The notes under the pieces: model-generated
What the model was told of the DNA's origin: nothing
What the model saw: only the letters and a program-made list of their open reading frames with translations
Database searches by the model: none
Shown here: piece by piece, positions 1-38,902 of the stretch
Layout: each line of letters begins with the position of its first letter
Numbering within the stretch: position 1 is the first letter of the stretch
Translations under genes and position numbers: made by a program
Virus record (IMG/VR): IMGVR_UViG_3300048597_000286
Coordinates: 1 to 38,902 of that record
Strand: one strand, 5' to 3'
DNA from: a virus
DNA length: 38,902 nucleotides

Positions 1-326
1 CGGTGCTCTACCTGATGAACGCGGTCGCGGGCTGGCTCGTGTTTCTGGGCGACGGCTGGGGCTTGCCGCTTGGCGCTTATGCCATCAGCCTCGTCCTCAA
101 CGCGCTCTGGTCGGCCCTCTTCTTCGGGCTGAAGCGGCCGGATATCGCCTTTGCCGGCCTCGCGGCCCTCTGGCTCAGCCTCGTCGCGCAAATCGCCCTC
201 TTCTGGCCGGTCAGCCCGCTCGCGGCGTGGCTGCTCGCGCCCTATCTCGTCTGGGTCAGCTTCGCGGGCGCGGTCAATCTAGCCGTGTGGCGGCTCAACC
301 CGGATCACGGCCGCGCGGCCGCTTGA
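1..326 (+). CDS. tspO: TspO/MBR family membrane protein, 3' part (host gene)
   Basis: The visible 107 residues are the C-terminal two-thirds of a TspO/MBR (tryptophan-rich sensory protein) family member; the family usually has about 150-160 residues, so the start lies left of the window. Three hydrophobic helices are visible, and the closing segment (VWVSFAGAVNLAVWRLN) is typical of the family C-terminus. Such proteins are inner-membrane proteins that bind porphyrins or related ligands and modulate tetrapyrrole-linked or stress responses. The stop codon is TGA at 324-326. The gene lies outside the prophage and appears intact up to the insertion point, which is 236 bp downstream. Confidence 0.85.
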   Translation, partial: VLYLMNAVAGWLVFLGDGWGLPLGAYAISLVLNALWSALFFGLKRPDIAFAGLAALWLSLVAQIALFWPVSPLAAWLLAPYLVWVSFAGAVNLAVWRLNPDHGRAAA

Positions 327-557
327 CGGCTTGACCATCAGATTCGTCCTGGTTCCGGGCCAGGCCGGGCAACTCACCCGCAATTGGCGGACTTCTTTCC
401 TGCCCGCGCCTTGAGCTCTCGTGGCTGCGAACCCATCTGCCTTCCAGGCAGGCTCTCCGCGCCATGAATGGCGGCCCGCTTGGCCTTTGACGATGGGCCT
501 CCGCACCCCCACAACACGGCGACCGAAGGGGGGGGGAGGGGGATACCCCCATGAAAA
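327..557. other. Host intergenic region downstream of tspO
   Basis: There is no convincing gene here. A perfect small hairpin (GGGGG-ATA-CCCCC) sits at 538-550, preceded by a G-run; it could be part of a transcription end but has no T tract. Reading frames that cross this region lack family resemblance and start signals. The prophage target duplication begins directly after it. Confidence 0.5.
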
Positions 558-562
558 CTGAA
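558..562. repeat. 5-bp target-site duplication, left copy (CTGAA)
   Basis: CTGAA directly precedes the phage terminal TG at 563. The same pentamer follows the terminal CA at 38673-38674. Mu-family transposition duplicates 5 bp of target, so this matches the expected footprint. Removing the prophage and one copy leaves a continuous host junction, GAAAACTGAAAAACG. Confidence 0.9.
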
Positions 563-649
563 TGTAGCGGCACAAAATTTTTCGGATTTTCGATCATAAT
601 AATCTGGAGCACTTTTGCGAAGCCGCTGTCCTGTAATCTACTTCGCCAC
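563..649. other. Phage right end (transposase-recognised terminus)
   Basis: This is the 87 bp between the right terminal TG and the TcmP stop codon. It starts TGTAGCGGCACAAAA and contains TTTTTCGGATTTTCGATC at about 578-595, AT-rich against a GC-rich background. Aligned with the other end, 12 of the first 19 positions agree. By analogy with Mu attR it should hold transposase binding sites, but individual sites cannot be delimited from one genome. Confidence 0.7.
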
Positions 650-1894
650 CTAGCCGCCAGGCTTTGAGGACGGGAATACAAACGTCCGCTGCGGCCGAAG
701 GATGAGGCGGTCATCGACATCGATCGTGCCGGGTACCCTGCGCTCACCTCCTTGGGGAGTCTGAATGGCAATCTCTGGGTGCCTAATCAGAGCTTCTGCA
801 ATGTCCTCATGGTGCGCCGGTGTGGCACTGTAAGCTGCCTCATAGAAGTCCCTGACAATCACTGTGCCTCCCAGCTCGTTTAGCTTCCGGCCGACATCGT
901 CATGCAGTTGACCGCGCGCACGGGCGCGGCCGTCGTCGTCGAACAGGTAAAGCGAGGCCTCGTCCTGCCTGGCATCGTAGGCGAGCATGTCGAGCCCTGA
1001 GCGACCGAAGTGCGCCAAGCTGCCATTAGCGTGGAGGACATCATTGTAAACTTGCCGGGCTCGATGGTTCTTGGCGAACTGCAACAGCCAGTAGCGCCAG
1101 CCATCGGTGCTTTGGATCGAGAAGGGTGACACAAACGGGGCCCAGCCCTTCATTGCCCCGAAAACCAAGCGTTCGGCAGCCCCGAGGAAGCCATCATGGC
1201 TGTGCGGCCCTCGTAGCGCGGCTAGGTTGTCGCGGTTCAAGCCAAGGCGGCCGAGCCTGCGTTCCTGGGTGACGTCATCCTGCTTAGGCAGAAACGCCAG
1301 CAGAGGTTCAATGCCGAGGGTGACGTACACTTCGACCGACTCGAACGAGCCCAAGATCTCTCGCGCGAGCCGACGTTCGACGTGGGCATGGCCGTATTGG
1401 TCGAGGTAATAGAGCGCGTTCCGGATCGACTGCGCCTGGAGCCTAAGTGTCGCGGCTTTGTAGGCCTCGGCGAAGGAGGCATTGAAGTACTCGACCTCGA
1501 TCCGAAGGTCTGGGTTGGCCGCTCCGGCAGCGGCCACCACCGGCGGGACGATCTCCTTCATCAATCCATACGCCTCGGGATGCTGGTCGTTGAGTATCAG
1601 CAGGCACTCGATCTTCAGGCGGGCCATGCCCGATGCGGCGCGATCTGCGGCTATACCTGCAGCCGCGTCCCGCAATGCCTCGATGATCACGATCGGAGAT
1701 CCCGGGGACCCGTCGTCATAACGGCCTCCGCCGGCAAAGCCATCGACGACGCCGAGCCTGAAGCGCGCTCGCTGCGGAAGCTGGCAGCGCACCCGGACAT
1801 ACTCAATTAGGTATTCGCGGATGATCTTGTGTTTGCGGCGAGAGTGCTCGCCCAGCTCGGCGCCACCGGTCCAGTTATATCCTTTCTTGACCAC
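650..1894 (-). CDS. tcmP: Three-Cys-motif partner protein TcmP
   Basis: The 414-residue protein has the TcmP signature VDGFAGGGRYDDGSPGSP at residues 49-66, preceded by a basic segment (HSRRKHKIIREYL). The family was named because it is nearly always encoded beside the three-Cys-motif Gp37/Gp68 (DUF5131) protein, which is exactly the case here, 9 nt upstream. The FAG(G)G loop resembles an S-adenosylmethionine-binding turn; a nucleotide- or SAM-binding role is inference, since no reaction is established. The pair forms a two-gene operon reading outward to the phage right end, 87 bp away. That position is typical of phage cargo (moron) genes and outside the structural operon. Confidence 0.85.
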   Translation of the reverse strand: MVKKGYNWTGGAELGEHSRRKHKIIREYLIEYVRVRCQLPQRARFRLGVVDGFAGGGRYDDGSPGSPIVIIEALRDAAAGIAADRAASGMARLKIECLLILNDQHPEAYGLMKEIVPPVVAAAGAANPDLRIEVEYFNASFAEAYKAATLRLQAQSIRNALYYLDQYGHAHVERRLAREILGSFESVEVYVTLGIEPLLAFLPKQDDVTQERRLGRLGLNRDNLAALRGPHSHDGFLGAAERLVFGAMKGWAPFVSPFSIQSTDGWRYWLLQFAKNHRARQVYNDVLHANGSLAHFGRSGLDMLAYDARQDEASLYLFDDDGRARARGQLHDDVGRKLNELGGTVIVRDFYEAAYSATPAHHEDIAEALIRHPEIAIQTPQGGERRVPGTIDVDDRLILRPQRTFVFPSSKPGG

Positions 1895-1903
1895 GGGCGG
1901 CTA

Positions 1904-2677
1904 TTAGACGGTCATCTGGGACGGCATTTCGTCCCAAACACGGCCCCGATAGCTTCGGCCGTTTGCCTTCTTCGATCGGCGCTTCGCATCGCTACCCCAG
2001 GCACCCCACTGCTTGAAAAAGAACGACGTTCCGGCCGCGACGCACTGGTCGTAGATCTCGTCGATCCACTCCTCGCGGATCGGTCTGGCACCTCGCCCGC
2101 TTTCACCCCCGACAATCGCCCAATGGATCCCTGTGAGGTCGACCAGGCCAACCGGCCCGATCAGGGGCTCGAACGATACAAATCGGATTGCCGCTGGCAT
2201 CCGCCGAAGCGCGTCGAGCCTAGAAGCCGCGGCGGCGTCCTCGACACTTGTGCCGAGCCAGACATTCGGAAGCGGGTCGCCAAGCCGCGCGACGAGATCG
2301 GCGGCGCGCTCAGGCCGTTTTGTCAGTACCTGATAATGGTGGCGCGGGGTCGCCCTCATGACGTCCCAGACCTCGGCGACAAAGCCGTCGGGGACCTCGT
2401 CATGGAAGAGGTCGCTCATCGAGTTCACAAAGATTTTGCGGGGCTTCGCCCAGCTAGACGGTATCGCGAGTGCGGCCCGATCCGCGCGAACGACGCCGTT
2501 CCAAACCGGTCTGCGCCCGCTTTTCCTCGTCAGGCCAGCGTACTTTTTCATGCCCATGGCCTGCAGGCGGCTTGCCATAGCCATCGCGTAGCAGTTGGTG
2601 CAGCCGGCTGAAACGATGGAGCAGCCCGCCACCGGGTTCCATGTCGCGTCTGTCCACTCGATCTGACTTGTGGCCAT
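1904..2677 (-). CDS. DUF5131 / phage Gp37-Gp68 family three-Cys-motif protein
   Basis: The 257-residue protein starts SQIEWTDATWNPVAGC and shows the three cysteines C19, C26 and C29 (C-X6-C-X2-C). Further family hallmarks are the LTKRPERA segment, VSFEPLIGPV, WAIVGGESGRGARP and FFFKQWGAW. The cysteine arrangement resembles, but does not match, the CX3CX2C of classical radical SAM enzymes; a metal-cluster function is plausible but unproven. It is the first gene of a two-gene unit with TcmP (9-nt gap). The upstream 211 bp are shared with a divergent small gene, so the pair probably has its own promoter rather than depending on phage late transcription. Confidence 0.85.
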   Translation of the reverse strand: MATSQIEWTDATWNPVAGCSIVSAGCTNCYAMAMASRLQAMGMKKYAGLTRKSGRRPVWNGVVRADRAALAIPSSWAKPRKIFVNSMSDLFHDEVPDGFVAEVWDVMRATPRHHYQVLTKRPERAADLVARLGDPLPNVWLGTSVEDAAAASRLDALRRMPAAIRFVSFEPLIGPVGLVDLTGIHWAIVGGESGRGARPIREEWIDEIYDQCVAAGTSFFFKQWGAWGSDAKRRSKKANGRSYRGRVWDEMPSQMTV

Positions 2678-2830
2678 AGGCCTTCCCCTACACAGGCGAC
2701 GTCAACTTCCGTGATTTCACACGCGCGATGTGCCGCAGGCAAGGCGACACCTCAGCGCCTCAACACAACCAAGTCGGTCAACAGATGCGGCCCGCGACCC
2801 GACGCCTGTGAGGCCGCCGGCGCAGCTCCT

Positions 2831-2858
2831 TTTGGAACCCTGGGTTGCCACATATACT
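2831..2858 (+). promoter_or_regulatory. Possible promoter for the small membrane-protein gene
   Basis: TTTGGA (2831-2836) and TATACT (2853-2858) are separated by 16 bp and lie just upstream of a ribosome-binding region and the ATG at 2889. The TATACT hexamer stands out in this GC-rich sequence. The call rests on hexamer similarity alone. Confidence 0.35.
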
Positions 2859-2888
2859 TCTCACGAGAGGTGAAGCCCGGAGGGTCCC

Positions 2889-3227
2889 ATGCCGACGCAC
2901 TGGCTATCTGTCGCAGCGGAGTTGTGCGCGATCCTAACGGCGATCGTCGCACTCTTCGCCTACGTCCAATATCTCTGCCGAAGGACACGCCAGAAGGACG
3001 CCTTGGAACGCTACCTAAGATCGGAGAAGGCTCAGGCTCAGGCCGAGGACCAAGGGCAGCGATCATTTCTGAACATCATGGCTGCAACCAAAATGACCGA
3101 GGACGAAATCGTTTCGGCAGCCTTCCGGAGCGCGCACGTTCGGTTCGTAAAGGTACCTGATGACAAAGGCCTCACCAAGGAGTTGTTGCTTGTGTATGGC
3201 AAGCAGCATCCCACCGGGTCCGATTGA
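2889..3227 (+). CDS. Small membrane-anchored protein of unknown function
   Basis: The 112-residue protein has one hydrophobic helix at about residues 6-28, then a charged, probably coiled segment and a soluble tail (about 60-112). I do not recognise a family. The ATG is preceded by GGAGGG with good spacing, supporting this start. It reads on the plus strand, against almost all of the phage, between the DNA methyltransferase (convergent) and the DUF5131/TcmP pair (divergent). That makes it an independently expressed cargo gene, possibly active in the lysogen. An inner-membrane exclusion or sensor role is possible, but nothing in the sequence shows it. Confidence 0.6.
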   Translation: MPTHWLSVAAELCAILTAIVALFAYVQYLCRRTRQKDALERYLRSEKAQAQAEDQGQRSFLNIMAATKMTEDEIVSAAFRSAHVRFVKVPDDKGLTKELLLVYGKQHPTGSD

Positions 3228-3260
3228 TTTTCAACCGGGCATGAAGAGCCACGCCATCGC

Positions 3261-4097
3261 TCATCGCTCCCCGCCCGAGATCAGCAGTTCGGTGACCGGC
3301 TTCGGCCGGCAGTCGTGGCCGGTGTAGACTGTCGCGACCTCCTCGATCCGGAACCGGGCGAAGATCGCGCGCACCTCCGGCGTGTCGCCGATCGACAGGA
3401 GGAACCGCCCCTTGAGGCGGCCCAGCGCGGCGGCCAGCCGCTCGAAATCCTCCCTCGCGAAGACGCCCTTGCCGTAGAGGGTCTCGTGCCCCCAATAGGG
3501 CGGATCGCAATAGAAGAAGCTGGCCCGGCTGTCATAGCGGTCCAGGATCTCCTCGAAATCCCCGCGCTCGATGACGACGCCGGAGAGCCGCTCCTGCATG
3601 GCGCCGATGCGCCTGCGCCAGGCGTCGAGCGTGCGGGCCTTGGTCGAGGCCGGGCCGCCCGCGCAGAACGAGCGGTCGCGCAGGATCCCGGCCCAGCGGG
3701 CGCGCTGGAGCAGCAGGAACGAGGCCGCCCGCTCGATGTCCGTCAGGTCGCAGGGGCGCGCGTCCAGCAGGCGCTCGAACTCGGCCCGGGCGAAGGGCAG
3801 CGCCGCGATGAAGCGGATCAGCTCGTCGCCGTGGCGCTGGACGGTCCGGAACAGGGTCACGACGTCGCCGCTGGCGTCGTTGATCACCTCGACCTTGCGC
3901 CGCTTGCTCCGCGCGAAGAAGACCCCGCCCATGCCGGTGAAGGGCTCGGCGTAGCAGGTGTGAGGGGCATCATCGATCCGGGCGGCGAGACGCCGGGCGA
4001 GGTGGCGCTTGCCGCCCGCCCAGGGCGCGAGGCCCGCCATCGGGATCACGGTTTGGGGGCGGCCTGAGCCCGCCCTCAGGGGCAGTTGAGGAGGCAT
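3261..4097 (-). CDS. DNA adenine methyltransferase, D12 class (Dam-like)
   Basis: The 278-residue enzyme transfers a methyl group from SAM to adenine N6. Visible motifs are PWAGGK at 25-30 (the D12-class N-terminal SAM-binding motif), EPFTGMGG at 51-58, and the catalytic DPPY at 198-201 with YWGHETLYG following. Length and motif order fit the Dam family (about 270-280 residues). The ATG at 4097 is preceded by AAAGGA, and the gene begins 11 nt after the com stop. In Mu, com controls mom, a different DNA modification gene; here a Dam-type enzyme takes its place, probably protecting phage DNA from host restriction. A potential hairpin (4074-4091) lies within its first codons. The target site cannot be read from the sequence, though GATC is usual for this group. 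Confidence 0.9.
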   Translation of the reverse strand: MPPQLPLRAGSGRPQTVIPMAGLAPWAGGKRHLARRLAARIDDAPHTCYAEPFTGMGGVFFARSKRRKVEVINDASGDVVTLFRTVQRHGDELIRFIAALPFARAEFERLLDARPCDLTDIERAASFLLLQRARWAGILRDRSFCAGGPASTKARTLDAWRRRIGAMQERLSGVVIERGDFEEILDRYDSRASFFYCDPPYWGHETLYGKGVFAREDFERLAAALGRLKGRFLLSIGDTPEVRAIFARFRIEEVATVYTGHDCRPKPVTELLISGGER

Positions 4098-4108
4098 CGA
4101 AGGGTCCT

Positions 4109-4282
4109 TTAACGGGGACGCTCCGCGGCTCTCTGGCCCTCCGGCGTGCGGTTGATGTCCTCGACCCGGCCGCAGCGGCGGCACTTGATCAGGACGGGGC
4201 CTATGATGGACTGCGTCGCTCGTTTCGCCAAGAGGGCGCCGCATCTGCGGCAGCGCGCCTCGGTCAGGGGACTCGACTCCAT
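4109..4282 (-). CDS. com: Com family zinc-finger translational regulator
   Basis: The 57-residue protein carries two CxxC pairs, C11/C14 and C34/C37, in the spacing of Mu Com (62 residues), with basic residues between and after. Mu Com binds the mom mRNA and opens an inhibitory structure so that mom is translated only late in infection. The gene directly downstream is the DNA adenine methyltransferase, which fits the com/modification cassette found at the right end of many Mu-like phages. An upstream in-frame ATG at 4393 exists, but the added residues are low-complexity Arg/Pro; the start at 4282 matches the family length. Confidence 0.85.
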   Translation of the reverse strand: MESSPLTEARCRRCGALLAKRATQSIIGPVLIKCRRCGRVEDINRTPEGQRAAERPR

Positions 4283-4423
4283 GGGGTCTCGCGTCGTCTG
4301 CTCCCGCTGCCGGGGCGCCCGGCGGCGGGACGGAGGCGGCCGCGCGCGGCCGCCGATGTGCGAGCGAACACCTCGCGGTTTCGGGCGCGGCAACGCCCGA
4401 AACTCCCGCCTATCGGGCGGGCG
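4283..4423 (-). promoter_or_regulatory. Structured com leader (palindrome and two hairpins)
   Basis: This 141-bp gap before com holds three inverted repeats: a perfect 20-bp GC palindrome at 4335-4354, TTTCGGGCG/CGCCCGAAA with a 6-nt loop at 4379-4402, and CCCGCC/GGCGGG with a 5-nt loop at 4405-4421. The last two lie just after the preceding gene and could act as a terminator-like or processing structure, but there is no T tract. In Mu this position holds the C-activated Pmom promoter. A partial GAACACC match to the late-promoter element occurs at 4366-4372, too weak to call. Confidence 0.5.
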
Positions 4424-4768
4424 TCAGAGCCTTGGCCACCACAGGCCGAACCTCGAACGGCTGTTCCACCAGACCACGACGAAGAGCCCGGCCGAGACGA
4501 GGCTGAGAAGCACGGCGGCGAGCGTGTCGCCGATGGGCGGCAAACCGAGCAGCGTCAGCGGCCAGCCCCGGAGCGGCACGATGAACGCCCAGAGGCCGAG
4601 CCCGCCCAAGGCGCGGACCGCGACCCAGTAATCGCCGAACACCGCCATGATCCATCGCATCACGGGGTTCAGTTCGATCCGGTCGCCGCGCCGCGCGCGC
4701 TTCCACTGGGTCGAGGCGGCGTCGAGGATATGCAGCGCCATCATTAGCGCCGAGAGGGCGGCGATCAT
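4424..4768 (-). CDS. Small integral membrane protein (DUF5658-like)
   Basis: The 114-residue protein has about three hydrophobic helices. Its N-terminus (LHILDAASTQWKRA then ELNPVMRWIM) resembles DUF5658-type membrane proteins, in which a helix is followed by an E-x-NP-hh motif. It overlaps the end of the tail-tip gene by 4 bp (ATGA) and is therefore translationally coupled to the tail operon and probably made late. No function is known. A role in lysis or in exclusion of other phages is possible but not indicated. Confidence 0.65.
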   Translation of the reverse strand: MIAALSALMMALHILDAASTQWKRARRGDRIELNPVMRWIMAVFGDYWVAVRALGGLGLWAFIVPLRGWPLTLLGLPPIGDTLAAVLLSLVSAGLFVVVWWNSRSRFGLWWPRL

Positions 4769-7700
4769 GCGGAGACCTTTTCGATCAGGAGACGTGTGAA
4801 GCCGGGGCCGTAGATGTGGGCGGCGGTACCGCCGGCGCGCTGCACCTGGATCGCGAGCGTGTCGCCGGCGGCGAGCGTCGCCATCGCGCCGATCGCGGTT
4901 TGCAGAAACCGGCTGCCGGGCTGCTCGTGATAGCCGTGCAGATCGGCGTCGAGCGCGGCGCCATTCTTGAGGACCCGCCCGAGCAGGGTTTCGCCGGCGG
5001 CCGTCGCGGCCGAGATCAGCAGCTCGGCCTCGATCCGATAGACGCCGGGCGACGGCGCGGTGAAGACCCCAGTGGTCCCGCTATAGCTCGAAGTGTTGTC
5101 GAGCCGGACCGATCCGAACACCAGTGTTTGCCAGGCTGTACCGACACTGACCGAGGCGGAGGACAGCTGCGCATAGACGGCGGGCGTCGCCGCCTCGCCG
5201 CCGTTGAACAGGACCGCGCCCGCGTTCGGCTGGGCGCCCAGCGCGCCGGACCATTCGGCCCAGTCGCCGGCGCCATACCGGCCCCGCGCGCGGACGCGGA
5301 TCGTGTAGTCCCCGGCCGCGAGCCCGAGGGAAACGGGCAGCGAGGGCACGTTGCCCCAGAGCTGGCCGTTGATCTCGATGTCGAAGCTGCGCGCATCGGG
5401 CGCCCCGGTGACCGAGATCGTCACGATCTGCAAATTGCCGCCGCCGTCGCTGGTGGCCGTCACTGCGCCGATGGCGAGGTCCTCGGGCGCAGGCGGCGCG
5501 GGCCCGGCCGGCTCGGCCGGCATCGCCACCTGGTCGGCGGTGTGGACCCTCGGATCGTCGATGACGGCGCGGATCGAGACGCGCTCGGCCGAGCGCGGAT
5601 TGGCCCCCATCACCCGGGCCGCCCGGACCGACCGGGCCGCTGTCCCGAACAGCCCGAAACCGGCCTCGGCGCGGCCGTCATTGTTCGCGGTCACGGTCCA
5701 GACCAGCGGCGCGGGATCGCTCAGGCCCGGCGGCAGCGTCGCGGGCAGCAGGCACTTTTCCGGGGCGCCCGCGATCGCCGTCACCTCGACCGGTCCCCAC
5801 AGCTTTCCGTTCCGCTGCTTGAGGCCGAGGGTGAACGGTCCCGGCCCGGTCCAGTCGAGCGGCCCTGCCAGTGTCACCTCGCGGCCCGCGATCGAGACGA
5901 TCGCGTGGCTCTCGCCCCATTGCGGCACGTCGTGGGTGACCGCGATCTGGTGGGCGGGCCACAGCATGCGGCCCTCCATCTCGCTGTCGAAGGCGATGAA
6001 GTTCCGCCGGTAGCGGTTCTCGGCGTCCATGAAGCGCACGTCACGGAAGCCGTGCGCGCGCGTGACCCGGCCGAAGAGATCGACCGTCTTCGGGCGCAGC
6101 GGCTCGCCCGGGCCGGTCCAGCTGGAGACGGTCGCTTGGGTCCAGGTGCGCTCGTCCATGTAGCGCCCGACGATCGCGTCCGGCGTCGCCTCGTCCGGGT
6201 GCATGCGCTCGATCGAGAACGACCCGGCGATGATGTTCCTGGGCCCGAACGCGGCGTTGACGAGCGTCCGGGGCTCGTCGCGGACGAATGTCAGCCGCCC
6301 GCCGGGCAGCAGCGGCCGCGCGCGCCCCGTGGCGGCGGCGGCCTCCAGGGCCTCCCAGAACCCGCGGGCGCTGTCGAAGACGCCGTCGAAGCGGTCGCCG
6401 CGCGCCTTCCAGGTCGCGTCGAGCGCCTGCAGCGCCTCCATGTCGATCCGGTCCGCCGGCAGATAGGTCAGCGCCATGGCGCGCAGCGCGGGGGCGATAT
6501 CGCGGGTCGCGGCCGGGCTCGTCCAGGCGGTGCCGTTCCAGGTCGGCAGCTTGCGGGTCTGGATCGTGTTGACTTGCGAGGCCGCACCGCCCTGCAGCTG
6601 ATCGCTGGCGATGGCGCGGATGTAGAGGCGCGTGACGTCCGGGTCTGCCCCCGACGGCGCGAAATACGCTTTCAGCCCGGCCCAGGCGAGCTCGTCATAG
6701 ACGCTGTTGTCGTTCGCCTTGCTGGTCGTGCGCTTGAGCCGCACGCGGTAGCGCCCGGCCAGCGAGACCTGGCGGAGGATCGTGGTCCGCAAGCTGTCGA
6801 GCGAGGCCGTCAGCGTCTCGGTGAAGAGCGTGACGGCGGCGCCTGAGGGCGCGCCGGCGTCGTCGATCGGCTGCGCCTCGGCCGTGACGGTGACGGAGAC
6901 CGCCTGCTTCGCGCCGGACGAGGTGAGCTTGAAGAAGCCGCGGGTCGAGACGATGTCGAAGCCGAAGGCGACGGCTTGGCTACCGGCCGCGTTTGCGTTG
7001 AACCACCCGATCCAGCCGCCGGCCTCGTTCGGGGCTTTGAGCGTCTGGCCCGAGACCTCGCGCTGCGTCACCACCACGTCCGAGAACAATGTCGGCGTCG
7101 CCCCGGGCGGGACGAGCTCGACCTCGATCCCGGGGAACGCGCCCGTCAGGCTGCCGCTCCTCCAGAACGCCGTGTCGGCGAAGCGCATCTCCTCGACATC
7201 GTACTGGCCCCGGCCGAGACAGAGCGCCTTGTAGAGGATCTGCTCATTGCCTTCGAAGGCGATGTGCTCGCCGAGCAGGTCCGGGAAGAGAATATGCCGG
7301 CCGAACAGCTCCGGGATCGCCTGGCCGAGCCGCGCATAGTTTCCCTGGCCGTAGAGGGCATAGGTGGGTGACGGCTGGTCGCCCTGATTGGTGCCGGTCG
7401 CGGGCTTGGGCGGCGGCAGCAGCGCGTTGACGACGGCGGTGCCCGCCATCATGAGGACGGATGTCGCGATGCTTGCAGCCGTTCCGGTGGCCGTATAGCC
7501 CAGCGCAAGGGCGATCTGTGGGCCGAGCAGCGTCGCGGCCACCACGACCGCGATCATGGCCAGGATGCGCAGCGGGTTCGATCCGCCGCCGCCTTTGCCC
7601 GGCAGCTGCAGGATCGTGACCTCGTCATTGGCGGCCAGCAGGCGGATGTCCCAGGCGGCAACCCGCGTGCCGGGCAGGAAGCGCGGGCAATGGACGCCAT

Positions 7701-7857
7701 TGATCAGGACGATCAGCGGCTGCGTCCGGTCGGCGCCCGACGCCTCGATCGCCTGGGCGAGGGTCGCCGCGGGCGCGAGGCTTGTCTCGTTCAGGCCCGC
7801 TGCCGGGTCGAACACCGTCGGCGTGAAGCGCACCTTGACGCTGCCTGAGGGGCGCAT
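4765..7857 (-). CDS. Tail tip / host-specificity protein (TipJ, lambda J-like)
   Basis: The 1,030-residue protein is the central tail fibre or tip protein that contacts the receptor. The N-terminus (VLINGVHCP... ANDEVTILQLPGKGGGGSNPLRIL) and the following two hydrophobic segments (about residues 95-150) are typical of TipJ-type host-specificity factors. A hub region with repeated beta strands follows, then a fibronectin-like segment around 790-880. The last 140 residues look like a C1q/TNF-type jelly roll (TGVFTAPSPGVYRIEAELLI), a probable receptor-binding or trimerisation head. It overlaps the NlpC/P60 gene by one base. Its presence shows a long non-contractile tail. Confidence 0.9.
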   Translation of the reverse strand: MRPSGSVKVRFTPTVFDPAAGLNETSLAPAATLAQAIEASGADRTQPLIVLINGVHCPRFLPGTRVAAWDIRLLAANDEVTILQLPGKGGGGSNPLRILAMIAVVVAATLLGPQIALALGYTATGTAASIATSVLMMAGTAVVNALLPPPKPATGTNQGDQPSPTYALYGQGNYARLGQAIPELFGRHILFPDLLGEHIAFEGNEQILYKALCLGRGQYDVEEMRFADTAFWRSGSLTGAFPGIEVELVPPGATPTLFSDVVVTQREVSGQTLKAPNEAGGWIGWFNANAAGSQAVAFGFDIVSTRGFFKLTSSGAKQAVSVTVTAEAQPIDDAGAPSGAAVTLFTETLTASLDSLRTTILRQVSLAGRYRVRLKRTTSKANDNSVYDELAWAGLKAYFAPSGADPDVTRLYIRAIASDQLQGGAASQVNTIQTRKLPTWNGTAWTSPAATRDIAPALRAMALTYLPADRIDMEALQALDATWKARGDRFDGVFDSARGFWEALEAAAATGRARPLLPGGRLTFVRDEPRTLVNAAFGPRNIIAGSFSIERMHPDEATPDAIVGRYMDERTWTQATVSSWTGPGEPLRPKTVDLFGRVTRAHGFRDVRFMDAENRYRRNFIAFDSEMEGRMLWPAHQIAVTHDVPQWGESHAIVSIAGREVTLAGPLDWTGPGPFTLGLKQRNGKLWGPVEVTAIAGAPEKCLLPATLPPGLSDPAPLVWTVTANNDGRAEAGFGLFGTAARSVRAARVMGANPRSAERVSIRAVIDDPRVHTADQVAMPAEPAGPAPPAPEDLAIGAVTATSDGGGNLQIVTISVTGAPDARSFDIEINGQLWGNVPSLPVSLGLAAGDYTIRVRARGRYGAGDWAEWSGALGAQPNAGAVLFNGGEAATPAVYAQLSSASVSVGTAWQTLVFGSVRLDNTSSYSGTTGVFTAPSPGVYRIEAELLISAATAAGETLLGRVLKNGAALDADLHGYHEQPGSRFLQTAIGAMATLAAGDTLAIQVQRAGGTAAHIYGPGFTRLLIEKVSA

Positions 7858-8312
7858 CAGGCGGCCCTCAGCGCGTCGCGGCCCGGTTCGGGCGTGACGG
7901 GCGCATACCAGCGCGTCTGGAACCTGAGCTGGACGAGCTCGGCCAGCGGCGAAACGATGACTCCGCTGCCCTCAAGGGCATGCAGGACCACGCCGCCGTC
8001 GAAGGCGAGATAGACGCCGACATGATGCGGCGTCTCGGCACGCGTCATGGCCGCGATCGCGCCATGGACGGGCTGGGCCGAGGCCGCGAAGCGCCGCCGC
8101 ACTTCTGACGCCGCGAGGTGGGGCATCAGCTGGTCGAGCGGCGCGAAGGGCAGATCGATCCCGAAGCCGGCGCGCAGGACGTGCCAGGCGAGGCCCCAGC
8201 ATGACCAGGCATGCGGCCCTCGCGCACCCTCCTCGTAAGGCTGACCGACCAGGCTGTTGACCAGCGCGATCAGGTCGCCGTCCGCCAAGAGCTGCACCGG
8301 GCCGGGCTTCAT
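7857..8312 (-). CDS. NlpC/P60 family tail peptidase
   Basis: The 151-residue protein is a tail-assembly or tail-tip cysteine peptidase of the NlpC/P60 type, which opens peptidoglycan during DNA entry and occurs in the lambda K position. The catalytic Cys38 is in SCWGLAWHV, the catalytic His97 in HHVGVYL, and a third polar residue is probably His111. Length fits the single-domain phage versions. The ATG at 8312 overlaps the upstream stop by 4 bp (ATGA). It sits directly before the tip protein, as in many siphovirus tail operons. Confidence 0.85.
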   Translation of the reverse strand: MKPGPVQLLADGDLIALVNSLVGQPYEEGARGPHAWSCWGLAWHVLRAGFGIDLPFAPLDQLMPHLAASEVRRRFAASAQPVHGAIAAMTRAETPHHVGVYLAFDGGVVLHALEGSGVIVSPLAELVQLRFQTRWYAPVTPEPGRDALRAA

Positions 8313-8866
8313 TGCGCCAGCCCCCGGAAGCGCGCCGCCGTATAGGTCAGGCGCGGAAAGACTGCATTGACCAGGTCGTAGAACCCGAGCGTCGCCGTCG
8401 CCCGCGCGCCGGTGATCAGCAGGCGCCGCGCCGTCAGGCCGGTGATGGTGAAGGACGGCCCGATGGCGGCCCGGCTCTTGACGAACTCGCGATAGGTGCA
8501 CGCGATCGGCTCCAGCGGATCGGTTGCGTCGTTCGCCTGGTCGAGCCAGGGCATCAGCGTCCGGGCCGCGTTGTCGATCGACACCTCCGCCTCGGCCGCG
8601 CCGGAAAACCCCTGCTCGGGCAGCTTGGTCTCGACGGCGACCCCGGTGAAGGTCACGATCTGGCCGCCTTGCATCGGCGCCCCGGCTTCGAGGCGCGCCT
8701 GGAAATCCTCGCCATTCGCCGCGACCCGCGCCGCGATGTTGACGTTTGCTTCGTCGCGGAAGGCGCTGTGCCGGAACTCCAGCGTGCCGATCACCGGATC
8801 GTCGGATGGCGCGGACGCATAGGCCTCCGCGATCCAGCTGTCGAAGAGATCGTCGGGCAGCGGCAT
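8309..8866 (-). CDS. Minor tail protein, DUF1833-like
   Basis: The 185-residue protein starts MPLPDDLFDSWIAEAYASAP and contains the stretch FRHSAFRDEANVNIAARV, resembling DUF1833/lambda L-type minor tail proteins of the tail-tip region. It lies between the M-like minor tail gene and NlpC/P60, the expected M-L-K order of siphovirus tails. The start overlaps the upstream stop by one base (TGATG). Role: part of the baseplate/tip hub to which the tip protein attaches; this is inferred mainly from gene order. Confidence 0.7.
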   Translation of the reverse strand: MPLPDDLFDSWIAEAYASAPSDDPVIGTLEFRHSAFRDEANVNIAARVAANGEDFQARLEAGAPMQGGQIVTFTGVAVETKLPEQGFSGAAEAEVSIDNAARTLMPWLDQANDATDPLEPIACTYREFVKSRAAIGPSFTITGLTARRLLITGARATATLGFYDLVNAVFPRLTYTAARFRGLAQ

Positions 8867-9279
8867 CAGAAGACCCCGGGCCAGCGGGCCTGCGCGGCGG
8901 CAAGGCTCATGACGGGATCGGTTTCGAGCTGCAGGCGGAACGAGAGCCGCCAGCCATTGCCGGCGCGCGCCGGCTCGTCGAAGCGCAGGATCTTGGCGGG
9001 CAGCGTGACATAGGCTTCGCCCGTCCAGACCGGCAGGTCGAAGACGCGCGCGCCGTCGTCGATCTTGTGCTTGCGCCAGGCGAGGAACCCGGCCGCCTGC
9101 GCATTGGTGACGATCAGCGCGATCTCGTATTGCCAATTGCCGCTGGTGAAGCGCCGGCGCACGCGGCTGTTCCCGCCATCCATCTCGGTGGCTTGCGTCG
9201 TCTTCGGGGGGCCAAGACGCAGGCTCTCGTTGAGCGGCCAGGGATCGAGGATCGCCGACGGCCATTGCGGATTGGGCAT
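8866..9279 (-). CDS. Minor tail protein (distal tail / lambda M-like position)
   Basis: The 137-residue protein has a beta-rich pattern (RRRFTSGNWQYEIALIV, then FDLPVWTGEAYVTLPAKILRF) similar to short distal tail proteins that cap the tape measure. It begins directly at the tape-measure stop (one-base overlap) and is followed by the DUF1833 protein. Function is assigned from this order and the general composition rather than a diagnostic motif. Confidence 0.65.
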   Translation of the reverse strand: MPNPQWPSAILDPWPLNESLRLGPPKTTQATEMDGGNSRVRRRFTSGNWQYEIALIVTNAQAAGFLAWRKHKIDDGARVFDLPVWTGEAYVTLPAKILRFDEPARAGNGWRLSFRLQLETDPVMSLAAAQARWPGVF

Positions 9280-11810
9280 CAGCCGGCTCTCCGCGTCAGC
9301 TGATAGGTCTGCTCGAGCTGCTGGAAGATGGCGCTCGTGCCCTGGCGGCCCCGCGCCGCGATGCCGCTCTCCATCTCGTCGATAAAGACTGAGATATCGA
9401 GACCGCTTTCGGTCTCGCGGGCCTCAGTCCGGGCGCGGCCGCCGCCCTCGGTGACGATGCGCACCTTGATCTCGCCGAAGCCGCCGCCCATGCCGCCCAG
9501 CGCCGCCGCCGGGATCATGATCGGCCGCGAGGCGACGGCCGAGATCAGCGCGGACGCGTTGTCCATCTGCTTGGGCGTGAACACGCCCTCGCCGCGCTGC
9601 AGGATCGCGGGCACTTCGTCGCTCGCCAGCAGCGCGCCCTGGTGGAAGCGCGGCGCATCGGCCCAGACGCCGGCGGGCAGTGTGCGCGAAGTGCCGCCCT
9701 CGATCCCGGCCAGCATGCCGGTATGGCCGACGCGGCCGGAGAACATGCCCCAGCCCTGACTGCCCCAGGCTTGGCCTGCCGACGTCAGTCCAAACGCGGA
9801 CCCGAGCAGATCGAGACCCCAGCCGATGGCGCTGTCGATCGGCCCTTGCAGGAACTTGGCGTAGGCCATGCGCGCCAGCGCTTCGAGGAAGATGTCGACC
9901 AGGCTGTCGAAATTGAACTCGCCGGACTTGACCATCCGGACGAAGGCGTCCTCGGCCGCGTCGCTCGCCCGGTTGAACGCGTCTTCGGCGATCGAGGCGT
10001 AGTCGCCCGCGGCTTCCCTGGCGTCCGCCATCGCGCGCGCGACGCCGTCGGCCCAATTCTTCGAGGCACGCAGATTGGCCTCGTAGGCGTCGGCCTGCAT
10101 CTGCGCGAAGATGATTTCGACGTCGCCCTTGAACTGGGCGTAGCCCTGCTTGGTCGCGTCGAGCCCTTCGAGCGCCTTGGCGCGCCAGGCGTCCGCCGCA
10201 GCCATGGCCTGCGTGTAGGGGTCCGTTAGCGCCATCGCCTTGGCCGCGATATCGGCGCGCGCGCGCTCGTCCTCCGCGTCGCGTTTCTCGGCCAGGCGCT
10301 GCTGCTCCTTGGCCGCGCGCTCCGCCTCGCGGATCTGCTTGTCGGCGATGCGTTGCGCGGCATCGGCCTCTTTCTGCTCGCGCTCGGCGATCTGCCGGTC
10401 GAGGCCCTCGAGGGCGCGGCGTGCCTGGTCCTTCTCGTACTTCTCCGAGGCCGGATCGTTCAGCACCGTCTGGATCAGCTTGCGCTGATTGGCCTCGTCC
10501 TCGGACCGGGCGGCATCCGGGTTCAGGCGGCGCGCGAGATCGCTGACCTGCTGGCCGCGCCTTGCGGCCTCGCGGCGCGCGCCCGCGAACCCCGCCGCAG
10601 CCTCCTGCTGGCGCATGGCGGTTTCGAGAGCGCGGATCTGTGCATCGAGCTCAGCAGCGCGCTCGTTATCGACACCGGCGCCGCCGATCATATCAAGGAA
10701 CATCGCGCCGATGGCCGACCCGCCAGCGCCGCGGATCCGCTCGGCGTCAGACCCGACGCCGGCGCGCTCGGCGCGCAGAGTAACAAGCTGTTGCGCCAGA
10801 TCGGGGCCGGTAAGCGCGCGGTCGATCGCCCGGCCCATCGCGTTCCAGGCATTCGAGGCCGCGATCTCCAAGGAGTTCCACACGAGCACGAGGCCCGACG
10901 CCTTTTCGGCCATGCCGTCGAACGACGCTTTGACGATCTCCGCGGCGGCGGCTTGCGCCCCTGCCTGGTCGCCCTGCGCGACCATCGTTTCGATGAGTTT
11001 CACCTGCTCGGCATCGGCGATGCCGAACGCCTCGGCCAGATCGCGAATGCCCTTGTCGGGTTTCGCGATTTTGGCGGCGAGGTCTTCCATCGCCGCGCTC
11101 AAATCCTGCCCCGTGGCGGCGGCATAGTCGCGGACGCTCGCGCCCATGGACGAAAGCGCGGCTTGCGAGCTGCCGCCCGCGCGCGTGAAGGCGGTCACGA
11201 TGTCGTTCGCGGAACGCTCCGAGACCTCGCCCGAGGACGCGATCTGCCCCGCCAGCGCCTGGGCCGCGCCGCCGGTCAGACCCATGCGGTTGCCCGTGGC
11301 GGCGAGCGCGATCTCGACCTGGCGCGCCGAGGCGCCATAGCTTTCATAGGCCGCGACGCCGAGCGCGGCCGCCGCGACGGTGCCGAGGATCGCGCCGCCC
11401 GCGAGACCGACCGCTCCGCCCAGCGCGCGCATCGCCTGGACCGGACCGCCGAACGCGTCCGAGAGCTGCGGCCCCTGCTGCATCAGGATCGTGATCGGCG
11501 AGATGCCGGACGACAGCGAGGCGACGACGTCGTTCGCCGTGTAGTTCAGCGCCTGCAGCTGGTTGCGCGTCATGCCGGCTTGCGCGCCGGCTCGGGCGAG
11601 CTGCGCGGCCGCGCCGGAGGCTGCCGTACCCGCCGCGGCCATGCCCCGCGCCGCCGCGCCCGTGGTCTGCTCGACCGCTCGGGCTTCCTTCGCGACGCCG
11701 GTCTCGGCCGCCTCGATCTGCTTCAGCTCGGCCGAGACCGCCTTGGCCTGGGCGATCAGCTGCTGGGCGTTCGCCCGGAACTCGGCCGAGACGGTGAACT
11801 GCCGGCTCAT
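9279..11810 (-). CDS. Tail length tape measure protein
   Basis: The 843-residue protein is largely alpha-helical, rich in Ala, Gln and Arg, with coiled-coil stretches at about 380-540. The N-terminal region has the lambda-type tape-measure signature NYTANDVVASLSSGISPITI (about residues 91-110) and a hydrophobic stretch at about 133-155 that may insert in the host membrane on DNA entry. Its length predicts a siphovirus tail of roughly 120 nm if the usual 1.5 Å per residue applies. The start overlaps the stop of the frameshifted chaperone by 4 bp, as expected for the G/GT-H arrangement. Confidence 0.92.
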   Translation of the reverse strand: MSRQFTVSAEFRANAQQLIAQAKAVSAELKQIEAAETGVAKEARAVEQTTGAAARGMAAAGTAASGAAAQLARAGAQAGMTRNQLQALNYTANDVVASLSSGISPITILMQQGPQLSDAFGGPVQAMRALGGAVGLAGGAILGTVAAAALGVAAYESYGASARQVEIALAATGNRMGLTGGAAQALAGQIASSGEVSERSANDIVTAFTRAGGSSQAALSSMGASVRDYAAATGQDLSAAMEDLAAKIAKPDKGIRDLAEAFGIADAEQVKLIETMVAQGDQAGAQAAAAEIVKASFDGMAEKASGLVLVWNSLEIAASNAWNAMGRAIDRALTGPDLAQQLVTLRAERAGVGSDAERIRGAGGSAIGAMFLDMIGGAGVDNERAAELDAQIRALETAMRQQEAAAGFAGARREAARRGQQVSDLARRLNPDAARSEDEANQRKLIQTVLNDPASEKYEKDQARRALEGLDRQIAEREQKEADAAQRIADKQIREAERAAKEQQRLAEKRDAEDERARADIAAKAMALTDPYTQAMAAADAWRAKALEGLDATKQGYAQFKGDVEIIFAQMQADAYEANLRASKNWADGVARAMADAREAAGDYASIAEDAFNRASDAAEDAFVRMVKSGEFNFDSLVDIFLEALARMAYAKFLQGPIDSAIGWGLDLLGSAFGLTSAGQAWGSQGWGMFSGRVGHTGMLAGIEGGTSRTLPAGVWADAPRFHQGALLASDEVPAILQRGEGVFTPKQMDNASALISAVASRPIMIPAAALGGMGGGFGEIKVRIVTEGGGRARTEARETESGLDISVFIDEMESGIAARGRQGTSAIFQQLEQTYQLTRRAG

Positions 11811-12205
11811 GGCGCGCGCAGCCTGGCGGCCGCCTCCTCATCCATCAGGCGCAGCGCCTCGCGCTCGATGACCTGAAGGCCCTTGAAGGCGCGGCTGAGG
11901 CGCCCCTTGGCGAGGCCCAAAGCCGCAGCGCAGGCGGGCAGCGCGGCATAGTCGAGGCCGGTGCGCACGGCCATGACCGCCTTGAGGCCCGACAGCGCGA
12001 CCTGACGCCATTGCGTCGACATGGCCAGAAAGAGTGTCACCGCGTCCCCGTTCTCCGGCTCGATCTCGATCTCCGCCGGCGGCTCCTCCGCCAGCAGCGC
12101 CGCCGCGATCTCGTCAGGCGCGCCGGCCTCGGCCAGCTGGCGGGCGAGCGCGCCGTCCTCCGCTCCGCCGCGCGCCCCTGCCCAGGCCCGCGCGGCGGCG
12201 ATCAG
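11807..12205 (-). CDS. DUF1799-type extension of the tail chaperone, reached by -1 frameshift
   Basis: This frame has 132 codons and no good start of its own at the 5' end; it opens immediately where the chaperone frame reaches its A-run. The encoded segment includes QWRQVALSGLKAVMAVRTG and LDYAALPACAAALGL, matching DUF1799 proteins, which occupy the T position of siphovirus tail chaperones. Decoding the upstream frame through A-AAA-AAC and slipping by -1 gives a fusion of about 253 residues (121 + 132). The T part is thought to recruit the tube protein to the tape measure. A separate internal GTG start at 12040 is possible but not needed. Confidence 0.8.
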   Translation of the reverse strand: MIAAARAWAGARGGAEDGALARQLAEAGAPDEIAAALLAEEPPAEIEIEPENGDAVTLFLAMSTQWRQVALSGLKAVMAVRTGLDYAALPACAAALGLAKGRLSRAFKGLQVIEREALRLMDEEAAARLRAP

Positions 12206-12567
12206 TTTTTTTCAAGGCGCCCCGACTGCATGGCGAAGAACGCCTCGACGAGCCCCGCGCGGACATGCGGATCGTGGATCAGCTCTTCCTTGAGCGCCTC
12301 GTCGAACACGACGATTGCGCCGTCCTCGCCCGTCAGCGCCGCGCCTTTGAGCGCGCGGCGCAGGATCGCGCGGGTGAAGCTGCCGGGATCGCTGCCCTTG
12401 GCTTGCGCGGCCTCGCGCATCGCGGCGATCTCGTCGTCGGTAAGAACCTCGAAACGTGCGTCGAAGGTCTGCGCCTCGAACGCGCCATGGTCCCTGGGCA
12501 CCTGAACGGTGACCGGCCAGGTGACGATGCGGGGCTGGCCTTTGCGGGCGAAAACGAACTTGGGCAT
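12202..12567 (-). CDS. Tail assembly chaperone (G-like product)
   Basis: The 121-residue protein ends RLEKN-stop just after a run of seven A's. Position between the tail tube and tape measure genes, size, and the frameshift into a DUF1799 frame identify it as the G-type tail chaperone, which coats the tape measure during tail assembly and is absent from the finished tail. The N-terminal strands (VTWPVTVQVP) followed by helical segments fit the family. The start is 7 nt after the tube protein stop. Confidence 0.8.
   Translation of the reverse strand: MPKFVFARKGQPRIVTWPVTVQVPRDHGAFEAQTFDARFEVLTDDEIAAMREAAQAKGSDPGSFTRAILRRALKGAALTGEDGAIVVFDEALKEELIHDPHVRAGLVEAFFAMQSGRLEKN
12205..12211 (-). other. 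Slippery heptamer A-AAA-AAC for -1 programmed frameshifting
   Basis: In the zero frame the codons are GAA AAA AAC TGA; the heptamer A AAA AAC has the canonical X-XXY-YYZ form. It lies directly before the zero-frame stop and opens the DUF1799 frame on a -1 shift. The sequence downstream is very GC-rich and could form the stimulating structure. Confidence 0.85.
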
Positions 12568-12574
12568 GGCGGCC

Positions 12575-13510
12575 TCAGCTGAACGTCAGAGCGAGATCGG
12601 CGGCGGTCGCATGCGGGCGCGGCACGATCCCGAAATTCACGAGCCGCCGGCCCTGGCTCTCGCCATAAGTGGGGGTGACCACCTGGCAGACCGGCGCCTG
12701 GACGACGCAGGTCAGGCCGGCCGTGTTTCCGTGCTGCAAGAAGAGCGCGGTCGGATCGCCCAGTGCGGCGAGCGCGGGCACGTTGAGCGTCGCGGCGGAC
12801 GTCATGCCGATCGACAGCTCGCCGCGGGACGTGCGGTCCGTCTGGTAGACGCCTAGATAGCCGGGCCGGTTGCGGAACTCGATCTGCGCGCCCAACGACA
12901 TCGAGAAACGTTCGAGCTCGTAGAGCGTTCCGCCGAAGTCGAGATTGGTGGTCGTGTTGGCGACGACGAAGGGCGGACGGAACGCCGTGAAGACGTTGCC
13001 GCCGGGCAGGACCGTGTCGGTCGGCGCGGCATAGAGTCCCTTGCCCTCGAAGCGCAGCGTCGGCGCCTGTCCGGCCTGGCCCTCAAGCGCCCAGGTACCG
13101 CGCCAGCCGCGCACGATCTGGCGCACGTCGCCCTGCCAGCCATAGATCGTGACGCTTTCGTCCGGCACCATGGCCGGAACGTAGGAGACGGAGGAGCCGG
13201 CCGTGATCGTCTCGGCCATGCCGCAGGCGCGCAGGATGGGGCCGAAGGCCGGCGGCGTGCCGGCCGTGCCGGACCCTTGCAGCTCGACCGAGAAACTCAC
13301 GCTCACATGGGCGCCGAACGGAAGATGCCGCTCTTTGGCGGTGTCGGTGCGCACGACCGGACGCTCAACGACCTGCTGCTCAAGCGGCACGATGTTGAGA
13401 GGCCCGGTGTAGTAGATCGCGTTCGCGGCGGCTGTCGGCGCGCTGTCGACGCCGTAGCCGCCACCTTCGAGCTTGGCATGCATCAGATGCCGGCGTGTGA
13501 GACCGCTCAT
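12575..13510 (-). CDS. Tail tube protein
   Basis: The 311-residue, beta-strand-rich protein (LTRRHLMHAKLEGGGYGVDS at the N-terminus, later VSFSVELQGSG and LRFEGKGLY) has the pattern of phage tail tube proteins found in Mu-like siphoviruses. It lies directly before the tail assembly chaperone. It would form stacked hexameric rings around the tape measure. There is no sheath gene next to it, supporting a non-contractile tail. It overlaps the upstream small gene by 4 bp. Confidence 0.8.
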   Translation of the reverse strand: MSGLTRRHLMHAKLEGGGYGVDSAPTAAANAIYYTGPLNIVPLEQQVVERPVVRTDTAKERHLPFGAHVSVSFSVELQGSGTAGTPPAFGPILRACGMAETITAGSSVSYVPAMVPDESVTIYGWQGDVRQIVRGWRGTWALEGQAGQAPTLRFEGKGLYAAPTDTVLPGGNVFTAFRPPFVVANTTTNLDFGGTLYELERFSMSLGAQIEFRNRPGYLGVYQTDRTSRGELSIGMTSAATLNVPALAALGDPTALFLQHGNTAGLTCVVQAPVCQVVTPTYGESQGRRLVNFGIVPRPHATAADLALTFS

Positions 13511-13770
13511 GGCGTCTCTCCTTCAGGGGCGGTGGTTGCTTCAGGCCTGACCGACTCGGCCTGGGCCGATAGCTCGGCCTCCTTCAGCGCGGCGATCTGT
13601 TCGGCATTGAGCGGCGCAGGCTTGCCGGTCTTCGGGTCCGGCGCGACCGAATAGGTCAGCGCGCGTTCGCCGGTCAGCACGACTGGCTCACCGTCGACGA
13701 CGACGATGCGCCCGCCTTGCGCTGGGGGCGGCAAAGGCGGCTGTTTCAGCGGTGGCGGGGATTGCGTCAT
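13507..13770 (-). CDS. Small proline-rich phage protein of unknown function
   Basis: The 87-residue protein has a Pro-rich N-terminus (about residues 5-17), a central segment with VVVDGEPVVLTGERALTYS, and an acidic, Ala/Glu-rich tail. No family is recognised. It is translationally coupled at both ends (4-bp overlaps) between the tail terminator candidate and the tail tube gene, so it is probably a minor structural or assembly factor of the head-tail joint or tail. The ATG at 13770 gives the compact frame; longer upstream frames run antisense-like through the neighbouring gene. Confidence 0.6.
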   Translation of the reverse strand: MTQSPPPLKQPPLPPPAQGGRIVVVDGEPVVLTGERALTYSVAPDPKTGKPAPLNAEQIAALKEAELSAQAESVRPEATTAPEGETP

Positions 13771-14231
13771 GGATCGATCCTCAGAAAGTGCGGGAACGAG
13801 AACACCGCCTGGCACAGCATCGTCTTGCGTGCGGTATCGGCGACGGCGAGACTGGCCGAGACGTAACTGACGCCCTCGCGCGGGGCGGGGTCCGACAGCG
13901 GGTGGACCCAGCCGCAGAGCCGCTCCAGCAGAGCACGTCGCGTCGTATCCCAGGCATCCGACCAGTTGGCGGCCGTGGCGCCGGTGTTCGTGTAGCCGCA
14001 GACGATCGCCACTCTGGTCGTGATCAGCTGATGGTGGACATGCGAGCCTGCGGACTGCGGCCCCGCCTGGTCGCCCAGCCAGACGGCGAACGCGACCGCA
14101 TGCTGGATCTGGTCTGCGGCGGAGACGAGATCGCCGGCGCTCCGTGCGTCGCGCAGGCCCAGGGCGGCCAGACCGCCCAGGGCCGCGTTCTCCAGACGGT
14201 CGATGACGGGCCTGACGACGAGCGCGGTCAT
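13767..14231 (-). CDS. Mu gp37-like tail terminator candidate
   Basis: The 154-residue protein starts VVRPVIDRLENAALGGL and contains a VAIVCGYTNTG segment, consistent with the gp37-like family found after the virion morphogenesis protein in Mu-type phages. Proteins at this position cap the growing tail tube and set tail completion. It overlaps both neighbours by 4 bp. Assignment depends on gene order as well as sequence impression. Confidence 0.6.
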   Translation of the reverse strand: MTALVVRPVIDRLENAALGGLAALGLRDARSAGDLVSAADQIQHAVAFAVWLGDQAGPQSAGSHVHHQLITTRVAIVCGYTNTGATAANWSDAWDTTRRALLERLCGWVHPLSDPAPREGVSYVSASLAVADTARKTMLCQAVFSFPHFLRIDP

Positions 14232-14737
14232 GGGCTCGCGCTCTCCCCGCCAGCCGCCATCTCAAGATGCAGCTGCGATAGGTCCTCAAGCGTCGCGATA
14301 TCTCCGGCGTCGATACCCAGAAAGGGACGCGCCGGCAGATTGATCACCAGGCCCGCGTCGAAGTCGCCGTACAGCGTCTCGATCACGCGCCGGCGGCGCG
14401 GCTGCTCGATCGATGCGCCGAACTGATGCGCGGCGGCATAGATGACATTCGTGCCCCATTCGGCGGACACATCGTCTGAAACCGCCGTGATCGAGCCCTT
14501 GAGGCGGCCTTTATCGACCAGCGTGAGACCGCCTTCCCGGACGGCGCGGCGCGACGGGATCCATGCAACCCCGCCAGGACCGAGCCCGGTCTCGAAGCGC
14601 TCGACCGTGGCGGAGACCATGGCCTCGCCGGCTGCGCGCATGAGGCCGCTCATGTCGCTGCCGAAAGCGGATGCGCCGTCGACGGCCGCGCGCAGCCCGC
14701 CATCGTCGACCGACAGGGTGATCGCGACGCCGGCCAT
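14228..14737 (-). CDS. Phage virion morphogenesis protein (Mu gpG/gp31-like)
   Basis: The 169-residue protein has the family pattern with an N-terminal ITLSVDDGGLRAAVDG, the segment RFETGLGPGGVAWIPSRRAV, then LKGSITAVSD and the conserved ARPFLGI motif near the C-terminus. The family works in tail completion and head-tail joining (Mu gpG, P2 gpS). In Mu, gene G follows F directly; here it sits about 3.4 kb further on, after the capsid and DUF1320 genes, showing module shuffling. It starts one base into the DUF1320 stop. Confidence 0.85.
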   Translation of the reverse strand: MAGVAITLSVDDGGLRAAVDGASAFGSDMSGLMRAAGEAMVSATVERFETGLGPGGVAWIPSRRAVREGGLTLVDKGRLKGSITAVSDDVSAEWGTNVIYAAAHQFGASIEQPRRRRVIETLYGDFDAGLVINLPARPFLGIDAGDIATLEDLSQLHLEMAAGGESASP

Positions 14738-15162
14738 CAGTAACCGCTCAGGTTGTCGGCGCCGAACTGGGGATCGTCGCGCTCTGCCTTCGGTGCGCCG
14801 CCGGGCACGGCGCCAGCCGAGCCCGCCGGTGCGGCGCCGGTCAGGACCGCGTCACCGGCGGCGAGCGCCTTGAGCTGTGCCAGAGCGCCCTTGTAGTCGT
14901 CGCGCACGCGCTCGCTCGCTGCGTCCTCGTTGAGGCGGTAGCGGGCGATCTGGCAGGCGATGTCGGTCAGGAGCGCCGGAACCGGCGTGACCGGCACCGC
15001 GTAACGGGCCGAGAGCCAGCTCTCGATCAAGGCGTCCGCATCGGCCAGCGCGCGGGTGACGACGGCGGCGTCGATGACCGCGCCGCTGACCCGGTCGGTC
15101 GCGAGCGCGATCTCCTTCTCGCCGTAGCGCGTCGTCAGATCGGCCTGGCTGGCGTAAGGCAT
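14737..15162 (-). CDS. Mu gp36-like head-tail connector (DUF1320)
   Basis: The 141-residue protein starts MPYASQADLTTRYGEKEIA, the DUF1320 hallmark, followed by LADADALIESWLSARYAVP and LLTDIACQIARYRL. DUF1320 proteins are connector components placed between capsid and tail genes. The start at 15162 is chosen because family members begin at this MPYAS-type sequence; a longer frame adds only Pro/Ser-rich residues. A Gly/Pro/Ala-rich tail of about 35 residues follows the core. Confidence 0.88.
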   Translation of the reverse strand: MPYASQADLTTRYGEKEIALATDRVSGAVIDAAVVTRALADADALIESWLSARYAVPVTPVPALLTDIACQIARYRLNEDAASERVRDDYKGALAQLKALAAGDAVLTGAAPAGSAGAVPGGAPKAERDDPQFGADNLSGY

Positions 15163-15190
15163 CGCCCGAGCGCTCCGGTCAGGATCAGGT

Positions 15191-15376
15191 TCAGGCTGCG
15201 GGTTCGGCGGCTGCGGCGACCGGCTTGGCGTCAAGCACGCCGGCGTCGATCAGCGGCGCCGCCGTCTCGGCGTCGATGTCGATGAGCGCGCCCGCCTCGA
15301 CGGTCTCGCCGTCATGCATGATGCGCGACAGGACCTTGTAGCCCTTCGCGGTTTCGGTCTTCTTGGCCTTGGCCAT
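15191..15376 (-). CDS. Small phage protein between capsid and connector
   Basis: The 61-residue protein has a basic N-terminus, a core (YKVLSRIMHDGETVEAGALI then APLIDAGVL) and an Ala/Pro tail. Short proteins of this kind, with a Tyr-x-Val-hydrophobic strand and a Leu-Ile-Asp-x-Gly-Val motif, are often found directly after capsid genes in tailed phages; function is unknown. A GGAGAG-type ribosome site precedes the ATG. It is separated from the capsid gene by a hairpin. Confidence 0.7.
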   Translation of the reverse strand: MAKAKKTETAKGYKVLSRIMHDGETVEAGALIDIDAETAAPLIDAGVLDAKPVAAAAEPAA

Positions 15377-15400
15377 GGTGCTCTCCTCTTCGCCTCCGGA

Positions 15401-15422
15401 GGCGGGATCCGGAGATCCCGCC
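15401..15422 (-). terminator. Intercistronic hairpin after the capsid gene
   Basis: Perfect 9-bp arms GGCGGGATC and GATCCCGCC enclose a 4-nt loop. It lies 76 bp downstream of the capsid stop and just ahead of the next ribosome-binding site. No T tract follows on the minus strand, so it may be an attenuator or mRNA-stabilising stem that lets capsid transcripts outnumber tail transcripts, rather than a full terminator. Confidence 0.5.
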
Positions 15423-15497
15423 CCCTTCGGCCTTCGCTCTCGGGGTGCATGAACGGGCGAGGCGCAGTCACGCGCTCGCGGGTTTGTTCGGCGCCGC

Positions 15498-16457
15498 TTA
15501 CGCGACCGCGTTCTGGATGAAGTAGCCGAGCGAGGGCGCGCAGATGATCTCGTCGATGGTCTCGCCCACGCGCACCCGCGTGCCGCCGCGCAGACCGATC
15601 GAGGTGTCCGGCGCGGTCATCGCGATGCGCGTCCCATAGGGCACGCTCATGCCGAAGGTGATGCCGCGCTCGCGATCGGCGAGCGGGTTCAAATAGGTGC
15701 AGCTGATATGCTTGCCCCACACGCGCGACAGCGTCGGCGCCTGCCCGGGCCGGGCGGTGTTGACCCAGGCGTCGCCGACCAGGACCTGATCGACTTCGAG
15801 GATCTCCGCGAAGCGCTTGGTCTCGACAAGGCCGCGGTCGTTGCCGGTCCCGTAGGCTGCCTTCACGACGTGCGGGTGGCGGCGCACGATCGACCAGACC
15901 TCCTGGCCTAGCGTCACAGTGTTCGCCCGGTAGCCGAGCGTCGAGACGAGGGCGGTTTCGAAGACGCCCAGAGGATCGGAGTTCACGAAGTCGTTGAACT
16001 GCGACGTGCCCGAGAGCGTGACGCGCCGGGCAGCGTCATAGGTGTTCAGGTTGAAGACGAGGTTCGCGGCGCGGATCTCGCGATCCAGCATCACGATGTC
16101 GGTGAGGAACTGGGTCGAGGCCGCGACGGGATCGTGGCCGGCGCCGCCCGAAGCCTCGCGCTGCGCCGCCGCCTGGTCGATGTCGTCCTGCGGGATCGCG
16201 TCGTCGAGACCAAAGTCCTCGGCCGTCGCGGTCTGGCGCTGCGCCTCGAAGCTCAGCTGGTTCGGCGTGCCGCGCCGGCCGACCGCGGTGTTGGGAACGG
16301 TGAACGCCTGACCCAGCGGGTAGGTGTTGTAGCCGTAGTCTTTCTTGCCCACCGGCGCCACGCGGGGCAGCACCATGTCGGCGATGAGCTTCGGATTGCG
16401 GTACGCGATCGCGACCGCGGTGAGGGTGGGATCCTGGACGAACGGGACCTGAGCCAT
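15498..16457 (-). CDS. Major capsid protein
   Basis: The 319-residue protein begins MAQVPFVQDPTLTAVAIAYR and continues with IADMVLPRVAPVGKKDYGYN, a pattern known from major capsid proteins of Mu-like and related siphoviruses; the family usually has about 300-340 residues. Position after protease and decoration protein supports it. A GGAGAATT ribosome site precedes the ATG, and the gene is followed by a strong hairpin, both fitting high expression. No cleaved propeptide is evident. It would form the icosahedral shell in an HK97-type fold (inference). Confidence 0.85.
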   Translation of the reverse strand: MAQVPFVQDPTLTAVAIAYRNPKLIADMVLPRVAPVGKKDYGYNTYPLGQAFTVPNTAVGRRGTPNQLSFEAQRQTATAEDFGLDDAIPQDDIDQAAAQREASGGAGHDPVAASTQFLTDIVMLDREIRAANLVFNLNTYDAARRVTLSGTSQFNDFVNSDPLGVFETALVSTLGYRANTVTLGQEVWSIVRRHPHVVKAAYGTGNDRGLVETKRFAEILEVDQVLVGDAWVNTARPGQAPTLSRVWGKHISCTYLNPLADRERGITFGMSVPYGTRIAMTAPDTSIGLRGGTRVRVGETIDEIICAPSLGYFIQNAVA

Positions 16458-16481
16458 GGAATTCTCCTGATGCGCCCCGCC

Positions 16482-16847
16482 TTACGGCAGCAGCGAGGGC
16501 GAAAGATTGACGACGATGAGATCACCGGCGGCGGCGGCATCGGTCAGCGCCTGGCCGATCACCCGGTTCGTGGTCGCGGCGGTCACCGCGCGGCCGGATG
16601 CGTCGGAGGTCACGAGCGCGCCGCGCGCGATCGCAGCGCCGGCGACGATCTGCGTCAGGCCCGCGAGCACGACGTCGACCCGCTCGTTCGCCACGACGTC
16701 GAGCTCTGTGGTGACGCCCATGTGCAGATTGCCGGCCGCGGTCGACTGCTGGACGATGTCGTTGGCGGACCCGAGATTGACGATCCGGTGGCGCGGGATC
16801 GCGGCCGCCGCGCGGAACGTCTTGATGAGGAGGCGTTCGGAGATCAT
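16482..16847 (-). CDS. Capsid decoration / cement protein (DUF2190-like)
   Basis: The 121-residue protein has the beta-rich, Ala/Gly/Val-rich pattern of DUF2190 phage proteins (GAAIARGALVTSDASGRAVT, then RVIGQALTDAAAAGDLIVVNL). These bind the outer capsid surface or act as small head proteins. It overlaps the protease stop by 4 bp and lies 24 bp before the capsid gene, the usual protease-decoration-capsid order. Confidence 0.75.
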   Translation of the reverse strand: MISERLLIKTFRAAAAIPRHRIVNLGSANDIVQQSTAAGNLHMGVTTELDVVANERVDVVLAGLTQIVAGAAIARGALVTSDASGRAVTAATTNRVIGQALTDAAAAGDLIVVNLSPSLLP

Positions 16848-17947
16848 GCCTTGCTGCCTTTCTTAACGTGCTGGACGGCCTGAGCCGCCGAGATGAAGAC
16901 GCCCTTCAGCGCCTGTTCGTCCTGGTAAGCCTGCGCCTGGCGGGCGAGCTCCTCGGGCTTCAGCGCGGCGTCCGGCACGTCCTTGCCGCCCGCCGCCTCG
17001 CCGAATGCGATCAGCTTCGGCGCGGCCGCCAGATGCTCCTTCAGCGCCTGCTTGCGCGTCTTCGCCGGCCCGCCTTCCGAGAAGGCGACCGCCTCCGACC
17101 CGTCGGTCGCAACGAGAAGCGCGAGCGTCTCCGCCTTGCGCCCTGGCGCGAGACGGCCCTCGCGGACGAGCCCCTCCACGAACGCCTGGTCTTCGGCAGC
17201 GGCCTGGGCCGCAATACGCCGGGCAAGCTCTGCCTCGGCAGTCTCTGCCCGCGCCGTCATGGCGCCGAGAGCGTTGCGCGCAGCCTCGGCCTCGGCCTGC
17301 ATGGCCGCACCCTCGGTGAAGGCTGCGGTGACCTGGTCTTTCATGTGGACCGCCTCGCGCACAGCGCGTGCCGCGTCGTCGAGGCTCCTCAGCGACCAGG
17401 ACGGCAGCAGCCGGTCAGCGGTCTCGATACCCTTGTCCTCGATCAGCCAGTCACGGAGCGAACGGAACAGCGAGGCCGCCGCATCGAAGCCCCAGCCGAC
17501 CTCGCCGGGCAGACCGGCAAAGGCGACCATTTCGTCCTCGGCCATGAACGACAGTGCCTTGAGACCCTTGCAGCCAGGCACCGCCGCGCCCAGGAACCCC
17601 AGATGGCGCAGCATCCAGGCGCCGGGTTTCGGGTTGCCCTTCGAGGCCGGCGCGTAGAAGGCGGGGCTGCGCTGCGCGTAGCGGCGCTTCTCCAGCGCCT
17701 CCGCGAACTCGGGATCGAGATCGCCCAGATCGGCGACAAGCGCGCCGTCGGCGAATGCCAGGCTCTTGACCCAGCCATAGGCCGGATCGTCGGTTTTCGG
17801 GTGCCCGAGGACGACCGGCGCCTCATGGCAAGCCGGGTCGTAGGCGGCGGCGATCGCCTTCAGCTCGTCCTCGCCGAAGGCGATTTCCTCGCCGCTCATC
17901 GAGAGATGCGTGCCGGGCTTGAAGATGTCGAGGCGCAAGGTCTTCAT
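16844..17947 (-). CDS. Head maturation protease / scaffold (Mu I-like)
   Basis: The 367-residue protein matches Mu gpI-type proteases: an N-terminal domain with FGEDELKAIAAAYDP, APVVLGHPKTDDPAYGWV (about residues 44-61) and ALEKRRYAQRSPAFYAP, followed by MLRHLGFLGAAVPGCKGL. The C-terminal half (about 190-350) is charged and helical, as in the internally encoded scaffold (Mu Z) part. It processes head proteins and scaffolds prohead assembly. It is the first gene after a 179-bp gap with a late-promoter element, corresponding to the PI transcription unit in Mu. Confidence 0.9.
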   Translation of the reverse strand: MKTLRLDIFKPGTHLSMSGEEIAFGEDELKAIAAAYDPACHEAPVVLGHPKTDDPAYGWVKSLAFADGALVADLGDLDPEFAEALEKRRYAQRSPAFYAPASKGNPKPGAWMLRHLGFLGAAVPGCKGLKALSFMAEDEMVAFAGLPGEVGWGFDAAASLFRSLRDWLIEDKGIETADRLLPSWSLRSLDDAARAVREAVHMKDQVTAAFTEGAAMQAEAEAARNALGAMTARAETAEAELARRIAAQAAAEDQAFVEGLVREGRLAPGRKAETLALLVATDGSEAVAFSEGGPAKTRKQALKEHLAAAPKLIAFGEAAGGKDVPDAALKPEELARQAQAYQDEQALKGVFISAAQAVQHVKKGSKA

Positions 17948-18126
17948 GGGGCGACCTTCGCCCCTTGGCCCCGCCGATAGAACACCCGCAGATGATGGTG
18001 AGCTTCCGGGGCCGCCAGGATCGTGCTAAACCTTCGCCGCCGCAGGGCGGAGAGCATATCAGGGGCGCATCCCCCGGCTCACGTGCCCCGCCGGGGCGGG
18101 CCCGATGCGGGGACCCGCCCCCGGCC
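17948..18126 (-). promoter_or_regulatory. PI-like late promoter region
   Basis: This 179-bp gap is the longest in the structural region. It contains the Mor/C-type dyad element at 17980-18000 and GC-rich inverted segments around 18080-18125 that may end upstream transcripts. Its location just upstream of the protease gene equals that of the C-dependent PI promoter of Mu. Confidence 0.65.
17980..18000 (-). promoter_or_regulatory. Mor/C-type activator dyad, PI copy
   Basis: On the minus strand the sequence reads CACC-ATCATCTGC-GGGTG-TTC, ending 33 bp before the protease ATG. It repeats almost exactly at 26176-26197, 36 bp before the first lysis gene. The CACC/GGGTG arms form a dyad, as expected for a dimeric Mor/C activator. 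Confidence 0.7.
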
Positions 18127-19437
18127 TCAACGGGCGGGCGGGAACAGTCGCACGCCCCAGCGATAATCGTTACTGGCTTGCCGCAGCAAGGCTTCGCCGG
18201 ATTTGACGGTCTTCTCGAAGGCCGTCGTGGCGAACCAGCCGTCACGGTCAAGCGTGTAGATCGCGACCCCCACGCGATCCTCAGCGTCGCCCTCGACACG
18301 GAACCGGAGGACATAGGTTCTCTTGAGCCGGCCTGACCCGTCGACCGTGAGCCAGATCTCCTGCGGAGTCCGGATCGCGCTGGCGAGGATCTTCGCCAGA
18401 GGACCTCGGCTGTCTCCGGTTTTCGGCTGGCCGGTCATGCGCACCACCATGCTGCGATCCGCAGGCACCGGCATGCCCAGCGGATCGACGACCACCGACG
18501 GCTTGTCGAAGCTGGCGCCCAGCGCGCGCAAGAACGCCTCGGCATAGAACTCCGGCGTCTCGCCCTCGGGCAGCAACCAGGACGCGGGTATGTCGCGCGG
18601 CGCCGGCCACGGATCGTCCGGCGTCGCATTGCGAGCCAGCATCGCCGGATTGAAGCCCCGAACGTCGTCCTTCAGCTGGCGGGCATTCTTCGACGGATCC
18701 CGATAGGCCGAGCCGGGGATCGGGATCTTGCCCGCATTGTGCCCGAACCCGGGATCGATGCCCTCTGGAACATTGATCCTCTGGCCCGTGCGCGGGTTCA
18801 CCCAGGGCCGGGTCCCGCCTGGCGGCGGCGCCAGCTTCTCGGGATCTTTCCCCCGCGCCTTGACCTGCGCCCAGGTCAGCGCCGTGACCGTGCACCGGCA
18901 ATTCCAGCCGTTCGGAGGGAAGTGCGTCTCCCACCAGGGATGATCAACGGCCAGTATCGTCCCATGCCAGGCACGGTGCTCGGGCCGCGTGCGGCTGTCC
19001 ATCACGGCCGAATAACGCAGAAACGGCAGATAGCGCTTCGATGCCTGGAACCGCGCCCAGCGTCCGGCCGCATAGGCCGTGCGCATGTTCGTGTCGAAGA
19101 TGATCCGCAGCCGCCTTGGACTTCCCAGCTGGACGAACTTGCGCTCGCCCGTCGCGGGATCGATGACGGCCTTGCGCCCCCACCAGCCCTTCTCCTGCAG
19201 GATCGGAGTCAGCTGCCGCTTGAAGTCCGCGAAGGTCGTTCCCTCCGCGATCGCCGCGTCCATCGCGTTGAAGATGTCGCCCAGGATGTCGAAGCCCGTG
19301 GATTTCGCCACCGTGAACTGCATCGCGTGCTGATGCGCCCAGAAATCCTGCCAGGCGAAAGACGGCGCCAGGCCCTTGGTCCGGAAGAAGCGGATCGCTT
19401 CCTCGGGCGGCACGTTCCGGATGGCGGCCGAACTCAT
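18127..19437 (-). CDS. Minor head / head morphogenesis protein (Mu gpF/gp30-like)
   Basis: The 436-residue protein carries the phage Mu F-like signature: MRTAYAAGRWARFQ, then SRTRPEHRAWHGTIL and GWNCRCTVTAL at about residues 176-186, with the CRC motif that marks the family. These proteins associate with the portal and help initiate head assembly. It is 1 nt from the portal gene, as in Mu. The C-terminal part (about 270-436) continues beyond the usual core with an extra beta-rich domain (EIWLTVDGSGRLKRTYVLRF), which makes this protein longer than a minimal F domain. Confidence 0.9.
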   Translation of the reverse strand: MSSAAIRNVPPEEAIRFFRTKGLAPSFAWQDFWAHQHAMQFTVAKSTGFDILGDIFNAMDAAIAEGTTFADFKRQLTPILQEKGWWGRKAVIDPATGERKFVQLGSPRRLRIIFDTNMRTAYAAGRWARFQASKRYLPFLRYSAVMDSRTRPEHRAWHGTILAVDHPWWETHFPPNGWNCRCTVTALTWAQVKARGKDPEKLAPPPGGTRPWVNPRTGQRINVPEGIDPGFGHNAGKIPIPGSAYRDPSKNARQLKDDVRGFNPAMLARNATPDDPWPAPRDIPASWLLPEGETPEFYAEAFLRALGASFDKPSVVVDPLGMPVPADRSMVVRMTGQPKTGDSRGPLAKILASAIRTPQEIWLTVDGSGRLKRTYVLRFRVEGDAEDRVGVAIYTLDRDGWFATTAFEKTVKSGEALLRQASNDYRWGVRLFPPAR

Positions 19438-19438
19438 C

Positions 19439-21025
19439 TCACGCCTCGGGATCGCCGGGCACGGCGGCCGGGTCCGTCTCGCCCAGGAGGCGCGCCTGGA
19501 AGACCGCGCGCGCGAGCCGTTCGTTCAGCGCCGCGACGTCCAGTTGAGGCGCGAGCCGCAGGAGCCGCCCCACGAAGTCATCATAGTCCTCGGCGGCGGC
19601 GGCCTCCGCCTCGATTTGGGCGAGAGGCGCCCCGGTCAGGGTCTCCCAGTCCGACAGCATCTCAAGGACCGCTTCCCCGATCGGGTCGGGTGCCTCGCCC
19701 TCCGAAAACGCTGCTGGCACTGCACCCGGTCCATCCGGGGGGCGATTAAGGGCATTTAAGGGCCCTAAGGGGCGGGGGTTCGGGTCTCCGGGCGTCGTTG
19801 TACCCTCCATCCCTCTCCGCGCGTCCTGACCCGGTTCCAGCGCGAGGGGCATTTTGCGCCGCCAATGGGGCCCGTAGGTCTCCCTCACATAGGCCTCATC
19901 GGGCTCGAAGCCGAGCCCCATGATCTTGCCGTCCCGCTCGGCCGACGCCCCCAGATCCTCGGGCTCGGCGAAGTCGCGATAGACGCGGGGGATGGCGGCG
20001 CCCGGGAAGTTCCATTCGGTCAGCCAGCGCGCCGGCCCCGCATTGAAACTCTCGCACAAGAGATCGGCGTCCGCCTTGGCGACCTCCTGGCGCACGTCGA
20101 AATGCACCTGGCCCTGCGCGCGGCTTGCGCCGTCGTCGGTCGTCATCGTGACCGACAGCACGATCTTCGCGATCTCGGCGTCGAGCGTCTCGTGGAACGC
20201 CTTGTGGTCGGAGGTGTTGCGCGCGGTCTCAAGCAGCGTCGCGTCCATGCCCTCGGGCATGACGATGGCCGCGCCCTCCTGGAGCATCCGCAGCGCCTGC
20301 AGGAGCTTGTTCTGGTCGCCTTCGCCAGTCGCGCGCGGATATGTGCCCTTTGCGGTCGGCGCCCCGAACCGTTCGAGGAACTTCGCCCAGAAGCGCAGTC
20401 CCCCGCGCTTGAAGAAGACAGGCCAGTAGAGCCAGTAGGCAAGGCCCCGCCCATAGGGCTCGTCGTCATGCTCGGCCCCGGCCGAGAAGACCCAGAACTT
20501 GGCCGGCGGCAGCGCCTCGCCATAAGGCGCGGCCCGCGTCCTCAGGAGCAGCGCGCCGTCCGCGCCGAACCCGAACCGGCGCTGCCGGCGGACGCGGAAC
20601 TCGCCGATCCGCCAAAGCCCGTCGGCGCCGGTCTCCCACATCAGCTCCGCGACCGCATAGCCGTAGAACACGCCGTAGAGCATCTTGACCGTGGCCTGGT
20701 CGAACCGGGCGCGCTTCAGCTGCGCCTCCAGATGCTCGGCCGCCGCCACGTCGATCGGTGCCGTGCCGCCCGGCTCGACCTTGAACTCCCGCGACGTGAC
20801 CGCCAGCTGGCGCTGCTGCAGCGTCGCCTTCACCTGGCCGTCGCGCAGCACCTCCTCGTAGAGGCGCAAATCCTGCCCGCGCGCGGCGAGCAGCGGATCC
20901 TCAGGGATCAGCGCGCCCAGGGCCGCGACGAACGGCTTGGTGATATCGAGGAACGGCGTCGATGCCGCGGCCTCCAGCCGGGACGGCGCCTGCGCCGCGC
21001 TCTTGGGCTTCTTCGTGGCCATCAA
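19439..21025 (-). CDS. Portal protein (Mu gp29-like, DUF935)
   Basis: The 528-residue protein has the DUF935 pattern: LYEEVLRDGQVKATLQQR near residues 56-73, YGYAVAELMWE around 123-133 and the FLERFGAPTAKGTYP motif. It forms the dodecameric portal at the head vertex through which DNA is packaged. It lies between the terminase and the F-like gene in Mu order. Its C-terminal part holds a Pro/Gly-rich linker (about 415-440) encoded by an unusually AT-containing stretch at 19741-19770, close to the physical centre of the prophage. Confidence 0.92.
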   Translation of the reverse strand: MMATKKPKSAAQAPSRLEAAASTPFLDITKPFVAALGALIPEDPLLAARGQDLRLYEEVLRDGQVKATLQQRQLAVTSREFKVEPGGTAPIDVAAAEHLEAQLKRARFDQATVKMLYGVFYGYAVAELMWETGADGLWRIGEFRVRRQRRFGFGADGALLLRTRAAPYGEALPPAKFWVFSAGAEHDDEPYGRGLAYWLYWPVFFKRGGLRFWAKFLERFGAPTAKGTYPRATGEGDQNKLLQALRMLQEGAAIVMPEGMDATLLETARNTSDHKAFHETLDAEIAKIVLSVTMTTDDGASRAQGQVHFDVRQEVAKADADLLCESFNAGPARWLTEWNFPGAAIPRVYRDFAEPEDLGASAERDGKIMGLGFEPDEAYVRETYGPHWRRKMPLALEPGQDARRGMEGTTTPGDPNPRPLGPLNALNRPPDGPGAVPAAFSEGEAPDPIGEAVLEMLSDWETLTGAPLAQIEAEAAAAEDYDDFVGRLLRLAPQLDVAALNERLARAVFQARLLGETDPAAVPGDPEA

Positions 21026-21037
21026 GTGCCCTCCATC

Positions 21038-22528
21038 TCAATAACTCTCCAGGCCAGGCGCGAGCGCGGGCAGGATCGCTCCGAACCCGGCATCGGTCGT
21101 GACCCGCTCAGGCGCGCCAAAGGCCGAGCCGAGGTCCTGCCGCTCGATCGCCCTGAAGTCAGGGGTGACGCCGCCTTGCGCCGCCACGGCCGCCATCAGC
21201 GCCGCCGCCCAGAACCGGTCGGCGTGCGCGTCCGAGCTGCCATCCTCGGCAAGGCGCGGCGCACCCGAAGGCCCGGCCACGCGCTTCACGCTCCTGAGGT
21301 CGGCGCGGATCGCGGCGTCTTTCGGGATCCGGATCAGCCCGCGCTCGAACCGGTCCTTCAGCGCGGTCGCGATGTCGAGCTTCCGGGGGCCGGTGAACAG
21401 CACGCCCTCGACCGTCGCGCCCCAGCGCGCCTGCAGATCCTCGACAACCTTCTCGCCCATGCCCGTCTGGTCGACGCCGGCGCGCACCACGCGATAGGCC
21501 CGCATGAGGCGCTCGAACTCTGCGTCCTGCTCGGCGAAAGAGGCTCCGCGCAGCTCGACACGCTCGCGCACCCAGAGAGTTTCGCCGACGAGCTCCGCGG
21601 CCCAGATGACCGAGAGGTCGCGGCGGCGCGCGACGTCGCGGCCCAGATAGACCGGCCCGCCAGCGTAGAGATCCGGACGGCCTGCCTCGTCGTGCTCGGC
21701 CGCCGCCACCTGTTCGGGCGTCAGCCACGAGCCGCCGCCGGGGCGCGGCACGCAGTCGAGCTCTTCCTCGGCTGCCTCGCCATAGGTCGCGCGGATCTCC
21801 GCTTCCCAGGCGGCGCGGCCCTCCGGCGTGGCGGCGCGGCCCGCGACCAGGCAGATGCGCTCGTAGAGCCCGTCGGCAAGCGCGTCGCCGAGCGTGATCC
21901 GCAGCGTCTCCCCCTTGCGCCGCCCTGCCTTGATCTCGTCGATCAGCTGGTTGAACGGGTTCGCGGCGCCGTCATGGGTCGACACGACCGCGACCGACCC
22001 GCCCCACATGAGGAGCGCGAGCGCCGCCTTCAGGACTTCGGCCAGGTCCTTGTGGAACGCGGCCTCGTCGATGATCACATCGCCCTGGCGGCCGCGCAGC
22101 GCGCGCGGAACCGACGGCAGCGCCGTGACCGAGAAGCCGCTGGCGAAGACGATGCGGAACGCCTTGATGTCGCCGTCCTCGTCGGCCAGCACGATTTCCT
22201 CGGCGGCGTTCGCGGCGATCTGGAACGCCTTCGCCCACATGCCCACGGTCGCGATGAACTCGCGCGCCATCTCGGCGTCGTAGCCCATGTAGTAGGTGTT
22301 CCGTCCTCCGGCGCCGCGCGACCGCGCGGCCCGAAGCGCCGCCCGCGCCGCCAGCGCCCAGGTCAGGCCGATGCGGCGGCTCTTCTCGATGACGGCGAGC
22401 GCCGTCGTATTGCAGAGATCGATCGCCAGGCGCTGATAGCCCAGCAGCAGGGACGCCGGCGCGAGACGCGCCAGCACCGGCGCCGCTTCGGCTTGCGGCG
22501 TCAGAACGGGTGCGGCGGCTTCGGTCAC
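21038..22528 (-). CDS. Terminase large subunit (Mu gp28-like)
   Basis: The 496-residue protein is the ATP-driven DNA packaging motor and nuclease. It shows the deviant Walker A EKSRRIGLT at residues 48-56, Walker B VIIDEAAF at 151-158, and the start of the RNase H-like nuclease domain at YLGRDVARRRDLSVIWAAEL with an acidic residue on its first strand. Mu-type phages package by headful from host-flanked copies. The start overlaps the upstream small gene by 4 bp. Confidence 0.92.
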   Translation of the reverse strand: MTEAAAPVLTPQAEAAPVLARLAPASLLLGYQRLAIDLCNTTALAVIEKSRRIGLTWALAARAALRAARSRGAGGRNTYYMGYDAEMAREFIATVGMWAKAFQIAANAAEEIVLADEDGDIKAFRIVFASGFSVTALPSVPRALRGRQGDVIIDEAAFHKDLAEVLKAALALLMWGGSVAVVSTHDGAANPFNQLIDEIKAGRRKGETLRITLGDALADGLYERICLVAGRAATPEGRAAWEAEIRATYGEAAEEELDCVPRPGGGSWLTPEQVAAAEHDEAGRPDLYAGGPVYLGRDVARRRDLSVIWAAELVGETLWVRERVELRGASFAEQDAEFERLMRAYRVVRAGVDQTGMGEKVVEDLQARWGATVEGVLFTGPRKLDIATALKDRFERGLIRIPKDAAIRADLRSVKRVAGPSGAPRLAEDGSSDAHADRFWAAALMAAVAAQGGVTPDFRAIERQDLGSAFGAPERVTTDAGFGAILPALAPGLESY

Positions 22529-22764
22529 GGCAAGGCCGCTCGGACCGCGCAGTCCTTCGCTTCGAGCAGCTTGCGCAGCGCCATGGTGCGCTCGGCGCTG
22601 CTCGGCAGCGAGTCCATCACGTGCCGGGCCGTCTGGGCAAATGGCTGCGAGACCGCGCGCAGGGGTTCAGGCAGATGCGCGGTGTGGAAGAAGCGCAGCA
22701 ATGGATTGGCGGAGATCTCGCCCGGCGTGAATTCGACGGGCGCGGGGTGCAGGGCTTCGCTCAC
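22525..22764 (-). CDS. Acb2/Tad1-like small protein (candidate anti-CBASS/Thoeris sponge)
   Basis: The 79-residue helical protein has the pattern NPLLRFFHTAHLPEPLRAVS, then VMDSLPSSAERTMALRKL and LEAKDCAVRA. As I recall the family, this two-helix hairpin, with a Pro-x-x-Leu start and an ALxKLxEAxxxAVRA-type second helix, belongs with small phage proteins classed as Acb2/Tad1 domain. Characterised members sequester the cyclic nucleotide messengers of CBASS or Thoeris defence. It starts with GTG, preceded by GAGGAG, and is coupled to terminase (ATGA). Mu has no equivalent at this place. It could instead be a structural adaptor; binding residues cannot be verified here. Confidence 0.55.
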   Translation of the reverse strand: MSEALHPAPVEFTPGEISANPLLRFFHTAHLPEPLRAVSQPFAQTARHVMDSLPSSAERTMALRKLLEAKDCAVRAALP

Positions 22765-22774
22765 GACTATCTCC

Positions 22775-23317
22775 TCAGGATTTCAGACCGAGAACGGCCC
22801 GCTCGATCTCGGCCGCCGTCTCGGCCGACAGGCCCTTCGCGACCATGGCCGCGCGCGCCGCGCCCGCAGCCTTCTTCGTCGCGTCGAGCCGCTCGGCCGC
22901 GATCTGACGGTCCACGTCGACCTTGCGCGCCGACTGCAGCTCGCGAGCCGACTTGGCGAGCCAGTTGAGGTCCTTCGGCGTCAGCGCCTCGTCGGGTTCG
23001 TCCTCGGCCGCCGCCTTCATCGCGACCCGGAACAGGATCGACTGCAGCATCTGCGCGATCAGCTCGACCTGTTCGCCGGAGGCCGCCTCGCGCAGCGGCG
23101 CGACCAGGCTCTTCGCCGCCTCTTGAACCGCGCGCAGCTTGCCGCCCACCTCGTCGACGCGCTGCTTGTAACGGCCCAGAGCCGAGCGCGAGATCTCCGC
23201 GCCCAGCGGGCGGATCGCGTCGAGGATGTCGTCGAGCGGCACCTTCAGGGCGAGTTTCTCGTCGATCAGCGCCTTGAGGCGCGGATCGAGGGTGTCGATC
23301 GAGGACGCGCGCGTCAT
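22775..23317 (-). CDS. Mu gp27-like protein (DUF3486, terminase small subunit position)
   Basis: The 180-residue protein fits DUF3486: MTRASSIDTLDPRLKALIDE at the N-terminus, then ISRSALGRYKQRVDEVG, a helix-turn-helix-like segment at about residues 20-60, and a long helical tail. Its place before the large terminase suggests a small-terminase or DNA recognition role. The ATG at 23317 lies 2 nt after the preceding stop; longer frames upstream are Arg-rich shadows. Confidence 0.85.
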   Translation of the reverse strand: MTRASSIDTLDPRLKALIDEKLALKVPLDDILDAIRPLGAEISRSALGRYKQRVDEVGGKLRAVQEAAKSLVAPLREAASGEQVELIAQMLQSILFRVAMKAAAEDEPDEALTPKDLNWLAKSARELQSARKVDVDRQIAAERLDATKKAAGAARAAMVAKGLSAETAAEIERAVLGLKS

Positions 23318-23319
23318 CG

Positions 23320-23616
23320 TCAGCGCTCCGGGCGCTTCACGCCGTCGAGCCGCTCGACGTCGCTGGCGACGTCGAGACCGAGCGGCGTCGCGGTCGCGAC
23401 TTGAAGGTCGCCGATCGCCGCAACGGTCACGCACCCCTTGCCCGCAAGCCAGGCCAGCGTTTCGCGCACCTGGGCGCGGGTCGCGGTGATGCCGGTGTCG
23501 CGTGCGGCCTCGCGCAGGATCGTGTCGTTTGCCGTCCGGTTCGCCGACTGCGCCAGCACCTCAAGCAGGCGCAGCCGCAGCTCAGGCAGGAACGTCCGTG
23601 TCAGGTAATCGGTCAC
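23320..23616 (-). CDS. Mu gp26-like protein (VpaChn25_0724 family type)
   Basis: The 98-residue protein is predicted to be a winged-helix: FLPELRLRLLEVLAQSANRT, then ATRAQVRETLAWLAGKGCVT and a beta-wing. This pattern is found in the gp26/VpaChn25_0724-type proteins lying between gp25 and gp27 in Mu-like phages. No function is established; a role with terminase in DNA recognition is possible. It overlaps the gp25-like gene by 4 bp. Confidence 0.75.
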   Translation of the reverse strand: MTDYLTRTFLPELRLRLLEVLAQSANRTANDTILREAARDTGITATRAQVRETLAWLAGKGCVTVAAIGDLQVATATPLGLDVASDVERLDGVKRPER

Positions 23617-24020
23617 TTCTTGCTCCCGCCCTGTGCGGCGGCTGCCTGGGCCGCCTGGATCATGTGCCCCTCGATCCGCTCGATGCGCGCGAGCGTCTGC
23701 TCGGCCTGGCTGCTGACATGCTCCAAGACCGCCGCCGTTCGGGTCGTGTCCCCGTCAAGGCGCGTCTCCAGGCGCGCAAGCGTGACGCGTATGTCCTGCA
23801 GCTGGGCGACGGTCGGCAGAGCCGCCACCTGCTGCTGCAGCTGCAGGATCGCGGCACCGTTGCGCGTCGACGAATGCTCGACGTCAGAGAACCTCTTCTC
23901 GACGCCATCCTTCTCGCGCCAGGTGCCTGCGCGCATGAACGCGAGCAGGGCCACGATGAGCGAGACGGTCGCCGCGATCGAGGCGACGAGCGGGGCGATA
24001 TCCTTGAGCGCTTCCATCAT
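23613..24020 (-). CDS. Mu gp25-like membrane coiled-coil protein (DUF2730)
   Basis: The 135-residue protein has one N-terminal transmembrane helix (about residues 8-29) followed by a long coiled coil with heptad leucines (LQLQQQVAALPTVAQLQDIR). This matches DUF2730, the gp25 family of Mu-like phages. The ATG at 24020 overlaps the Rz1-like stop by 4 bp. The function is unknown; its position joins the lysis and packaging blocks. Confidence 0.8.
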   Translation of the reverse strand: MMEALKDIAPLVASIAATVSLIVALLAFMRAGTWREKDGVEKRFSDVEHSSTRNGAAILQLQQQVAALPTVAQLQDIRVTLARLETRLDGDTTRTAAVLEHVSSQAEQTLARIERIEGHMIQAAQAAAAQGGSKK

Positions 24021-24373
24021 TTCTCTCCGTCGTCCGGTTCGCCGCTGCCGCTCCATTCCGCGCATGCGAGTCGCTTGCCCACTTCGTCCCAATAGGCTTC
24101 GGCCAGCGCCACGAAGGCCGCGTCGCCGGAGGCGCCGAGAGTCAGCGGCGCCGCGCAGCGGGCCGCGCCCGGACGCGCCGGATCGAGCGGACGGGGCGCC
24201 TTGCCATCCGCGCAGAGCCCGCACCAAGCCGGCGGACCGATCTGCGCGACGCGCGCTTCGAGCGCCGACAAGGCGGGCTTGAGAGGCCCTTCAGGGGCCC
24301 TTGAGGGCGTCGTGCCACAAGCCCCGGCGAGCAGGGCCGAGGCGGCAATCGCCGTCGCTCGCAACAGTGTCAT
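24017..24373 (-). CDS. Rz1: Rz1-like outer-membrane spanin lipoprotein
   Basis: The 118-residue protein begins with a signal sequence ending LLAGAC, a near-canonical lipobox with Cys19 as the predicted lipidated residue. The mature part is Pro/Ala-rich, as expected for an o-spanin, with extra cysteines. Its first 83 bp overlap the end of the Rz-like gene in another frame, the classical Rz/Rz1 architecture. Together the pair bridges inner and outer membranes and disrupts the outer membrane in the last step of lysis. It is longer than lambda Rz1 (60 residues). Confidence 0.75.
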   Translation of the reverse strand: MTLLRATAIAASALLAGACGTTPSRAPEGPLKPALSALEARVAQIGPPAWCGLCADGKAPRPLDPARPGAARCAAPLTLGASGDAAFVALAEAYWDEVGKRLACAEWSGSGEPDDGEK

Positions 24374-24680
24374 CGATCCGTCCTTTCAGTCCGTCGGCCC
24401 AGGCGGCGGCCGCCGCGCGCGCCTCGTCGCGCTGCGTCACGGCCACCTCCATGCGCGCCATGGTCTCGTCCAGCGTGGTGGTGATCGCCTCGACCTGGCG
24501 GGCCGCGCCGTCGCGCTCGATGACGAGCGCCGCCGTTTCGGCCTTCGCCTTGTCGCGCTCGGACGTGAGCGTCGCGTTATGCGCCTCGACCGACTGCAGC
24601 GCGAACCAGAGCGCGGCGATGCAGCCGATAGCGATCAGGCCGGCGACGCCACCGGCATAGAGAGCCAGGCGTCCGATCAT
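24291..24680 (-). CDS. Rz: Rz-like inner-membrane spanin
   Basis: The 129-residue protein has an N-terminal signal-anchor helix (about residues 8-30) and a periplasmic coiled coil (HNATLTSERDKAKAETAALV and following), the standard i-spanin design. The downstream lipoprotein gene starts inside its 3' end in a different frame. It overlaps the holin-like gene by 4 bp, so lysis genes are coupled in one message. Confidence 0.78.
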   Translation of the reverse strand: MIGRLALYAGGVAGLIAIGCIAALWFALQSVEAHNATLTSERDKAKAETAALVIERDGAARQVEAITTTLDETMARMEVAVTQRDEARAAAAAWADGLKGRIDDTVASDGDCRLGPARRGLWHDALKGP

Positions 24681-24946
24681 GATGTCCCTCCGCGGGCGGC
24701 CTCGACGATGGCCGCGATCTGGGCGACGAACTCCTTGGTCGGCGCCTGCATGTAGAGCGTGCTGTTCCAGAGGTTCGCGGCGATCAGGACCAGCGCGATC
24801 GCGGTCAGATACGCGGGATCGTCGAGCCGCCAGACGATCAGCGCGACGAGGCCGAGCGCGATCAGCGCCGACCCGAACGCGAAAATGCGCCGGAAGAAGA
24901 AGCGCGGCTCGGGGATAGGTGTCAGCGACATGGGCGTGTCACTCAT
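24677..24946 (-). CDS. Holin candidate (two transmembrane helices)
   Basis: The 89-residue protein has two hydrophobic helices at about residues 22-41 and 46-66, separated by a short charged turn (WRLDDPAY), and ends in an amphipathic tail. Small size, two helices and location between lysozyme and spanins make it the best holin candidate. No family-specific motif is recognised. The two N-terminal methionines (M1 and M6) could in principle give dual starts, as in some holin/antiholin pairs, but there is no direct sign of this. Confidence 0.6.
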   Translation of the reverse strand: MSDTPMSLTPIPEPRFFFRRIFAFGSALIALGLVALIVWRLDDPAYLTAIALVLIAANLWNSTLYMQAPTKEFVAQIAAIVEAARGGTS

Positions 24947-25236
24947 GGGTGCGCCGCATGCGCCTGCTTGTTCAGCTCCGCCAGACGCGCGCGGTAAGCC
25001 TTGCGCCAGCTCCGAAGCTCAGCGTTGCAAAGCCCGCGGCTGTCTTTGCCTGACGAGCCCCTGACGAAGTCGCTGCGGGCAGCCATCGCACTCTGGGTGG
25101 CCAGGCGCTGCGGGTTTGGTTGACCGCCATCATCCGCACGCCCTCCGCGATGCTTCGAAACCGCTCGGGCCCGCAACACCAACTCTGCGAGCGCTGCAAA
25201 GGTTGCGTCCAACGCAACATGCATTGAGGTTCTCAT
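24943..25236 (-). CDS. Unknown protein in the lysis cassette
   Basis: The 97-residue protein starts MRTSMHVALDATFAALAELV, an amphipathic helix, and ends with a basic helix (LCNAELRSWRKAYRARLAEL). There is no clear transmembrane segment or signal peptide. It is coupled to lysozyme (ATGA overlap) and to the holin candidate (4 bp). It may be a lysis regulator; no family is recognised. Confidence 0.55.
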   Translation of the reverse strand: MRTSMHVALDATFAALAELVLRARAVSKHRGGRADDGGQPNPQRLATQSAMAARSDFVRGSSGKDSRGLCNAELRSWRKAYRARLAELNKQAHAAHP

Positions 25237-25685
25237 GGCACCTTCCCCTCGAAGAGGGCACGCTCCTCGGCGCGCCGCTTTACGAGGCCAGGCAGAACGA
25301 CGCGCTTGGCGCCCGACCTCGACCAGACCCAACGATCGAACTGCTCGGCGGCCGCGCGGCGATCTCGCGCGTTCAGCAATCGCAACAGGTTTGATCGCCG
25401 CAACGCCGCCGCCCCGAGATTGAAGACGAAGCTCGCCAGCGCCTCGCGCTCGTTCCAGGCGAGGCGCACGGTGACGAGCCGGTCGACCGCGGCGAGCGCC
25501 TCGTCCAGATCGGTGCGCAGCAGCGCCTCCGCCTGGGCCTCCGTGATCCGCTGTCCCTGACGCACGCCGCGCGTCGAGCCATAGCCGATGGTCCACACGC
25601 CCGCCGGGCAGCGATAGGCGTCGAGCTTCAGGCCCTCGTGACGCTTCACCAGCGCGAGCAGCCTCTCGGAGGGAGCCGCGCTCAT
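25233..25685 (-). CDS. Endolysin, GH24 (T4-type) lysozyme
   Basis: The 150-residue enzyme cleaves the glycan strands of peptidoglycan. The catalytic triad follows the E-8aa-(D/C)-5aa-T rule as Glu17, Cys26 and Thr32, within RHEGLKLDAYRCPAGVWTIG; the middle residue is Cys rather than Asp, as in one group of GH24 endolysins. No N-terminal signal-anchor (SAR) helix is present, so export should depend on a holin. It overlaps both neighbours by 4 bp. Confidence 0.9.
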   Translation of the reverse strand: MSAAPSERLLALVKRHEGLKLDAYRCPAGVWTIGYGSTRGVRQGQRITEAQAEALLRTDLDEALAAVDRLVTVRLAWNEREALASFVFNLGAAALRRSNLLRLLNARDRRAAAEQFDRWVWSRSGAKRVVLPGLVKRRAEERALFEGKVP

Positions 25686-26140
25686 GGTGCCGCCCTCACG
25701 CGCACGCGGATCGCGACGGCAGGCCCGAGCACCTGGGCCAGCCGCGCGAAATCCTTGTCGAAGACCCGGATGCAGCCGCCTGTCGGCACCAGGCGCGCAT
25801 TCCCGCGCCCGCCATGGATCGCGAGACCCGCGCGGCCGTTATCCTCCGCCACCTGCGCCTCGCCGCCCACCGGATCGAGCGGGATCCAATGCGTACCGAA
25901 ACCGCGTTGCCGCTCCTTCGGCCGCGCCACGACACCCTGCCGGGCGACGTAATCGCCCAACGGCGTGTTGCCGAGCCGCTTGGTCGGTGCGCAGCTGGGG
26001 TTGTCGCCCTGGGCGCAGAGCTCGCGCGCCGCGCGGCCGAGGCACGGCATGGCGGCGAGCGTCTTGCCCTTGCCGTCAGTGACGGTCAGGGTCCCGGGCT
26101 CTGTCCGGTCGGCGGGAAGGGTGACGAGGATTTCGCGCAT
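25682..26140 (-). CDS. L,D-transpeptidase-like (YkuD-type) protein
   Basis: The 152-residue protein has the YkuD-type catalytic layout: a GNTPLGDY segment at 57-64, IHGGRG with His109, and TGGCIRVF with the nucleophile Cys123. Cellular enzymes of this fold make or cut 3-3 cross-links or anchor proteins to peptidoglycan. There is no signal peptide, so like the neighbouring lysozyme it would need holin-mediated release. It is the first gene of the lysis cassette, 36 bp downstream of the activator dyad. It might act as a second peptidoglycan-remodelling enzyme; the reaction is inferred. Confidence 0.75.
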   Translation of the reverse strand: MREILVTLPADRTEPGTLTVTDGKGKTLAAMPCLGRAARELCAQGDNPSCAPTKRLGNTPLGDYVARQGVVARPKERQRGFGTHWIPLDPVGGEAQVAEDNGRAGLAIHGGRGNARLVPTGGCIRVFDKDFARLAQVLGPAVAIRVRVRAAP

Positions 26141-26175
26141 AGCCCCGCGACCATGCGCGCGCGCGCGAGGGCGAG

Positions 26176-26197
26176 GAACACCCGCAAATGATGGGTG
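26176..26197 (-). promoter_or_regulatory. Mor/C-type activator dyad, lysis (Plys-like) copy
   Basis: On the minus strand: CACCC-ATCATTTGC-GGGTG-TTC. The arms CACCC and GGGTG are perfect inverted repeats with a 9-nt spacer. It lies between the mor stop and the first lysis gene (58-bp gap), the only intercistronic space in this stretch. The second copy at 17980-18000 precedes the protease gene. Confidence 0.75.
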
Positions 26198-26198
26198 G

Positions 26199-26594
26199 TC
26201 AGGACGTGAAGAGCGGGAGCTGCCCGGCAGGCCGCGAGGTCCCGCACTCGCGCATGCGGGCCGAGACCCTCTCGGCGGTCGCCTGGCTCACGTCGGCGAT
26301 GCGCGCGGCGTGGGCGATCGAATGGCCCTTCAGCAGCAGCGCCTCGACAAGGGCGCGCCGCCCGGCTGCACCGCGCTTCTTGCTCTGCGGCAGATAGAGC
26401 CGGCCGGCGCCATACTTCACGATAAGGCGCTTCAGACCGTCGAGGCCGGCGAACCGCGTGACCACATGATGCTTGTGCGCCTTTTGCGGAAGGAAGATCT
26501 CCGTCCCGCCGCAATCGAAGAGCAGCTCGGCAGCCGCAGCCTCACCAAGAGCGGTGCGCAGATCGGCCCAGCTGGCGAAGACCTTGTTGCTCAC
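26199..26594 (-). CDS. mor: Mor family middle/late transcription activator
   Basis: The 131-residue protein fits Mor/C activators: an N-terminal dimerisation region followed by the glycine-containing strand and a C-terminal helix-turn-helix at about residues 82-112 (HSIAHAARIADVSQATAERV). Mor and C bind dyad sites next to the -35 region of Mu promoters and recruit RNA polymerase. Only one such gene is visible, so it probably serves both the middle and late roles; the dyad directly downstream and its copy before the protease are the likely targets. It closes the early operon (4-bp overlap with gemA). Confidence 0.88.
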   Translation of the reverse strand: MSNKVFASWADLRTALGEAAAAELLFDCGGTEIFLPQKAHKHHVVTRFAGLDGLKRLIVKYGAGRLYLPQSKKRGAAGRRALVEALLLKGHSIAHAARIADVSQATAERVSARMRECGTSRPAGQLPLFTS

Positions 26595-27433
26595 GAAGCA
26601 CCGTCAGGTGTTCGTGGTTGAGAAACCGAAGCACCGTCAGGTGTTCGCGGGGAAGAAACCGCGGCAACATCAGGTGTTCGCGGACCGCCGGAGCGCGCCT
26701 GCGCCTTGCGGATCATCTGGCCGAGCCGCTTCGACCCGGCGTCGAGTTCGGCTGGCGTGAACTGCGTCAGGCAGCGCTCCGGCGGCCCGGAGACGACGCG
26801 CAGGAACCCGTCCAGCCCGAACCGGCCCTTGACCGCGACCTTGCCCATTTCCTCAAGCCGCCGCCATTGCGCGATCAAGAGCCGCGCGCGGGCGTCGAGC
26901 TTCCCGCCGCCCAGATCTGGCAGCGTCGCCTGGCTCGCGTCCCACCCGGCGCGGGCCGCCATCGCCTTCAACGCCTCGATCACGGATGGCGCAGCATCGG
27001 CGGTCAGCCACTCCAGCCGCTCGACCTGTTTCACGTGAGCCGTCTGCCGCGCGACAAACACATCGAGCGCGCTGTCGCGGCCGTCGTCGACGCAGCCCAG
27101 ATTGTAGAGCCCGATCCAGATCGCCTTGATCACGCGCTGATGCGCCTGACCCGCGACCCGAACGCGCGAAGCACGCGAGAGCGTGTTCGCCTCAAGGCGC
27201 GACGCTTTCTTGTCCTCCCCCTGGAAGGGGGAGGTGGCCGCGCAGAGGCCGGTAGGGGTTGCTGCCGCCGCACCGCCCAGCGCGCGCGCCACTGCTTCGA
27301 CCTCCGCGTCGCTGCAGAGCGTCAGGCTGCGCTTCCCCGTCGCGCGCTCGATGGCGTCGCGCCGTGTCTCGTCGTCCAGGCCCAGGCGCTTCGCACTGCC
27401 ATAGACCCGCTTGATTGCAGCGGCCCGGCTCAT
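26591..27433 (-). CDS. gemA: GemA / Mu gp16-like regulatory protein (DUF1018)
   Basis: The 280-residue protein has the DUF1018 pattern: an N-terminal helix pair, then QAHQRVIKAIWIGLYNLG and VERLEWLTADAAPSVIEALK. Mu GemA/gp16 alters host gene expression and DNA supercoiling-related functions. Two oddities are visible. A REP-like palindrome at 27214-27258 is translated in frame within the linker (about residues 58-75), and the C-terminus consists of three copies of an 11-residue unit (RTPDGASVSQP type). Both make it longer than a minimal family member. Confidence 0.82.
   Translation of the reverse strand: MSRAAAIKRVYGSAKRLGLDDETRRDAIERATGKRSLTLCSDAEVEAVARALGGAAAATPTGLCAATSPFQGEDKKASRLEANTLSRASRVRVAGQAHQRVIKAIWIGLYNLGCVDDGRDSALDVFVARQTAHVKQVERLEWLTADAAPSVIEALKAMAARAGWDASQATLPDLGGGKLDARARLLIAQWRRLEEMGKVAVKGRFGLDGFLRVVSGPPERCLTQFTPAELDAGSKRLGQMIRKAQARSGGPRTPDVAAVSSPRTPDGASVSQPRTPDGAS
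26595..26693. repeat. 33-bp tandem repeat, three copies, at the 3' end of gemA
   Basis: CACCGTCAGGTGTTCG or a close variant occurs at 26599, 26632 and 26665 with an exact 33-bp period. The first two copies are nearly identical and the third is diverged. The period is a multiple of three, giving an 11-residue protein repeat, so length changes keep the frame. Confidence 0.85.
27214..27258. repeat. REP-like palindromic element inside gemA
   Basis: CCTCCCCCT-GGA-AGGGGGAGG (27214-27234) has perfect 9-bp arms, followed by TGGCCGCGCAGAGGCCGG with a second GGCC/GGCC stem, then TAGGGG. This two-stem layout resembles dispersed palindromic elements scattered through many alphaproteobacterial chromosomes. 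Here it lies within a phage coding sequence and is read through in frame. Confidence 0.65.
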
Positions 27434-27699
27434 GGCGTGCCATCCTCGGCCAGCAGCGCGATCACCAGCCGGCGCGCTTCTGCGCGCAATCGGACAGCCT
27501 CGGCCGAGCGCGACCGTTTGAGACGCGCGAGACGCGCCTGGACCGCCTCCAGCCGCAGCGCCCGCGCGTCCGCCTGGGTGGCAGGCTCCCTCTTGCCGCC
27601 GCCGGCAAAATGGTCGGTGCCGACGACGCCCAGACTGTCGATCGCGCGGCCTTGGCGGTCGCGCGGCACGAAAGGCTGGGGCGCGGCGAGCGTCGTCAC
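27430..27699 (-). CDS. Small early protein of unknown function
   Basis: The 89-residue protein has an N-terminal extended part (FVPRDRQGRAIDSLGVVGTD) and a C-terminal Arg/Ala-rich helix (about residues 45-85) likely to bind nucleic acid or form a coiled coil. It starts with GTG in a GTGA overlap with the DnaA-like gene and overlaps gemA by 4 bp. I recognise no family. Confidence 0.6.
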   Translation of the reverse strand: MTTLAAPQPFVPRDRQGRAIDSLGVVGTDHFAGGGKREPATQADARALRLEAVQARLARLKRSRSAEAVRLRAEARRLVIALLAEDGTP

Positions 27700-28136
27700 G
27701 GGCGGCTCCTGCCGGTCGCGAGATCGCGCACGGTCGCGAGCGCGAGACGCGCCTGATCTAGGGCGGCGAGAGCGCCGTCGATCTCCGTCAGGCTCAGACG
27801 GCGAAGACCCAGCTCCTCGTGTCCTGCCGCCCCGCCGCGCGAGGCCGCGCGCAATATCTCGACCAGTGCGATCGCGCGAGCCCGGAACATCGGGTCGCGG
27901 GCGGCCCGCTCGTGGGCGCGGCGCGCCGAGTAGAGAACGGTCGTGTGATCGCGACGGTTCAGGGCAGCCGCGATCGCGGCCGCCGGCAGGTTTGTGGCCT
28001 GCCGCAGGGCGTAGATCACGAGCTGGCGCGGCTCGGTGAGCGTCTTTCGCCCGCGCCCGCCATCGGTCAGCGCGTCGGGCGCAAGCCCGTAGAGGGCCCC
28101 GGCTTCCCGGACAGCGAGCGCGACGAGCGCGTTCAC
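27696..28136 (-). CDS. Orphan DnaA domain IV (DNA-binding) protein
   Basis: The 146-residue protein contains the C-terminal DNA-binding domain of DnaA without the AAA+ part: RQLVIYALRQATNLPAAAIA then LNRRDHTTVLYSARRAHE, in which RDHTTVLY (62-69) is the DnaA signature that contacts DnaA boxes. A helical tail follows. It could bind host DnaA boxes or a phage site and influence replication or early transcription. Both ends are coupled by 4-bp overlaps in the early operon. Confidence 0.85.
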   Translation of the reverse strand: MNALVALAVREAGALYGLAPDALTDGGRGRKTLTEPRQLVIYALRQATNLPAAAIAAALNRRDHTTVLYSARRAHERAARDPMFRARAIALVEILRAASRGGAAGHEELGLRRLSLTEIDGALAALDQARLALATVRDLATGRSRP

Positions 28137-28552
28137 AGCCGGGCCTCCTCGACAAGCTGGATCGAACGTCCGTGCCCGGCCAGACGCGTGATGTGTCCGC
28201 GCTCGGCGAGGCCGGTCACCAGACGGTGCACTCCCGACTTTGACCTGAGGCCCAGCTCGGCCATCGGTTCTTCATAGGTCGGGGCGATGCCATCCGCCGT
28301 CACGCGCGTACGGATGACAGTCAGGCAAGCCGCCTGCTTGTGCGTCAGACCCACGCGCGGCGCGTACCGGCCCGACGGGCGCGGCGCCGGCGTCGTGGCG
28401 GCGGGCAATGCCGCCGCCAGCGATCCGGCGAGCTGCGCCGCCTCGGACGGCGTCAGCAGCACGCAATAGGCGCCATCCGCCAGGCGCTCCGGCGAGGTTT
28501 CGAGGCGCAGGCGCACCGCGCGTTCATGCAGCCGCTCGGCCGAGGCGATCAC
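28133..28552 (-). CDS. Orphan LexA-type DNA-binding domain protein, no peptidase domain
   Basis: The 139-residue protein ends with a LexA-like winged helix at about residues 69-135: LTHKQAACLTVIRTR, then LGLRSKSGVHRLVTGLAERG and ITRLAGHGRSIQL. The recognition-helix sequence RSKSGxHRL is as in alphaproteobacterial LexA. The S24 self-cleavage domain of LexA is absent; instead there is an N-terminal helical region (1-60) of unknown role. Such a protein could bind GTTC-N7-GTTC boxes but could not be cleaved via RecA. The GTG start overlaps the upstream stop by 4 bp (GTGA). Confidence 0.8.
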   Translation of the reverse strand: MIASAERLHERAVRLRLETSPERLADGAYCVLLTPSEAAQLAGSLAAALPAATTPAPRPSGRYAPRVGLTHKQAACLTVIRTRVTADGIAPTYEEPMAELGLRSKSGVHRLVTGLAERGHITRLAGHGRSIQLVEEARL

Positions 28553-28833
28553 GGCGTCACCCGCGAGTCGCGGCGGACCTTGCCGGTGTTGCGGCAGACA
28601 GGGCGCGCGGCAGTTTCGGCGAGATGCTTCAGCACCTCGTCCTGAGAGGCCTCGAACAGTAGGTGCTCGAACCCGTCCCGGGCGCCACCCTTCCACCGCG
28701 CTGCCGAGGTGGGCCAGACCGCGAGATGGTAGAGGCCGTACCCGATCGCGGCGGCGCTGAACGTCCAGCGATTGTCGAGCTCGAAATGCGTGACCAGCTG
28801 GCCATTCCCGCTCTGAACTTGAACGATTCTCAC
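28549..28833 (-). CDS. Small early protein of unknown function
   Basis: The 94-residue protein starts MRIVQVQSGNGQLVTHFELD, has aromatic residues in the middle (WTFSAAAIGYGLYHLAVWP) and a helical segment (EHLLFEASQDEVLKHLAETA). No family is recognised. It lies between gam and the LexA-like gene, overlapping both by 4 bp, so it is made early. Confidence 0.6.
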   Translation of the reverse strand: MRIVQVQSGNGQLVTHFELDNRWTFSAAAIGYGLYHLAVWPTSAARWKGGARDGFEHLLFEASQDEVLKHLAETAARPVCRNTGKVRRDSRVTP

Positions 28834-29393
28834 GGTGTCACCTCGCTCAGTTCGAGGCCGGCCGGCAGCACGAAGAAGCTCTCGGTTCCCGTGAGCACAG
28901 CGATCTCCGGCATCTCGTCCGCGATCGACGGCTCGCGCAGGATCGCCTGCCGGTCGATCTCGATCCGGACGCGGAGGAACGGAGCCGACGCAGTGATCGC
29001 ACTCAGGAGCGGCGCGAGTTCGTCCGTGAGGCGTTCGAGCAGCTCCTTTTCGCCTGTGATCTTCACGCTCGGCGGATCGGCGCGCCAGCCGATCAGGCCG
29101 GTCCCGAGATCGGCGGTCTTGGCCCTGGTCTGGCCAAGCAGCTCGTCCCGCCGCGCTTCACCGAAGGCCTTGAGCGCCGCCAAGGCGGTCTTCAGAGCCG
29201 CCTTATGCGGGGCCGCAAGTCGCTCGGCTGCCTCCTTCGCCGCCGCTGTCTGCGCCTTGCAGGCGGCGTCGATCAGCGTCAGCTGATTTGCGTGGCGGCC
29301 ATACTCGCCGAGCAGAGCGGAGGCCGCCTCCCGGTCTTGGGGGACCGCGATGGCGGGCGCCTTGGCTCGGATCGTCTTCGGTTTAGCGCTCAT
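28830..29393 (-). CDS. gam: Host-nuclease inhibitor Gam
   Basis: The 187-residue protein fits the Mu Gam family (about 175 residues): helical N-terminal half (QDREAASALLGEYGRHANQL, with long Ala/Lys/Glu helices), then LGTGLIGWRADPPSVKITG and a final strand-helix part. Gam binds double-stranded DNA ends, is related to Ku, and protects phage DNA from exonucleases. Its place after MuB in the early operon is the Mu order. Confidence 0.88.
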   Translation of the reverse strand: MSAKPKTIRAKAPAIAVPQDREAASALLGEYGRHANQLTLIDAACKAQTAAAKEAAERLAAPHKAALKTALAALKAFGEARRDELLGQTRAKTADLGTGLIGWRADPPSVKITGEKELLERLTDELAPLLSAITASAPFLRVRIEIDRQAILREPSIADEMPEIAVLTGTESFFVLPAGLELSEVTP

Positions 29394-29887
29394 TGGGCCT
29401 GGTCTCCCTCGTCGCGGGCGGGCACGGTCTGCCGGCCGAGCACTTCGGCCGGCGTCAGGGCGGCGCGCTGCGCTGCTGCCGGGGCGGTTTTCGGGCCGAG
29501 CGCCGCGATCGCGATCAGCACCGCCTCCTGCTGATGGCCCGGCAGCACGACGACGACACGCCGCAGGAACGCCTGCAGGATGCGGTCGCGGCTGGCCTCG
29601 CCCGCATCGGCCTCGGCAAGCGCGACGGCGCAGTCAGCCGCCGCTTGCGCGATCGGAAACGAGGTGGCGGCAAGCCGCGCGACCGCCTGGATGTCGCGAA
29701 AGGTCAGCGTGCCGGCCTTGCGGGCGAGGCGCGCGAAGTCGCGGATCGCGGCGAGTTCGGCGGCGGCAGCGAAGACCGCCGCTGGCGGGAGCGCAGAGAG
29801 ATCGGGCCGTGGCGACGCATCGCGCGCCGCCGCCAACACCGCCTCGCCGTCTGAGGCAAGATCGGTGGGGCTCGGGCTCACGTTCAT
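29390..29887 (-). CDS. Early protein of unknown function, Ala-rich
   Basis: The 165-residue, strongly helical protein has segments AELAAIRDFARLARKAGTLT and FLRRVVVVLPGHQQEAVLIA. No family is recognised. It sits between a 75-residue early protein and gam and is coupled to both (4-bp overlaps). Early timing follows from the operon; the function is open. Confidence 0.6.
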   Translation of the reverse strand: MNVSPSPTDLASDGEAVLAAARDASPRPDLSALPPAAVFAAAAELAAIRDFARLARKAGTLTFRDIQAVARLAATSFPIAQAAADCAVALAEADAGEASRDRILQAFLRRVVVVLPGHQQEAVLIAIAALGPKTAPAAAQRAALTPAEVLGRQTVPARDEGDQAQ

Positions 29888-30111
29888 GACAGCCTCCGGT
29901 CGCGAGAGGGATCGAGGCGCACGACGCCGGGCGGCAGATCGACGGGCAGAGGTTCAGCCTGGCCGAGCACGACGCCGAGCCGGTTCAGGACGACACGCAT
30001 CTTCGCGTCGAAGGCCTCTGGCGAGAGCACGCCGAGCATCCCGAGGTGCTGCGCGCTTTCGATCTGCGCGCGCGCTTCGAGGATCGCGGTTTCTTGGTCT
30101 TTGGTCAGCAT
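29884..30111 (-). CDS. Small early protein of unknown function
   Basis: The 75-residue protein starts MLTKDQETAILEARAQIESA and continues with GVLSPEAFDAKMRVVLNRLG, two amphipathic helices, then a proline-containing tail. It lies 13 bp after MuB and is coupled to the next gene by 4 bp. No function can be assigned. Confidence 0.6.
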   Translation of the reverse strand: MLTKDQETAILEARAQIESAQHLGMLGVLSPEAFDAKMRVVLNRLGVVLGQAEPLPVDLPPGVVRLDPSRDRRLS

Positions 30112-30124
30112 GAGGCGGCCTCCT

Positions 30125-31081
30125 TCACAGCGCCTGACCGGGCATGAGGTCGGCCCAGGCCGACATCATGTGGCCGAGGTCGCGCGGCTTCTCTTCGAGG
30201 GCCGCCAGCTGCGTCGCCATCTCAATTACGTTGGCGACACCACCGAGCGCGCCCGGCTGCTTTGCGACGCGGCGCAGGAAGTCGATTTCGTCCTTGGCCG
30301 TGACACCCCAGGCACCGGCGACGGTCCGGACGTCCTCGTCGAGCGTACGGACGGGCGGGCATCGCCGCGCGATGCGCCGGCGCAACTGCGCATATGCGGT
30401 GCCGTCAAAGACCGCCGACAACCGCTCGTCGCCGACCAGTGCCATGCCGCAGCCGGTCGCGTCCTGGATCGCACGCAGCTCTTCGATCGCCTGCACCGAG
30501 AGGTGCTGGGCTTCGTCCAGGATGATGAGAGCCCCGTGCTCCTTCACCTTGGCGCGGATCCGGCGCGCAAGGACGGCGGGCGCGCCCTTAGCGTCCGGCT
30601 CACCCATGGCGGCGAGCACCTCGGCCAGGGCGGTGGCGACCCCGCTCGTCGATGGCGCCATGGTCGCCAGATAGACCCGGTTCCTTTGCTGGCGCTGCTG
30701 ATCGCAGGCCATGGTCTTGCCCGAGCCCGGCTTCAATGGGACGAGGACGAGCTTCCCGAACATTTGCGCGTGATCGAGTGTGCGCAAAACCGCGTCGGCC
30801 GTCGGCGTCATCACGAAGCCGGGGCGGGTCACGCTCACGCGCATCTCGGCTTGCTTGTCCGCCCTCCACTGCAGCCAGCGGTCGACCTTCTCGGCGACCC
30901 CGGCGTTGTCGCCCGGATACTTGCCGTTCAGCCAGGGACCGAGCGTGCCTTCCGGCACATCGATTTCCTTGGCGATGTGGGAGCGCTTCAGCTTCTCGCG
31001 GTCGATCAGGCTCTGCGCCTTGATCCGGACCGCCTCGATCATGGCCTCGTCGAAGCCATCTTTCGGCGGAATGTATCCCAT
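30125..31081 (-). CDS. muB: MuB-like transposition activator ATPase
   Basis: The 318-residue AAA+ protein binds target DNA and stimulates MuA. An N-terminal helix-turn-helix lies at about residues 31-60 (KRSHIAKEIDVPEGTLGPWL). The Walker A is LKPGSGKT (116-123), where the first residue is Leu instead of the usual Gly/Ala; Walker B is LIILDEAQHL (Asp189-Glu190). The ATG at 31081 is chosen because AAGGA lies 8 nt upstream; two ATGs further upstream have no such signal. It follows MuA by 69 bp. Confidence 0.9.
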   Translation of the reverse strand: MGYIPPKDGFDEAMIEAVRIKAQSLIDREKLKRSHIAKEIDVPEGTLGPWLNGKYPGDNAGVAEKVDRWLQWRADKQAEMRVSVTRPGFVMTPTADAVLRTLDHAQMFGKLVLVPLKPGSGKTMACDQQRQQRNRVYLATMAPSTSGVATALAEVLAAMGEPDAKGAPAVLARRIRAKVKEHGALIILDEAQHLSVQAIEELRAIQDATGCGMALVGDERLSAVFDGTAYAQLRRRIARRCPPVRTLDEDVRTVAGAWGVTAKDEIDFLRRVAKQPGALGGVANVIEMATQLAALEEKPRDLGHMMSAWADLMPGQAL

Positions 31082-31150
31082 GCTATGCATCCTTCGTTGC
31101 TTTGTTGCGTGTTGCATCCCGGGTCCGGCGTTCCAGCGCCGGGCCCTTCT

Positions 31151-33121
31151 TCATTCCGGAAGCCGCTCGGCCTCCGGGATCGAGGAAACGAGCCGCAGCT
31201 CGCGATTGGCGCGCGCGGCAAGCGCCAGGCGCTCGCGCTCCGAAAAACTCAAGACCGGCTCGGCATGCGGTGCGGGCGCGAGCGCCGTGTTCCCGCGCTT
31301 CAGCCCGAAGACTGGCGCAATCACGCCGGGCGTCGCGTCGGGTTCGGCCGGCGCGTCGATCGACGCCTGCATCGCCGCCAGTTCGCTCGCCTCGAAGCGG
31401 CGATGCTGTTCCGACATTGCCTTTTGGGCTTTCAGGAACGCGGCACGCGTGCGCGCATGTGCGCGTCCGGTCTCCGCGTCGGCAAACCCGACCGGCTCGT
31501 GGCAGGGCGCCGTCATGAGGAACCGCCCGTCGAGGCTGTAGACGTGCACGTCGCCGTGCAGGTGCTCCGGATCGAAGCGCAACATAACCTTCTGCCCGAT
31601 CAGCGCGCCCATGCCTTCGGTCCAGTAGCTATTGCCGCCGATCCGGACGGCGCCCGAGCGCCGGTCGGGCGTGACCGCCTCGCTGGACAGGAGCGCGAGG
31701 CGCAGCTGCTCCGGCGTCGCACGGCGCACGGGCGACGCGGCGTAGCTTTCCGCGAACACCTGGTCGAACGAGCGCCCTTGCGCGATCGGGGTCCGCCTGC
31801 CGGGGCGCGCGTTCCAGAAGGCGATCTCCTGCTCGACGACGCGAATGAACTCGTCGAGCGGCACGGCGCGGCTCGCGTAATTCTCGGGCTTGGCGTGCGG
31901 GGCGTTGCCGGTATAGGCGCCCTCGAAGGCCGGATGCTTGGCGGTGTCGCCCGCGAAATCCCGGAAGCTGCGTTCAATGGGCTTGGACTGGCCCGAATAG
32001 GGCTTCGTCCAGTGCGCCTCGATCCCCAGCATGGTGAGCATGCCCATCGGCTCTTCGGCGCGGACCCGGAACCGGTAGCGCGAGCGCTGCCCGCCGGTGA
32101 CCTGCTTCGAGGCGAACGCCCGGCCGTTGTCGAGCCAGATCTGCGACGGCAGGCCATAGGCCGCCATCGCATCACCGAAGGCGAGTTTCACGCCGTCAGC
32201 GCTCTCGCTGAACCCGAAGCGCCAGCCGAGGATCTTGTTCGAGTAGAGATCGCTGACCGCGACCATGCAGGGGCGCGCGATCTCGCCATCCGGCCAGCGC
32301 ACGAAGACGTCGAACGTATGTCCGTCCGCGACCCAGGCCTCGCAGGCCGCGAAAGCCGAGCGGTCGCGCGTCAGATGCGGATAGAGCCGCCCAGCCGCTT
32401 CCGCGCCCTCGCGGCGCAGCACCTGGATCGCCTTCGGCACGTCGCGCAGCACCTTGCGCTTCAGGATGCCGAGCGGCGGCACGGCGAGACCCTGCGCCGT
32501 CGCGGCCCGCACTGTATGCCGGTAGCAGGCCTCGAATGAGGGCTTGCTAAGCCGCAGCCAGTCGTCCCGGAAGAGCGCGTAGACCGTCTCGTCGATCGCC
32601 GAGGCCGGCCGTCCGCCGCCGGATCGCGGGGCCAAGGCCGGGAGCCGGTCGCATGGGGCAACGCCCTGGCAGGCTTTGAGCCAGGACCAGACGGTTGAGG
32701 GCGACGGTTGGTCCGGCGCCTGCGCGGCCGCCAGCGCGACCGCGGCTGCCTTGGCGAGGCCGGTTCGTGTCAGCGTCTCGACCGCCTGGACGACGGCCAG
32801 GCGCGCCTGGGCCTCGCGCTTGGCGCGCGCGGAGAGTGCGTCATAGGCCGCCCAGAGTTCGGCCGGTGTCGGCTCGGGCTTCGCGGCCTCGGCGTTGCGG
32901 GCCAGCACCGCCCGCGCTGCGGCAGGCAGCAGAGAGATGTGATACTCGGTGCCGCCGCCGCGACCGCTGCGCGGGCGGGCAAGAGGGGCGCCTTTCGTGT
33001 CCCGCGCCGCAGCCCAGCCCTCGCGCTCCAGCACCTTGTTCAAGCCGCGCTTCGTCGCAGGCAAGCCCGGCAGTGCCAGGGCTGCGATCTCCGCCGCCGT
33101 GAGCCAGGGCCGCGCGCTCAT
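31151..33121 (-). CDS. muA: MuA-like DDE transposase
   Basis: The 656-residue protein starts with a MuA-type winged helix (LTAAEIAALALPGLPATKRG, residues 7-26) with an end-binding region following. The catalytic RNase H-fold residues are Asp266 (VADGHTFDVF), Asp331 (WLDNGRAF) and Glu383 (SKPIERSFRDF), close to MuA's 269/336/392. A C-terminal beta-barrel and MuB/ClpX-contact tail follow (from about residue 490). It cuts the phage ends at TG/CA and joins them to target with 5-bp duplication, in line with the flanking CTGAA copies. The start overlaps the upstream gene by 4 bp. Confidence 0.96.
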   Translation of the reverse strand: MSARPWLTAAEIAALALPGLPATKRGLNKVLEREGWAAARDTKGAPLARPRSGRGGGTEYHISLLPAAARAVLARNAEAAKPEPTPAELWAAYDALSARAKREAQARLAVVQAVETLTRTGLAKAAAVALAAAQAPDQPSPSTVWSWLKACQGVAPCDRLPALAPRSGGGRPASAIDETVYALFRDDWLRLSKPSFEACYRHTVRAATAQGLAVPPLGILKRKVLRDVPKAIQVLRREGAEAAGRLYPHLTRDRSAFAACEAWVADGHTFDVFVRWPDGEIARPCMVAVSDLYSNKILGWRFGFSESADGVKLAFGDAMAAYGLPSQIWLDNGRAFASKQVTGGQRSRYRFRVRAEEPMGMLTMLGIEAHWTKPYSGQSKPIERSFRDFAGDTAKHPAFEGAYTGNAPHAKPENYASRAVPLDEFIRVVEQEIAFWNARPGRRTPIAQGRSFDQVFAESYAASPVRRATPEQLRLALLSSEAVTPDRRSGAVRIGGNSYWTEGMGALIGQKVMLRFDPEHLHGDVHVYSLDGRFLMTAPCHEPVGFADAETGRAHARTRAAFLKAQKAMSEQHRRFEASELAAMQASIDAPAEPDATPGVIAPVFGLKRGNTALAPAPHAEPVLSFSERERLALAARANRELRLVSSIPEAERLPE

Positions 33122-33618
33122 GCGCCCCTCCGCTTGATGGCGAGGGTGGCGGGCGCGGCGGGCGCGAGCGCCTTCAAGCGCTTCTTCTCTTCGGTCAGCG
33201 CCGCGATCTGCCGGTCAATCAGGCCGGACTGGGCGTAGATCGCATCCGACCCCGCCAGCAGCGTCACGCCGAGCCCTTCGAGCGCCACGTCGAGCAGCCA
33301 CAGCGCACCGGTGACCTTAACGAGCGCGCGCAGCCGCGCGATCGGGATCGTGTGCTCGGGCCGCGCGGGTGAGGCATAGGCATTGAGCATGTGCTCGGTC
33401 ACCTCGTCGCCGAGCAGCTCGGACATTTCGAAGGCGACGCGCGCGCGGGACAGCCCGCAGAGCCGCAGGGCCTCGGAGACGGCCTGCGAAAACCGCCGGT
33501 TGAAATCCTCGGCGGTAACGACGCCGGCGGGCGCCGCGACCGGATAGAGCGCGGCGGCCGAGGCGAAGAGATCGCCCTGATGGACATCTGATGGCGGGTT
33601 GAGGCGGCGCTTAGGCAT
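33118..33618 (-). CDS. Early DNA-binding-type regulator upstream of transposase
   Basis: The 166-residue protein has a probable helix-turn-helix at about residues 35-75 (FSQAVSEALRLCGLSRARVA, then VTEHMLNAYASPARPEHTIP) and a C-terminal coiled coil (IDRQIAALTEEKKRLKAL). Proteins of this type occur just before MuA in some Mu-like phages; the function is unknown. The ATG at 33618 overlaps the upstream gene by 8 bp, and the next gene starts on its stop (ATGA). Confidence 0.7.
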   Translation of the reverse strand: MPKRRLNPPSDVHQGDLFASAAALYPVAAPAGVVTAEDFNRRFSQAVSEALRLCGLSRARVAFEMSELLGDEVTEHMLNAYASPARPEHTIPIARLRALVKVTGALWLLDVALEGLGVTLLAGSDAIYAQSGLIDRQIAALTEEKKRLKALAPAAPATLAIKRRGA

Positions 33619-33877
33619 GCGGCCCAGCCCCAAAGAGGCGCTCGATCGGCCACCCGGCCTCGCGCGCGGCCGCGCGCAGGCAATCGAGCACTTCGTCCAG
33701 CTGGTCGCGGAAGATCCGCATCTGCGCCGCCGCAAGGTCATGGCCTTGCACCTCGGCAACCGGGATCGCGCGGGCGACTTCCGCGCGCTTGTGGCTCAGC
33801 GCGGCGGCCGCCACGATCATCTCCTGCAGCGGCAGCGAGACGGTCGCGCAGAGCGTGAGCTCGGGCGGCGCGCTCAT
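33611..33877 (-). CDS. Small early protein of unknown function
   Basis: The 88-residue protein starts MSAPPELTLCATVSLPLQEM and has two helices (AALSHKRAEVARAIPVAEV and MRIFRDQLDEVLDCLRAAAR). No family is recognised. GGAGGT lies upstream of the ATG at 33877; an in-frame ATG at 33970 has a poorer signal. A 163-bp space separates it from the preceding gene, unusual in this tight operon. Confidence 0.6.
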   Translation of the reverse strand: MSAPPELTLCATVSLPLQEMIVAAAALSHKRAEVARAIPVAEVQGHDLAAAQMRIFRDQLDEVLDCLRAAAREAGWPIERLFGAGPHA

Positions 33878-34040
33878 GCGCACCTCCCTGCGAGAAGGCC
33901 CCGGCACCGCGCGGATTGGACGGTCATGAAGCCACGGCCCGAAGGCCGTACCCCGCGAGGGCCGCATCCGCGCTTTCTGCTCAGTTGGACCTGCCGGGCG
34001 GCCCAGGGAGTTGCCCCTCGCGGGGCGCAACGATGAACGG

Positions 34041-34280
34041 TCAAGGCTGGACCTCACGAGAGAGGCCCAGTTCTGCGGCGACGGCCCTTTCGGCTTCCGC
34101 GAGCCGCGCCTCGACCAGCGGGACCAGCTCCGCGACGACGCTCTCGAACCCGCGCGCGAAATCCGTAGGCAGCGCCATTTCGCCGCCCCGCGCGCGGAAC
34201 CCGTGGAGGGCGTCGCGGATCAGCTGCAGCGCCATCCGCCGTCCGTCCGCGTAAGAGAGGCCCAGCGTGCCGCGCGCCAT
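34041..34280 (-). CDS. Small early protein of unknown function
   Basis: The 79-residue helical protein starts MARGTLGLSYADGRRMALQL and continues FESVVAELVPLVEARLAEAE. No family is recognised. It begins on the stop codon of the preceding gene (TGATG). It is probably an accessory early factor. Confidence 0.6.
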   Translation of the reverse strand: MARGTLGLSYADGRRMALQLIRDALHGFRARGGEMALPTDFARGFESVVAELVPLVEARLAEAERAVAAELGLSREVQP

Positions 34281-34474
34281 CACACGAAGCCCTTCTTGAC
34301 GGCGAGCCACACCGGCACGGTCAGGCGCGCGTGTTCGCGCCGCTCGCGCGACGGCGCCGGCAGCACCTTGACCTGGCTCTTCGGCAGCCACGCTTCCCGC
34401 TCGCCGTCATGGACCAGCAGCGCCGAGGCGCTGCGGCGGACGATGTGCACCTCGATCTCGACGGTTTCAGCCAT
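34280..34474 (-). CDS. Small early protein, beta-rich, of unknown function
   Basis: The 64-residue protein (VEIEVHIVRRSASALLVHDG, then EREAWLPKSQVKV) has the look of short phage proteins that form a small beta-barrel (a pattern of hydrophobic strand, LVHDG turn, WLPKSQ strand). The function is unknown. Its ATG at 34474 lies inside the end of the ParB-like gene (8-bp overlap), and its stop is shared with the next start. Confidence 0.65.
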   Translation of the reverse strand: MAETVEIEVHIVRRSASALLVHDGEREAWLPKSQVKVLPAPSRERREHARLTVPVWLAVKKGFV

Positions 34475-35390
34475 GGGCTGTGCCCTTGGCCCTGGCCGGC
34501 GTCCGGATCGAATAGCCTTGGGGCAAAACGGTGGCCGCGATCGCGTCGAGCAGGCGTGCCTTCTCGCGCGGATCGAGGCTGCAGAAGGCGCTGAACAGCT
34601 TCTCGTGCGGCTTCTTCGAAGTGGCCGGTTTGGTCTCGCCTCCCGCGGCCCGGATCGCAGCGGCGGCGTTCGGTGCCTCGCCGGACGCGAGAAGTGCCAC
34701 CGCCTTGGCCTGCGTGTCGAAGTCCACGCCGGAAAGGCGCAGGAGCTCCGTCGTGGCGCGCTCCGCCTTGGTGCCGCGCAGGGCCTCCGCCGCAGATGGC
34801 GACAGGTTCCGGTAAATCTGCAGGTCCCGCTGGAAGGCGCGCTTCGAAAGCCCGACCTTGGCGGCAATGTCGTCCTGCAGGGGGTATGCAAGCGCCACGG
34901 TGGCGCTTGCATCGTCCGTCGCCGCAAGTAGATCCGCTGACGGCATCGGCTTACCGTGCCGCTTAAGCGCGCTGACCTTCCGCGCGCTCTCGCCGTCGCC
35001 AACCCCAGCCTCCTGCAGGAGCAGAGCGTAGAGCTCAGCCAGATGGGCGGCGCGGTCGAGCGCGTTGAGTTCGTGCCGGACAAGGTTCTCGCTGATCTCG
35101 CGCGCCCGTCGGCCCAGGGCCTCGTGATCGCGGATCACGGCCGGGATCTCCGACCAGGCAAGCGCGGCGCAGGCAGCCAGACGGTGCGCCCCCGCGACCA
35201 GGCGATAGCCGTCGCCCTCGTGGCACACTTCGATCCGCGTCAGCAGGCCATGGCGCAGAATGTCCTGGCGCAGGAACTCGGCATGGTCGGGATCGACAGG
35301 CCGGATGCGATCGGCCACCCGGATCGCCGCAATCGGGATCAGGATGGTTTCCTCGGCCTCCGGGCTGGGCACGGGCGAGATCTTGGTCAT
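34467..35390 (-). CDS. ParB/Srx-fold nuclease-like protein
   Basis: The 307-residue protein has a ParB N-terminal domain (about residues 16-85: IPIAAIRVADRIRP, DILRHGLLTRIEV, YRLVAGAHRLAAC) with the AGAHRLAA box, then ENLVRHELNALDRAAHLAEL as in ParB/RepB proteins, and a helix-turn-helix region around 170-190 (DDIAAKVGLSKRAFQRDLQI). In phages such proteins act as DNA-binding regulators or, less often, nucleases; no ParA is present, so it is not a standard partition pair. A perfect-geometry inverted repeat ends at the base before its ATG, suggesting autoregulation. Confidence 0.85.
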   Translation of the reverse strand: MTKISPVPSPEAEETILIPIAAIRVADRIRPVDPDHAEFLRQDILRHGLLTRIEVCHEGDGYRLVAGAHRLAACAALAWSEIPAVIRDHEALGRRAREISENLVRHELNALDRAAHLAELYALLLQEAGVGDGESARKVSALKRHGKPMPSADLLAATDDASATVALAYPLQDDIAAKVGLSKRAFQRDLQIYRNLSPSAAEALRGTKAERATTELLRLSGVDFDTQAKAVALLASGEAPNAAAAIRAAGGETKPATSKKPHEKLFSAFCSLDPREKARLLDAIAATVLPQGYSIRTPARAKGTAHG

Positions 35391-35415
35391 GTCTAAATCG
35401 CCCCTTCCATTTGAC
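35391..35415. promoter_or_regulatory. 7-11-7 operator, copy A (parB start)
   Basis: GTCTAAA-N11-ATTTGAC lies directly against the ParB ATG and covers its ribosome-binding site. Its right arm also contains TTGACG (35411-35416), a possible -35 for the plus-strand gene at 35469. It has the same geometry as copies at 35842 and 38525; the flanking 37 bp are also closely similar to copy B. Confidence 0.7.
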
Positions 35416-35468
35416 GAGACTCCGGCGCGCCAGCCGTTAGGATGCGGCGGCAATTTGGGGAGGCCCTC

Positions 35469-35738
35469 ATGGACGATGACCTGACCGCGCTGGGCCAGCT
35501 CCTGCGCGACGCGGCCGAGAAGGCGGACACAGCCGAGCGGGACGCACAGGCGGCGGGTGTAGCCCTCGCCTCGGTGGTGAGGGTGCTGGCGGCCAAGGGC
35601 TTGATCGCCGCCGAGGACCTGCTCGCCCAGGATCGCGCGCTCATGTCGGCACCCGACCTGAAGGAGCGCCCGGACGTGCGGGACCGCACGCGGCAGATGC
35701 TGCACATGCTGGCGGCGATGGCGGACACCGCCCTCTGA
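35469..35738 (+). CDS. Small acidic helical protein on the opposite strand of the early region
   Basis: The 89-residue protein starts MDDDLTALGQLLRDAAEKAD and is helical and Ala/Asp-rich throughout, with GVALASVVRVLAAKGLIAAE in the middle. Codon use with high third-position GC and a GGGGAGG ribosome site 5 nt before the ATG support it as real. It runs against early transcription between ner and parB, so it would be silenced or antisense-regulated when the early promoter is active. No family is recognised. Confidence 0.65.
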   Translation: MDDDLTALGQLLRDAAEKADTAERDAQAAGVALASVVRVLAAKGLIAAEDLLAQDRALMSAPDLKERPDVRDRTRQMLHMLAAMADTAL

Positions 35739-35841
35739 GCCAGGCATCGACACGGTCCGCCACCGGGCGCGTGGCGGCACCAGTATTGAGCCAGAGACCC
35801 AGACCGGAAACAGGAGCGCAGGAATGCGATGCGTCGCCCAT

Positions 35842-35866
35842 GTCTAAACCGCCCCCGCCTTTAGAC
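35842..35866. promoter_or_regulatory. 7-11-7 operator, copy B (ner 3' end)
   Basis: GTCTAAA-N11-TTTAGAC is a perfect inverted repeat with 7-bp arms, overlapping the ner stop codon (TAG at 35844-35846). On the minus strand it ends TTTAGACATG, like copy A. Confidence 0.75.
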
Positions 35867-36128
35867 GGGACTCGCCACGAGCCCGCGTGTTACCTGTTGC
35901 GAGACTCGAATGAAGGCGGCGCTCGCCGCGCACGAACCTGTGAGGCCAGATGAATTCCGGCGTCAGACCCAGCGCCTCAGCGATGGCACGTTCGATCCGC
36001 GGGCGGCCGTTCTTAAGCGCGTCCCGAACGCTGTCCTTGGGCAGACCGCGAGTAATCTCGAACGCGCTCATCGACCCGTACTTCATGCGCAAGCGCGCCT
36101 TGATCTCTTCCGGGTGAAGTCCTGCCAT
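35844..36128 (-). CDS. ner: Ner-like early repressor
   Basis: The 94-residue protein contains the Ner/SfsB-type DNA-binding domain: LHPEEIKARLRMKYGSMSAF, then RIERAIAEALGLTPEFIWPH followed by RF. In Mu, Ner turns down the early and repressor promoters after infection. The ATG at 36128 has GGAAG 9 nt upstream; a longer frame back to 36197 would run into the repressor gene. The final 25 residues beyond the domain are basic. It is divergent from the repressor, with the operators between. Confidence 0.87.
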   Translation of the reverse strand: MAGLHPEEIKARLRMKYGSMSAFEITRGLPKDSVRDALKNGRPRIERAIAEALGLTPEFIWPHRFVRGERRLHSSLATGNTRARGESRLKAGAV

Positions 36129-36153
36129 GTCTGTGTCTTCCAAAAGGGGCAAA

Positions 36154-36179
36154 TCACCCCGTTTCGGTGAACATACACC
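36154..36179. promoter_or_regulatory. Repressor/Ner operator palindromes
   Basis: Two overlapping inverted repeats share one arm: TCACC-CCGTTTC-GGTGA (36154-36170) and GGTG-AACATA-CACC (36166-36179). They lie between the divergent repressor and ner genes and cover the predicted -10 of the early promoter. They are the likely binding sites of the repressor, of Ner, or of both. Confidence 0.7.
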
Positions 36180-36197
36180 ACAAACCGGGATGTTCAA
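36170..36197 (-). promoter_or_regulatory. Early promoter (Pe-like) for ner
   Basis: On the minus strand TTGAAC (36197-36192) and TATGTT (36175-36170) are separated by 16 bp, with ner starting about 42 bp downstream of the -10. The -10 is inside the operator palindrome, as expected for a repressible early promoter. Confidence 0.6.
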
Positions 36198-36858
36198 GCC
36201 CCAGGATGCACCGCAAGAGGAATCTGGGTCGCTCGGCTTTGCAGATCGGATGCGTCAGGCGCTGCGCGGCCGTCCGCCAGCCAATGTGGCGCGGGCTATC
36301 GGCGTGCCGGCGCAGACGATGGACCGGTGGGTTAAGGGCCGCATGCCCAAAGCCGACGACGCTCTGAAGATCGCCGACGAGCTAGGCATCGACTTGCGAT
36401 GGCTGCTAACGGGCGAGGGCGAGATGGGCGAGGCACCGCCGGACGGCCTCGTTATGGTGCCACGCTTCGACCTGCGGCTAGCCGCGGGCGACGGCGCCTG
36501 GAACGAGCGCGCGCAATCATTGGGCTCGATTCCGTTCGAAGGCGCGATGCTGCGCCGCCTCTTGGGCCGCGCAGGAGCGGGAGGCCTCGCGGTATTTCAG
36601 GTCACGGGCGACAGCATGGAGCCGACCATCCGTGACGGCTCTTTGGTCTTGGTGGACGAGCGCGACACGCGACTGGCCGACGCAGTCTTCGCATTCGTCG
36701 CCGTCGATGAGGCCCGGATCAAGCGCTTCCGCCGCACCTTGACCGGGATCGAGATCGCGTCCGACAATCCCCTGTATCCGGCGGCGACCATTGAAGGCGA
36801 CGCCCTCGGTGATTTGCAGATCATCGGCCGTGTCCGCTGGATCGGCCAGAGCATATAA
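36190..36858 (+). CDS. c: Phage repressor, HTH plus S24 peptidase (LexA/CI type)
   Basis: From the ATG at 36190 the protein has 222 residues. A helix-turn-helix lies at about 31-65 (ANVARAIGVPAQTMDRWVKG), then a linker and an S24 domain with the nucleophile Ser142 (VTGDSMEPTI) and general base Lys178 (ARIKRF). Ala99-Gly100 in LAAGDG is the probable cleavage site. This predicts RecA-stimulated self-cleavage and SOS induction, different from the classic Mu c repressor. An upstream in-frame ATG at 36127 would cross the operators, so the shorter start is preferred, although no clear ribosome site precedes it. Confidence 0.88.
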   Translation: MFKPQDAPQEESGSLGFADRMRQALRGRPPANVARAIGVPAQTMDRWVKGRMPKADDALKIADELGIDLRWLLTGEGEMGEAPPDGLVMVPRFDLRLAAGDGAWNERAQSLGSIPFEGAMLRRLLGRAGAGGLAVFQVTGDSMEPTIRDGSLVLVDERDTRLADAVFAFVAVDEARIKRFRRTLTGIEIASDNPLYPAATIEGDALGDLQIIGRVRWIGQSI

Positions 36859-36870
36859 AGGAGGATTGAT

Positions 36871-37698
36871 ATGCCGGTCTCGCAGAAGGTCAGAACCCGA
36901 ATTATCGCCGAGTTGAAGCCGTTCATTCATGTCGTTGAGGAAGCACGCAAGCGTGATGTGAGCGAAAGCGACACAGTCGTCATCATCGGCGACATGATCG
37001 CGGCGATTATGGGCTATCGCAAATATACAGAAATAACGACTGAGTTCGCGATCAGGGGAACGTTTGTCGATCTGGCGGTTAAGATCGAAAGCGACGTGCG
37101 ATTTTTGGTCGAGGCCAAGGCCGTAAATGTCGACCTGAAGGAAAGCCACATCAAACAGGCGGTCGACTACGGTGCAAACCAAGGGATCGAGTGGGTCGTT
37201 CTCACGAATGCCGCACGATGGATGGTCTTCCGGATCGGTTTCGGGCAGCCGATCTCAGCCACATTGGTGCTGGACATCGACATCGTCGCAGTAGGCCATC
37301 GCAATGAAGAGGCGATCACGCTTTTCGGCAATTTGAGCCGGGAGGAGTTTACCAAGTCCGGGATGCAGCAGGTCTTCATGAACCGGCAGGCAACCAGCCC
37401 ATACGCCCTCGCGGCACTGTTGATGGCGCCGGATCAGCTTTCCTACCTTCGGCGCGAGCTGCGCCGTCTCAACCCGGGCCTGCGCATCGAGGACGATGAA
37501 ATCGCACGGGTCCTCAAGCAGGATGTACTCAAGCGCGAGCTCGTCGACAGCGAGGATGCAACCAAGGCCGCGACCGCCTTGCGCAAGCTGCAGCAGTCGG
37601 CCGAGCGGCGAAAGGCGGCAGCCGCGAAAAGCAAGGACGCGGCGGCGGCTTCGTCCGACGGGGCGGAGTCCGAAACCCTGACCGAAGCGGGTAACTGA
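36871..37698 (+). CDS. Type I restriction R-subunit N-terminal-like protein (PD-(D/E)XK)
   Basis: The 275-residue protein resembles the N-terminal nuclease domain of HsdR-type enzymes: SESDTVVIIGDMIAAIMGY, then GTFVDLAVKIESDVRFLVEA followed by KAV, giving catalytic Asp67, Glu81 and Lys83, and IKQAVDYGANQGIEWVVLTN. No helicase domain follows; instead there is a helical C-terminal half and a low-complexity Ala/Lys tail. A strong AAAGGAGG site precedes the ATG, 12 bp after the repressor stop, so it is probably expressed in the lysogen. A role in defence against other phages is plausible but not shown. Confidence 0.78.
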   Translation: MPVSQKVRTRIIAELKPFIHVVEEARKRDVSESDTVVIIGDMIAAIMGYRKYTEITTEFAIRGTFVDLAVKIESDVRFLVEAKAVNVDLKESHIKQAVDYGANQGIEWVVLTNAARWMVFRIGFGQPISATLVLDIDIVAVGHRNEEAITLFGNLSREEFTKSGMQQVFMNRQATSPYALAALLMAPDQLSYLRRELRRLNPGLRIEDDEIARVLKQDVLKRELVDSEDATKAATALRKLQQSAERRKAAAAKSKDAAAASSDGAESETLTEAGN

Positions 37699-37709
37699 AG
37701 GTGTCGGCT

Positions 37710-38126
37710 ATGCAAACAAACTCGATAGCTTCGATCTTGGTCATAGCTGCACTCATGATCACTGCCGCCAGCGCTCGGCCTGTCTCCGAAGTCGAAAAGG
37801 ACTCAGTCAAGGCGGCAATGGATGCGGTGCTGTTCGACCCATACAGTGCCGTCTACAAGTTTGAGCCTGAGGCTCGATGCGCACGGATCAATCCTGAGTC
37901 TGAAGGCCGCATTATCGGCGCGAAGTGGTATGGCTACGTGGCAACAGTGTCCATTAACGCGAAGAACCGCATGGGCGGATATGTTGGCGCGCAAACCTTC
38001 CTGGCTCTTTTGAAGGACGACGGGTCGGGAACCTTCAAGGTGCTGTCGCCTGACCTTCAGTCCGATCGCGGCAAGGGGTTTGGAGCAGGCCTCGTCCCAA
38101 CGCTCGTCTTTTATTCTTGCAGGTGA
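37710..38126 (+). CDS. Secreted/periplasmic protein of unknown function
   Basis: The 138-residue protein has an N-terminal signal peptide with hydrophobic core (ASILVIAALMITAASARP) and a predicted cut after ASA. The mature part is about 115 residues, with two cysteines (in EARCARI and the C-terminal FYSCR) that could pair. The ATG at 37710 is preceded by GAAGGTG; a GTG at 37701 is the alternative. It follows the restriction-like gene by 11 bp and probably shares the repressor transcript. Surface or periplasmic exclusion of superinfecting phage is one possibility. Confidence 0.65.
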   Translation: MQTNSIASILVIAALMITAASARPVSEVEKDSVKAAMDAVLFDPYSAVYKFEPEARCARINPESEGRIIGAKWYGYVATVSINAKNRMGGYVGAQTFLALLKDDGSGTFKVLSPDLQSDRGKGFGAGLVPTLVFYSCR

Positions 38127-38133
38127 CGACAAG

Positions 38134-38235
38134 TTGGTTTTGGGCTGGTTCAGCACAATCTGCGGATGGGCCTTTCTTCTCGGCCCCGCCGTGGTCGCTG
38201 CCTGGGCGCTTATCGAGCGCGCATCGCGCCCGTAA
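38134..38235 (+). CDS. Possible 33-residue membrane peptide
   Basis: A TTG-initiated frame gives LVLGWFSTICGWAFLLGPAV and then VAAWALIERASRP, one transmembrane helix with a basic end, ending at TAA 38233. AGGTGA overlaps the stop of the preceding gene about 8 nt upstream, allowing translational coupling. Short single-helix peptides are common at prophage ends, but such frames also arise by chance. It would be the last gene of the repressor operon. Confidence 0.4.
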   Translation: MVLGWFSTICGWAFLLGPAVVAAWALIERASRP

Positions 38236-38249
38236 TCCCGCTGGCAGCA

Positions 38250-38371
38250 GTTCCCACTTCTTTGCGACCTCGTGCGGGCCGTTTAGGCCGCGCATAAGTG
38301 ACAACCCTCTGATCTGCCGAGGTAAATTGGCGAGTTCCCACTTCCGGAGCGAAGTGGGAACCGAGTTCCCA
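38250..38371. repeat. GTTCCCA repeat cluster at the left end
   Basis: GTTCCCACTTC occurs at 38250-38260 and 38334-38344; its inverted copy GAAGTGGGAAC follows at 38351-38361 after a 6-nt loop, forming a perfect 11-bp stem. A further CGAGTTCCCA (38362-38371) repeats the 38331-38340 sequence. The cluster lies 303-424 bp inside the phage end. It may bind the transposase, repressor or a host factor, or end transcription from the repressor operon; there is no T tract. Confidence 0.7.
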
Positions 38372-38524
38372 GTTCGCCACCCCCTCGCGACCGCCTATTG
38401 CGGTCTGGGCCGAAGAGGGAATCATGCAAGAAACCCCGGAAATCCGCCCCTCAGGCGCGCCTTAAGGGCGTCTAAGGGCTGTGTGCTGATCGGTGCCCGC
38501 AGCGGCCTCCGTGGCCGCCTGGCT

Positions 38525-38549
38525 GTCTAAAACACCGTTCACTCTAGAC
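38525..38549. promoter_or_regulatory. 7-11-7 operator, copy C (left end)
   Basis: GTCTAAA-N11-TCTAGAC has the same arm and spacer lengths as the copies at 35391 and 35842. It lies 125-149 bp from the phage left terminus, a zone that in Mu holds the L2/L3 transposase sites. Confidence 0.65.
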
Positions 38550-38612
38550 AGCGCGCCCGCCCGCCGCGATGATGCCCCAGAAGCCGATTTTGGGCGGTTT
38601 TTCGGGGTTTCG

Positions 38613-38674
38613 TCCCGCTAAGTCCCGCCTGATCCCGCCTAATCCCGCACTCCAGAACCTTTCATCCCCTTACA
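38613..38674. repeat. Phage left end with four 10-bp-spaced TCCCGC iterons
   Basis: TCCCGC occurs at 38613, 38623, 38633 and 38643, spaced by exactly 10 bp, about one helical turn, so all face the same side of DNA. They lie 26-61 bp from the terminus. The end itself reads TGTAAGGGGATGAAAGG inward. The right end has no matching iterons, so the two ends are asymmetric, as in Mu. Confidence 0.75.
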
Positions 38675-38679
38675 CTGAA
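38675..38679. repeat. 5-bp target-site duplication, right copy (CTGAA)
   Basis: This direct copy of 558-562 lies immediately after the terminal CA (38673-38674) of the prophage and marks the host junction. Confidence 0.9.
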
Positions 38680-38733
38680 AAACGAATAGGCCTGTGAAAT
38701 CGGCCGCCGAAAATCATGGGGAAGCGGGAAAAA

Positions 38734-38748
38734 GTTCTTGATCTGTTC
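38734..38748 (+). promoter_or_regulatory. LexA box upstream of host radical SAM gene
   Basis: GTTC-TTGATCT-GTTC is an exact match to the alphaproteobacterial SOS operator GTTC-N7-GTTC. It lies 25 bp before the predicted start at 38773 and 55 bp outside the prophage. A further GTTC follows at 38750-38753. Confidence 0.75.
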
Positions 38749-38772
38749 TGTTCGTCGTGACAGGATCAAAGC

Positions 38773-38902
38773 ATGAACAGATCGCCGTCCGTTCCCTTGC
38801 CCTACCCCATGCTTACCCCCCCAAGGGGGCGGGCGGCGCACTCCAACGCCTCCGGCCGGTTTGAGCGGTTCACCCGCGTGCTGGAGGATGACGGCTGGAC
38901 GG
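38773..38902 (+). CDS. PA0069-like radical SAM protein, 5' part (host gene)
   Basis: The first 43 codons are visible before the window ends. The segment RGRAAHSNASGRFERFTRV followed by LEDDGW fits the N-terminus of PA0069-family radical SAM proteins, which carry an RGR-x2-SN-x2-RFE motif before the iron-sulfur domain (not in view). AGGA lies 7 nt before the ATG. The LexA box indicates SOS control and suggests a DNA-damage-related role. The prophage inserted about 94 bp upstream, leaving this operator intact. Confidence 0.65.
   Translation, partial: MNRSPSVPLPYPMLTPPRGRAAHSNASGRFERFTRVLEDDGWT

Follow-up and report, generated by a model that had tools for sequence, protein, structure and literature searches.

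The window analysed here comprises the 38,902 nt of an IMG/VR virus record (IMGVR_UViG_3300048597_000286, positions 1-38,902) and carries Mu-type genes encoding a Mu transposase, MuB, gp27, terminase and Portal_Mu. Between gp27 and the large terminase gene (terL) lies an open reading frame of 79 codons that, as the ORF list and direct reading agree, has a GTG start and its own TGA stop (Table 1). Its Shine-Dalgarno box is overlapped by the TGA stop codon of gp27 (22775-22777), and its own TGA shares a 4-nt overlap (GTGA) with the GTG start of the terminase gene; these overlaps along gp27, the small gene and terL are typical of translational coupling within an operon. This is a real protein-coding gene, and the original prediction of a 79-residue helical hairpin encoded between gp27 and terminase is borne out by the reading frame, the Shine-Dalgarno box, purifying selection, homologues and an AlphaFold2 model.

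Table 1. Features of the hairpin gene locus in the window (minus strand) and of the equivalent slot in related Mu-like phages.
Feature	Positions	Strand	Basis
79-aa divergent Acb2/Tad1-hairpin-like protein (probable homology), phrog_1761 / phrog_5120 family	22525..22764	-	ORF, PHROG matches, AF2 model, homologues
Shine-Dalgarno AGGAG, 6 nt upstream of GTG start	22771..22775	-	direct reading
Mu gp27-like protein, upstream neighbour	22775..23317	-	PF11985 Phage_Mu_Gp27 1.2e-27
Large terminase (Terminase_6), downstream neighbour	21038..22528	-	PF17289/PF03237
Mu-type portal, next gene of operon	19439..21025	-	PF06074 Portal_Mu 4e-104
Unrelated slot protein	L257:2793-3218
Unrelated slot protein	L259:3055-3477
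Unrelated slot protein	L260:3142-3525
Unrelated slot protein	L262:2676-3059
Unrelated slot protein	L265:3085-3489
Unrelated slot protein	L276:3106-3486

Elsewhere in the window, a two-gene module at the phage end (650-2677, minus strand) begins with a gene for a DUF5131 protein (1e-100); the second gene encodes 414 aa, and its product has a weak GMT-like winged-helix match and matches neither PHROG nor PDB entries. Near the right end (36871-37698, plus strand), there is a gene for a protein of 275 aa that contains a domain resembling the N-terminal part of type I restriction HsdR (7.5e-6) and belongs to phrog_17239 (3e-74), of unknown function.

Comparison of the window with its closest relative, the near-identical contig L001, yields for the hairpin gene a dN of 0.085 (13.5 nonsynonymous changes over 167 sites) and a dN/dS of about 0.24, and hence the product is a protein under purifying selection. 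The corresponding dN and dN/dS values are 0.013 and 0.04 for terL, and 0.021 and 0.07 for gp27; the hairpin protein is constrained and evolves faster than these two neighbours, but not faster than the other accessory genes upstream. The protein belongs to PHROG 1761 (2.4e-23) and PHROG 5120 (1.2e-19), both annotated as 'unknown function', a branch present in hundreds of phages, whose hosts include Actinobacteria and Proteobacteria among others. Homologues were detected by tblastn in 327 of the 50,697 phage records, including phages of Vibrio, Erwinia, Acinetobacter, Brevibacterium, Gordonia, Ruegeria and others, and a further scan found the family in 424 IMG/VR stretches and at 32 loci in GTDB genomes. 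Among the 110 unique family sequences, F26, E58, R64, E68, K70, V74 and R75 are invariant, and H30, K65, L66, L67 and D71 are almost invariant, with conservation concentrated in one helix, the second long one; the most conserved stretch of the family is ALRKLLEAKDCAVRA, the motif quoted in the original prediction, for which a literature search returned no paper. At residue 28 (about 22681-22683), the window protein has Thr where 100 of the 110 relatives, L001 (Tyr) included, have an aromatic residue; Thr recurs at this position in L015, L023 and L309, and the Thr28 allele of the window may represent a specificity change.

Some members of the family are fusions in which the hairpin is joined to an N-terminal extension, namely, a Cys-rich zinc-knuckle-like segment in an Ochrobactrum phage (L311:765-1133), a phrog_872 domain in Vibrio 1.185.O (L312:3791-4198) and a P-loop-like segment in Erwinia jumbo phages (L314:2755-3207). 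The 'Anti-TRAP' label attached to the Ochrobactrum homologue belongs to the separate N-terminal Cys domain, not to the hairpin. PHROG 1761, of which the window protein is a member along with PHROG 5120, includes longer proteins with an N-terminal domain, such as a 150-aa Erwinia protein; the window protein carries no more than a short tail of the HPAPVEFT type.

The genomic placement of the gene is variable. The order gp26, gp27, hairpin gene, terL is the same in L001 as in the window, and the slot between gp27 and terL is also occupied by the hairpin gene in Photobacterium (L279, L282), Enterovibrio (L295) and the isolated Vibrio phage martha 12B12, as well as in a Sphingomonadales MAG (L278), where other small genes lie alongside; in a Vibrio contig (L296), the gene follows gp27 at the contig end. 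In three further relatives (L010, L011, L013), it is found instead near the portal/gpF genes, and in seven Mu-like relatives (L252, L255, L261, L263, L266, L269, L273) gp27 directly abuts terL and the hairpin gene is missing. In non-Mu phages, it is located by lysis genes (AGM16 and a Bradyrhizobium phage), after the RNA polymerase gene (phiV141), among replication genes (Vibrio 1.185.O) or within a run of small unnamed genes (phage Evaa). The gene is neither required nor constant at the gp27-terL junction, being dispensable in Mu-like phages and found outside the packaging region elsewhere: it is movable accessory cargo rather than a part of the packaging machinery. In six other Mu-like relatives, the same slot holds an unrelated protein of 126-141 aa with the pattern ISDHxxPxxTGxExPHFDLVSxDG (Table 1); the three representatives searched (L259, L265, L276) produced no significant Pfam match and no PHROG match. 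The gp27-terL slot may serve to accommodate counter-defence genes as cargo.

Acb2 and Tad1 sequester cyclic oligonucleotides or gcADPR and so block CBASS or Thoeris; Acb2 is a homohexamer that has three sites for dinucleotides and two for trinucleotides. The relationship of the window protein to this superfamily, put forward in the original prediction, holds as remote homology, and it becomes apparent at the level of the family. Single-sequence searches with the window protein gave no match in Pfam (E<=1), NCBIfam or PDB, PADLOC found nothing in 27 members of the family, and no member reached in hmmscan the curated PF24729 cut-off of 27 bits, the best relatives scoring 17.5, 16.4 and 14.1 bits. 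The family profile likewise retrieved only chance-level top matches from the PDB, with Acb2 homolog 43 (9ptq) at an E of 1.3. The HMM comparison proposed earlier thus gives no Pfam match for the window protein itself, yet relatives do match the Acb2/Tad1 profile among the PHROGs. The canonical Acb2/Tad1 PHROG is phrog_1454, which is matched by true PF24729 members, all above the cut-off; the window protein reaches phrog_1454 and phrog_15810 only marginally, at 0.05-0.07, and its relatives from Brevibacterium phage AGM16, Vibrio phage martha 12B12 and Erwinia phage pEa_SNUABM_17 match phrog_1454 significantly, at 3.9e-6, 3.7e-5 and 4.7e-4, respectively. Reciprocally, true PF24729 members match phrog_1761 at 0.006-0.008. 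In profile-profile comparison, the family is linked to Acb2/Tad1 with 82-83% probability and an E of about 1e-5, rising to 90% and 1.7e-6 when intermediates are added. The profile score of 29.5 compares with a maximum of 22.3 among 500 shuffles (300 by column, 200 heptad-preserving) and with 7.7 for the reversed profile, and is the highest among 16 natural protein clusters from the same loci, the next reaching 19.5. An Occludin_ELL match in 7 of the 27 members (0.0014) was rejected as a chance helical match, one that illustrates the noise of single weak Pfam matches.

The AlphaFold2 model of the single chain, built with 27 family sequences, has a pLDDT of 92 and a pTM of 0.78. The predicted helices span residues 14-19, 21-26, 33-52 and 57-76, with residues 1-13 uncertain, so that a short N-terminal helical segment (14-26) precedes two long antiparallel helices packed back to back. 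The published Acb2 protomer consists of a short N-terminal helix and two long antiparallel helices (PMC10419184; PMC12043709), and the window protein is confidently predicted to adopt this layout. A Foldseek search of predicted viral structures (BFVD) recovered the protein's own family first, followed by named matches that are mostly 'Acb2/Tad1 hairpin domain-containing', at a best probability of 0.99. Searches of the PDB with Foldseek and VIA-align listed unrelated helical bundles (Z up to 5.9) and no Acb2/Tad1; the control was also weak, the model of a true PF24729 member recovering T4 Vs.4 at rank 13 only (E 6.2), which makes the missing Acb2 uninformative. A hairpin-like fold is thus what the modelling predicts, and the proposal of an Acb2/Tad1 hairpin, which was to be abandoned if an HMM match were lacking and the fold were unlike a hairpin, survives this comparison.

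Within this shared layout, the putative pocket differs. Compared with Acb2 (T4 Vs.4, Acb2 of Pseudomonas phage PaMx33/PaP2; PF24729), the window family shares the predicted protomer layout, the pattern P-x-x-x-E-K/R-x-x-A-L-x-K-L-x-E-A in the second long helix and the status of a small phage accessory gene, but scores below the Pfam cut-off, has an H-L-P turn and fewer residues between the N-terminal helix and the hairpin. The canonical motif is E-K-x-x-A-x-T-K-L-E-E-A-M-F-W-A-N-A-A; in the joint alignment, its A-x-T-K-L-E-E-A-M-F-W-A-N-A-A part corresponds to A-L-R-K-L-L-E-A-K-D-C-A-V-R-A in the family, such that M-F-W-A-N-A-A is replaced by K-D-C-A-V-R-A and the position of T4 Acb2 T68 is taken by the invariant Arg64. 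The T68M substitution lowers the ligand affinity of T4 Acb2, and its Y8A mutant does not bind (PMC12657230). Y8, T68 and F82 are cyclic-dinucleotide pocket residues of T4 Acb2. For Y8 the alignment is ambiguous, offering both position 28 and the conserved His30 as equivalents, and the alignment of the T4 F82 region with the family is not confident. The motif on which the original prediction leaned is therefore not the canonical Acb2/Tad1 motif but the mark of a separate phrog_1761/phrog_5120 branch in which pocket residues are replaced. With Tad1 (Thoeris anti-defence 1), the family has in common the hairpin domain that Tad1 shares with Acb2, the canonical profile finding Tad1 chains at 2e-4; however, the N-terminal beta domain of Tad1 (PMC12043709) is not present in the 79-aa protein, and there is no direct sequence match. 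The family is a divergent sister branch of the Acb2/Tad1 superfamily, neither canonical Acb2 nor a member of PF24729; given the sub-cut-off scores and the replaced pocket residues, we describe it as a branch with a changed pocket and assign it no ligand. As judged from the alignment, the altered pocket suggests a ligand other than that of T4 Acb2.

How much of the Acb2/Tad1 resemblance could come down to two amphipathic helices, through convergence or composition? The single-sequence searches without a match and the unrelated bundles from the PDB fold search are compatible with such an origin, but the real score exceeds those of composition- and heptad-preserving shuffles, the relatives have HMM matches at 4e-6 to 4e-5, and the PDB fold search carries no weight when a true member finds Vs.4 at rank 13 with an E of 6. 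We therefore regard convergence as very improbable and homology of the family to the Acb2/Tad1 hairpin domain as highly probable. Homology, in turn, would be preserved if the fold had been kept for a protein-protein inhibitor or regulator whose target is a conserved protein of the host or phage, or else nucleic acid, instead of a nucleotide. Such a role would fit the frequent use of small helical hairpins as protein-binding modules, the near-invariance of the charged motif RKLLEAKDCAVR across hosts and the fusions that join the hairpin to different N-terminal domains, zinc-knuckle-like and P-loop-like ones among them. Nevertheless, sequence profiles and the viral fold search both place the family closest to Acb2/Tad1, in which the characterised proteins are nucleotide binders (PMC12043709), and we consider a protein-binding function clearly improbable.

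A virion-associated or morphogenesis protein (a scaffold, a terminase accessory or an ejected protein) that binds no host signal is unlikely too, albeit the main rival of a signalling sponge. Its main asset is gp28 of the Roseovarius N4-like phage RPP1 (FR682616 orf28, labelled 'structural protein' in the record), which belongs to the same family (phrog_1761, 1.1e-33); mass spectrometry of virions purified on CsCl detected 13 proteins, gp28 among them (PMC4193335 Table 4). The naming of FR682616 (L317) is inconsistent: RLP1 in the paper and Roseovarius Plymouth podovirus 1 (RPP1) in the record taxonomy. The exact gp27-terL placement in several independent Mu-like phages, the coupling to terL and the near-invariant second helix point in the same direction. 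Against this, RPP1 gp28 is divergent, its motif having changed to RKLWEAKNLAVYAAV, is encoded among middle genes and was detected in RPP1 only; presence in the particle is also compatible with a sponge delivered with the DNA. Moreover, at least seven related Mu-like phages, with gp27 adjoining terL, lack the gene, which is therefore not needed for packaging, and in other phages its neighbours include genes for a holin or an RNA polymerase as well as replication and early genes.

Returning to the signalling sponge, the homology, the charged conserved helix and the accessory behaviour of the gene together lead to the notion that the hairpin protein sequesters a nucleotide-derived host signal, a proposition that we favour over its rivals, at about even odds. 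Under this scenario, a divergent gene of the Acb2/Tad1 superfamily, carried as movable cargo, would be read late with the head and packaging genes via translational coupling; its product would form an oligomer of helical hairpins, the conserved basic/acidic face of which (R64, K65, E68, K70, D71, R75) would bind a small nucleotide-derived signal, withholding it from CBASS, Thoeris or some other abortive-infection system of the host, such that the cell would not kill itself before phage assembly. That the second helix is so extremely conserved in phages of very different hosts counts against a sponge, as a fast arms race would not predict it, and the detection of RPP1 gp28 in purified virions is contrary evidence as well. 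A SMODS domain is present in 6 of the 21 host genomes, a count that has no matched baseline; no CBASS enrichment could be shown from it, and it is given no weight here. A bolder extension, in which a large unannotated branch of Acb2/Tad1 sequesters another signal via an R64/K70/D71/R75 pocket and, in some phages, is virion-borne and delivered with the DNA, is a speculative prospect to which we give a low probability.

Should the protein turn out to be a virion component instead, phage particles would be a second setting in which the Acb2/Tad1 fold is used. If, on the other hand, this branch consists of sponges, the fixed, altered pocket would point to a signal molecule outside the range of Acb2 or Tad1, and a widespread 'hypothetical' small phage protein would become a ready set of anti-defence candidates.

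Follow-up and report, generated by a model that had tools for sequence, protein, structure and literature searches.

Three dispersed inverted repeats in a Mu-like prophage as candidate paired operators of the phrog_2345 regulator

In phage Mu, the region near the left end contains sites common to the transposase, its enhancer and the repressor, and the repressor competes with the transposase MuA at the enhancer. To our knowledge, the control of the transposase in Mu-like phages other than Mu has been little studied. Each end of Mu contains three MuA sites, and the enhancer lies near the left end and is bridged by MuA (PMC3562280). The presence of ParB in Mu-like roseophages has been noted with no site described (PMC5488378), and active Mu-like phages are known in Citromicrobium (PMC12486242). 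The locus analysed here lies in a window of 38,902 nucleotides (the whole stretch of DNA under analysis) and combines a ParB-like gene, a gene of family phrog_2345 and a transposase A gene with three dispersed dyads. The phages vB_ThpS-P1, vB_PeaS-P1 and vB_RhkS_P1 likewise carry ParB directly upstream of a Mu-type transposase A but, unlike the window, have no detected phrog_2345 gene and no dyads.

The prophage, its termini and the three dyads

A complete Mu-like prophage of 38.1 kb was delimited at positions 563-38674, within a single IMG/VR record. The dinucleotide 5'-TG is found at both 563, the right terminus, and 38674, and the same 5 bp, CTGAA, lie outside each as a target-site duplication (558..562 at the right end and 38675..38679 at the left end), which makes the left terminus exact. 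The left terminus together with transposase site L1 (TGTAAGGGGATGAAAGGTTCTGGAGTGCGGGATT; 38641..38674, minus strand) was identified with a terminus profile at a score of 33.2, compared with -4.9 for the runner-up on the left-end side. The element is classed as a Mu-like transposable phage on its TG termini with a 5-bp target duplication, on a transposase A matching PF02914 (E = 1e-49) and on a MuB homologue matching Phage-MuB_C (E = 4e-14). Transposase A, with the Mu DDE, I-gamma and C-terminal domains, is encoded at 31151..33121 and transposition protein B, the MuB homologue, at 30125-31117, both on the minus strand. Between transposase A and parB, just upstream of the former, lies the gene of the 166-residue phrog_2345 regulator (33118..33618, minus strand), the ligand proposed here, which contains a helix-turn-helix of the XRE/Cro-CI type followed by a long C-terminal helix. 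The ParB-like protein (34467..35390, minus strand; phrog_3264) has a PF02195 N-terminal domain, and its gene is divergent from a small gene at 35469..35738 on the plus strand (phrog_8747, E = 0.009). Ner (PF13693, HTH_35) is encoded at 35844..36128 on the minus strand and a CI-like repressor at 36127-36858 on the plus strand. No partner ParA ATPase was found among the ten early genes scanned.

The pattern GTCTAAA-N11-TTTAGAC, searched with up to three mismatches, gave exactly three matches in the window where 0.12 were expected; three matches were reached in 0 of 100 shuffles, and the reversed-pattern control gave none. Copy A (35391..35415, minus strand, two mismatches) abuts the parB ATG (35390-35388) in the divergent gap between parB and the small plus-strand gene. 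Copy B (35842..35866, minus strand) is a perfect dyad without mismatches that forms the last codons of ner, including the stop codon, and is directly followed by an ATG. Copy C (38525..38549, minus strand, one mismatch) is the left-end copy and lies between L1 and the L2 region. Because the termini are fixed at 563 and 38674, copy C can be placed exactly 125 bp inside the left terminus, measured from its outer edge at 38549 to 38674. Copies A and B have their flanks and reading frame in common (ESRLKAGAV* and ESRQMEGAI*), both end in TTTAGAC-ATG, and they flank the small opposite-strand gene at 35469-35738. In the simplest view they would represent one ner-end/parB leader that was duplicated around an inserted gene.

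An earlier note on this DNA had reported three 7-11-7 repeats, at the parB start, at the end of ner and 125 bp from the left end, and had stated that copies A and B share flanking sequence up to the ATG. The repeats are real and lie where that note had put them, and the shared flanks were borne out, with even the reading frame in common. Its view of a distinct, dispersed, operator-like set that joins the early operon to the transposition end was also right. The repeat observation is confirmed and is more significant than was first claimed.

Conservation and sequence constraint in related phages

The window's transposase and five transposases from annotated phages were aligned, and this alignment of six sequences was used to fetch 160 related loci; viral contigs scanned with only the window's ParB, only its transposase or only the A/B consensus DNA gave no hits. 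With up to two mismatches allowed, the element was matched 45 times in the 160 loci, against 0-16 matches for five scrambled halves. The exact form GTCTA-N15-TAGAC occurred 40 times in 2.77 Mb, of which left ends account for 23, the ner end or parB start for 16 and a different location for the remaining one, and 59 permuted half-sites gave a mean of 2.0 matches and a maximum of 29 (TCGAT). In 20 whole records of relatives, copies with up to two mismatches were confined to the left end and the ner end/parB start, and no right-end copies were found when these were sought. A 3.6-Mb host genome, which is not that of the window's host, contained three dyad matches versus 11 for the reversed control, one of the three being a second copy of the phage left-end sequence and the other two lying elsewhere. 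The two checks suggested by the earlier note, a count in a host genome and a survey of related phages, thus both turned out favourably, with no scatter of copies in this one genome and with conservation at left ends and at the ner end/parB start. The element occurs mainly in phages of alphaproteobacterial hosts; it was found neither in gammaproteobacterial relatives nor in Rhodobacterales phages.

Left termini of relatives were located using a profile of the first 34 bp (n = 62). A dyad with at least 8 of 10 matches was present at 38 of these 62 left ends compared with 3 of 186 control stretches, at distances from the terminus of 101-104, 114, 124-125, 133-135 and 167 bp. These spacings recur with a period of about 10.5 bp (p ~0.01 for the five group means in a test against random spacing). 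In most relatives, a copy of the phage's own L1 transposase site, corresponding to L2, follows downstream of the dyad, and L1, L2 and L3-like sites were all seen among them. The GACA of L2 begins exactly at the GAC of the dyad right arm in Hyphomicrobiales phages (offset 0), and in most Sphingomonadales phages the GAC of L2 is found 10-11 bp beyond that of the right arm. Therefore, the dyad is either superimposed on L2 or one turn away from it, and it stands in helical register with both the terminus and L2. The L2 region that follows copy C in the window (38503..38527, minus strand) is degenerate and matches the window's own L1 no better than the null; L2 is decayed in the window itself.

At the second location, the element in relatives spans the last codons of the frame that precedes parB, the stop codon and the next ATG. 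This frame varies, being Ner in some phages and, in L078 for example, only a frame seemingly antisense to another gene; the same tail DNA was found on proteins that by eye are YdaS-like HTH proteins in three further loci (L124, L075 and L039). Codons were counted at 69 ner ends chosen by the Ner profile only, and thus unselected for the counted bases. The third base of codon -6 is A in 57 of the 69 (background 11%), with a variable second base that gives Gln, Leu, Pro or Arg, and the third base of codon -7 is T in 51 of the 69 (background 19%), such that rare codons are fixed at the ner end while the amino acids change. The ParB-less locus L145 keeps GTCTA-N15-CAGAC-ATG but translates this DNA in a different frame, which puts the ner stop inside the left arm. 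Judged by these codon patterns, the constraint at the ner end is one on the DNA and not on the peptide. Where ner and parB are separated by other genes (L029, L064, L016 and L085), the element has often remained at the ner end, and L090 has it at both its ner end and its parB start. Many Sphingomonadales phages have a weak right arm at parB (TGAAC or TGAGC).

The candidate ligand and the alternatives

The regulator matched the phrog_2345 profile with E = 2e-32 over residues 57-198 of the listed ORF, and searches against Pfam, NCBIfam and PDB sequences gave no confident match and none above a curated cut-off. Its AlphaFold model (mean pLDDT 86.8, above 90 in the core) contains a five-helix HTH, for which Foldseek returned probabilities of about 1 for XRE chains and VIA returned Z values of up to 10.0. 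An XRE/Cro-CI fold is therefore predicted, with residues 75-82 as the recognition helix according to both the model and the XRE matches, and with a long C-terminal helix at residues 124-151.

A gene-content scan based on single-sequence searches returned mostly antisense open frames and host-clade signal, yet pointed to this regulator. The regulator is present in 38 of 38 loci with the element at the left end and in 11 of 24 loci without it, so that 11 regulator-bearing phages with a located left end lack a left-end copy. Under a strict definition that includes the ATG, the element was found in 69 of 110 regulator-bearing loci and in none of the 34 loci without the regulator, most of which carry parB. 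The remaining 41 of the 110 are without a strict ner-end element, several being near misses, and gammaproteobacterial regulator-bearing loci such as L163 have no ner-end element. The correlation is phylogenetically clumped: in a tree-based pair test, seven independent pairs differed in regulator presence, of which 0-3 were informative, too few for a significant result.

Co-change of sites and proteins was analysed over columns at least 85% conserved among 43 sphingomonad-type phages. In two loci (L091 and L115), the left arms of both sites have A in place of G at half-site position 1, and the left-end copy also differs in its right arm. Changes unique to these two phages affect 10 of 34 conserved columns of the regulator, 0 of 41 of ParB, 1 of 210 of transposase A and 2 of 53 of B, an excess for the regulator with Fisher values of 1.6e-4 versus ParB and 8e-9 versus A. 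Six of the ten regulator changes fall in or just after the helix at residues 75-82 (M77, L78, A80, Y81, A85 and H89 in the window). The two regulators are 94% identical while transposase A and ParB are not (65% and 60%, respectively), a pattern suggestive of an exchange of the regulator, with the sites following it. A further locus, L151, has Tyr at residue 89, His in the window, and GAT in place of GAC in both right arms. Across left ends, all 35 cases with His89 have G1 on both arms and all 3 with Phe or Tyr have an altered arm; residue 89 was not the top-ranked position in a mutual-information scan that covered every column of the regulator. The co-change evidence amounts to about two independent events.

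On this evidence, the three repeats are probably paired operators of the phrog_2345 regulator that would tie early expression to the occupancy of the transposition end. The earlier note had instead favoured the ParB-like protein, which would bind the dyads as a parS-like or autoregulatory operator. Copy A abuts the parB ATG, the element often lies at the parB start, and parB is present in 69 of 69 strict-element loci. However, binding by ParB is unlikely, as the regulator-less loci lack the element even though most are parB-positive, the ParB-less L145 retains it, the element tends to keep to the ner end where other genes lie between ner and parB, and none of the 41 conserved ParB columns changed where both sites did. 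ParB is also insufficient, because Rhodobacterales phages and the Methylosinus loci L136 and L137 have parB and neither regulator nor element. The idea of autoregulation survives, but with the regulator as a better ligand than ParB. Transposase A is found in every phage examined, including all those without the element, it changed at a single conserved site in the co-change comparison, and the dyad is unlike the L-site sequence GACACTTGAATCTGGAGT; it is thus improbable that A recognises the dyad, for example with its N-terminal domain, and uses the ner-end copy as a transposition enhancer in the manner of Mu, despite the overlap or abutment of the left-end copy with A-site L2 in helical register and the binding of MuA to the enhancer near the Mu left end (PMC3562280).

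Binding by an alphaproteobacterial host protein, architectural or regulatory, would agree with an element found mainly in phages of such hosts and absent from gammaproteobacterial relatives. It is nevertheless very unlikely given that no dyad excess was seen in one host genome, that Rhodobacterales phages are without the element and that changes in the sites follow a phage gene. Copy B coincides with the 3' end of ner and many Ner proteins have HR[LQ]-like tails, as might be expected if Ner bound its own 3' end or if the conservation reflected only a Ner peptide tail or a hairpin in the RNA where parB begins. Such explanations are very improbable: Ner was undetected in 33 element-bearing loci and, on this distribution, is dispensable for the element, the same DNA is carried on unrelated upstream frames, and no recognised gene contains the left-end copy. 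Conservation of the peptide tail alone was rejected because third codon positions stay constant where the encoded residues vary, and an RNA hairpin was rejected because the stem is lost in clades with TGAAC right arms.

With the phrog_2345 regulator as the ligand, a dimer would read two GTCTA half-sites that are 20 bp apart, or two helical turns on the same face, a distance that the long C-terminal helix could span, perhaps joining the dimer. At the ner end/parB start, the dimer would act inside the early operon, upstream of parB, the regulator, A and B, and its binding would limit expression of the regulator itself and of the transposase, repression being the preferred sign of the effect. At the left end, the same dimer, placed on L2 or one turn from it, may block or shape loading of the transposase. 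A single protein would in this way tie the supply of transposase to the state of the transposition end, and looping between the two sites, which are 2-3 kb apart, is possible. More tentatively, a large group of alphaproteobacterial ParB-bearing Mu-like phages may share this arrangement, in which a dedicated XRE regulator has an operator on L2 and in register with it, repeated 2-3 kb away in the early operon, and in which the regulator dimer, possibly by looping, couples transposase synthesis to end loading.

Comparison with known systems

No description of this dyad or of its regulator came to light among the papers searched. What is gained is a named and little-studied regulator, a defined pair of sites and natural specificity variants in alphaproteobacterial phages, so that direct tests of how replicative transposition is controlled in phages other than Mu become possible. 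The predicted fold of the regulator resembles those of XRE/Cro-CI regulators such as C.BclI, C.Esp1396I and the phage 186 regulator (6vmh), with Z values as given above; however, the 20-bp separation of the half-sites, the long C-terminal helix and the lack of a sequence match to a curated family set it apart from them. A palindrome beside a ParB-like gene recalls ParB/parS, but the site is widely spaced and does not depend on ParB, being absent from ParB-bearing relatives without the regulator and present in the ParB-less L145. The left end of Mu has three transposase sites comparable to the L1, L2 and L3-like sites of the relatives, and the Mu enhancer (E/IAS) is comparable in being an additional regulatory DNA site closer to the left end than to the right (PMC3562280). 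The Mu enhancer is bound by the N-terminal domain of MuA, whereas here a separate dyad lies on or beside L2 and is repeated after ner. Unlike the Mu enhancer, this dyad changes together with another gene, and the single change among 210 conserved sites of transposase A argues against its binding by the N-terminal domain of that protein.

Prophage limits and left-end repeats

The prophage was delimited exactly as 38,112 bp, with TG termini at 563 and 38674 that are flanked on both sides by a 5-bp duplication, CTGAA (558-562 and 38675-38679). Tandem repeats of GCGGGA type were observed immediately inside the left terminus (38600-38647) and are present in the left ends of most relatives; these are perhaps contacts for the transposase or an architectural protein.

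Possible accessory genes

Two right-end genes on the minus strand (650-1894 and 1904-2677) were matched to the PADLOC candidate defence pairs PDC-M30A and PDC-M41B/PDC-M30B (E = 8e-15 and 2e-98) and could represent a cargo defence system. The gene following the repressor (phrog_17239; 36871-37698, plus strand) encodes an HSDR_N-like domain of type I restriction (E = 7.5e-6).

Location of the inverted repeat in related loci

Among the related loci, the sole exact dyad away from its two usual places, the left end and the ner end/parB start, lies directly past the transposase frame of an Acetobacteraceae phage without the phrog_2345 regulator (L122:11933), possibly by chance. In loci L018, L044, L050, L078 and others, a small, apparently divergently transcribed gene was observed immediately upstream of parB. 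The element sits in the gap between the two, and the small gene resembles 35469-35738 of the window.
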